The position numbers and the translations under genes were made by a program. The notes beneath the pieces were generated by a model. The model saw only the letters and a program-made list of their open reading frames with translations. It was not told where the DNA came from and did no database searches. DNA of 41,266 nt from Halomonadaceae bacterium T82-2 (lineage in GTDB: Bacteria > Pseudomonadota > Gammaproteobacteria > Pseudomonadales > Halomonadaceae): positions 1 through 41,266 of the forward strand of contig LSBP01000003.1 of the NCBI GenBank assembly GCA_001577635.1. The letters are read 5' to 3'. Below are positions 1-41,266 of this stretch, in pieces (position 1 is the first letter of the stretch; every line of letters starts with the position of its first letter).

Positions 1-339
1 TCGGCCTCGGACGAGCAGACCCGGGGGATCGAGCAGATCAACCAGGCGGTGGCGCAGATGGACGAGGTCACCCAGCAGAACGCCGAGCGGGTACAGACCT
101 CGGCGCGGGCCGCCCAGGAACTCGACGAGCAGGTGGTGCGCCTGGCCGAGGCGATGGGCGTGCTGCGCCTGAGCGGCAGCGGCCGGGAGCAGGTCGACCG
201 CGAGACACGCTTCCGGGCCGCCAAGGCCCGCAAGCAGGGCGGCAGGGAGACTCCGGCGCTGAGCCACGGAAAGGCCGGCAAGTCGCAGGCCGGTTCATCC
301 CGCAGCACCACGGCGGACAGTGAATGGGTGGCCTTTTGA
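1..339 (+). CDS. Methyl-accepting chemotaxis protein, C-terminal end (partial)
   Basis: This is the 3' end of a chemoreceptor gene whose start lies before the window; the reading frame is open from base 1 and stops with TGA at 337-339. The visible residues begin with the end of the conserved receptor signalling helix bundle (E-Q-I-N-Q-A-V-A-Q-M-D at residues 11-21, followed by V-T-Q-Q-N-A), which contacts CheA and CheW in the cytoplasm. A basic, low-complexity tail of about 50 residues follows. The last five residues are EWVAF, which fits the xWxxF pentapeptide that tethers CheR and CheB to enteric Tsr and Tar (NWETF). cheR starts inside the last 16 bases of this gene, so the receptor and its methyltransferase are translated together. 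Ligand specificity cannot be told from this fragment. Confidence 0.93.
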   Translation, partial: SASDEQTRGIEQINQAVAQMDEVTQQNAERVQTSARAAQELDEQVVRLAEAMGVLRLSGSGREQVDRETRFRAAKARKQGGRETPALSHGKAGKSQAGSSRSTTADSEWVAF

Positions 340-1241
340 CTACCTGGACGGGGCCCGGCGATCCGGCGGGCGATAGCGCACCGGCCTCGACGCCGGGTCT
401 GGATCGGGATCTGATCATGACCGATGCCGACTTCAATCGGGTGCGTCAGCTGATCTACCAGCGGGCCGGCATCGTGCTGGCCGAGCACAAGCGCGAGATG
501 GTCTACAGCCGTCTGGCACGCCGCCTGCGGCTGTACAAGCTGACGCGCTTCGCGGACTACCTGGCGCGCCTGGAGCGGCAGCCGGATGCCCGCGAGTGGG
601 AGGCCTTCACCAACGCCCTGACCACCAATCTCACGGCCTTCTTCCGCGAGGCGCACCATTTCCCGTTGCTGGCCGATCATGTCCAGCAGCGCAGCGGGCC
701 GATTCGTATCTGGTGCGCGGCGGCGTCGACCGGGGAAGAGCCCTACTCGATCGCCATGACGCTCAACGAGGCGCTGGGCCCGCGTGCCCGCGAGGCCAGG
801 GTGGTGGCCACGGACATCGATACCGACGCTCTGGCACGGGCCCGCGAGGCAGTCTACCCGCTGGAGCAGGTCCTCAAGTTGCCCGATGAGCGGCGCAAGC
901 GCTTCTTCCTGCGTGGCGGCGGCGCCCGTTCCGGGTTGGCGCGTATCCGGCCCGAACTGATGTCGATGGTCGAATTTCGCCCGCTCAACCTGCTGGCGCC
1001 GTCCTGGCCGCTGGACGGGGGCTTCGATGCGATCTTCTGTCGCAATGTGATGATCTACTTCGACAAGGAAACCCAGGCGCGGATCCTCGACCGGTTCGTG
1101 CCGCTGCTCAAGCCGGACGGCCTGCTCTTCGCCGGCCATTCGGAAAACTTTTCCTACATCAGCAAGGCCTTTCGCCTGCGTGGACAGACGGTCTATGAAC
1201 TGGCCGATTCAGCCTCAAGTCGCGCGGCGGTTCGCCGATAA
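324..1241 (+). CDS. cheR: CheR, chemoreceptor glutamate methyltransferase
   Basis: CheR transfers methyl groups from S-adenosylmethionine to receptor glutamates during chemotactic adaptation. The 305-residue product follows enteric CheR closely: an N-terminal helical domain (about residues 34-115, with [13 protein letters not shown] at 101-113) and a Rossmann methyltransferase domain with the SAM-binding stretch [10 protein letters not shown] at 133-142 and [10 protein letters not shown] near 236-245. The end of the protein, including [12 protein letters not shown], is also family-typical. The ATG at 324 overlaps the receptor gene by 16 bases and gives an N-terminus about as long as in E. coli; a later ATG at 417 is possible. 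No strong ribosome-binding site is visible, which fits translational coupling. The stop codon lies inside a sigma-28 promoter for the next gene. Confidence 0.95.
1215..1241 (+). promoter_or_regulatory. Sigma-28 (FliA) promoter for cheB-cheY-cheZ
   Basis: TCAAGTCG, 11 bases, then GCCGATAA. The -10 element matches the enteric FliA consensus in all eight positions, the spacing of 11 is exact, and the -35 element keeps T-x-A-A-G-T. It lies within the last codons of cheR, and its final TAA is the cheR stop codon. The predicted start of transcription is about 55 bases before the cheB start. This would let FliA, encoded at 10447, drive cheBYZ as late flagellar genes. Confidence 0.75.
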
Positions 1242-1303
1242 GAAGAGACAATGCCCCGGCGGCTCGTACAGGAGCGGCCGGGCAATGGATAGGAGACCCT
1301 CTC

Positions 1304-2368
1304 TTGAGTGCCCGGAAGATCAAGGTGTTGTGCGTCGACGATTCGGCGTTGATTCGCGACCTGATGAGCGAAATCATCAACTCGCACGATGACATGGAAG
1401 TGGTGGCGACGGCACCCGATCCGCTGGTGGCACGTGACCTGATCAAGCGTACCAATCCTGACGTCCTGACCCTCGACGTGGAGATGCCGCGCATGGACGG
1501 CATCGACTTTCTCGAGCGGTTGATGCGGCTGCGTCCCATGCCCGTGCTGATGGTGTCGTCGCTCACCCAGGCCGGTTCGGAAGTGACGCTCAAGGCGCTC
1601 GAGCTGGGAGCGGTGGACTTCATCGCCAAGCCGCAGCTGGGCATTCGCAGCGGCATGCTCGAGTACAGCGAGATGATCGCCGACAAGCTGCGGGCCGCCG
1701 CACGTTCGCGACCGCGGGCCGCGCCCCGCAAGGACGCGCCGCGTGCCGCCGCCCCGGTCAAGGCACCGCTGATCTCGAGCGAAAAGCTGATCATCATCGG
1801 CGCATCGACGGGCGGCACCGAGGCCATTCGTCAGGTTCTGGAGCCGCTGCCCGCCAACGCGCCGGCGATCCTGATCACCCAGCACATGCCAGGCGGTTTC
1901 ACGCGATCCTTCGCGGAACGGCTCGACCGGCTGTGTCGAATCGAGGTCAAGGAAGCCGAGGATGGCGAGCGTGTACTGCCCGGCCATGCCTACATCGCCC
2001 CCGGGGACCGCCACCTGAAGCTGGCGCGCAGCGGTGCCAACTATGTGGTCAAGCTCGATGACGGCGAGCCGGTCAACCGGCACCGCCCCTCGGTGGACGT
2101 GCTGTTTCACTCCGCCGCGGTCAACGCCGGCCGCAACGCGGTCGGCGCGCTGCTGACCGGCATGGGCCGCGACGGTGCCGCCGGACTGCTCGAAATGCGT
2201 CAGGCGGGCGCCCATACCCTGGCGCAGAGCGAGGAAACCTGCGTGGTATACGGCATGCCGCGGGAAGCCGTGGCGCTGGGTGCGGCCGCCGATGTGGTCG
2301 ATCTCGACCAGGTGGCCTCGCGCATCATGCAGCTGGTCGCCGCCTCCGGACGTGCCCAGCGTGTCTGA
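1304..2368 (+). CDS. cheB: CheB, chemoreceptor methylesterase/glutamine deamidase
   Basis: CheB removes methyl groups from receptor glutamates and is activated by phosphorylation from CheA. The 354-residue product has a receiver domain (residues 5-125) with acidic residues D12 and D13, phospho-acceptor D58 in LTLDVEMP, and K109. A linker rich in Ala, Pro and Arg (131-158) leads to the esterase domain with the catalytic triad S168 (GASTGG), H194 (TQHMP) and D290 (TGMGRDG). The start is TTG at 1304, chosen because AGGAG lies eight bases upstream and the protein begins exactly where family members begin. A FliA-type promoter precedes it. Confidence 0.96.
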
Positions 2369-2447
2369 ATAATCACGATGCCGGCTGCAGGCGGCCGGCG
2401 AGTCTGTTGAATCCCCTGAACACATCGATTGAGAACGAGGAACGACG

Positions 2448-2837
2448 ATGGCCGATAAGAACATGAGCATTCTGGTGGTCGATGACTTTCCCACCATGCG
2501 CCGCATCGTGCGCAGCTTGCTCAAGGAACTGGGCTACAACAACGTCGAGGAGGCCGAGGACGGTCAGGACGCGCTGGGCAAGCTGCGCGGCGGCAACTTC
2601 GAGTTCGTCGTATCCGACTGGAACATGCCGAATCTCGACGGCCTGGAAATGCTCAAGCAGATTCGCGCCGATGATGCCCTCAAGTCCCTGCCGGTGCTGA
2701 TGGTGACCGCCGAGGCCAAGAAGGAAAACATCATCGCGGCGGCGCAGGCCGGTGCCAACGGTTATGTCGTCAAGCCCTTCACGGCCGCGACCCTGGAAGA
2801 GAAGCTCAACAAGATCTTCGAAAAACTCGGCAAGTGA
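2448..2837 (+). CDS. cheY: CheY, chemotaxis response regulator
   Basis: CheY is the diffusible messenger: phosphorylated by CheA, it binds the flagellar switch protein FliM and promotes reversal. The product is a single receiver domain of 129 residues with D12 and D13 (metal binding), D57 (phospho-acceptor in VSDWNMP), T87 and K109, all in enteric positions. It lies between cheB and cheZ, the usual order of the enteric che operon. The start ATG has GAGGAACG just upstream. The string GCCGATAA at its start is coding sequence and has no -35 partner. Confidence 0.97.
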
Positions 2838-2862
2838 GCGCCGCCGCGAAGGAGGGTTAGCC

Positions 2863-3525
2863 ATGAGTGCTGAAGCGCAGCACGACGGAACACAGGCCAG
2901 CGACGACCTGATTCAGCGCATCGGCCAGTTGACCCGCATGCTGCGTGACAGCATGCGTGAGCTGGGGCTGGACAAGGAGATCGAGAAGGCGGCGGAAGCG
3001 ATTCCCGATGCTCGGGACCGGCTCAGTTACGTCGCCTCGATGACCGAGCAGGCCGCCGAGCGGGCGCTCAATGCCATCGACCGGGCCCAGCCCCTGCAGG
3101 AGTCGCTGGAGGAGCGGGCCAAGTCACTCGATGCCCGCTGGGCCGAGTGGTTTGCCGAACCCAAGGAGCTCGATGAAGCCAAGGCGCTGGTGCAGGACAC
3201 GCGCACTTATCTAAGCGACGTACCGGCGCAGACCAAGGCCACCAATGCCGAACTGTTCGAGATCATGATGGCCCAGGACTTTCAGGACCTGACCGGCCAG
3301 GTGATCAAGCGGATGATGGACATGATCCGCGAGATCGAGAATCAGCTGGTTCAGGTACTGCTGGACAACGTGCCCGACAGTGAAGATCGTCAGGAGCTGC
3401 GACGCTCGATCGAGAACGAGCGCGAGACGTCGCTGCTCAACGGCCCGCAGATCAAGCCGGAGGGCGAGGACGTGGTCAGCAGCCAGGACCAGGTCGACGA
3501 CCTGCTGGACTCGCTGGGCTTCTGA
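2863..3525 (+). CDS. cheZ: CheZ, CheY-phosphate phosphatase
   Basis: CheZ speeds up dephosphorylation of CheY-P and so ends the tumble signal. The 220-residue product is mostly long helices, as expected for the four-helix hairpin dimer. The catalytic segment [16 protein letters not shown] holds the acid and glutamine pair known from E. coli CheZ. The C-terminal [12 protein letters not shown] is the CheY-binding helix that follows a flexible linker. The ATG at 2863 is chosen because GGAGGG lies a few bases upstream and the protein matches family start points; a longer frame from 2752 would overlap cheY. A hairpin terminator follows eight bases after the stop. Confidence 0.95.
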
Positions 3526-3532
3526 GTGTGGT

Positions 3533-3554
3533 CGGCGCCTCGCGGCGCCGTTTT
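3533..3554 (+). terminator. Intrinsic terminator after cheZ
   Basis: Arms CGGCGCC and GGCGCCG pair perfectly around the loop TCGC and are followed by TTTT. It lies eight bases after the cheZ stop and separates the che genes from flhB. Confidence 0.7.
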
Positions 3555-3684
3555 CACGATATCCCCTGGCGCGGCAATCGAGGATTAACGCTCGATTCGT
3601 CGCGCTTTTTGCGTGTTCGTCCGCCGGGCCTGCCACGCAGAATAAGCCACGACTCCGAATGGGCCAGGGTGTGGCATAAAGGCG

Positions 3685-4845
3685 ATGGCCGAGGACAGCA
3701 GCGACGAGGACAAGACAGAAGACCCGACGCCACGACGCCTTGAAAAGGCGCGTGAAGAAGGGCAGATCGCTCGTTCGCGGGAGCTGACCACCTTTCTGAT
3801 GCTGCTGGCCGGCGTGATCGGCCTGTGGAGCCTCGGTACACAGCTCTACGACCAGCTCGGCATGATGATGGAGCAGGCCTTCCTGTTCGACCGTGGCATC
3901 GCCTTCGATACCGCGCGGATGATGGCCAAGCTGTGGACCCTGGGTGAACACAGCCTGCTCGCCGTGCTGCCCCTGTTCCTGCTGCTGACTGTGGTGGCCG
4001 CCATCGCCCCGGCGCTGCTGGGAGGCTGGGTGCTGTCGGGCAAGTCGCTCAAGCCGCAACCCTCCAAGCTCAACCCGCTCAAGGGTCTCAAGCGCCTGGT
4101 GTCGTCGCAGATTCTCGCCGAGCTCTCCAAGGCGATTGCCAAGTCGCTGCTCACCGGCAGCGTGGCCGGGGTCTTCCTGTGGTTCAAGCGCGGTGAATTG
4201 CTCGGTCTGATGAGCCAGCCGCTCGAGCAAGCCTTGGCCGATGCGCTGCGCCTGGCGGCGATTTGCTGTGCGCTGATCGTGCTTTCGCTGGTGGTGGTGA
4301 TTCTCATCGACGTGCCCTACCAGCTGTGGAGCCACAACAAGAAGCTGCGCATGACCAAGGACGAGATCAAGAAGGAGCACAAGGAATCCGAGGGTGACCC
4401 GCAGATCAAGGGGCGGATTCGTCAACAGCAGCAGGCCATGGCGCGCGGACGCATGATGAGCAAGGTGCCCGAGGCCGACGTGATCGTCACCAACCCGACG
4501 CACTACGCCGTGGCCCTGAGCTACCGTGACGGCGAGATGGGCGCGCCGCGGGTGGTCGCCAAGGGCGCGGACGCCGTCGCCGCGCGGATTCGCGAGATCG
4601 GCGACGAGCACCATGTACCCCGGCTCGAGGCACCGCCGCTGGCGCGGGCCCTGTATCGTCACGTCGACCTGGATCAGGAGATCCCGGTCGACCTCTACAC
4701 GGCGGTCGCCGAGGTCATGGCCTGGGCCTTCCGCCTGCATCAGGTGCGTCGCGAGGGCGGCGAGACGCCCGAGCCGCCCGGCAACCTGCCGATACCGGCC
4801 GCCATGGATGACGACGCCGCATCGTCCCGCGAGGAGACGCCATGA
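3685..4845 (+). CDS. flhB: FlhB, flagellar type III export gate and specificity switch
   Basis: FlhB is an inner-membrane part of the flagellar export gate and switches substrate class after self-cleavage. The N-terminal motif D-K-T-E-D-P-T-P-R-R-L-E-K-A-R at residues 9-23 is the family signature. Four membrane segments follow, then the cytoplasmic domain with the autocleavage site N270-P271-T272-H273. The 386-residue length is normal for the family, with an acidic tail after about residue 350. A 159-base gap and the cheZ terminator separate it from the che genes, so it should have its own promoter; an inverted repeat with arms AATCGAG and CTCGATT lies at 3576-3597. It overlaps flhA by four bases (ATGA). 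Confidence 0.96.
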   Translation: MAEDSSDEDKTEDPTPRRLEKAREEGQIARSRELTTFLMLLAGVIGLWSLGTQLYDQLGMMMEQAFLFDRGIAFDTARMMAKLWTLGEHSLLAVLPLFLLLTVVAAIAPALLGGWVLSGKSLKPQPSKLNPLKGLKRLVSSQILAELSKAIAKSLLTGSVAGVFLWFKRGELLGLMSQPLEQALADALRLAAICCALIVLSLVVVILIDVPYQLWSHNKKLRMTKDEIKKEHKESEGDPQIKGRIRQQQQAMARGRMMSKVPEADVIVTNPTHYAVALSYRDGEMGAPRVVAKGADAVAARIREIGDEHHVPRLEAPPLARALYRHVDLDQEIPVDLYTAVAEVMAWAFRLHQVRREGGETPEPPGNLPIPAAMDDDAASSREETP

Positions 4846-6923
4846 ATCTGATGGATACGCTGGGCCGCCAGAGCTGGCTCGGCGATGCCCGAATGAAGCT
4901 GCTGGCCGGGCCGCTGCTGATCATCATGATCCTGTCGATGATGATCCTGCCGCTGCCGCCGTTCGCGCTCGACATGTTCTTCACCTTCAACATCGCCATG
5001 TCGGTGATGGTGCTGCTGGTCAGCATGTTCACGCAGAAGCCGCTGGACTTCGCGGCGTTTCCCGCGGTGCTGCTGTTCACCACGCTGCTGCGCCTGTCGC
5101 TCAACGTGGCCTCGACCCGCGTGGTGCTGATGAACGGCGACGAGGGCGGCGACGCGGCCGGCAAGGTGATCGAGGCGTTCGGCGAATTCCTGATCGGCGG
5201 CAACTTCGCCGTGGGCCTGGTGGTCTTCCTGATCCTGGTGATCATCAACTTCATGGTCATCACCAAGGGGGCGGGGCGCATCGCCGAGGTGGGCGCGCGC
5301 TTCACCCTGGACTCCATGCCCGGCAAGCAGATGGCCATCGACGCCGACCTCAACGCCGGCCTGATCGGCGAGGAGGACGCCAAGCAGCGTCGCGCGGAGA
5401 TCGCCCAGGAATCCGACTTCTATGGCTCGATGGACGGGGCCAGCAAGTTCGTGCGCGGTGACGCCGTGGCGGGCCTGATCATCATGGTGGTCAATCTGAT
5501 CGGCGGGCTGCTGATCGGCGTGATCCAGCACGACATGGCGGTGGCCGACGCCGCGCGCACCTATGCCCTGCTGACCATCGGCGACGGCCTGGTGGCGCAG
5601 ATTCCGGCGCTGGTGATCTCCACCGCCGCCGGTGTCACCGTCTCGCGGGTCAACACCGACCAGGACGTCGGCCAGCAGATGATCTCGCAGCTGTTCGCCA
5701 ACCCCCAGGTACTGGTGCTGGCCGCCTGCGTGATGGGGCTGCTGGGGCTGGTGCCGGGCATGCCCAACCTGGTGTTCCTGCTGTTCAGTACCCTGCTGGG
5801 CTCGCTGGCCTGGTGGATGATCCGCCAGCGCGACGACAGGCTGGCCGAGCAGGCCATCCAGGAGGCGCCGCCGCCGTCGCCCGAGGTGCCCGAGGCCAGC
5901 TGGGACGACGTCCAGCTGGTCGACACCCTGGGGCTGGAAGTCGGCCATCGCCTGATCCCGCTGGTCGACCACCGCCAGGACGGCGAACTGCTGGGACGCA
6001 TCAAGAGCGTGCGCAAGAAGTTCGCCCAGGAGGTCGGCTTCCTGCCGCCTGTGGTGCACATCCGCGACAACCTCGAGCTGGGGCCCAACACCTACGTGCT
6101 GACCCTGAAGGGCGTGGAGATCGGTCGCGCCGAGGCCCATCCCGGCAAGTGGCTGGCCATCGATCCCGGTCAGGTCTCGGGGCAGCTGGAGGGCACGCCG
6201 ACCCAGGACCCGGCCTTCGGGCTGCCCGCCGTGTGGATCGACGCCGGCCAGCGCGAGCATGCGCAGGTCTACGGCTACACGGTGGTGGATGCCAGCACGG
6301 TGGTGGCGACGCATCTCAATCACCTGCTGCACCGCCACGCCGGCGACATGCTGGGGCGCCAGGAGACGCAGCAGCTGCTCGACAAGCTGGGCGAGGAGAG
6401 CAAGTCGCTGGTCGAGGACGTGGTGCCCAAGCTGGTGTCGCTGACCACCCTGCAGCGCCTGCTGCAGAACCTGCTCGAGGAGGAGGTGTCGATTCGCGAC
6501 CTGCGGACCATCCTCGATACCCTGGCCGAGCATGCCACGCCCCAGAGCGACACCCAGGACCTGACCGCCGTGGTGCGCGTGGCGCTGGGCCGCGCGATCA
6601 CTCAGCAGTGGTTCCCCGGCCAGGGCGAGCTGCACGTCATCGGCCTGGACGCCAACCTCGAGCAGGTGCTCAGCCAGGCGATGAACGGCGGCGGCGCCAT
6701 CGAGCCGGGGCTGGCCGACACCCTGATGCAGCAGACCGAAGCGGCGGTGAACCGCCAGGAGGCCCTGGGCGAGCCCACGGTGCTGGTGGTGCCGCACAGC
6801 CTGCGTCCGCTGCTGTCGCGCTTCCTGCGCCGTCGGCTGCGCCAGCTGGTGGTCATGTCGCAGGCCGAGATTCCCGATGATCGAACCATCCGCGTCACCG
6901 CCCTGGTCGGAGGCCGTCAATAA
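4842..6923 (+). CDS. flhA: FlhA, flagellar type III export gate protein
   Basis: FlhA forms the nonameric export gate in the inner membrane and docks substrate-chaperone complexes through its cytoplasmic domain. The 693-residue product has about eight membrane segments in residues 15-330, with the FHIPEP family signature region (LRLSLNVASTRVVL, then GNFAVGLVVF) near 85-130. The C-terminal half is the soluble docking domain. Length and domain order are normal. The gene overlaps flhB by four bases at its start and flhF by one base at its end (TAATG), so flhB, flhA and flhF are tightly coupled. Confidence 0.97.
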   Translation: MNLMDTLGRQSWLGDARMKLLAGPLLIIMILSMMILPLPPFALDMFFTFNIAMSVMVLLVSMFTQKPLDFAAFPAVLLFTTLLRLSLNVASTRVVLMNGDEGGDAAGKVIEAFGEFLIGGNFAVGLVVFLILVIINFMVITKGAGRIAEVGARFTLDSMPGKQMAIDADLNAGLIGEEDAKQRRAEIAQESDFYGSMDGASKFVRGDAVAGLIIMVVNLIGGLLIGVIQHDMAVADAARTYALLTIGDGLVAQIPALVISTAAGVTVSRVNTDQDVGQQMISQLFANPQVLVLAACVMGLLGLVPGMPNLVFLLFSTLLGSLAWWMIRQRDDRLAEQAIQEAPPPSPEVPEASWDDVQLVDTLGLEVGHRLIPLVDHRQDGELLGRIKSVRKKFAQEVGFLPPVVHIRDNLELGPNTYVLTLKGVEIGRAEAHPGKWLAIDPGQVSGQLEGTPTQDPAFGLPAVWIDAGQREHAQVYGYTVVDASTVVATHLNHLLHRHAGDMLGRQETQQLLDKLGEESKSLVEDVVPKLVSLTTLQRLLQNLLEEEVSIRDLRTILDTLAEHATPQSDTQDLTAVVRVALGRAITQQWFPGQGELHVIGLDANLEQVLSQAMNGGGAIEPGLADTLMQQTEAAVNRQEALGEPTVLVVPHSLRPLLSRFLRRRLRQLVVMSQAEIPDDRTIRVTALVGGRQ

Positions 6924-9316
6924 TGAGTGTCCAGCGTTTCGTCGGTGCCAACAGTCGCGAGGCCATGCGCCGGGTCCGGGCCGCGCTGGGGGATGACGCC
7001 CTGATCCTGGCCAATCGCCGGGTCGCCGAGGGCGTCGAGATCCTGGCGCTGGCCGAGGAGATGGTGCCCCCGGCCGAGCCGGGCCCGACCGGCGACGACA
7101 CCCGCACCCTCGACGAGCCGCCGGATCGACCGGGCGGCGCCCATGCCGGGGCGGCCTCCCGCACCCAGCCGCCACCGGTGGCGGACGCTCCGCCGGCAGC
7201 GTCACGCCCGGAACCGCCGAAGCCTCGGCCGGAACCGTCAACGCCTGCCGAGAGCGCGCCTCCCGCCACGCCGGCGGACCCGCATCCGGGCGACCCGCAT
7301 CCGGGCGACCCGCATCCGGGCGACCCGTTCGCCGCCTTCAGCGAACGGCTGCTCGGCGAGATGCAGGACCTGCGCGCGCTGCTGGTCGGCCGCCGGGACG
7401 CCGGTGCGCCCGTGGGCACGGCCGAGGACGACAATCGCGCGACGCTCAACCGACAACTGCAGGCCGCCGGTTACGGCAATGCCCTGGCGCGGGAGCTGCT
7501 CGACGCCCTGCCGCTGGAGCTCGTGCACGCCCCGGCGGACGAGGCGCTGGCCTGGCTGGAGCGGCAGCTGGTGTCGCGGCTGGCCGTGCTGGACGACGAG
7601 TCCCGACTGCTCGACGAGGGCGGCGTCTTCGCGCTGCTGGGGCCGACCGGCGTCGGCAAGACCACCACCACCGCCAAGCTCGCCGCCCGCTACGTGATGC
7701 GCCACGGTGCGGACGGGGTCGCGCTGGTGACCACCGACAGTTACCGGATCGGCGCTCACGAACAGTTGCGTATCTATGCCCGGCTCATGGGGGCCGAGGT
7801 GCATGCACTGGATGCCGAGGCGCCGCTGGACGACCTGCTCGCACGCCTCGCCGACAAGCGCCTGGTGATCATCGACACCGTGGGCATGAGCCAGCGTGAT
7901 CGCCGGCTGGTCGATCAGGTGGCCATGCTGGGGCAGGGGGCACGCCCCGTGCGGCGGTTGTTGCTGCTCAATGCGGCGAGTCACGGCGAGACCCTCGAGG
8001 AAGTGGTCGAGACCTACCAGCGAGCCTCGCTGGCCGCGGGGGCACCGCTCTTCGGCGCGATTCTCACCAAGGTCGACGAGGCGCCGCGCCTGGGCGCGGT
8101 GCTGGACATCGCCATCCGCCACGATCTGCGGCTGCATTATGTGTCCCAGGGCCAGCAGGTACCGGAGGATCTGCGTCTGGTCGACCCGCATGAACTGGTC
8201 GGGCAGTCGCTGGCCACCGCCGACGACTCGGCGTTCGTCGGCGAACCGCTGGCCTGGCAGGCGACCCCCTCGGCGCGGCGTTGGCGGGGGCTGTCCCGCA
8301 GCCTGCTGGGTCAGGGTCGCTCACTGGCGGTAGTGATGGCACAGTTGCGGGCCCGGGTCGGCGGCTTCACCGCGCTCGACGCCGCCTGGCCATTGCTGAC
8401 GATGCCGCTGTCGCGGCAACGGCTGCATCTCGACCGGGTGCGGGGGATGCCCGCGGCCCGCGAGGAGGACGCGGCGATGATGCTCTGGCCCCGCCATGTA
8501 CCGATCAGGGGCAGCCAGTGTCGTCTGCCGGCCCTGTGTCTCAATGCCAGGGCCCTGCCGCTGGCAGCGCCCTGGCCGAGCCCCGGCCAGCCGGCGGGCG
8601 AGGCGGAAAAACTCTCGGCCGCCGAAGTGCGGCTGGGTACCGATCGCCATTTCCTGCCGCGCTGTCCGTCGGCGGCGGCCCGTCGCCATCTGCTGGACGC
8701 CGGCAGCGACTGGCTGGCGCTGGCCCAGGCCAACACCCGGGTGGTCTTCGAAGGCGAGCGCCTGCCGCTCAAGGCCCTTGCCGAGCAGGCGGATGCCGGG
8801 CACGAGGTGGCCTGCCGCTATCGGGGGCGGAGCGGGCGCCTGGCGACGGGTTGGCTGCCGGTATCGCTGAACGACGGCACCCCGGTACAGGCCTGGTTTG
8901 CGGTATTGCATGACCCCGACACCGGCCGTCGGCGCCTGACGCGTTACTGGCTGGCGGCGGACAAGGAGGCGGCTTCGCGCCCGGCATTGCTGGCCGCGCA
9001 CCTGGTTGCCGAGGAGTGGAGCTCGCTGGCCGGCCGTGCCTGGCAATGGCTGGCGCCGGAAGCCGGCGAGGGTGTCGATACCGAGCTGCGTGCCTGGTTG
9101 GCCACCGCCCTGGCGGCCGTGGCGGTGCGGCTCGATCAGGAAGGCGATGACTGGGCGATGGACGTGCGCGGTCATCTGCTGGCGTTGCTGGGCGGTACAC
9201 GCAAGCGCAGTGCCGCCGCCCTGCTCGAGGCCCTGTGGCACCTGCTGGCCGCCCGCGACGCCTTCGTGCTGGCGGCCGCACCACTGATGGGGGAGGTGAC
9301 GACGCACCATGAGTGA
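6923..9316 (+). CDS. flhF: FlhF, flagellar SRP-type GTPase with a large unassigned C-terminal extension
   Basis: FlhF is the third SRP-family GTPase and sets the site and number of flagella in polar flagellates. The N-terminus (1-50) fits the FlhF B domain, a Pro-rich linker with three PHPGD repeats spans about 50-135, and the NG GTPase has the P-loop GPTGVGKT at 240-247, the segment TTDSYRIGAHEQLR near 272-285, IDTVGM, and TKVD at 382-385. The GTPase should end near residue 435, where polar-type FlhF proteins of roughly 430-500 residues stop. Here another 360 residues continue in the same frame to 797. They are rich in Ala, Leu, Arg and Trp and I recognise no domain. Codon use looks unchanged across the junction, so this is not an obvious recent insertion. 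The end overlaps the next gene by eight bases. Confidence 0.9.
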   Translation: MSVQRFVGANSREAMRRVRAALGDDALILANRRVAEGVEILALAEEMVPPAEPGPTGDDTRTLDEPPDRPGGAHAGAASRTQPPPVADAPPAASRPEPPKPRPEPSTPAESAPPATPADPHPGDPHPGDPHPGDPFAAFSERLLGEMQDLRALLVGRRDAGAPVGTAEDDNRATLNRQLQAAGYGNALARELLDALPLELVHAPADEALAWLERQLVSRLAVLDDESRLLDEGGVFALLGPTGVGKTTTTAKLAARYVMRHGADGVALVTTDSYRIGAHEQLRIYARLMGAEVHALDAEAPLDDLLARLADKRLVIIDTVGMSQRDRRLVDQVAMLGQGARPVRRLLLLNAASHGETLEEVVETYQRASLAAGAPLFGAILTKVDEAPRLGAVLDIAIRHDLRLHYVSQGQQVPEDLRLVDPHELVGQSLATADDSAFVGEPLAWQATPSARRWRGLSRSLLGQGRSLAVVMAQLRARVGGFTALDAAWPLLTMPLSRQRLHLDRVRGMPAAREEDAAMMLWPRHVPIRGSQCRLPALCLNARALPLAAPWPSPGQPAGEAEKLSAAEVRLGTDRHFLPRCPSAAARRHLLDAGSDWLALAQANTRVVFEGERLPLKALAEQADAGHEVACRYRGRSGRLATGWLPVSLNDGTPVQAWFAVLHDPDTGRRRLTRYWLAADKEAASRPALLAAHLVAEEWSSLAGRAWQWLAPEAGEGVDTELRAWLATALAAVAVRLDQEGDDWAMDVRGHLLALLGGTRKRSAAALLEALWHLLAARDAFVLAAAPLMGEVTTHHE
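7277..7327 (+). repeat. 15-bp tandem repeat in the flhF linker
   Basis: Three exact copies of GACCCGCATCCGGGC plus a partial fourth encode PHPGD repeats in the flexible linker between the FlhF B domain and the GTPase. The unit is a multiple of three, so a change in copy number would alter linker length without breaking the frame. Confidence 0.9.
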
Positions 9317-9914
9317 AGGCGATCAGGCCGCCGGGCTGCGACGCTGGGCCGCCGAAATGGCGCCGGCGGCTGACGATGGCGAAGAGGGGGCAGCGCCGGA
9401 AACACCTGCCATGGCGGAGGAAACCGGGACGCCGACCTGGATTGCGGAGACGCTGGTTGAGCTGGCAGCATCTGCGTCCCTGGCGGCCGAGACGGCGCCC
9501 GCGCCCCGCCGGCTGCTGATGGTGCTGGGTCTGCCGGGCGGTGATGAGGCGGATACGCGGCCGGTCAGCGAGGCATTGGTGCGCTGGCAGGCGCAGGGGC
9601 AGCGCTGGGTTGGCGAGGCGGACGACTGGCGCATCGTGCCTACTTCGGTGGACAGCCCCCACCTGCCGGCACTGCTCGACGAGCAGTCGCGCTGGGCGCT
9701 GTGGGTGGGCAACGATGCCGATGCCTTTAGGCGCACCTATCGGCTGCTGAAACGCCTGGCACAGCGAGGCGGTCCGCGTCGCCTGCTGCTGGTGCACCCG
9801 CCGCTGGCCTCGCGAGCCGGGCTGCTGGCCAATCTTCAGCAGGCGGCGGCGAGCTTTTTCGGCTTCGAGTTGTGGATCGTGCCCGTCCGCCGGCGTCGGC
9901 GGCACGGTGCATGA
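9309..9914 (+). CDS. Unknown protein in the flhG/fleN position; possible FlhG remnant without a P-loop
   Basis: The 201-residue product is not a recognisable family member. It sits exactly where polar flagellates carry flhG (fleN), between flhF and fliA, and overlaps flhF by eight bases and flhE by four. FlhG is a MinD-type ATPase, but this protein has no KGGxGKT Walker motif. The first 65 residues are acidic and low in complexity. The last 65, with spaced motifs AFRRTYRLLKRL, RRLLLVHPP and FFGFELWIVPV, resemble by eye the late part of FlhG (TDAY-x-LIK, then a hydrophobic strand ending in N or P, then FL and a terminal VP). I read it as a possible degenerate FlhG remnant or replacement. It could instead be an unrelated Halomonas-type gene. 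No function is claimed. Confidence 0.75.
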   Translation: MSEGDQAAGLRRWAAEMAPAADDGEEGAAPETPAMAEETGTPTWIAETLVELAASASLAAETAPAPRRLLMVLGLPGGDEADTRPVSEALVRWQAQGQRWVGEADDWRIVPTSVDSPHLPALLDEQSRWALWVGNDADAFRRTYRLLKRLAQRGGPRRLLLVHPPLASRAGLLANLQQAAASFFGFELWIVPVRRRRRHGA

Positions 9915-10336
9915 TCGGGGCGCGGCGTACGGCGGCCTGCCTGCTGTTGGTCGGCCTCGGGCTTGCCGGGTCTGCCCTCGGCGCGGGAAGCTGGGTCGGG
10001 CGGGCGCCGGCCGTGAATTTGGGCACGCCCGGGCGTGTGACAGCCGCCGAGCCCATCACGCCCCCGGCGGGGTTGCGACCCGGATTGATAACGTCCGTGT
10101 CCTGGCGTTTCCGAGCGCCACCGGGGCTCCCCGATCTGGAAGCCTGGCTGTGCCACCCACGCCGTTGCCTGCCGCTGACGGCGGCGCGCGGGCGAAGCGA
10201 CGGGCTGCGCGGCCTGCCGGCGCGCGAGCCGCTGACCCTGCATTTTCGCCTGCCGCGCAATGCCCATGCCGGAGCGGTGCGTCTCACGGGGCTCCAGGTG
10301 ATCGTCAACTACCGCGAGCCGCAAAAGGGTAAATAG
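9911..10336 (+). CDS. flhE: FlhE, periplasmic flagellar protein
   Basis: FlhE is a small periplasmic protein of the enteric flhBAE operon; its loss in Salmonella has been linked to proton leak through the export gate. The 141-residue product has a signal peptide (about residues 1-24, cleavage near SALG-A). It shares the family pattern: a W near the mature start, T-x-V-x-W-R-F, W-L-C-x4-C with a cysteine pair, G-L-x-A-x-x-P-L, and the C-terminal VIVNYRE. The start is the ATG at 9911, which overlaps the preceding stop by four bases. Finding flhE downstream of flhF is unusual, because flhF marks polar systems and flhE marks peritrichous enterics. Confidence 0.8.
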   Translation: MIGARRTAACLLLVGLGLAGSALGAGSWVGRAPAVNLGTPGRVTAAEPITPPAGLRPGLITSVSWRFRAPPGLPDLEAWLCHPRRCLPLTAARGRSDGLRGLPAREPLTLHFRLPRNAHAGAVRLTGLQVIVNYREPQKGK

Positions 10337-10363
10337 CCTGATGCCCGGTCGGGTATTCGCCGC

Positions 10364-10391
10364 TTGGTGCCCCCTGCGAGAACGACATAAT
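10364..10391 (+). promoter_or_regulatory. Possible sigma-70 promoter for fliA
   Basis: TTGGTG, 16 bases, then CATAAT, lying 55 bases before the fliA start in the only sizeable gap of the flhBAF-flhE-fliA run. The -10 element is good and the -35 element is weak. This is a sequence match only. Confidence 0.35.
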
Positions 10392-10446
10392 GCCGGTATC
10401 GGTGGCCGATCGGCGCCGCCACTGGCTGCAGGCTGGGAACCGAAGG

Positions 10447-11169
10447 ATGTACACGGCACAAGGTAAAATCGATCAACGGGCCTTGCTGGACCAGTACCTG
10501 CCCGTCGTACGCCGACAGGCGCTGGCGCTTCAGGTCCGCCTGCCGGCCAGCGTCGATCTGGACGATCTCATCCAGGCCGGCATGGTGGGGCTGCTCGATG
10601 CGCTGGGCCGCTACAGCGCCGACCAGGGCGCGAGCCTGGCGACCTATGCCAGCCAGCGGATTCGCGGGGCGATGATCGACGAGTTGCGTAGTCGTGACTG
10701 GGTGCCGCGCAGCGTGCGGCGCAACGCCCGCGAGATCGACGAGACCATCCGCCGGCTCGAGCAGCAGCTGGGTCGCCAGGCCGAGGAGCGGGAAATTGCC
10801 GATGCTCTGGCGCTGGAGGTCGATGAGTATCGCCAGCGTCTGGCCGATACCAACGGCGGTCACCTGATGGGGCTCGACGAGATCATCGAGGAGGGCGGCG
10901 AGCCCGAGGCCGGTGACGGGGCGCCTCAGTCGCCCTTCGAGGCGCTGGCCGATTCGCAGCAGCGTGCGCGACTGGTCGCGGCGATCGAGCAGCTTCCCGA
11001 GCGCGAGAAGCTGCTGCTCGGCCTGTACTATCAGGAAGAACTCAACCTCAAGGAGATCGGCGCGGTCCTCGGGGTCAGTGAGTCCCGGGTCTGCCAGCTT
11101 CACAGTCAGGCGGTGGCACGCCTGCGCAGCCGGCTCAGAGCCGCCGAGGATGCCGAGGACGAGTACTGA
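10447..11169 (+). CDS. fliA: FliA, flagellar sigma-28 factor
   Basis: FliA directs RNA polymerase to late flagellar and chemotaxis genes after FlgM is exported. The product (240 residues from this start) matches enteric FliA closely: region 2 with RLPASVDLDDLIQAG and the segment DELRSRDWVPRSVRRNARE, and region 4 with LPEREKLLLGLYYQEELNLKEIGAVLGVSESRV. The start is the ATG at 10447, giving MYTAQGKID as in E. coli (LYTAEGVMD); an upstream ATG at 10390 would overlap the likely promoter. The gene closes the motility block and faces the end of pqiC 50 bases away. The sigma-28 promoter before cheB is a probable target in this window. Confidence 0.96.
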   Translation: MYTAQGKIDQRALLDQYLPVVRRQALALQVRLPASVDLDDLIQAGMVGLLDALGRYSADQGASLATYASQRIRGAMIDELRSRDWVPRSVRRNAREIDETIRRLEQQLGRQAEEREIADALALEVDEYRQRLADTNGGHLMGLDEIIEEGGEPEAGDGAPQSPFEALADSQQRARLVAAIEQLPEREKLLLGLYYQEELNLKEIGAVLGVSESRVCQLHSQAVARLRSRLRAAEDAEDEY

Positions 11170-11218
11170 ATCGGCCGCCGTATCTTCTGTCTGTTGGTCG
11201 CCTGTCAACTCGAGGCGA

Positions 11219-11863
11219 TCAGTGTGTCTTGGCGGATTCTCCTGCCGTTTTCGTTTCCTGCGCTCCGCCCGGGTGCTGCCACTGGCGTCGGATCTCTTCC
11301 GCGATCCGCTTGGCCACGTTGTTCCAGCTGTCTCCCAGGGCCTTGACCAGTGCCGGGTAGCCATCCTCCTTCAGCACTTCGTCGGTCTGGAAAGGCGTCT
11401 GGCGGCGAATGTCCCCCGCCCCGTCCCGCAGTTGCCACAGTCCTTCGGCGACGGCCCGGCCGTCGTAGCGTCCCTGAAACTGATCGACCTCCACAGAGAG
11501 ATGCCAGGCCGTCTCGGGGCCGGCGCCCTCGAGCACCCGGGTTCCGGGCAGGTTTCGGCTCAGCCGGCGGCGCAGTGCCCGTGCCAGCTGTCGGTCAAGC
11601 GGTTCCGCCCACTGGTGTTGAGTGGCCGCCTGCAATCGTAGAGGGTCCGTCTGCAGCACGATGCCCGGGTCATCGAGATAACGGGCGAGGCGCACGTCAT
11701 CGATGACCAGGGTGTGCTCCACCGGCCCTGACGACGTTTCCGCTGCCGCGTCGCTGTCGCCGGACGGCAGCAGGTAGCGCTGTGTCGTCGGCCCGCCGCC
11801 GGTGGCGCAGCCGGCCAGCAGAGCGCTCAACAGCAGCAGGCAAAGCGGCTTGGTGACTGGCAT
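11219..11863 (-). CDS. pqiC: PqiC, outer-membrane lipoprotein of the Pqi transport system
   Basis: PqiC (YmbA) is a lipoprotein that works with the PqiB needle at the outer membrane. The 214-residue product starts with a lipoprotein signal whose lipobox is LLAGC (residues 16-20 or nearby) and continues with a DUF330/ABC-type transport auxiliary fold, including the typical pattern of VDDVRLARYLD and a C-terminal helix. The ATG at 11863 is preferred over the TTG at 11881: GGAG and AAGGA precede it, and it gives the signal peptide directly. It follows pqiB by 14 bases and is the last gene of the pqiABC operon. It faces fliA tail to tail. Confidence 0.85.
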   Translation of the reverse strand: MPVTKPLCLLLLSALLAGCATGGGPTTQRYLLPSGDSDAAAETSSGPVEHTLVIDDVRLARYLDDPGIVLQTDPLRLQAATQHQWAEPLDRQLARALRRRLSRNLPGTRVLEGAGPETAWHLSVEVDQFQGRYDGRAVAEGLWQLRDGAGDIRRQTPFQTDEVLKEDGYPALVKALGDSWNNVAKRIAEEIRRQWQHPGGAQETKTAGESAKTH

Positions 11864-11877
11864 TCCTTGTCTCCCTG

Positions 11878-13530
11878 TCAACGATCGGCCTTCGGGGCCT
11901 GCGGGATGGGGTCGCTCGCCGGCCGGCGGTCGAAGATCAGCGCGTTGGGCTGCTCCTTGAGGGTTTTCGCCAGTGGTTGCAGGTCCCTGACCAGGCGTTC
12001 GATACCCTTGAGGGTATCGTTGAGCTGGCGGTAGGCCGCGGAGTTCGGCGACAGGCCGTCGAGCGTGGTGCGCAGGTTCTGAAGCGTGCGGTTGAGGTTG
12101 CCGGGGATCTCGCGGGTCGCCGGGTCGTCGAGCATGTCGCGCAGCGCTTCGGCGCTGTGCTGCACCTCCTCCAGGGTGGCCTGCGAGGTGGCCAGGGTCT
12201 GGTCGAGCTTGTGGAGAATCGGCTCCACCTGCAGGGCGTTGAGCTTGTCGAGCAGGTTGGAGACCTTCTGCTCGATCTGCGCGAAGCCGCCGGCGGTGGT
12301 GGGGAAGACCGTCTTGCCCTCGAAGGTTTCCGGCTGGTAGTCGCCGCGCAGTTCCTTGTCGAAGTTGAGGTCCACGAACAGCGCGCCGGTCAGCAGGTTG
12401 CCGGCCTTGAGCGAGGCGCGCAGCCCGTAGTCGAACATGCGCGTGAAGCGTTCGTGCCAGGCCTCGAGATCGATCGGCGCGTCGCTGCCGGCATTCAGCC
12501 GCTGGGGCTCGATGCGGATCAGCACGGGAATGGCGAAGCGCTGGCGGGTGTCGGGCTGGGGGGCGGTGAAACGCCAGGGCACGCTGACCACGGTGCCGAC
12601 GCGTACACCGCGATATTCCACCGGCGAGCCCTTGGACAGTCCGCGTACCGTGTCATCGACCAGCAGCACGTATTCCAGATAGCGGTTGTAGGTCCCCTGC
12701 AGGGCGCTTTCCTCGTCGGGGAAGAGCTGATAGGTGCTGTCCGGCTCGGCCTTGGGGCCGGGCGCCACGTCCTCGGGGATGCCGAAGGTCACACCGCCGC
12801 CGACCACCGCCTCGAGGGATTCCACGTTCAGGCTGACGCCTTCGGAGTCGAGACTGACGTTGATTCCCGACGCCGACCAGAAGCGGGTCGCCTCGGTGAT
12901 CAGCACGTCGTAGGGGGATTCGATGAACAGCCGGTGGTGCATTTCGCGATCCTCGGGATCGAAGGTGGCGTCCTCCACCCGACCCACCGTGAAGCCCTGG
13001 TAGGTGACCGGGTCGCCGACGCGCAGTGAACTGCCCAGCTGGCTGACCAGATTGATGCGGATGCCCTTGGCCCCAGGCGGGGCGACCGGCGGCTGCTCCA
13101 GCACCGTGAAATGGTAGCGGGATTCGTCGCTTTGCCCCGGCTGCAGCTGGATGTAGGCCCCCGATAGCACGGTATTGAGGCCACTGATGCCCTCGCGCCC
13201 GATGCGCGGCTTGACCACCCAGAACTGGGTACCCGCATTGAGCATGCGCTCGGCGTCCTCGCTCATCCGCGCGGTGACCACCGTGTGGGTCAGGTCATCC
13301 GACAGTCGCACACTCTCGACGCGACCGACCTCGACGTTGCGGGTCTTGATCAAGGTCTTGCCGGCCTCGATACCTTCGGCGTTGGGCATCTCTAGGGTGA
13401 TCTGCGGACCGCGGCGGCTGACATTGTCATACACCAGCCACAAGCCCAGCAGCAGCGCGACCAGAGGCACGATCCAGATCGGCGAGATGCGGGACTGGGT
13501 GTGGCGGCGGGCGCGGTGCGCTTCAGGCAT
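11878..13530 (-). CDS. pqiB: PqiB, MCE-domain lipid transport protein
   Basis: PqiB forms a periplasm-spanning needle thought to carry lipids between the membranes. The 550-residue product has one N-terminal membrane anchor (about residues 14-35), three MCE domains (starting near 42, 160 and 285; each with a G-x-x-V-x-Y-x-G-x-x-V-G-x-V type core) and a C-terminal helical region (about 425-530) that would form the central tube. Three MCE domains and this length fit PqiB and not the seven-domain LetB. It overlaps pqiA by eight bases. Residues after 535 are a short polar tail. Confidence 0.93.
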   Translation of the reverse strand: MPEAHRARRHTQSRISPIWIVPLVALLLGLWLVYDNVSRRGPQITLEMPNAEGIEAGKTLIKTRNVEVGRVESVRLSDDLTHTVVTARMSEDAERMLNAGTQFWVVKPRIGREGISGLNTVLSGAYIQLQPGQSDESRYHFTVLEQPPVAPPGAKGIRINLVSQLGSSLRVGDPVTYQGFTVGRVEDATFDPEDREMHHRLFIESPYDVLITEATRFWSASGINVSLDSEGVSLNVESLEAVVGGGVTFGIPEDVAPGPKAEPDSTYQLFPDEESALQGTYNRYLEYVLLVDDTVRGLSKGSPVEYRGVRVGTVVSVPWRFTAPQPDTRQRFAIPVLIRIEPQRLNAGSDAPIDLEAWHERFTRMFDYGLRASLKAGNLLTGALFVDLNFDKELRGDYQPETFEGKTVFPTTAGGFAQIEQKVSNLLDKLNALQVEPILHKLDQTLATSQATLEEVQHSAEALRDMLDDPATREIPGNLNRTLQNLRTTLDGLSPNSAAYRQLNDTLKGIERLVRDLQPLAKTLKEQPNALIFDRRPASDPIPQAPKADR

Positions 13531-14848
13531 GAGAGGCTTCCTTCTCAGGGGGCCGGGGTGCCTGCCACAGCAGGCGCGGATCGAAGCTGATGGCGGCCAG
13601 CATGGTCAGCACGACCACGGCGGCGAAGGCCAGGGCGGCGGGCCCGGGGGTGATCGACATCAGGGCGCCGGCGCGGATCAGGGCGACGAGGATCGCCACC
13701 ACGAAGACGTCGACCATCGACCAGCGACCGATCAGCTCGGTGAGACGATACAGCCGGGTGCGTGTCATGCGAAAGCGCCCGGCGCGATGGCGCAGCGCGT
13801 AGCACAGCCAGCCCAGGGCCAGCAGCTTGCCCACCGGGACCAGCACGCTGGCGACGAAGATCACCAGCGCCACGGGGTACGATCCCATCTGCCAGAGCTG
13901 CACGACGCCGCCGATGATGGTCGAGGGGTGGGCCTCGCCCAGGTGCGTGGTGATCATGATCGGGTAGAGATTGGCCGGCAGGTACATGAACGATGCAGCG
14001 ATGATCAGCGCCCAGGTGCGCTGCAGGCTGTGAGGCAGCCGGGCATGCAGGCGCTCCCCGCAACGCTGGCAGCGGCCGCGCCCCTGTTCATCGAGGCGAT
14101 TGACCAGCCCGCAGGTGGGGCAGCCCGCCAGACCCTGCTCGGCGGCCGTGGCCCCGGTACGGCTGTGGGCCGGAGCCAGCGGCTCGCCGGTCAGCGAGAA
14201 CCACATCCAATCGCGGTCCAGTGACAGGGTGGTCAGCAGCAACAGCAGCGCGAAGGCGCAGAAGGCCCAGAAAGCGACCCCCAGGCTGATCGCGGCAAGG
14301 CTGGCGACCTTGATCAGGCTGACCAGCGCGCCGACGATGAACACGTCAGCCATCATCCACGGGTGCATGTGTTCCAGCGAGCGGGCGATGGTGCGGCTCA
14401 GGGGCAGGGGGTGTCGGCGCAGCAGGCCGATCTGCAGCCAGATCACGCTGCACAGATACAGCGCCGGCAGCACGGCGATGGTGAGCATGACGGCGATCGC
14501 CACCAGCGGCTGATGAAAGTGCACCAGGCTCGCGGCCGTATCGTAGAGCTCGATGCGATTGCCGACGCCGCTGATCTCGAAGCTGATGAAAGGGAAGCCC
14601 AGCGCCAGGGCGAGCGCCACCAGCGCGGCCATGGCCAGGGCCAGGCTGCGCTGGGCCGGCTGGGCGTGGCGGGTGACCAGGGTGTGACCACAACGCGGGC
14701 AGTCGGCCCGCTCGCCCGGACGCAGCGGCGGCAGCGCCACCAGCCAGTCGCACTCGTGGCAGACGCGCAGGCGCCGCCGCGTCCTCGGTGGCGGCGCGAG
14801 CGGCAGGCGGGGGGTGGCCGGCGAGGGCGTCCGAGGCATCACCGGCAT
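13523..14848 (-). CDS. pqiA: PqiA, inner-membrane partner of PqiB
   Basis: PqiA is an integral inner-membrane protein paired with the MCE protein PqiB. The 441-residue product has two tandem PqiA domains, each with a cysteine zinc-ribbon (CHECD and CPRCG near 30-55; CPTCG and CQRCG near 240-265) followed by four membrane segments. Family signatures FPFISFEISG and ASFMYLPANLYPIM are visible. The first codon at 14848 gives MPVMPRT; an internal ATG three residues later is equally plausible. It is the first gene of pqiABC. In enterics this operon is induced by redox-cycling drugs through SoxRS; I see no clear SoxS box here. Confidence 0.92.
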   Translation of the reverse strand: MPVMPRTPSPATPRLPLAPPPRTRRRLRVCHECDWLVALPPLRPGERADCPRCGHTLVTRHAQPAQRSLALAMAALVALALALGFPFISFEISGVGNRIELYDTAASLVHFHQPLVAIAVMLTIAVLPALYLCSVIWLQIGLLRRHPLPLSRTIARSLEHMHPWMMADVFIVGALVSLIKVASLAAISLGVAFWAFCAFALLLLLTTLSLDRDWMWFSLTGEPLAPAHSRTGATAAEQGLAGCPTCGLVNRLDEQGRGRCQRCGERLHARLPHSLQRTWALIIAASFMYLPANLYPIMITTHLGEAHPSTIIGGVVQLWQMGSYPVALVIFVASVLVPVGKLLALGWLCYALRHRAGRFRMTRTRLYRLTELIGRWSMVDVFVVAILVALIRAGALMSITPGPAALAFAAVVVLTMLAAISFDPRLLWQAPRPPEKEASHA

Positions 14849-15010
14849 GCAAGAGGTGCATTGGACATGTGGCTAGTGTAACCCTTTCAAGTCACGGGTC
14901 GAACACCGTTTCGTGCCCCCGCGGCTGGCCGCCGCGGTTGATCTTGGGCATCATGCGGCGTGCCGAAGCCGTTTCGGCTTCGATGGATCATGAATCAAGG
15001 GAGTCTACAC

Positions 15011-15985
15011 GTGCTATTGGCAATCGCAGCCATTCTCGCCGGTCTCGTGCTGCTGGTCTGGAGCGCCGATCGCTTCATCGACGGTGCGGCGGCCACGGCC
15101 GCTCACCTGGGCGTGCCCTCGTTGCTGATCGGTATCCTGATCATCGGTTTCGGCACCTCGGCGCCGGAGATGATGGTCTCGGCGCTGGCGGCGCTGGATG
15201 GTAATCCCGGGCTGGCGCTGGGCAACGCCTACGGGTCCAACATTGCCAATATCGGCCTGATTCTGGGGGTGGTGGCCCTGGTCAGCCCCCTGGCCGTGCA
15301 TTCCCAGGTCATCCGCCAGGAATTGCCGCTGCTGGGCGTGGCCACCCTGATCGCCGGTGCGTTGCTGCTGAACGGCACGATTTCGCGGTGGGATGGCGTG
15401 CTGCTGCTGGTCATGCTGGCCGGGGTGATGACACTGAGCGTGGTTCGTGCCCGCCGGCAGGGCCGGGACGCGCTCGGCGCCAACACCCAGGAGAGCATGG
15501 CCGAACACCCCATGTCGCTGCGTGCCGGCATTGTCTGGACGCTGGTTGGCCTGCTGCTGTTGATCGTCAGTTCGCGGCTGCTGGTGTGGGGGGCGGTCTA
15601 CGTGGCCCAGGCCTTCGGTGTCAGCGACCTGATCATCGGCCTCACCATCGTGGCGCTGGGCACCTCGCTGCCGGAACTGGCCTCGTCGATCGCCGCCGTG
15701 CGCAAGAACGAGCACGACCTGGTGCTGGGCAATGTGGTGGGCTCCAACCTGTTCAACCTGCTGGCGGTGGTAGGCCTGGCGGCGGTGATCAAGCCGATCG
15801 GCGTCGATGCCGAGGTGCTGGTTCGCGACTGGCCGGTGATGGCGGTGCTGACGCTGGCCCTGCTGATCTTCGGTATCGGCGTGCGCGGGCAGGGGCGCAT
15901 CAATCGGCTCGAGGCGCTCACGCTGCTGCTGGCCTACCTCGGCTACAACGCTTATCTGGTCAACACCCTCGTCACCGCGATCTGA
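15011..15985 (+). CDS. yrbG: YrbG-type sodium/calcium exchanger family protein
   Basis: A member of the cation/calcium antiporter family, expected to exchange calcium for sodium or protons across the inner membrane. The 324-residue product has about ten membrane segments and the two inverted alpha repeats: GFGTSAPEMMVS with GNAYGSNIANIG in the first half, and ALGTSLPELASS with GNVVGSNLFNLL in the second. These carry the ion-binding acidic residues. The start is GTG at 15011, with AAGGGAG eight bases upstream; this gives MLLAIA, as in E. coli YrbG (MLLATA). An ATG at 14990 is less likely. It stands alone between pqiABC and the cyd genes. Confidence 0.9.
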   Translation: MLLAIAAILAGLVLLVWSADRFIDGAAATAAHLGVPSLLIGILIIGFGTSAPEMMVSALAALDGNPGLALGNAYGSNIANIGLILGVVALVSPLAVHSQVIRQELPLLGVATLIAGALLLNGTISRWDGVLLLVMLAGVMTLSVVRARRQGRDALGANTQESMAEHPMSLRAGIVWTLVGLLLLIVSSRLLVWGAVYVAQAFGVSDLIIGLTIVALGTSLPELASSIAAVRKNEHDLVLGNVVGSNLFNLLAVVGLAAVIKPIGVDAEVLVRDWPVMAVLTLALLIFGIGVRGQGRINRLEALTLLLAYLGYNAYLVNTLVTAI

Positions 15986-16025
15986 GCGTTTGCGGGGAGC
16001 GCTCATTCCCCACGATACCCACCAT

Positions 16026-16048
16026 GGCTCCCGGTCCGGCCGGGAGCC
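16026..16048. other. Strong hairpin after the exchanger gene
   Basis: Perfect nine-base arms GGCTCCCGG and CCGGGAGCC surround the loop TCCGG, 40 bases after the exchanger stop. No run of T follows on either strand, so it may be a 3' end stabiliser or a non-canonical terminator. A smaller repeat with arms CATGCC and GGCATG lies at 16095-16111. Nothing else is recognised in 15986-16281; no FNR/ANR-type box is seen before cydA. Confidence 0.45.
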
Positions 16049-16281
16049 TCATGCGGCAACATGCCCCATCCGGGTGCGGCAACGCGCCCCATTCCATGCC
16101 TTAAGGGCATGCCACGGCGGGCGTATGATGATGGTCGAGCTTGCCTGGCTCGCGGGACGGGAGCGTCTACGCTGACAGGCAATGGTGAATCGTGAATGCC
16201 TGCGCGACGGCCAAGCGGCCCGAGAGACAACCAGCTTCGCAGCGACGATGATCCAGGCCCTGACTTCATCGAGGTATCGTC

Positions 16282-17694
16282 ATGGAACTAGATCCGATCC
16301 TGCTGTCGCGATTGCAATTCGCATTCGTGGTGTCCTTCCACGCCATCTTCCCGGTCTTCACCATCGGGTTGGCCTCCTATCTGGCCCTGCTCTACGGGCT
16401 GTTCGTCAAGACCGGCAATCCTGCCTGGGAGCGCCTCGCCGAGTTCTGGACCAAGGTGTTCGCGGTGGTCTTCGGCATGGGGGTGGTCTCGGGCATCGTC
16501 ATGTCGTTTCAGTTCGGTACCAACTGGAGCAACTTCGCCCAGGCCACGTCGAACTTCCTGGGACCGATGCTCAGCTACGAGGTGATCACCGCGTTCTTCC
16601 TCGAGGCCGGTTTCCTCGGCGTGCTGCTGTTCGGTCGTCATCGGGTGTCGCCCAAGGTCCACCTGTTCGCGGCGATCATGGTGGCGATCGGCACGCTGAT
16701 CTCGGCGTTCTGGATCCTGGCCACCAACAGCTGGATGCAGACCCCGGCCGGCGTCGAGTACCGGGACGGCGTCTTCCATGTCACCTCCTGGCTGGAGGCG
16801 ATCTTCAACCCGTCGTTCCCGTATCGCCTGGCCCACATGGTCATCGCCTCCTTCCTGACCGGCGGTTTCGTGGTGGCCGGGGTAAGTGCCTGGTACCTGC
16901 TGCGCGGTCACGATGTCGAGGCCAACCGCAAGGCGCTGTCGATGTCGCTGTGGCTGCTGCTGATCGCCGCGCCGGTGCAGGCCGTGGTGGGCGACATGCA
17001 CGGGCTCAACACCCTGGAGCATCAGCCCACCAAGGTGGCGGCCATGGAAGCCAACTGGGAGCGCGAGTCCGGCGTGCCGCTGCTGCTGTTCGCGCTGCCC
17101 GACAAGAGCACCCAGAGCAACGACTTCGAGATCGGTATTCCGCATCTGGCGAGCCTGATCCTCACCCACGAATGGAACGGCGAGGTCCCCGGGCTGCGCG
17201 AGGCACCGGCCGACGAGCAGCCACCGGTCTGGATCACCTTCTTCTCGTTCCGCGTCATGGTCGGGCTGGGGCTGCTGATGATCGTCTTCGCCGTGGCCGG
17301 TCTGTTGCTGCGTCGCGGCGGGCGCCTGTACACCAGCCGGCCCTTCCTGCAGGGCCTGCGCCTGATGAGCGTGGCGCCGTTCATCGCGGTGCTGGCGGGC
17401 TGGTTCGTCACCGAGACGGGGCGTGCCCCCTGGCTGGTCTACGGCATGATGACCCAGGCTGAGGCGGTCACGCCGTCGCTGACCGGCGGCATGGCGCTGT
17501 TCACGCTGATCGGCTATGTGGCCGTCTACGCCGTGGTGTTCTATGCCGGCGTCTACTACCTCACCCGGGTGATTCGCCAGGGCATGACCGAGGAGGGCGA
17601 GGTCGAGGACGTTGAGCGGGCCATGCGCCCGCTGTCCGCGTCCCACGTGCCCTATGACGACGACTTCCGCGACGGCTACACCACCAGGAGCTGA
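16282..17694 (+). CDS. cydA: CydA/CioA, quinol oxidase subunit I (short Q-loop)
   Basis: Subunit I of the bd-type terminal oxidase, which oxidises quinol and reduces oxygen to water in the inner membrane. The 470-residue product carries the haem-ligand regions: SFHAIFP near residue 20 (b595 ligand), YRLAHM near 180-186 and the GRAPWLVYGMM segment. The Q-loop after GLNTLEHQPTKVAA is short, and the protein is about 50 residues shorter than E. coli CydA, both features of cyanide-insensitive CioA-type oxidases. cydB follows after three bases. Whether it is really cyanide-insensitive cannot be read from sequence. Confidence 0.95.
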   Translation: MELDPILLSRLQFAFVVSFHAIFPVFTIGLASYLALLYGLFVKTGNPAWERLAEFWTKVFAVVFGMGVVSGIVMSFQFGTNWSNFAQATSNFLGPMLSYEVITAFFLEAGFLGVLLFGRHRVSPKVHLFAAIMVAIGTLISAFWILATNSWMQTPAGVEYRDGVFHVTSWLEAIFNPSFPYRLAHMVIASFLTGGFVVAGVSAWYLLRGHDVEANRKALSMSLWLLLIAAPVQAVVGDMHGLNTLEHQPTKVAAMEANWERESGVPLLLFALPDKSTQSNDFEIGIPHLASLILTHEWNGEVPGLREAPADEQPPVWITFFSFRVMVGLGLLMIVFAVAGLLLRRGGRLYTSRPFLQGLRLMSVAPFIAVLAGWFVTETGRAPWLVYGMMTQAEAVTPSLTGGMALFTLIGYVAVYAVVFYAGVYYLTRVIRQGMTEEGEVEDVERAMRPLSASHVPYDDDFRDGYTTRS

Positions 17695-17697
17695 CCC

Positions 17698-18699
17698 ATG
17701 GCGACTATCGACTTGTCTCTGATCTGGGCGGTGATCATCGCCTTCAGTGTCATCATGTACGTGCTGATGGACGGCTTCGACCTGGGCGTGGGGATCCTGT
17801 TTCCCTTCGCGCCGGATGAGGAGTCGCGCGACGTGATGATGAACTCCGTGGCGCCGATCTGGGACGGCAACGAGACCTGGCTGGTGCTGGGTGGCGCGGG
17901 GCTGCTGGGCGCCTTCCCGCTGGTCTACTCGATCCTGCTGCCGGCGCTCTACATCGGGGTGTTCCTGATGCTGGCCGGGCTGATCTTCCGCGGCATCGCC
18001 TTCGAGTTTCGCTTCAAGGCGCGGCGCTCGCGGCGCTGGTGGAACGTGGCCTTCGCCGGCGGCTCTGCGGTGGCCAGCTTCGCCCAGGGCGCCGTGGTGG
18101 GGACCTACATCCAGGGCTTCGAGACCGCGGACCGGGTGTTCACCGGCGGCGCGCTCGACTGGCTGACGCCGTTTTCGGTGCTGACCGGGCTGGGCATGAT
18201 GGCCGGCTACGCGCTGCTGGGCGCCGCCTGGATCGCCATGAAGACCGAGGGTCATATCCAGCAATGGGCGCGCGGACTGGTACGCCCGCTGCTGCTGGCG
18301 GTGCTGGCCGTCTTCGTCGTGGTGAGCCTGTGGACGCCGTTCATCGATCCCAATGTCTGGGCGCGCTGGTTCGGCCACCTGGAAGTGATCTGGATCCTGC
18401 CGGTACTGGCGCTGGGCTGTGCGCTGCTGGTCTGGCGCGGTGCCGCCCGCGGGGGCGAGAAGCTGCCGTTTCTGGCGACCATGGGCATGTTCGTCTTCAC
18501 CTACCTGGGGCTGCTGGTCAGCCGCTGGCCCTACGTGATCCCGCCCGACTACACGTTGTGGGATGCCGCCTCGGCGCCCGGCTCCCAGCTGTTCCTGCTG
18601 GTCGGGATGCTGTTCGTCATCCCCATCATTCTCGGCTACACCGGCTGGGCCTACTGGGTCTTCCGCGGCAAGGTGCGCCCCGGCGAGGGGTATCACTGA
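17698..18699 (+). CDS. cydB: CydB/CioB, quinol oxidase subunit II
   Basis: Subunit II of the bd-type oxidase, needed for haem insertion and stability of subunit I. The 333-residue product has about eight membrane segments and the N-terminal signature of the family (VLMDGFDLGVGIL, then the segment WDGNETWLVLGG). It is shorter than E. coli CydB (about 379 residues) and closer to CioB. AGGAG precedes the ATG. No small cydX-like frame follows: cydD starts six bases after the stop. Confidence 0.94.
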   Translation: MATIDLSLIWAVIIAFSVIMYVLMDGFDLGVGILFPFAPDEESRDVMMNSVAPIWDGNETWLVLGGAGLLGAFPLVYSILLPALYIGVFLMLAGLIFRGIAFEFRFKARRSRRWWNVAFAGGSAVASFAQGAVVGTYIQGFETADRVFTGGALDWLTPFSVLTGLGMMAGYALLGAAWIAMKTEGHIQQWARGLVRPLLLAVLAVFVVVSLWTPFIDPNVWARWFGHLEVIWILPVLALGCALLVWRGAARGGEKLPFLATMGMFVFTYLGLLVSRWPYVIPPDYTLWDAASAPGSQLFLLVGMLFVIPIILGYTGWAYWVFRGKVRPGEGYH

Positions 18700-18705
18700 A
18701 CTGAC

Positions 18706-20406
18706 ATGCTGGCCGAGAACACGACACCGCGTGCCTGGCTGGCCGAGCTGGCCGGCCGGGTGCGTGGCTGGCTGTGGCTGACCGGCGCCGCCGGGCTGCT
18801 GGCGGGGCTGTGCACCGTGGCGCAGATGGGACTGCTGGCCTGGCTGGTGGACCAGCTGGTGACCCGGTCGCGCGACCCCGCCGAGCTGAGCCCTGCCTTC
18901 GGCCTGCTGCTGGGCGTGCTGGCGCTGAGGGCCGTCGCCCAGTGGGCGCAGGAGCGGGCGGGCTTCGAGGCCGGCCGCCGCGTGCGTGAACGGGTGCGAG
19001 AGCAGCTGCTCGATCACCTGGTGGCGCTGGGGCCGGTCGGGCTCGGCGATCGCCACACGGCGGGGCTGGGCCAGCAGTGGGTCGAGCAGGTCGAGGCGCT
19101 GGACGGCTATTTCGCCCGCTTCCTGCCGCAGCTGGGGCTGGTGATGGCGCTGCCGCTGGTGATCCTGGCCGTGGTGGCCTGGCTCGACTGGCTGGCGGCG
19201 CTGCTGCTGCTGGCCTCGGCGCCGCTGATTCCGCTGTTCATGGCGCTGGTGGGCATGGGCGCCGAACGCCTCAATCGCGAGCAGTTCGAGTCGGTGACCC
19301 GGCTGGCCGGTCACTTCCTCGACCGGGTGCGCGGCATCGCCACTCTGCAGCTGTTCAACCGCGCCCAAGAAAGCACCCGGGAAGTGTATATCGCCGCCGA
19401 CGACTATCGGCGTCGCAGCCTGCGCACGTTGCGCCTGGCCTTCCTGTCCTCGGCGGTGCTGGAGTTCTTTGCCTCGGTGGCGATCGCCGTGGTGGCAATC
19501 TATATCGGCTTCGGCCTGCTGGGTTACATCGCCTTCGGGCCCGCCGATTCGCTGACGCTGTTCAGTGGCCTGCTGATCCTGCTGCTGGCGCCGGAGTTCT
19601 TCCAGCCGCTGCGCACGCTCTCCCAGCATTACCACGACCGGGCCGCGGCACTGGGCGCGGCCGACGGGCTCGTCGCGCTGCTCAAGGAGCCGGCAGAGGC
19701 ACCGTTCCAGACGGCGACGGGCTCCCGGGAGGCACCGTTCCAGACGGCGACGGGCTCCCGGGAGGCACCGCGTATAACGCTGAGGGGCGTGACGCTGCGC
19801 CATCGCGGGCGCGACGCCTGCCTGGGCCCTTTTGACCTGAGCGTGGCGCCGGGCGAGTGCGTGGCACTGGTGGGGCCGTCCGGCAGCGGCAAGTCGTCGC
19901 TGCTGCAACTGCTGGGCGGCTTCCTGGCGCCGGAGGGCGGCGAGGCGACGATCACGCCGCGTGGGCCGGCTGCGTGGATGGACCAGCGCCCCTGGCTGGT
20001 GCAGGGCAGCCTGGCCGACAACCTGCGCCTCGCCGCGCCGATGGCCGACGAGGCGGCGCTGTGGCAGGCGTTGCGCGAGGTGCGCCTCGATGGACTGGTG
20101 GCCGGGCTGCCGGCGGGGCTGGACACACCGCTGGGCGAGCGCGGAGTCGGACTGTCCGGCGGCCAGGCGCAGCGCCTGGCGCTGGCGCGGGTGTTCCTCG
20201 CCGAGGCGCTGCTGCTGCTGCTCGACGAGCCCACCGCGGGGCTCGATGCGGACACCGAGGCGGCGGTGATCGAGGCGCTGCAACGGCTGATGCGGCGCGG
20301 GGCGACGGTGGTGATCGCCACCCATCAACCCGCCCTGTGCGCGGCCGCCGATTGGGTGCTCGAGCTGACCTCGATGGATGCAAGCCGGGAGGCCGCGGAT
20401 GTCTGA
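18706..20406 (+). CDS. cydD: CydD, half of the CydDC thiol/haem-linked ABC exporter
   Basis: CydDC is a heterodimeric ABC exporter in the inner membrane that is needed to assemble bd oxidases; it has been linked to cysteine/glutathione export and to haem. The 566-residue product has six membrane segments in residues 20-310 and an ATPase domain with Walker A GPSGSGKSS, signature LSGGQ and Walker B LLLLDEPTAGLD. The linker before the ATPase (about residues 330-355) contains a 33-bp tandem duplication. It has no clear ribosome-binding site, which fits coupling to cydB, and overlaps cydC by eight bases. Confidence 0.93.
   Translation: MLAENTTPRAWLAELAGRVRGWLWLTGAAGLLAGLCTVAQMGLLAWLVDQLVTRSRDPAELSPAFGLLLGVLALRAVAQWAQERAGFEAGRRVRERVREQLLDHLVALGPVGLGDRHTAGLGQQWVEQVEALDGYFARFLPQLGLVMALPLVILAVVAWLDWLAALLLLASAPLIPLFMALVGMGAERLNREQFESVTRLAGHFLDRVRGIATLQLFNRAQESTREVYIAADDYRRRSLRTLRLAFLSSAVLEFFASVAIAVVAIYIGFGLLGYIAFGPADSLTLFSGLLILLLAPEFFQPLRTLSQHYHDRAAALGAADGLVALLKEPAEAPFQTATGSREAPFQTATGSREAPRITLRGVTLRHRGRDACLGPFDLSVAPGECVALVGPSGSGKSSLLQLLGGFLAPEGGEATITPRGPAAWMDQRPWLVQGSLADNLRLAAPMADEAALWQALREVRLDGLVAGLPAGLDTPLGERGVGLSGGQAQRLALARVFLAEALLLLLDEPTAGLDADTEAAVIEALQRLMRRGATVVIATHQPALCAAADWVLELTSMDASREAADV
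19696..19770 (+). repeat. 33-bp tandem duplication in cydD
   Basis: Two perfect 33-base units (19696-19728 and 19729-19761), plus the first nine bases of a third, encode the same 11 residues (EAPFQTATGSR) twice. It lies in the linker between the membrane domain and the ATPase domain and keeps the frame. Confidence 0.95.
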
Positions 20407-22120
20407 GCGTTGGAAGGTATCCACTTCAGGCCGCGATTCGCTGGTCGCGGACTTCCGCCCCTGGCTCGGCCGGCTGGGGCGTCGCCGTCGCCGCCTGTGG
20501 CTGGGCGGGGCGCTGATGCTGCTGACGGCGGCCGCGGGGATCGGTCTGCTGGCACTCTCCGGCTGGTTCATCACCGCGACCGCGGTCACCGGTGCCCTGA
20601 TCGCGGCGGGCGTAGCGGCGACGCTCGAGGTCTACGTGCCGGGCGGCGGCATTCGTGCCTTCGCCGTGACCCGCACCGTGGCGCGCTACACCGAGCGTCT
20701 CTACAACCACGACACGGTGCTGCGGGTGCTGGCGGACCTGCGGGCCGATCTGTTCGCCGTGCTGGTGCGGCTGGACGGCCAGGCGTTGTCGCGGCTGCGG
20801 GCTGCGGAGTGGCTCAACCGCCTGACCGCCGATATCGATACCCTTGACGGCCTGTACCTGCGCCTGCTGGCGCCGCCGGTGGTCGCCCTGTTGGCGATGC
20901 TGGCGGTGGTGGGGCTGCTGGGGCTCATGGCGCCCCCGGTGGCTTGGGGAGCCGGCCTGGTGCTGATGGCGCTGTGGGGCTGGCTGGTGATCGGCCAGCC
21001 GGCCTGGGGGATGGCGCCCGGGCAGCGCGAGGTGGCGACCCGTGACCGGCTGCGCAGCCGGATGATCGAGCTGCTGCAGGGGCTGGCGGAACTGCGCGGC
21101 TACGGCACCCTGGCGCCACGGCGCGAGGGGCTGGCGGCACTATCCCGGCGGCTGTATGCCGATCAGCGCCGGCTGGCGTCGCGTCAGGGCGTCGCACAGG
21201 CGCTGGTCGGCTTCGGCGTGAGCGCGGCGGCGGTACTGGCGCTGTGGCTGGGCGCCCGGGCCCACGCCGCCGGGCAGATCGGCGCCGCGACCCTGGTCAT
21301 GTTGCCGCTGGCGGTGCTGGCGCTCGGCGAGGTGTTCGGCGCCTTGCCGGGGGCCTTCACCCGGCTGGGGGGGACCCGCGCCGCGGCCCGCCGGCTCAAC
21401 GCACTGGTCGCCACCTCGGGGCGGATTCGCCCGCCACGCGATGCACGGCGGTTGAGCGAGGTGATGCCGGCGCTGGCACTCGAGGGCGTCACGCTGCGCT
21501 ATCCCGATGCCCTGACCGCGGCGCTCGACGACCTCTCGCTGACGCTGCACCCCGGTGAACGGCTGGCGCTGCTCGGGGCGTCGGGGGCCGGGAAGTCATC
21601 GATCGGCCAGCTGCTGACCCGCGAGATCGATCCGAGCACCGGGCGTGTCACCGTCGACGGCACCGATCTGCGCCAGGTCTCGCTTGACGACCTGCGCGAG
21701 CGCATCGCCTGCCTGACCCAGCACAGCGAGCTGTTTCAGGCCTCGGTGGCCGACAACCTGCGCCTGGCCGACCCCGAGGCCGACGAGGCCGCCCTGTGGC
21801 GGGTGCTCGAGGCGGTGGATCTGGCCGAATGGGCGCGTTCGCTGCCCGAGGGGCTGGAAACCCGGGTCGGTGAGTCGGGTCGCCGCGTCTCCGGCGGTCA
21901 GGCGCGGCGGCTGGCGTTGGCCCGGGTGCTGCTGCGTCCGGCGGACGTGGTGATTCTCGACGAGCCTTTCACGGGACTCGATGAGGCCACGGCCGCTCGG
22001 GTGGCGGCGCGCCTGGATACCTGGCTGGCCGAGTGCAGCGTGCTTTATCTGGCTCACGACGCCTCACGGCTGCCGGGTGTGACACGAGCGTTGACGCTGA
22101 GCGAGGGGCATCTACGGTAG
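20399..22120 (+). CDS. cydC: CydC, second half of the CydDC ABC exporter
   Basis: Partner of CydD in the heterodimeric exporter. The 573-residue product starts MSERWK and has a first membrane segment with LLALSGWFITATAV, typical of CydC, six segments in all, and an ATPase domain with Walker A GASGAGKSS, signature VSGGQ and Walker B VILDEPFTGLDE. The ATG at 20399 overlaps cydD by eight bases; the frame opens earlier at 20378 but family length supports 20399. cydA, B, D and C form one probable transcript. A RutR-like palindrome starts six bases after the stop. Confidence 0.94.
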   Translation: MSERWKVSTSGRDSLVADFRPWLGRLGRRRRRLWLGGALMLLTAAAGIGLLALSGWFITATAVTGALIAAGVAATLEVYVPGGGIRAFAVTRTVARYTERLYNHDTVLRVLADLRADLFAVLVRLDGQALSRLRAAEWLNRLTADIDTLDGLYLRLLAPPVVALLAMLAVVGLLGLMAPPVAWGAGLVLMALWGWLVIGQPAWGMAPGQREVATRDRLRSRMIELLQGLAELRGYGTLAPRREGLAALSRRLYADQRRLASRQGVAQALVGFGVSAAAVLALWLGARAHAAGQIGAATLVMLPLAVLALGEVFGALPGAFTRLGGTRAAARRLNALVATSGRIRPPRDARRLSEVMPALALEGVTLRYPDALTAALDDLSLTLHPGERLALLGASGAGKSSIGQLLTREIDPSTGRVTVDGTDLRQVSLDDLRERIACLTQHSELFQASVADNLRLADPEADEAALWRVLEAVDLAEWARSLPEGLETRVGESGRRVSGGQARRLALARVLLRPADVVILDEPFTGLDEATAARVAARLDTWLAECSVLYLAHDASRLPGVTRALTLSEGHLR

Positions 22121-22125
22121 CGACT

Positions 22126-22141
22126 TTGCCCAATTGGTCAG
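22126..22141. promoter_or_regulatory. RutR-like operator before the adenine deaminase-type gene
   Basis: TTGCCCAATTGGTCAG: seven-base arms around AT. It matches the RutR-type pattern TTGACCA-NN-TGGTCAA at all but two positions. It lies 41 bases before the start codon of the deaminase gene. It is nearly the same as the box before xdhA (29476-29491), which lies at the same distance from its gene. The TetR/RutR-like protein at 29623 is the probable binder. Confidence 0.65.
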
Positions 22142-22182
22142 GTCAGGCAAGATGGAGGTTCCATCGACTGCGGAGGCCCATG

Positions 22183-23175
22183 ATGCGTGACTGGCTGAAA
22201 ACCCTGCCCAAGGCGGAACTGCACCTGCATATCGAGGGGACCCTGGAGCCGGAGCTGATGTTCGAGCTGGCCGGGCGCAACGGCATCACGCTGCCCTACG
22301 ATTCGATCGAGGCGGTGCGCCGGGCCTATGATTTCCGTGACTTGCAGTCCTTCCTCGATCTTTACTACCAGGGCATGGCGGTGCTGCGTACCGCCGATGA
22401 TTTCCGGGACCTGGCGATGGCCTACTTCCGCCGGGCCCGTGCGGAGGGCGTGGTCCACGTCGAGCTGATGTTCGACCCTCAGGCACATCTGGCACGCGGA
22501 GTGGCCCTGGCGGTGCCGTTCGAGGGGCTGCAGCGGGCGATGCGTCAGGCCGAACGCGAACTGGGGCTGTCGACGGCGTTGATCCTGAGCTTTCTGCGTG
22601 ACCGGCCGGCCGAGGAGGCGATGGCGGTACTCGATCAGGCCGGCGACTACCTGGCTGTGGTCGATGCGGTCGGGCTGGACAGCGCCGAGCGGGGCAATCC
22701 GCCGGAGAAGTTCGCTGCGGTGTTCGCTCGGGCGCGTGACCTGGGTCTGCCCCGGGTCGCCCATGCCGGCGAGGAGGGGCCCGCGGATTACGTCCGTCAG
22801 GCCCTCGATGTGCTCGATGTCTGCCGGATCGATCATGGTGTACGCTCGCTCGAGGATCCGGCGCTGGTCGAGCGATTGCGCGAATCGCGAGTACCGCTGA
22901 CGGTCTGCCCGTTGTCCAACCTGCGTCTGAAGGTGGTCGACACCCTGGAGGCGCATCCGTTACCGGCAATGCTCGACGCCGGCCTGAACCTGACGCTCAA
23001 TTCCGACGACCCGGCCTATTTCGGCGGCGGCATGTTGGAGAACTTCCTGGCCTGTCGGCAGGCGTTCGGCTGGGATCGGGAAACCTTCCGGCGACTGGCC
23101 CGCAATGCGGTGGAGGCGGCGTTCATGACCCCGACGCGGCGCGAGACGCTGCTGGCGCGCATCGACGCGGCCTGA
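22183..23175 (+). CDS. Adenine deaminase-type enzyme of the adenosine deaminase family
   Basis: The product (330 residues) is a zinc amidohydrolase: HLHIEG near residue 16, the catalytic HAGEEGP segment, RIDHGV, and the metal aspartate in NSDDPAYFGG. The variants GLDSAERGNPPEKF and HAGEEGP are those I associate with bacterial adenine deaminases such as PA0148, whereas true adenosine deaminases usually read differently here (DLAGDE-type). Adenine to hypoxanthine fits the neighbouring guanine deaminase and xanthine dehydrogenase. The second ATG (22183) is chosen because GGAGG then sits at a six-base spacing; the ATG at 22180 is possible. A RutR-like box precedes it. Adenosine as substrate is not excluded. 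Confidence 0.85.
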   Translation: MRDWLKTLPKAELHLHIEGTLEPELMFELAGRNGITLPYDSIEAVRRAYDFRDLQSFLDLYYQGMAVLRTADDFRDLAMAYFRRARAEGVVHVELMFDPQAHLARGVALAVPFEGLQRAMRQAERELGLSTALILSFLRDRPAEEAMAVLDQAGDYLAVVDAVGLDSAERGNPPEKFAAVFARARDLGLPRVAHAGEEGPADYVRQALDVLDVCRIDHGVRSLEDPALVERLRESRVPLTVCPLSNLRLKVVDTLEAHPLPAMLDAGLNLTLNSDDPAYFGGGMLENFLACRQAFGWDRETFRRLARNAVEAAFMTPTRRETLLARIDAA

Positions 23176-23210
23176 GCCTGGGTAGCGCAATCAGCAAACC
23201 GGGGGAGCGA

Positions 23211-23246
23211 AGAAAAAGGGGCGGCGTCTGGAGGAGCGAGCCGCCC
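23211..23246 (-). terminator. Intrinsic terminator after guaD
   Basis: Read on the minus strand, arms GGGCGGC and GCCGCCC (plus positions 23240-23246 and 23219-23225) surround a 14-base loop and are followed by a run of T interrupted by C. It lies about 26 bases after the guaD stop and closes the xdhABC-guaD operon. Confidence 0.65.
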
Positions 23247-23271
23247 AACAGCGCAAGTCGAGCGAAGAGGG

Positions 23272-24627
23272 TCAGGCCGGCTGGCCGGGTGCGTGCGACA
23301 CCCGGTGCGTCGGTACGGCGTCGCGCTGGTGCACGCAGCGGCCGTTGGCCCAGGTGGCCAGAACGGTGCGATCGTCACCGAGAATCATCAGCGCGAAGAG
23401 CAGCTCGTCGAGGCGCCGGGCGCGCGCCGTGCGGCGTGACAGCAGCGGTGTGGCACGCGGGTCGAGTACCACCAGGTCCGCCTCGCCGCCCTCGCGCAGG
23501 CTGCCGATGTGCGCATCCAGGTGCAGGGCACGGGCGTTGCCCAGGGTCAGGCGGTAGAAGCCCTGCCAGGCGGTAAGCGGCTGGCCGAGCAGCTGGCCCA
23601 CCTGATAGGCCGCCTTGAGGGTGCCGAAGCCGGACAGGTCGGTGCCGCCGCCCACGTCACTGGCCAGCGAGATGTTGAGACCCGCCTCGCGGCATGCCCG
23701 ACGATCGAAAAGGCCGCTGCCCAGGTACAAATTGGAGGTCGGGCAGAAGGCGATGTTGGCGCCGGCCTGGGCGAGCCGCTTGCGCTCGCCGTCCGACAGA
23801 TGAATGCCGTGGGCGAAGGTGCTGCGCGGCCCCACCAGGCCGTAGCGCTCGTAGACCGCCAGATAGTCGCGGGCCTCGGGAAATAGCTCGGCCACCCAGT
23901 CGATCTCGCCGCGATTTTCCGAGAGGTGACTCTGCAGGTGCAGGTCCGGTGCGTTGCGCAGTACGCCGCCGACGGCATCGAGCTGCTCGCGGCTCGAGGT
24001 GGGCGCGAAGCGTGGCGTCAGGGTATAGCCGAGCCGGTCGCGACCGTGCCAGTCGGCGATCAGCCGCTCGCTGTCGGCGATGCCGCCCGTGGCGGTGTCG
24101 GTCAGCGCCTCGGGCGCGTTGCGATCCATCAGCACCTTGCCGGCGAGCATCCGCAGCCCGCGCTTCCGGGCGGCGGTGAAGAAAGTATCCACCGACACGG
24201 GATGCGAAGTGCAGAACACCTGTGCGGTGGTGGTACCGACGCGTAGCGTCTCGTCGAGGAAGGCCTCGGCGACGGTCTCGGCGTGGGCGCGCTCGGCGAA
24301 GCGGCACTCCTCGGGGAAGGTGTACTCGTTGAGCCAGTCGAGCAGCTGACGGCCGTAGGAGGCCATGATGTCGAGCTGCACGTAATGCACATGGGTATCG
24401 ATGAACCCCGGCAGGATCAGCTTGCCACGGTAGTCGACGACCTCGAGGCCGGCCGGCAGGTGCGGGGCGAGCGTGGTGTACTCGCCGATGGCGTGGATGC
24501 GGCCGTCCACCAGCCACAGCGCGCCGTCCTCGATGTGCAGGACGCTGCCCGGCTCCGGGGTGTCGCCCTCGCCGGGGTCGTTGAGAAAGCCGACCAGCGT
24601 GCCGCGCAGCAGGCGGGAATCGGTCAT
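23272..24627 (-). CDS. guaD: Guanine deaminase
   Basis: Guanine deaminase hydrolyses guanine to xanthine and ammonia, feeding xanthine dehydrogenase. The 451-residue product has the zinc amidohydrolase barrel: GFIDTHVHYVQ (metal H-x-H) and the family stretch MASYGRQLLDWLNEYTFPEE, then HLSEN, FAHGIHL and the metal aspartate in ASDVGGGTD. Length is normal for the family. The start overlaps the xdhC stop by four bases (ATGA), so it is the last gene of the xdh operon, and a terminator follows. It should be expressed with XdhAB. Confidence 0.95.
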   Translation of the reverse strand: MTDSRLLRGTLVGFLNDPGEGDTPEPGSVLHIEDGALWLVDGRIHAIGEYTTLAPHLPAGLEVVDYRGKLILPGFIDTHVHYVQLDIMASYGRQLLDWLNEYTFPEECRFAERAHAETVAEAFLDETLRVGTTTAQVFCTSHPVSVDTFFTAARKRGLRMLAGKVLMDRNAPEALTDTATGGIADSERLIADWHGRDRLGYTLTPRFAPTSSREQLDAVGGVLRNAPDLHLQSHLSENRGEIDWVAELFPEARDYLAVYERYGLVGPRSTFAHGIHLSDGERKRLAQAGANIAFCPTSNLYLGSGLFDRRACREAGLNISLASDVGGGTDLSGFGTLKAAYQVGQLLGQPLTAWQGFYRLTLGNARALHLDAHIGSLREGGEADLVVLDPRATPLLSRRTARARRLDELLFALMILGDDRTVLATWANGRCVHQRDAVPTHRVSHAPGQPA

Positions 24628-25499
24628 GTGGGGTCTCCAGAAGCGGTAGCGGGTGTCGGCCGTGCCGACGGCGATGGCGAAAAGGCGGCCCGCAGCGTGC
24701 CGGGGTCGACGCCGCGCTCGTCGTCACGCGCTTCGCGGGGCTTGAGGGTGAGCAGCTCGGCCACCACGGCCACGGCGATCTCGTAGGGCAGCTTGCCGTG
24801 GGCGCCCGGCACGCCGATCGGACAGCGTACGCGGCCCAGCGCGTCGGCGGTATGCCCGGCATCGCTCAGCCGGCGCCGGAAGCTTGCCCACTTGCTGGCC
24901 GAACCGATCAGGCCGATCGAGGCGCAGTCTCCCCGCGTGAGCAGGGCGTCCACCAGGGCGCGATCCTCGGCGTGGTCATGGGTCATCACCAGGGCGTGGC
25001 AGCCCGCGGGCAGGGCGGCGACGGCCGCCTCGGCCCGGGGTGCCGTGTGGCATGCGAGGCGAGGGCGATCGGCCGCCCAGTCGGGAAACGCGGAGCGGCG
25101 GCTGTCGTGCCACAGTACGCGCCAGGGCAGCGGTGCCATCAGCCTGACCAGCTCCTGGCCCACATGACCGGCGCCGAACAGGGCCACCGTCATTGCCGCG
25201 CCGGGAAACACCTCGAGCAGGACGTGGACATAGCCGCCGCAGCACTGGCCGGAGCGCGCGCCCAGCGGAAAGGCTTCCAGCCGGGTGCCCGGTTGCTCAT
25301 GTGCCAGTGCCTGCCGGGCGGCGTCGATCACCTGAAACTCGAAGCTGCCGCCGCCCAGGGTATCGTGGACGGCATCGGCGGTGATCACCATCTTGGCGCC
25401 CGGCTCGCGCGGGGTGGAGCCCGCTGTGCCCACCAGGCTGGCCAGCACGTGGGGCTCGGCGGCGTCCTGCAGGCGATGCAGCGCCTCATGCCAGATCAT
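24624..25499 (-). CDS. xdhC: XdhC, xanthine dehydrogenase molybdenum-cofactor chaperone
   Basis: XdhC binds the molybdenum cofactor and inserts its sulfurated form into the XdhB subunit; it is not part of the final enzyme. The 291-residue product has the family N-terminus with VGTAGSTPREPGAKM and CGGYVHVLLE, a Rossmann glycine motif GAGHVGQELV and the C-terminal segment RCPIGVPGAHGKLPYEIA. The tail after residue 265 is low in complexity and rich in Pro and Ser. It overlaps xdhB by 14 bases and guaD by four. Confidence 0.93.
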   Translation of the reverse strand: MIWHEALHRLQDAAEPHVLASLVGTAGSTPREPGAKMVITADAVHDTLGGGSFEFQVIDAARQALAHEQPGTRLEAFPLGARSGQCCGGYVHVLLEVFPGAAMTVALFGAGHVGQELVRLMAPLPWRVLWHDSRRSAFPDWAADRPRLACHTAPRAEAAVAALPAGCHALVMTHDHAEDRALVDALLTRGDCASIGLIGSASKWASFRRRLSDAGHTADALGRVRCPIGVPGAHGKLPYEIAVAVVAELLTLKPREARDDERGVDPGTLRAAFSPSPSARPTPATASGDPT

Positions 25500-27958
25500 G
25501 CTGCGCCTCCTGCGCGGTGGTCGACGCGCCGCCGCGGCGCAGGGCCTCGGCGGCCATCAGCACCCGCTCGGGCGTGGCCGGGGTGTCCAGCCGCGGGCAG
25601 ACGCGGTAGTCCGCGAGGCTGGCCAGGGCGTCGCGCAGCGCCGACCACACCGACATGCCGAGCATGAAGGGCGGCTCGCCCACCGCCTTGGAGCGGTAGA
25701 TGCTGGCCTGCGAGTTGGGGTGACCCTCGAGCAGCTCGACATTGAACACCGGCGGCTGGTCGCCGAAGGCGGGAATCTTGTAGGTCGCCGGGCCGTCGGA
25801 GATCAGCCGGCCCTGGGTGTTCCACTTGAGTTCCTCGCTGGTCAGCCAGCCCATGCCCTGGATGAAGCCGCCCTCCACCTGACCGATGTCGATGGCCGGG
25901 TTCAGCGAGTCGCCGACGTCGTGAAGGATGTCGACCCGGGTGAGGCGATACTCGCCGGAGAGGGTGTCGACCTCGACCTCGGAGACCGCCGCGCCGTGGG
26001 CGTAGTAGTAGAAGGGGCGGCCCTTGCCGGTCTCGCGGTCGTAGTGGATCAGCGGCGTCGAGTAGAAGCCCTTGGCCGACAGCGACACGCGGCCCAGGTA
26101 GGCGGCCTGCACGAGCTCGCCCCAGGGGATGCGGCGGTTGAAGGCGACGAGCTCGCCGCCTTCCAGGCGCATGCCTTCGCGGTCTATCTGGTAGTGCTCG
26201 GCGGCGAAGTCGAACAGCCGCTCGCGCAGCTGGCCGGCGGCGTCGCGGGCCGCCATGCCGTTGAGGTCGGCGCCGCTCGAAGCCGCGGTGGGCGAGGTGT
26301 TGGGCACCTTGTCGGTGCGCGTGGCGGTGATGCGCACGCGCCGGGTATCGAGGCCCAGCTCGCGGGCCACCACCTGACAGACCTTGGTGTGCAGGCCCTG
26401 GCCCATCTCGGTGCCGCCGTGGTTGATCATCACGCTGCCGTCGGTATAGACGTGCAGCAGGGCACCGGCCTGGTTGAGGTGCTTGGCGGTGAACGAAATG
26501 CCGAACTTCACCGGCGTCAGTGCCAGGCCCTTCCTGACCACGGGGCTCGTGGCGTTGAACGCGGTGATCGCCTCGCGGCGCTGCCAGTAGTCGCTGCTTG
26601 CCTCGAGGCGTTCGATGAGCTCGCTCATCAGCGGATACTGGTCGACGGTCTGGCCATAATGGGTCACGTCGCGCTCGGCGCGGTAGAGGTTGCGCTTGCG
26701 CACCGCCAGCGGATCCTCGCCGACGTGGCGGGCGATGTCGTCCATCGCCGCCTCGATGATCATCATGCCCTGCGGGCCGCCGAAGCCGCGAAAGGCGGTG
26801 TTGGAGGCGGTATGGGTGCGGGCGCGATGGCCGGTGACGCGGGCGTCACCCAGCGAATAGGCGTTGTCGGCGTGGAACATGGCGCGGTCGACCACCGCCT
26901 CGGAGAGATCCGGTGAATAGCCGCAGTCGCCGATCACGGTGATGTCGCCGCCGGCGAGCACGCCGCGGGCGTCGAAGCCCAGCCGGTAGCGGTTGTGGAA
27001 CGGATGGCGCTTGCCGGTGGCGCGCATGTCCTCGGCACGCGGTAGGCGCAGCCGGGCGGCGCGTCCCGTGCGCCGGGCGACGAGTGCGGCGATGCACGCC
27101 CAGGGCGAGGCCTGTGTCTCCTTGCCGCCGAAACCGCCGCCCATGCGCCGGGTCTCCACGGTCACCGCATGGAAGGGGATGTCGAGCACCTCGGCGACCA
27201 GCTTCTGGGTCTCGCTGGGATGCTGGTTGGAGGTGTAGACGACGACGCCTTCGTCCTCGGTCGGCGTGACCAGGCACGCCTGGCCTTCCAGGTAGAAGTG
27301 CTCCTGCCCACCGACGAACTGTTCACCCTCGAGCGTGAACGCGGCGCCCGCCAGGGCCGCCTGCCAGTCGCCGCGCTCCTGAACGTGGGTGGGGCGAACC
27401 ACGTCGCCGCGCTCGGCACTGGCGACCGGGTCGAGGCTCGCCGGCTGTTCGTCGATCTCGACGACGGCTTCCCTGACTGCCAGGCGCGCCGCCTTGTAGC
27501 TGGTGGCGGCGACCGCGAAGAGCGTCTGGCCGAGGTAGCTGATCTCGTCGTCGACGAACAGCGGATCGCCGGGAAAGACCGGGCCGATATCCGTGTGGCC
27601 CGGCACGTCGACCACGGTAATGACGTCGACCACGCCCGGGGCGCGCTTGACCGCCTCGAGATCGAGCCGGGTCAGGCGCCCGTGGGCCACCGGCGAAAAG
27701 CCCAGCGCCACGTGCAGGGCATCGGCGGGCGCCGGGATGTCGTCGATATAGGCGGCGCGGCCGGTGACGTGCTTGATGGCACTCTCGTGGGCCTGGGCCT
27801 TACCCGCACCATTGGCTCGGGTTTCACGGGCCTCGCGTGCCAGGGGGCCGTCGCCCTTGTTGCGACCGTCCTGATCCTGCCGGGCGCGGGCCGACTCGGC
27901 GTCGACCTGAGCCGGCTGGCCCGAGGCGGGGGCGGTATCGGGCGCCGTCCGGGAAAGC

Positions 27959-27975
<17 letters not shown>
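25486..27975 (-). CDS. xdhB: XdhB, xanthine dehydrogenase molybdopterin subunit
   Basis: The large subunit holds the molybdopterin site where hypoxanthine and xanthine are hydroxylated to urate. The 829-residue product has the molybdenum-hydroxylase pattern: HVTGRAAYIDDIP near residue 70, GGGFGGKETQ, AFRGFGGPQGM, MGQGLHTK and the catalytic glutamate in GEPPFMLG. The first 55 residues are a polar Ala/Arg-rich extension with no domain; no later ATG falls before the conserved start, so it is kept. It overlaps xdhA by 17 bases and xdhC by 14. Confidence 0.95.
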
Positions 27976-29434
<1,459 letters not shown>

Positions 29435-29475
29435 CACGGTGACTCGTTGTTGTTGCTATCGGGTGTCATAGTATT

Positions 29476-29491
29476 TTGACCAAATGGTCAG
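29476..29491. promoter_or_regulatory. RutR-like operator before xdhA
   Basis: TTGACCAAATGGTCAG: arms TTGACCA and TGGTCAG around AA, differing from the known RutR consensus TTGACCA-NN-TGGTCAA only at the last base. It lies 41 bases from the xdhA ATG and 131 bases from the divergent TetR gene, so it could control both. Confidence 0.75.
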
Positions 29492-29622
29492 GTTTGTGAA
29501 GCGTGGCGTATCCACCCGGGGAATGCAAGCCATCCATGGAGAGGCCGGTGTGGCGCCGGTGGTGCGTTGAGTCTGCCGGCGAGCTGGGGCAAGCTGGCGG
29601 CTTTGAGCGGCAGGATGAGCCG

Positions 29623-30264
29623 ATGACGACCCCGACACCAGCCGATGTCACGCGCACGCGGGTGCGCAATGAACAGCAGATACTCGACGCCGCCGAGGAC
29701 GTCTTCGCGCGTCACGGTTATCGCGGTGCCAGTGTGCAGGCCATTGCCGAGGCTGCCGGGCTGCCCAAGTCCAACGTGCTGTACTACGTCGGCAGCAAGC
29801 GCAAGCTCTACGTGGCGTTGCTCGAACGCATGATGAGCCGCTGGAACGCCATGCTCGATGACATCAGTGTCGAGGACGACCCCGCCGAGGTGCTCGAGGC
29901 GTTCATTCGCAGCAAGATGACCTTGACGCGAACGCACCCTGAAGGCTCGCGGCTGTTCGCCGCCGAAGTGCTGCAGGGCGCCCCCTTCCTTCAGGAGTAC
30001 CTGCGCGGCGAGCTGCGTGAGTGGGTCCATCAGCGTGCTCGCGTCTTCGAGCAGTGGAGCGAGCGCGGCCTGATGGACCCGGTCGATCCGGTGTGGCTGA
30101 TCTTCCTGATCTGGTCGGCGACGCAGCACTATGCCGACTTCGAGGCCCAGGTGCTGGGCATTACCGATCGGGAGCGACTCGACGATGCGGACTACCAGTC
30201 GGTCACCGACTTTCTCTGTCAGGTCATTCTCAAGGGGTGCGGTGTGACGTCGCGCCGATCCTGA
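29623..30264 (+). CDS. RutR-like TetR-family regulator of purine/pyrimidine genes
   Basis: The product (213 residues) has a TetR helix-turn-helix at about residues 12-58 (ILDAAEDVFARHGYRGASVQ, then AEAAGLPKSNVLYYVGSKRKLY). The C-terminal domain has the RutR pattern (SRLFAAEVLQGAP near 108-120, then WLIFLIWSATQHYADFEAQV). E. coli RutR senses uracil and thymine. Here the gene is divergent from xdhABC-guaD, with a RutR-type palindrome between them, so a nucleobase-sensing repressor of purine degradation is likely. The ATG at 29623 is preferred to the upstream in-frame ATG at 29503 because AGGA precedes it and the family starts there. The effector is not known from sequence. Confidence 0.88.
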   Translation: MTTPTPADVTRTRVRNEQQILDAAEDVFARHGYRGASVQAIAEAAGLPKSNVLYYVGSKRKLYVALLERMMSRWNAMLDDISVEDDPAEVLEAFIRSKMTLTRTHPEGSRLFAAEVLQGAPFLQEYLRGELREWVHQRARVFEQWSERGLMDPVDPVWLIFLIWSATQHYADFEAQVLGITDRERLDDADYQSVTDFLCQVILKGCGVTSRRS

Positions 30265-30270
30265 TCGGCG
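30253..30270. other. Hairpin between the TetR gene and the Tsx-like gene
   Basis: Perfect eight-base arms CGCCGATC and GATCGGCG around CT, overlapping the TetR stop codon. It lies between two convergent genes and may end transcription from either side, but no T run follows. Confidence 0.35.
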
Positions 30271-30298
30271 AATCGGCACGACGAGAGCCGACGGCGGC

Positions 30299-31046
30299 TC
30301 AGAACTTCCAGGTCACCATGGCCTGCGGGTTGTGCTCGTCGGCACCCTCGATACCGTACTTGTTCTTCCAGTACTGGTACTCGACGCCGGCATAGAAACG
30401 ATCGCTGGCTCCCCAGAAATCCCCCCACATCGAGCAGCAGTTGCGGGGCGCTGTTGATGTTGTGCCCGACATGCCCTTCCGATCCGGCATAGTCGAAATG
30501 GCCCTTGAACAGCCACTTCGTGCTGCCGAGGTCGAAGTGTGATCCCCACACTAGGGTGACCTGCCAGGTATTGCCGGGCAGGTCGGTATCGTCGCGCACG
30601 TAGGTATTGAGCTGGAAATAGTCCATGCCCGGCACGTCGAGATCGAAGCCCAGCCCGTAGAGGCGGCGATTGATGTTCTCGCCCATCTCGAGCTGGCCGG
30701 CGATCAGCACGTCGGTGATGGGGCCGGCGCTCAGGTCGTTGCCGGTGATCTTGCCCAGGCTCAGGCGCGGGGCATATTCCCCGTAGATGTTGGGCAGGGT
30801 CTTGCCGTCGCGGTCGCCTTCGAGGTTGGTGTAGTCGAAGAAGAAGTAGTTGTCGCCGTACTCCCAGCCGTTGGCCACCTCGTAGGTGGCGATGCTGCGC
30901 TGCCTGTCGCCGAGTGCGTAGTCCCAGCCCTTGAGCAGCGACAGCGATGCCTGGGTCCAGGCGTGGGCGGTACCGGTGACGCTGACCAGGAGCAGGCCGG
31001 CGGTGCAGGCGGAGACGAGGCGGTTCGGTGCTGAAGCCTGAATCAT
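30299..31046 (-). pseudogene. Tsx-like nucleoside channel porin, frameshifted
   Basis: The full reading matches the Tsx/OmpK family of outer-membrane nucleoside channels: a signal peptide (about 1-29, ending TAHA), then beta strands such as WEYGDNYFFFDYTN, VTLVWGSHFDLG and FKGHFDYAG, and a C-terminal VTWKF ending in phenylalanine as barrel proteins do. The frame breaks at 30421-30426, a run of six C on the plus strand. With five, the protein reads QLLLDVGDFWGA and continues to YQYWKNKYGI and the normal end. With six, it runs into unrelated sequence and stops at 30219. The strong similarity on both sides says the change is recent, a sequencing error, or a phase switch. It fits nucleoside uptake for the adjacent purine genes. 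Confidence 0.8.
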
Positions 31047-31394
31047 GCTTCCCTCTTTGTATGCGATATTTGTTTTTGTTGTGAGTCACAACGGTATACA
31101 AAAATAGCATTATTTGTGCACTTTTTTTGTGGGTGCAGGTGTGTTCATGGATAATTCGAAAGGATTCACTGTGCTGGGAGACGAAACGCGGTGACTCTTG
31201 CCGCCGCCCAGGTCAGGCTGTAGAAGATTGCCATGGCCGCACGCCCTGAGCCGTTTGCCCCGTGGCGCCGAACCCTGCCGGGGAGTGGCCCGTGCCGGGA
31301 GGTCGGCGGCAGGACAGCGCAATCGGGTATACATGGTCTTGAGCCGCATAACGTGCGATGGTGGTCGCAGTGCGGTGTAACGAGGAGAAGGGCA
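31047..31394. promoter_or_regulatory. Divergent regulatory region between the Tsx-like gene and gntR
   Basis: This 348-base gap is AT-rich next to the Tsx-like gene. It holds a perfect 15-base palindrome GTTGTGAGTCACAAC at 31078-31092, the hexamer GTATAC within GGTATACA at 31093-31100, and a second GGTATACA at 31326-31333, 60 bases before gntR. GTATAC cores are compatible with FadR/FCD-type GntR operators. Overlapping frames here are not convincing genes. Confidence 0.55.
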
Positions 31395-32117
31395 ATGACC
31401 ACATCCTGGCAGGAGACGGTGCTGGCCGATGTGTCGGGGCGCGGGCGGATCAGTGACCCGCAGATCGTCGAGATGATCCGTCAGGCGGTGCTGACCCAGC
31501 GTCTGCCGCCGGGGACCCGATTGCCCGAGGTGACGCTGGGCGAGATCTTCGGGGTCAGTCGCTCGGTGGTGCGCAAGGCACTGACGCGGCTGGCCTCGGA
31601 TCACGTGATCGTGCAGCAGCCCAATCAGGTGGCGCGCGTGGCGGCGCCGAGCGTCGAGGAAACCCGCGAGATCTTCGCCGCGCGTCGTCTGATCGAGGGT
31701 GAGGTGGCGGGGCTGCTCGCCGGCAATCTGAGCACCGAGCAACGCCATGAACTGGCCGCGCTGATCGAGCGTGAGCAGGAAGCCCATGAGCGGGGTGACG
31801 AGGCGTCGCGCGTGGAGTGTTCGCTGGCCGTTCACCGTTACCTGGCCGACCAGTCACCCAATCGGGTGCTGGGCGCCATGCTGGCGGATCTGATCCTGCG
31901 CACCTCGATTGTCATTGCCTTGTACAAGCGTCCGGGGATGGAAGCCTGTTACCTGGATCACGACCATGCCGATCTGCTGACGTTGCTCGAGAGCGGCCCG
32001 GCGGAAGCGGCTCGTCGCCGCATGCACGATCATCTGAGTGAGCTGGAGGCGCTGCTCGACCTGCGCCCCCAGGAGGCGCGCATTGATCTGGCCTCGATCC
32101 TGGGTGGTGTTGCCTGA
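31395..32117 (+). CDS. GntR-family regulator of the FadR/FCD subfamily
   Basis: The product (240 residues) has an N-terminal winged helix (about 20-88, with GTRLPEVTLGEIFGVSRSVV and the segment KALTRLASDHVI) and a C-terminal FCD ligand domain (about 95-225) of mostly helices, with histidines in LAVHRYL, DHDHADLL and RMHDHL at the metal-binding places of that family. Such proteins usually repress neighbouring catabolic genes and respond to small acids or pathway metabolites. The ATG at 31395 follows GAGGAGAAGGG and is preferred to an upstream in-frame ATG. It is divergent from the Tsx-like gene, with a GGTATACA element near each. Confidence 0.88.
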   Translation: MTTSWQETVLADVSGRGRISDPQIVEMIRQAVLTQRLPPGTRLPEVTLGEIFGVSRSVVRKALTRLASDHVIVQQPNQVARVAAPSVEETREIFAARRLIEGEVAGLLAGNLSTEQRHELAALIEREQEAHERGDEASRVECSLAVHRYLADQSPNRVLGAMLADLILRTSIVIALYKRPGMEACYLDHDHADLLTLLESGPAEAARRRMHDHLSELEALLDLRPQEARIDLASILGGVA

Positions 32118-32139
32118 ACGATCGAGCCGAAAATTATCT

Positions 32140-32154
32140 GTACAAGGCTTGTAC
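32140..32154. promoter_or_regulatory. 15-bp palindrome after gntR
   Basis: GTACAAGGCTTGTAC has seven-base arms around one base, 22 bases after the gntR stop. No T run follows, so it is not a standard terminator. The half CTTGTAC recurs at 32251-32257, and CTTGTACAAG occurs inside gntR at 31919-31928. A regulator-binding role is possible; the binder is unknown. Confidence 0.4.
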
Positions 32155-32221
32155 TAAGGTTGGGCCTGGTCTATGGTGAGAGCGTGTTCAACGCTCCCTG
32201 CTGTCCCGTTTGAGCACCTTT

Positions 32222-32254
32222 GGGCCGGCTCCCTCCTGGACCGGCCCCTTCTTG
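32222..32254 (+). terminator. Weak terminator-like hairpin after gntR
   Basis: Arms GGGCCGG (32222-32228) and CCGGCCC (32241-32247) around a 12-base loop, then CTTCTT. The U-tract is poor, so termination is uncertain. Confidence 0.4.
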
Positions 32255-32278
32255 TACAGTCTTTTATTTGCCGTCACT

Positions 32279-32503
32279 TCAGCGTGTATCCTTCCAGAGT
32301 TGCAGCAGTGCTGCCTTGACCCCCTTGCGGCGCGCCGTGTATTCCGCCTCGCGCCGGGCGTTGGCGCGCTGAGCCGCGGTCATGGTGGGCGTTTCTTCGT
32401 CGCCCAGGCCGACGGTCAGGCGTCTGCCGGTTGGCGCGGGGCGAGGCTCGCGAGCGGCCGATGCGTGAAGGCTGCTCGCTGTGGAAGACGGGTTCATGGT
32501 CAT
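32279..32503 (-). CDS. Small hypothetical protein
   Basis: I do not recognise this 74-residue protein. The start at 32503 (MTMNPS) has AAAGGAGAG at normal spacing, which is the main support for it being real. It is Ala- and Arg-rich, with a disordered first half and a likely helix in the second half (AQRANARREAEYTARRKGVK). No signal peptide or membrane segment is visible; it should be cytosolic. It lies beyond the gntR hairpins and before a pair of secreted-type small genes on the same strand. Confidence 0.55.
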   Translation of the reverse strand: MTMNPSSTASSLHASAAREPRPAPTGRRLTVGLGDEETPTMTAAQRANARREAEYTARRKGVKAALLQLWKDTR

Positions 32504-32591
32504 GGGGCTCTCCTTTGCCGCATTCGATGGGTGGGGTTGGCTTCCTGTTGTATCCAACAGGTTTCAAGATTTCATGCCCGGCGGGTCGAAA

Positions 32592-32822
32592 TCATGGCTG
32601 GCACCATCGGTCATAGGCATCGGGACCGGGCGAACCCACGGTGAGCAGGTCGGGGTCGACGCCGTCAATATCCCCCCGATTCTGCCATTCGTGGACGGTG
32701 TCGCAGTATTCCTGCTGGCTGGGCGTAGTGAAGGCCGGTTTCGAGGAGGCGGGCTTCAGGGCTACCAGTCCCATGGCGGCCAGCACCATCCCGGTGGTTC
32801 CGAATGCAATGCTTTTATGCAT
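32592..32822 (-). CDS. Small secreted-type protein, copy 1 of a tandem pair
   Basis: The 76-residue product begins with a basic end and a hydrophobic stretch (about 4-24), so it is exported or anchored. The remainder matches the gene at 32987 along its length: Q-E/Q-Y-C near 43, E-W-Q, G-x-D-P-D-L-L, G-S, P-D-x-Y, and W-C near the end. The two cysteines may form a disulfide. The start ATG at 32822 follows AGGGAA. It has its own promoter (32855-32882), which mirrors that of copy 2. Family and function are unknown to me. Confidence 0.7.
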   Translation of the reverse strand: MHKSIAFGTTGMVLAAMGLVALKPASSKPAFTTPSQQEYCDTVHEWQNRGDIDGVDPDLLTVGSPGPDAYDRWCQP

Positions 32823-32854
32823 TTTATGTTTCCCTGCGTAACGTTGCGTTAAAA

Positions 32855-32882
32855 AATCTAGCAGGTCTTCCGCAGGGAGCAA
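32855..32882 (-). promoter_or_regulatory. Promoter of small-protein copy 1
   Basis: On the minus strand: TTGCTC, 16 bases ending CTGC, then TAGATT. The layout is the same as for copy 2 (TTGAAC, 16 bases ending CTGC, TAAATT), and the following leader is also similar. Conservation between the copies is the main support. Confidence 0.6.
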
Positions 32883-32931
32883 GCCGGCAAGGGGCTGGCG
32901 TCGTTCAAGACAATGACGTGCATCATCAGGT

Positions 32932-32941
32932 GGGGGGGGGG
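32932..32941. repeat. Run of ten G
   Basis: Ten consecutive G on the plus strand (C on the strand of the small genes), between the two paralogues and 50 bases upstream of the copy 1 promoter. Such runs can slip during replication or be miscalled. Confidence 0.8.
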
Positions 32942-32986
32942 CGGAGGTCGTGGCCTGGTCGGGCGGCTCTGCGCCGGCATCTCCGG

Positions 32987-33229
32987 TCAGCGGTGCTGTT
33001 TGCACCAGCTGGCGTAGGTGTCGGGATCGCCGGAGCCGGCGGCGAGAAGGTCCGGGTCAGGTCCTTCAGTGCCGCCCAGCTTTTGCCACTCCTGGATTTG
33101 TTCGCAGTATTGCTGTTTTTCGCGGAGGGTGGCGTTTGAAGGCGCCGAGCTCTGGTAGGCGTGGTAGGCCACGATGGCGATGATCGCGAGGATACCCCCT
33201 GTCACGCTCAGGGCTGCGAGTTTATACAT
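32987..33229 (-). CDS. Small secreted-type protein, copy 2 of a tandem pair
   Basis: The 80-residue product has an N-terminal hydrophobic segment (about 5-22) and an extracytoplasmic domain with Q-Q-Y-C, E-W-Q, G-P-D-P-D-L-L-A-A-G-S, P-D-x-Y and W-C, matching copy 1 at 32592. Cysteines near 42 and 76 align between the copies. The ATG at 33229 has no strong ribosome-binding site. The leader contains a perfect repeat, TTTGTAA and TTACAAA around seven bases (33242-33262). It lies between copy 1 and tRNA-Pro on the same strand. Confidence 0.7.
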   Translation of the reverse strand: MYKLAALSVTGGILAIIAIVAYHAYQSSAPSNATLREKQQYCEQIQEWQKLGGTEGPDPDLLAAGSGDPDTYASWCKQHR

Positions 33230-33260
33230 GGGTCAGTTCGCTTTGTAATTCAATGTTACA

Positions 33261-33288
33261 AATTTAGCAGTTGGCGGGCGGGGTTCAA
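33261..33288 (-). promoter_or_regulatory. Promoter of small-protein copy 2
   Basis: On the minus strand: TTGAAC, 16 bases, TAAATT. It parallels the copy 1 promoter in both boxes and spacing and lies 31 bases before the start codon. Confidence 0.6.
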
Positions 33289-33352
33289 GCAAAGGCGCCG
33301 GTCGTGCGAGGAGCACGGCATGAGCCGCGTGACGAGCGACGGTAGAAAAACG

Positions 33353-33386
33353 AAAAAACGCCACCCGGCATGACCCGTGAGTGGCG
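33353..33386 (-). terminator. Intrinsic terminator after tRNA-Pro
   Basis: On the minus strand, arms CGCCAC and GTGGCG enclose a GC-rich loop and are followed by six T. It lies 16 bases after the tRNA 3' end. Confidence 0.75.
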
Positions 33387-33402
33387 GCTTTTCTTGATTT
33401 TT

Positions 33403-33479
33403 TGGTCGGAGCGACTGGATTCGAACCAGCGACCTCTGCAACCCCATTGCAGCGCGCTACCAAGCTGCGCCACGCTCCG
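33403..33479 (-). tRNA. tRNA-Pro (anticodon GGG)
   Basis: A 77-base tRNA with acceptor stem CGGAGCG/CGCTCCG, discriminator A and encoded CCA. The anticodon stem CTGCA/TGCAG holds the loop ATGGGGT, so the anticodon is GGG, reading CCC and CCU proline codons. The T-arm has GGTTCGAATCC. It has its own promoter and terminator and is not in an operon. Confidence 0.97.
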
Positions 33480-33532
33480 ATAATATTTCGCGATTGGCGA
33501 AAGCCTGTGTGCCTTGCCTGCGAACGAGGCAT

Positions 33533-33560
33533 ATATTACGGATTTTTCCGCGAGGTGCAA
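33533..33560 (-). promoter_or_regulatory. Sigma-70 promoter of tRNA-Pro
   Basis: On the minus strand: TTGCAC, 16 bases, TAATAT, about 54 bases before the tRNA. An inverted repeat (CAAGTGC and GCACTTG around five bases, 33558-33576) overlaps the -35 box. Confidence 0.6.
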
Positions 33561-33687
33561 GTGCTAATTGCACTTGGCATTCAGTCGGTTGGAGGCTTGC
33601 GCGATTCCGTCGGGCAAGCGGCATGAAATACGACTTTCGTAGTATGATTGGCCTTCGCGATACGACAAGATACAGGGGGAGCGTGAC

Positions 33688-34050
33688 ATGCCGTTGATCG
33701 TGGGGATGAGTGTCCTGCTGGGGTGCCAGTTCATCGGGGAGTTGCTGGTCAGAGCCTTGACGGTACCGGTCCCGGGGCCGGTGATGGGCATGGTGGTGCT
33801 GCTGATCGGCCTGATGATCCATGGCCGGGTGCCCAGTGCCCTGCGGTCGGCCGGGGAAGGGCTGCTGCGCTACCTGACGTTACTGTTCGTGCCGGCAGGG
33901 GTCGGCATCATGGTGCACTTCGGCCTTATCGGGGCGGATATCTGGGTGCTGCTGGTGACGCTGGTGGTGTCCACCGCACTGACGATTGCGGTGACCGCCA
34001 AGGTGCTGGATCGCCTGACTCGGCGCCGTTCGGGCGGGGGTGAGGCATGA
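33688..34050 (+). CDS. lrgA: LrgA/CidA-family holin-like membrane protein
   Basis: A small inner-membrane protein of the LrgA/CidA family; members have been linked to murein hydrolase control and to transport of small carboxylates such as pyruvate. The 120-residue product has four membrane segments and the family pattern GCQFIGELLV, VPGPVMGMVVLL and LLFVPAGVGIM. GGGGGAG precedes the ATG. It overlaps lrgB by four bases. It is divergent from tRNA-Pro. LrgA and CidA cannot be told apart here, and no LytTR-type regulator is in the window. Confidence 0.88.
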   Translation: MPLIVGMSVLLGCQFIGELLVRALTVPVPGPVMGMVVLLIGLMIHGRVPSALRSAGEGLLRYLTLLFVPAGVGIMVHFGLIGADIWVLLVTLVVSTALTIAVTAKVLDRLTRRRSGGGEA

Positions 34051-34775
34051 GCCTGGCAGGTCTCGATCAGCTCTGGGTCTACCTTTCCGGCAATCCGCTG
34101 GTTTCGCTGCTGGCGACGCTGGTCGCCTTCTATCTGGCGACACACATCAACCGTTTACTGGGACGTTCGCCCTTCGCGCACCCGGTGCTGGTAGCCATTG
34201 CGCTGTTGATCGCCTTCCTTCTGCTCACCGGCATCGATTACGCGACCTATTTCGAAGGGGCGCAGTTCATCCATTTTCTGCTGGGGCCGGCCACGGTGGC
34301 ACTGGCGATTCCGCTTTTCGATCATCGCGAGCGGGTGCGTCGCATGCTGGTGCCGATTCTGGTCGCCTGTCTCTCCGGCATCATCACCGCCGTGAGTTCG
34401 ACGCTGGGACTGGCCTTGCTGCTGGGCGCGCAGAAATCGGTGCTGCTGTCGCTGGCACCACGCTCGGTGACATCGCCGATCGCCATGGGGATTGCCGAGC
34501 AGATCGGCGGCATTCCGTCGCTGGCCGCCGCGCTGGTGCTGCTGACCGGCTCCGTGGGGTGCGCCCTGGGGCCGTGGATCCTGAAAACGCTGCGTATCGA
34601 TGACCCCAGCGTCAAGGGGTTTACCATGGGGCTGGCGGCTCACGGGTTCGGCACGGCGCAGTGCTTCGCCTCGATGGGTGCCATGGCGGGTGCCTTTGCG
34701 GGGCTGGCGATGGGGCTGACCGGGATGTTGACGGCCTTCATTCTGCCCCTGATTGTTCGGCTCTTCGGGCTATGA
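34047..34775 (+). CDS. lrgB: LrgB/CidB-family membrane protein
   Basis: Partner of the preceding LrgA-type protein. The 242-residue product has about seven membrane segments and the family signatures FLLGPATVALAIPL, LAPRSVTSPIAM and AAHGFGTAQCF. It starts inside the stop of lrgA (ATGA), so the two are made together. E. coli has the same arrangement as yohJK. The next gene, on the opposite strand, ends 15 bases later. Confidence 0.92.
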   Translation: MSLAGLDQLWVYLSGNPLVSLLATLVAFYLATHINRLLGRSPFAHPVLVAIALLIAFLLLTGIDYATYFEGAQFIHFLLGPATVALAIPLFDHRERVRRMLVPILVACLSGIITAVSSTLGLALLLGAQKSVLLSLAPRSVTSPIAMGIAEQIGGIPSLAAALVLLTGSVGCALGPWILKTLRIDDPSVKGFTMGLAAHGFGTAQCFASMGAMAGAFAGLAMGLTGMLTAFILPLIVRLFGL

Positions 34776-34790
34776 TGCGTCGGGCTGCCA

Positions 34791-35153
34791 CTACAGCTCT
34801 TCCCAGATGCGTTCACGCAGGTCGTGAGAAAGCTCGCTGACCTTGTGGAAGCGCTGCATGGCCGCGTCCGCGACGTCCATGGCGGCCTCCTGATAGCAGC
34901 TGGACAGTTCGGCGGGAGTCGGCGTGTCCTGATTGCACAGGCAGCGCGAGACTTTTTCGCCTGAAGTGGCCACTACCTTGAGGAATTCCGCCTCGTGCTG
35001 CATGGCCTCGCCGAGAGCCTGCAACCAGGCCAGCTGCATCCGGGCGAGGGGGGTCGAGGTTTCCATCCATTGCTGCAGCCACCAGGTCGTCAGTGATGCA
35101 TTGTCCTCGAGGGCGGCCATCGCCGGGCGCTTGCGGGTCCTTGAATCCGCCAT
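34791..35153 (-). CDS. Small helical cytosolic protein, possibly phasin-like
   Basis: The 120-residue product is not a family I can name. It is almost all predicted amphipathic helix, with no signal or membrane segment. The pattern (MQLAWLQALGEAMQHEAEFL, later CYQEAAMDVADAAMQRFHKV) recalls the helical bundle of phasins and related granule-associated proteins, but the match is general. Two nearby cysteines lie in CLCNQ. The ATG follows AGGAGAG at a good spacing. It is convergent with lrgB. I would call it a real gene of unknown function. Confidence 0.7.
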   Translation of the reverse strand: MADSRTRKRPAMAALEDNASLTTWWLQQWMETSTPLARMQLAWLQALGEAMQHEAEFLKVVATSGEKVSRCLCNQDTPTPAELSSCYQEAAMDVADAAMQRFHKVSELSHDLRERIWEEL

Positions 35154-35324
35154 GGCGAACTCTCCTGTGGGTGACCGGAATTGGGCTTGAGTATAGATGC
35201 TGAGACTGACGATGAAGGCGGTATATACGACGACGTCGCTCGAACCCTGACCGAGGTCATGGCCGAGGAGCCGGCCGTTGCCCGGGGTGCTGTGATTCGC
35301 CGTCCTGTTGGCCTGTCACGACGG

Positions 35325-35353
35325 TTGGGTCGGCAGGGCGGGCAACGTATACT
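35325..35353 (+). promoter_or_regulatory. Possible promoter of the DUF2489 gene
   Basis: TTGGGT, 17 bases, TATACT, with the downstream gene 37 bases away. The -10 box is good; the -35 box is weak. Confidence 0.4.
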
Positions 35354-35389
35354 GCGCGGATTTTGCAGGAAAGAGCCAGCGAGGATTGC

Positions 35390-35857
35390 ATGAGTGTCAC
35401 CACGGCCTGGATATTGTTGCTGGTCGGCCTGGCCCTGGTTGCCGGGCTGGCGGGCTACGCCTTTTCCCTCTGGCGTGAAGTGGGGCGCCGCCGACGCTTT
35501 CGCGAGGAGGAGGTGCAGCGAGCCAACCGCAACTGTCTGGAAAGTCTGGACACCATCGCCCGGGCCATGCTGGCCGAGCAGGTGGACCTGACCGAGGGTA
35601 GCTGGCGCTGCAAGGTGCTGCTGGAGATCATCGATCCCCAGTTGCTGGAGCGCGATGCCTTCCGGCCCTTTGGCGAAGTCCACCGTCGCACGTCACACCT
35701 GCACACCCATTCGGCACGCCGCGCCCTTTCGCCACGCGAGCGCATGCACGAGGACCGCGAGCGGCTGACGGTGGAGTCGGAGCTGCGCCAGGATGTGCTT
35801 GCCGCTGCCCAGGCGGTGCTGGATTTCAAGCAGCGCTGGCCGGCCAGCCTGCACTGA
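35390..35857 (+). CDS. DUF2489-family membrane-anchored protein
   Basis: The 155-residue product has one N-terminal membrane segment (about 5-27) followed by a basic R/E-rich juxtamembrane region and a cytosolic domain. It matches the DUF2489 family of gammaproteobacteria, with CLESLDTIARAMLAEQVDLT and a conserved stretch ending FKPF-like (FRPFGEVH). No enzymatic motif is seen. The ATG at 35390 is chosen because the membrane segment then starts at once; an upstream in-frame codon at 35363 would add nine residues. The M20 gene follows 25 bases later and may be co-transcribed. Confidence 0.75.
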   Translation: MSVTTAWILLLVGLALVAGLAGYAFSLWREVGRRRRFREEEVQRANRNCLESLDTIARAMLAEQVDLTEGSWRCKVLLEIIDPQLLERDAFRPFGEVHRRTSHLHTHSARRALSPRERMHEDRERLTVESELRQDVLAAAQAVLDFKQRWPASLH

Positions 35858-35882
35858 TTGCCCCTCATACAGGAGTCCCGAC

Positions 35883-37028
35883 ATGTCCCTGTCACTGCTG
35901 GATACGCCGCTGACCGAGATCCGTCACGCTCTGCACGCTCATCCCGAACTGTCGGGCGATGAGGCGCGAACCGCCGAGCAGGTTGCCCTCTGGCTGGAGG
36001 AAGCCGGGGCGGATGCCGTGCTGCGCCGCCTGGGGGGCCACGGAGTGGCGGCTGTATTCCGGGGGCGCGCTCCCGGGCCGCGGGTGATGCTGCGTGCGGA
36101 ACTCGATGCGCTGCCGATTCGCGAGCAGGGGGAGCGCTCCTGGCGCTCGTGTCATGAGGCCGTGGCACACAGCTGCGGCCATGATGGTCACATGAGCGCC
36201 CTGCTGGGTGTGGCTCAGCATCTGGCGAAACGGCGGCCCGCGCGGGGTGAGGTGGTGCTGCTGTTTCAGCCGTCGGAAGAAACCGGCGACGGAGCGGGGC
36301 GCATCGTCGACTCGGCGGCCTTCGAGGCGATTCGGCCGGATCATGTCTATGCCATGCATAACCTGCCCGGACGGCCGCTCGGCGAGGTTTCCGTGCGGTC
36401 CGGGGCATTCAGTTGCGCGTCTCGGGGGCTGGTCGTGCGGCTCAACGGGCTGTGCTCGCATGCGGCGCATCCCGAGCTGGGGCGGAGTCCGGCGATGGCC
36501 ATGTGTCGCATCCTGCAGGGGCTCAAGCGCCTGCCCCAGCAACTGCCCGACGATCATGGACTGGTCATGGTCACGCTGATTCATGCGCGCCTGGGCGAGG
36601 TGGCTTTCGGCACCTCGCCGGGGCAGGCGGAGGTGATGGCCACCCTGCGGACCGCCAGCGACGACATGATGCGGGCGCTGGCTGAAGCGGCGGTTTCCCT
36701 GGTGCAGACGGAGGCCGAGGAGGACCAGTTGGGGGTCGAGATCGACTGGTGTGACGTGTTCGCCGCCACCGTCAATGCGCCTTCGGCCGTGTCGGTGATC
36801 GAGACGGTGGCACGGCAGCAGGCGATGCCGCTGGACGAGCTTGACGTCGCGCATCGCTGGTCGGAGGACTTCGGCGTGCTGGCGGCGAGCGGCGAAGGGG
36901 CCATGTTTACGCTGGGCAGCGGCGAGCAGTGCCCTCCCTTGCATCACCCGGCGTATGATTTTCCTGATGCATTGCTTGATCAGGCTGTCACCCTGTTCAC
37001 CGGCATCGTGGGTCATCATCTAGGCTGA
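35883..37028 (+). CDS. M20-family amidohydrolase (N-acyl amino acid or hippurate hydrolase type)
   Basis: A dinuclear metal amidohydrolase expected to cleave N-acyl amino acids or similar amides in the cytosol. The 381-residue product shows LHAHPELS near 20, the metal-binding segment SCGHDGHM near 100 (Cys and two His), the catalytic glutamate pair in PSEETGDGA, MHNLPG, and the lid domain with SHAAHPELG. The last metal histidine lies in LHHPAYDF. AGGAGTCC precedes the ATG at 35883; longer upstream frames overlap the DUF2489 gene. The true substrate is unknown. Peptide deformylation or IAA-amide hydrolysis cannot be excluded. Confidence 0.88.
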   Translation: MSLSLLDTPLTEIRHALHAHPELSGDEARTAEQVALWLEEAGADAVLRRLGGHGVAAVFRGRAPGPRVMLRAELDALPIREQGERSWRSCHEAVAHSCGHDGHMSALLGVAQHLAKRRPARGEVVLLFQPSEETGDGAGRIVDSAAFEAIRPDHVYAMHNLPGRPLGEVSVRSGAFSCASRGLVVRLNGLCSHAAHPELGRSPAMAMCRILQGLKRLPQQLPDDHGLVMVTLIHARLGEVAFGTSPGQAEVMATLRTASDDMMRALAEAAVSLVQTEAEEDQLGVEIDWCDVFAATVNAPSAVSVIETVARQQAMPLDELDVAHRWSEDFGVLAASGEGAMFTLGSGEQCPPLHHPAYDFPDALLDQAVTLFTGIVGHHLG

Positions 37029-37279
37029 TGGACTGAGTGGCCGGGGTTTGCATCGTCCCTGGCCTTGCGTCACGATGATGCCTGCTATTCTTGTTGGGAA
37101 TTTGTCGTTGATAGCGGCAAGGGAAAGAGGAAGCGCTGGCCGACTCTGCGGTGCTGTGCTTTCTTTTCAGGGGAATGCGTCGACCAAATCAGCGCGTCCC
37201 CGGATTTGGGTTCGCAATGTTTGGAACCCGCCAAGTAACGACACGTTACGCTGAGCGCTGTGTTAAGAAGGAGTCTTAC

Positions 37280-38170
37280 ATGAAGAAATCAACGACTGGC
37301 TTGCTGCTTGGTTCCGCCCTCGTGATTGGTTTGTCGGGCTGTGCCAGCTCCGGCTCCCAGTCCATGAGTGGCGACACTCAAAAGGATGCCTGGTATCAGT
37401 CTCCGTTCGTCTGCGGCCTGGCCGGCGGTTTGATCGGCGGCGGTATCGGCTATGCCTCCAGCAGCGACGCCGACGAGGAAGATGGTGCAGCCATCGGCAG
37501 CGTGGCGGGTGCCACGGCCGGCGCGCTCCTGTGTGCCGATTACGGCAGTCAGGCGGCCGACAGTGACGGTGACGGCGTGCCCGACGAGCGTGACCAGTGC
37601 CCGAACACTCCGGCCGGTGTTGCCGTGGATGCCGACGGCTGCCCGCTTGATACCGACGGTGACGGTGTGCCGGATTACAAGGACGAGTGTCCGGGAACCC
37701 CGGCCGGTGTCGAAGTCGATGCATCCGGTTGTCCGCTGGACTCCGACGGTGACGGCGTCCCCGACTACATGGATCAGTGCCCCGACACCCCGGCGGGTGC
37801 CGATGTCAATGCGCTGGGCTGTGAAGCCGACGTGGTGCTGAAGGATGTCAACTTCGAGTTCGACTCCGCGCGCCTGACCTCTCAGGCCGAGTCGATCCTC
37901 GATGGCGTGGCCGAGAAGCTGGCCAGCAACCCCAGCGTACGAGTGCGCCTCGAGGGCCATACCGATGCCATCGGCACCGAAGCCTACAACAAGGACCTGT
38001 CTCAGCGCCGTGCGAACTCCGTCAAGGATTACCTGGCTTCCCAGGGCATCGCGGCGGATCGCATGAAGGCCATCGGTTATGGTGAATCCCAGCCGATCGC
38101 CACCAATGAGACCCCGGCCGGGCGCGCCAAGAACCGTCGCGTCGAGCTGGGCGAGTGGACCCAGCAGTAA
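37280..38170 (+). CDS. OmpA-family lipoprotein with thrombospondin type 3 repeats
   Basis: An envelope protein that ties the outer membrane to peptidoglycan. The 296-residue product has a lipoprotein signal with lipobox LSGC (near 17-20), a glycine-zipper-like segment (GLAGGLIGGGIGYASS and GSVAGATAGALL, about 47-86), three calcium-binding type 3 repeats (each with DSDGDGVPD or DTDGDGVPD, about 93-178), and a C-terminal OmpA domain (about 185-290) with LEGHTDAIGTEAYN and LSQRRANSV, the peptidoglycan-binding motif. The start ATG follows AAGGAG at good spacing. A perfect terminator follows. It has no barrel, unlike classical OmpA. Confidence 0.9.
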   Translation: MKKSTTGLLLGSALVIGLSGCASSGSQSMSGDTQKDAWYQSPFVCGLAGGLIGGGIGYASSSDADEEDGAAIGSVAGATAGALLCADYGSQAADSDGDGVPDERDQCPNTPAGVAVDADGCPLDTDGDGVPDYKDECPGTPAGVEVDASGCPLDSDGDGVPDYMDQCPDTPAGADVNALGCEADVVLKDVNFEFDSARLTSQAESILDGVAEKLASNPSVRVRLEGHTDAIGTEAYNKDLSQRRANSVKDYLASQGIAADRMKAIGYGESQPIATNETPAGRAKNRRVELGEWTQQ

Positions 38171-38219
38171 GCAGATCGGGTTCGCAACGACCACGTCCGC
38201 CACGGCGGGCGTGCGACAC

Positions 38220-38248
38220 GAAAGGGGCGCTTCGGCGCCCCTTTCTGT
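38220..38248 (+). terminator. Intrinsic terminator after the OmpA-type gene
   Basis: Eleven-base arms GAAAGGGGCGC and GCGCCCCTTTC pair perfectly around the loop TTCG. The second arm ends in CTTTC, followed by TGTTG. Confidence 0.85.
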
Positions 38249-38406
38249 TGTGACGATCCCCGGCGGCCTGTTTGCCGTCGTCCGGAAACGGGCCATGCGC
38301 GCATGAGCGTCTCGGCCGGGGTGGACGCTCGGTACGCCGGCTGCTAATGTCGTTGCCCTTTCGAGTGTCGCTTCCGGCACCGTCCTCATGTCGGGCCGCT
38401 CAAGGG

Positions 38407-38432
38407 CGCCGGGGCCATGATGGCCGGTGGCG
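38407..38432 (+). other. Upstream hairpin in the thrS leader
   Basis: Paired segments CGCC with GGCG and GGCC with GGCC around ATGAT, with a mismatch between. It lies 112-87 bases before the thrS start. In E. coli an upstream stem of the thrS operator mimics the acceptor arm; this may be its counterpart. The rest of 38249-38518 holds no convincing gene. Confidence 0.4.
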
Positions 38433-38476
38433 ATGACTCGACGTATCGCGACTTACACTGACCAACTCCGCGACAT

Positions 38477-38497
38477 GTGATCCCTGGTATGGATCAC
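38477..38497 (+). promoter_or_regulatory. tRNA-Thr anticodon-arm mimic (thrS translational operator)
   Basis: Seven-base arms GTGATCC and GGATCAC enclose the seven-base loop CTGGTAT. In tRNA numbering the loop is C32, U33, G34-G35-U36, A37, U38, which is a threonine GGU anticodon loop. It lies 33-31 bases before the ATG (for the GGU triplet), next to the AAGGA ribosome-binding site at 38511-38513 or nearby. The layout matches the anticodon-like domain of the E. coli thrS operator, where ThrRS blocks its own translation. Confidence 0.65.
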
Positions 38498-38518
38498 CAC
38501 TGCGCTCAAGGATGCCTG

Positions 38519-40417
38519 ATGCCCATCGTGACTCTCCCGGACGGCAGCCAACGCTCGTTCGATGCCCCCCTTACCGTCATGCAGCTCGCCGAATTGATCG
38601 GTCCGGGGCTGGCCAAGGCCTGTGTGGCCGGCAAGATCGACGGCGTGCCGGTCGATGCCGCCGACCTGATCGACCATGATGCCGAGGTGGCGATTCTGAC
38701 CGCCCGGGATCCCGAAGGCCTGGAGGTGATTCGTCATTCCTGCGCCCACCTGATCGGTCATGCGGTCAAGCAGCTTTACCCGGATGCCAAGATGGCGATT
38801 GGCCCGGTGATCGACGACGGCTTCTATTACGACATCGACTTCGGACGTTCGGCGACGCCCGAGGATCTCGAGGCGATCGAGAAGCGCATGAAGCAGTTGA
38901 TCGACAGGGACTACGACGTGGTCCGCGAGTATGTCGATCGTGATCAGGCCATGCTGACCTTCCTGCATCGCGATGAGCCCTACAAGCAGGAGATCGTGCG
39001 CGAAATTCCGGAAGGCGAGACGATCCGGCTCTATCACCACGAAGAATACACGGACATGTGTCGCGGCCCGCACGTGCCCAACACGCGGCATCTCAAGGCC
39101 TTCAAGCTGACCAAGCTGGCCGGGGCCTACTGGCGTGGCGACGCCAGCAAGCCGATGCTGACGCGCATCTACGGAACGGCCTGGCCCGACAAGAAGCAGC
39201 TCAAGGCCTATCTCAAGCGGCTGGAAGAAGCCGAGAAGCGCGACCATCGCAAGCTCGCCCGGAAGATGGACCTCTTCCACCTGCAGGAAGAGGCGCCGGG
39301 CATGGTCTTCTGGCATCCCAACGGCTGGACCATGTATCAGGCTCTCGAGCAGTACATGCGTCGCGTGCAGATCGAGAACGGTTACCAGGAGATCAGGACG
39401 CCGCAGGTGGTGGACCTGTCACTGTGGAAGAAGTCCGGCCACTGGGGCCACTACTCGGAGCTGATGTTCGCCACCGAGTCCGAGAAGCGCGAGTACGCGG
39501 TCAAGCCGATGAACTGCCCGTGCCACGTGCAGGTCTTCAACCAGGGGCTGAAAAGCTACCGGGACCTGCCGCTGCGCCTGGCGGAGTTCGGCAGCTGTCA
39601 CCGCAACGAGCCGTCGGGCTCCCTGCACGGCCTGATGCGAGTGCGCGGCTTCACCCAGGACGACGCCCACATCTTCTGTACCGAGTCGCAGATCCAGGCC
39701 GAGGCGGAGGCGTTCATCGCGCTGACGCTCAAGGTCTACAAGGATCTGGGTTTCGAGGATGTCGAGCTCAAGCTGTCGACGCGTCCCGAGTCCTTCGTCG
39801 GCGAGATCGAGGACTGGGAGCGGGCCGAGAAGGGGCTTGCCGAGGCGCTCGACGCCTCCGGGCTCGAGTGGGAGCTGCTGCCCGGCGAAGGCGCCTTCTA
39901 CGGCCCCAAGATCGAGTTTTCCCTGCGCGACTGCCTGAACCGCGTCTGGCAGTGCGGCACGCTGCAGCTCGATTTCAACCTGCCCGGCCGCCTGGGCGCC
40001 CAGTACGTCGACGAGGACGGCTCGCGCAAGACGCCGGTGATGCTCCACCGTGCCATCCTCGGATCCTTCGAGCGCTTTCTGGGGATTCTCATCGAGCACT
40101 ATGCCGGTGCCATGCCGTTGTGGCTGGCCCCCCAGCAGGCCGTTGTGTTGACGATCACGGATGCACAGCGCGATTATGCGCTCGCCGTGGAGCAGCGCCT
40201 GCAGAAAATCGGTCTGCGCGTCAAGGCGGACTTGAGGAACGAGAAGATCGGCTTTAAAATCCGTGAGCATACGCTGCAGAAGGTTCCCTACCTGCTGGTC
40301 GTGGGGGACAAGGAAATTGAATCGGATTCAGTCGCCGTTCGTACCCGTAGTGGTGAGGATCTGGGCAGCATCAGGGTCGATGACCTGATCGCCCGACTCG
40401 AGGCAGAGCGGGGCTGA
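38519..40417 (+). CDS. thrS: Threonyl-tRNA synthetase
   Basis: ThrRS charges tRNA-Thr and clears mischarged serine. The 632-residue product has the N-terminal TGS domain (1-61), the editing domain with H73, H77, C181 and H185 (HSCAH and CRGPH), the class II catalytic core with [30 protein letters not shown] and the zinc-binding Cys and two His, and the anticodon-binding domain (about 530-632). The ATG at 38519 gives [10 protein letters not shown] as in family members; the in-frame GTG at 38477 falls inside the operator hairpin. infC and rpmI follow in the standard order. Confidence 0.97.
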
Positions 40418-40448
40418 CGATAACGTTAACCTGAACGGAGACGTAACG

Positions 40449-40988
40449 ATCAAGCGGAACAATCAGCGCGGGCGTCCACAGGACAAGCGCCCTCCCATGA
40501 ACGACCGCATCCGTGAAGACGAAGTGCGGTTGATCGATAGTGACGGTGAGCAGGTTGGTGTGGTGCCGACCCGTGAAGCGCTCGAGCGCGCCGAAGAGGC
40601 TGGCATGGATCTCGTGCAGATTTCCAATGCCGACCCCATCGTCTGTAAAATCATGGATTACGGTAAATTTCTTTTCGAGCAGAAGAAGCAGAAGTCGGCT
40701 CAGAAGAAAAAGACCAAGCAGATCCAGGTCAAGGAAGTCAAGTTCCGGCCTGGTACCGACGAGGGCGATTATCAGGTCAAGCTCAAGAACCTGACTCGCT
40801 TTCTCGAAGGGGGTGACAAGGGCAAGGTCACCCTGCGATTCCGGGGGCGTGAGATGGCGCACCAGGACATCGGCCGCAAGCTGATGGAACGGATCGCCGC
40901 CGACCTCGAGGAACTGGCCAGTGTGGAGTCCTTCCCCAAGATGGAAGGCCGCCAGATGGTCATGATTCTGGCCCCCAAGAAGAAGTGA
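40449..40988 (+). CDS. infC: Translation initiation factor IF-3 (ATC start codon)
   Basis: IF3 binds the 30S subunit and checks the start codon. The 179-residue product covers the N-domain (about 17-90, with [22 protein letters not shown]) and C-domain (about 95-179, with [25 protein letters not shown]-type [10 protein letters not shown] and LAPKKK). The in-frame ATG at 40497 would remove the basic N-terminal tail. ATC at 40449 has GGAG at a nine-base spacing and restores the start [11 protein letters not shown] seen in relatives. E. coli infC starts with AUU, which lets IF3 repress its own mRNA. The same control is likely here. Confidence 0.93.
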
Positions 40989-41009
40989 TCCGAGGGCAGT
41001 TGAACGGGT

Positions 41010-41032
41010 GGTCGCGCGGCAAGCGCGGCCAT
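41010..41032 (+). other. Hairpin in the rpmI leader
   Basis: TGGTCGCGC pairs with GCGCGGCCA (one G-U pair) around GGCAA, between infC and rpmI. A short T run comes 14 bases later. It could be part of L20-dependent control of rpmI-rplT, as known in E. coli, or a weak attenuator. Confidence 0.35.
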
Positions 41033-41074
41033 CGGCCACGGATTTTCTAAAGAACCCGAGCGGAGACTTTCTCC

Positions 41075-41266
41075 ATGCCGAAGATCAAGAGCAACAGTGG
41101 CGCGGCCAAGCGCTTCAAGAAGACGGCCAACGGCTTCAAGCACAAGCAGTCGTTTCGTAGCCACATCCTGACCAAGAAGTCCACCAAGCGTAAGCGTCAG
41201 CTGCGCGGCATGAAGCAGATCCACGACGCCGACAAGGCGCTGATCCGCCGCATGCTGCCCAATCTG
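41075..41266 (+). CDS. rpmI: Ribosomal protein L35 (partial, 3' end at window edge)
   Basis: L35 is a small basic 50S protein. The 64 visible residues ([20 protein letters not shown], later [18 protein letters not shown]) match the family throughout. The frame is still open at the last base of the window; other L35 proteins are 64-65 residues, so only the stop codon is probably missing. CGGAGA precedes the ATG. rplT is expected next, outside the window. Confidence 0.96.

Follow-up and report, generated by a model that had tools for sequence, protein, structure and literature searches.

Homology of a hairpin in the thrS leader of Halomonadaceae bacterium T82-2 to domain II of the Escherichia coli thrS operator

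The leader of thrS, the gene for threonyl-tRNA synthetase (ThrRS), in Halomonadaceae bacterium T82-2 contains a hairpin (arm) that is very probably the Halomonadaceae copy of domain II of the gammaproteobacterial thrS translational operator, i.e. a mimic of the tRNA-Thr anticodon arm that would serve feedback control by ThrRS. The analysed stretch of DNA, called the window, comprises 41,266 nt (contig LSBP01000003.1). Homology to the E. coli element, the position upstream of thrS, covariation of the stem, and a constraint on loop positions 35 and 36 were all observed, and they support the arm well as a homologue of a known RNA switch. This analysis adds covariation across the class, a wobble position that is free to change, and an arm number that varies; the covariation evidence carries the textbook control circuit of E. 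coli over to Halomonas and a considerable part of the Gammaproteobacteria. The literature searched contained no earlier class-wide survey of the thrS operator; an earlier comparison may exist.

All features of the arm are on the forward strand. The 5′ side of the stem, GTGATCC (38477-38483), pairs with the 3′ side, GGATCAC (38491-38497), and the two enclose the seven-base loop CTGGTAT (38484-38490; C32, U33, G34, G35, U36, A37, U38). The stem and loop that had been reported in a preliminary description, with U33, GGU at positions 34-36, and A37 upstream of the ribosome-binding site, are therefore present letter for letter at 38477-38497. The stem is followed by CACTG (38498-38502), which is conserved among leaders and consists of a CAC internal loop and the TG (38501-38502) that can pair with CA (38474-38475) in a mostly invariant lower stem of 2 bp. 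A Shine-Dalgarno (SD) motif, AAGGA, was read directly from the sequence at 38508-38512, about 10 nt downstream of the stem. The AUG of thrS (38519-40417, 632 aa) is at 38519, and the arm starts 42 nt ahead of it. The leader thus has a stable stem and a seven-base loop with G35 and U36 directly upstream of the SD motif of thrS; in a context of 260 nt, all seven pairs are predicted with probabilities of 0.90-0.99.

A covariance model that was trained without Halomonadaceae (R2) found the arm as its sole match both in the window (E 2.1e-10) and in the whole genome (E 1.7e-8, limit 0.01). It also matched each of the 14 genomes of the genus, including that of the window. No Rfam 15 family reached its gathering score at the arm site, which makes the element a candidate RNA family that is not detected by Rfam 15 at this site. 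With E up to 10, the only Rfam match there was a chance match to RtT on the opposite strand (12.4 bits against a threshold of 45), and no tRNA gene was called at the site. An Rfam search of five other leaders (E up to 1) yielded a cspA element in L012 (287-608) and a weak sroE match in L006 (1347-1385), neither of them on the arm.

The thrS leader of E. coli K-12 contains the element GTGATCT-TTCGTGT-GGGTCAC-CACTG, likewise at -42 from the AUG, which we identified as domain II of the operator (domains I-IV) that ThrRS binds. The two elements share the 7-bp stem, the seven-base loop with U33 and N-G-U at 34-36, the CACTG flank, and the distance to the AUG, and R2, which includes E. coli, matches the window. 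The proposal of a tRNA-Thr anticodon-arm mimic in this leader is thus borne out by homology in sequence and position. The loops differ, with GGU and A37 (CTGGTAT) in the window in contrast to CGU and G37 (TTCGTGT) in E. coli. The matching solved structures of the E. coli enzyme include 1kog, presumably the complex with the operator RNA. In reviews (PMC11088916, PMC9976931, PMC7373986), domains II and IV of the E. coli operator are described as resembling the tRNA-Thr anticodon loop, bound ThrRS as preventing 30S binding, and replacement of the anticodon-like bases by their tRNA-Met counterparts as passing control to MetRS. Further reports describe yeast mRNAs with anticodon-like elements bound by a synthetase (PMC6542539, PMC9956033; for AspRS, PMC9976931); these are eukaryotic.

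For a comparative analysis, 260 thrS leaders were collected, i.e. 80 from named contigs, 61 primary family leaders, that of the window among them, 2 leaders of second copies, 116 from a class draw with one genome per family (116 taken of 131 other genomes with ThrRS), and that of E. coli; some genomes are counted twice (L005 = L093, L007 = L110). A strict element was defined by at least six of seven pairs, GU in the loop, and at least four of the five letters of CACTG. It was found in 166 leaders, i.e. in 55 of the 61 family leaders, 67 of the 80 named-contig leaders, 43 of the 116 class leaders, and the leader of E. coli; both second-copy leaders lack it. For comparison, the strict element arose only 30 times in 52,000 Markov-1 resamples of all 260. 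Across elements, the stem starts 35-56 nt ahead of the AUG. The six family leaders without a strict element retain an NGU loop in a form that is broken, bulged, or devoid of CACTG. Four leaders of one family genus (L170, L171, L172, L174; g5) have lost CACTG but retain the NGU loop with the greater part of the stem; possibly they contain a diverged operator. The two second ThrRS genes, in the Halomonadaceae genomes G060 (L175) and G012 (L176), encode proteins 61% identical to that of the window, and their leaders lack the element.

The covariance model R1 matched 126 of 369 Gammaproteobacteria genomes (129 matches, nearly always one per genome), while ThrRS itself was found in 342 of the 369 (E up to 1e-100). 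Because 243 genomes, about two thirds, have no match to the model, the control is not universal in the class. For 97 matches the place of thrS was listed; 95 of these immediately precede a thrS gene of the same orientation, at a distance of 6-45 nt, and the remaining two are weak. In a draw from the phylum, 40 of 249 genomes matched; three of these are outside the class, and these weak matches have no ThrRS frame within 1.1 kb around them. Copies at other genes were also considered; the candidates, weak matches L298-L305 and L316, have no ThrRS frame in the surrounding stretch. One of them, L303, looks like the element, yet no ThrRS frame follows it.

To avoid a circular choice, elements were picked in two ways, namely by the loop GU and CACTG irrespective of pairing, and by pairing and CACTG irrespective of the loop. 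The second choice gave 168 of the 260 leaders with 98 distinct elements, and G35-U36 is present in 96 of these. The two exceptions (L207, L215) look like stray hairpins; in an earlier cut, the value was 104 of 104. In contrast, position 34 is G in 44, C in 37, A in 11, and U in 6 of the 98 elements. Position 33 is mostly U and position 37 mostly A or G. The fewest changes on a ThrRS tree are 22, 4, 22, 0, 0, 5, and 21 for positions 32 to 38, respectively; near-identical proteins were kept where their loops differed, which can add changes. The tree (FastTree) contains 122 of 140 ThrRS proteins, 99 of them with the element, and leaders L144-L263 are not on it. Fixed positions 35 and 36 next to a free position 34 would be expected from a ThrRS that recognizes G35 and U36 and is indifferent to the wobble base, and the natural series of loop variants may thus reveal which bases ThrRS must read. 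The earlier view of GGU as a variant of the E. coli control is not supported, because GGU is the commonest form, the E. coli type with CGU and G37 is less common, and position 34 has drifted, with AGU among its outcomes. A plain structural hairpin that shapes the ribosome-binding site, as a standby site or for mRNA stability and without ThrRS, would have no need for an unchanging G35-U36 beside a base that changed at least 22 times, nor for the preferences at positions 33 and 37. It would be compatible with the E. coli thrS ribosome-binding site, which is described in PMC3858243 as bipartite and interrupted by the hairpin that ThrRS recognizes; overall, we regard it as highly unlikely.

The first choice, irrespective of pairing, gave 170 of the 260 leaders with 128 distinct elements. 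Seven of seven pairs can form in 81 of these, six in 44, and two or three in the remaining 3, whereas after swapping of partners seven pairs were formed in 32 elements on average and in 42 at most. Thinning led to an alignment of 63 rows (A1), in which 92.2% of the cells are paired and 58 cells are changed on both sides; none of 500 shuffles reached either value, nor the covariation score of 0.412. Sliding the partners left at most 57% of the cells paired. Changes on both sides were found in all seven pairs of the main helix and in eight of the nine pairs of main and lower stem together, a number reached by 2 of 500 shuffles. A1 and R1 retain L262, which forms few pairs and is a chance hit; it is absent from R2, as are L233 and the 17 Halomonadaceae rows. 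Comparison with the leaders of relatives, which had been suggested as a check, thus revealed a strongly covarying stem and a conserved G35-U36. The same alignment bears on a DNA palindrome that would be a transcription factor site near the thrS promoter. In the window, the two sides of the stem are a perfect inverted repeat, and a palindrome of this sequence with any 7-nt loop and zero mismatches occurs only once in the 3.42-Mb genome. However, Watson-Crick pairs are replaced in relatives by G-U pairs (19, 6, and 22 of 63 rows at stem pairs 4, 5, and 7), which retain RNA pairing and break DNA symmetry. Together with the fixed loop positions, the stem start within 35-56 nt of the AUG, and the occurrence almost only at thrS, this makes a DNA site exceedingly unlikely. 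Conservation at the protein level, as an N-terminal extension of ThrRS or an upstream reading frame, has a negligible probability; a frame is open from GTG 38477 into thrS, but the stem starts in all three frames relative to the AUG (69, 50, and 47 of the 166 leaders).

The letters of the CACTG flank are present in 128, 127, 128, 127, and 120 of the 128 distinct elements, respectively, at least four of the five letters having been part of the selection. In the lower stem CA/UG around the CAC internal loop, 94.4% of the A1 cells are paired, mostly without variation; C-G is replaced by G-C in one row and by U-A in another. The predicted pair probability is 0.63-0.65 in the context of the window, and the lower stem is absent from the fold of the 29 nt alone and from the RNAalifold consensus. 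The evidence for it is thin.

The operator reading includes steps at the window arm that we derive from E. coli, as described in three reports (PMC9976931, PMC11088916, PMC3858243), i.e. ThrRS binding, repression, and tRNA competition. ThrRS in excess over tRNA-Thr would bind the arm, its anticodon-binding domain recognizing G35 and U36, and would thereby block the access of the 30S subunit to the SD motif. Plentiful tRNA-Thr would compete ThrRS off the arm, and thrS would be translated. This reading is supported by the absence of the arm from the additional ThrRS genes in two genomes of the family; it is weakened by the single arm found here versus two in the E. coli operator and by the ordinary stability of the leader as a whole. 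T-box leaders also place synthetase genes under the control of tRNA; they read the tRNA itself, whereas the RNA of the thrS arm would imitate it.

The preliminary description also included a second hairpin further upstream. Hairpins are indeed predicted at about 38400-38450, but they are not conserved, and the 161-nt leader as a whole folds no better than shuffled sequences (z 0.61; 144 of 200 shuffles fold at least equally well). A comparison of 24 family leaders by eye, without a formal test, revealed no common upstream hairpin. The hairpins predicted upstream in the window have no GU in the loop, and in the 110 nt upstream of the arm, the best 7-nt loop with GU at positions 35-36 has only +0.2 kcal/mol. 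For the E. coli leader, in contrast, an upstream hairpin with UGU in an 8-nt loop is predicted; no such loop was found in the window. Because a second anticodon-like arm was not found, we do not claim a two-arm operator of the type of domains II and IV for the window.

Among the loops of upstream hairpins, GU was the most frequent dinucleotide (36 of 176 leaders), followed by AC (14), and 22 of the 36 belong to Pseudomonas. Ranked by fold energy, GU led in Pseudomonas (22 of 22) and, by a small margin, in Halomonadaceae (11 of 62, next 9). Outside these two groups it was only third (10 of 92), and a general NGU excess in upstream hairpins was therefore rejected. One possible, rather speculative generalization is an ancient thrS operator family that spans the class and would be read only at G35-U36, so that the mimic could carry anticodons mostly absent from the organism's own tRNA-Thr set (AGU). 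The arm number would be evolvable; one arm would suffice here, and other lineages might have independently acquired one or two further NGU arms upstream to occupy both subunits of the ThrRS dimer. Natural leaders with one, two, and three arms are suited for tests of how the dimeric synthetase uses them.

The upstream hairpin of Pseudomonas is present in all 22 distinct leaders, with loops such as ACTGTGA, GCTGTAA, and ATCGTCA. In L012-L017, L019-L033, and L041, it starts about 98-114 nt ahead of the AUG and is typically CCTGCC-NCTGTNN-GGCAGG, with a fixed GU and mostly U at position 34 (C in L023, A in L022). Three tandem NGU arms were found upstream of thrS in L137 (1394-1490) and L051 (1386-1485), and two full copies of the arm in L306 (G413); the spacing in these three leaders is about 31-37 nt. 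The minimum-energy fold of L137 does not show all arms.

A34 is present in 10 clear distinct elements, the eleventh instance being the stray L215. In eight genomes with A34, a partial census by a tRNA pattern and by ARAGORN on selected loci found tRNA-Thr with GGU, UGU, or CGU. The pattern yielded seven AGU matches in these genomes; of six checked with ARAGORN, one was called as tRNA-Thr(AGU), in G199, and the seventh (G666:C10) has a span of 48 nt. At the locus in G199 (L355, 69-283), unusual tRNA calls with A34, namely Ser(AGA) and Thr(AGU), are clustered; these tRNAs may belong to a mobile element. In the genome of the window, tRNA-Thr with GGU, CGU, and UGU were found.

The window ThrRS is identical to that of E. 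coli at 395 of 632 aligned residues. It retains N575, E600, and R609, which we take to be the anticodon contacts of the E. coli enzyme, and this favors the operator reading; against it, 5 of the 27 E. coli positions compared differ, including R589, which is replaced by K. Downstream of thrS, at the end of the window, are frames that were read by eye from their translations as infC and rpmI. The apparent start of infC seems to be AUC (40449-40451), with GGAG 8 nt upstream and in frame with ATG 40497. The infC gene of E. coli begins with AUU, a rare start codon that underlies the self-control of IF3, and the AUC here is similar.
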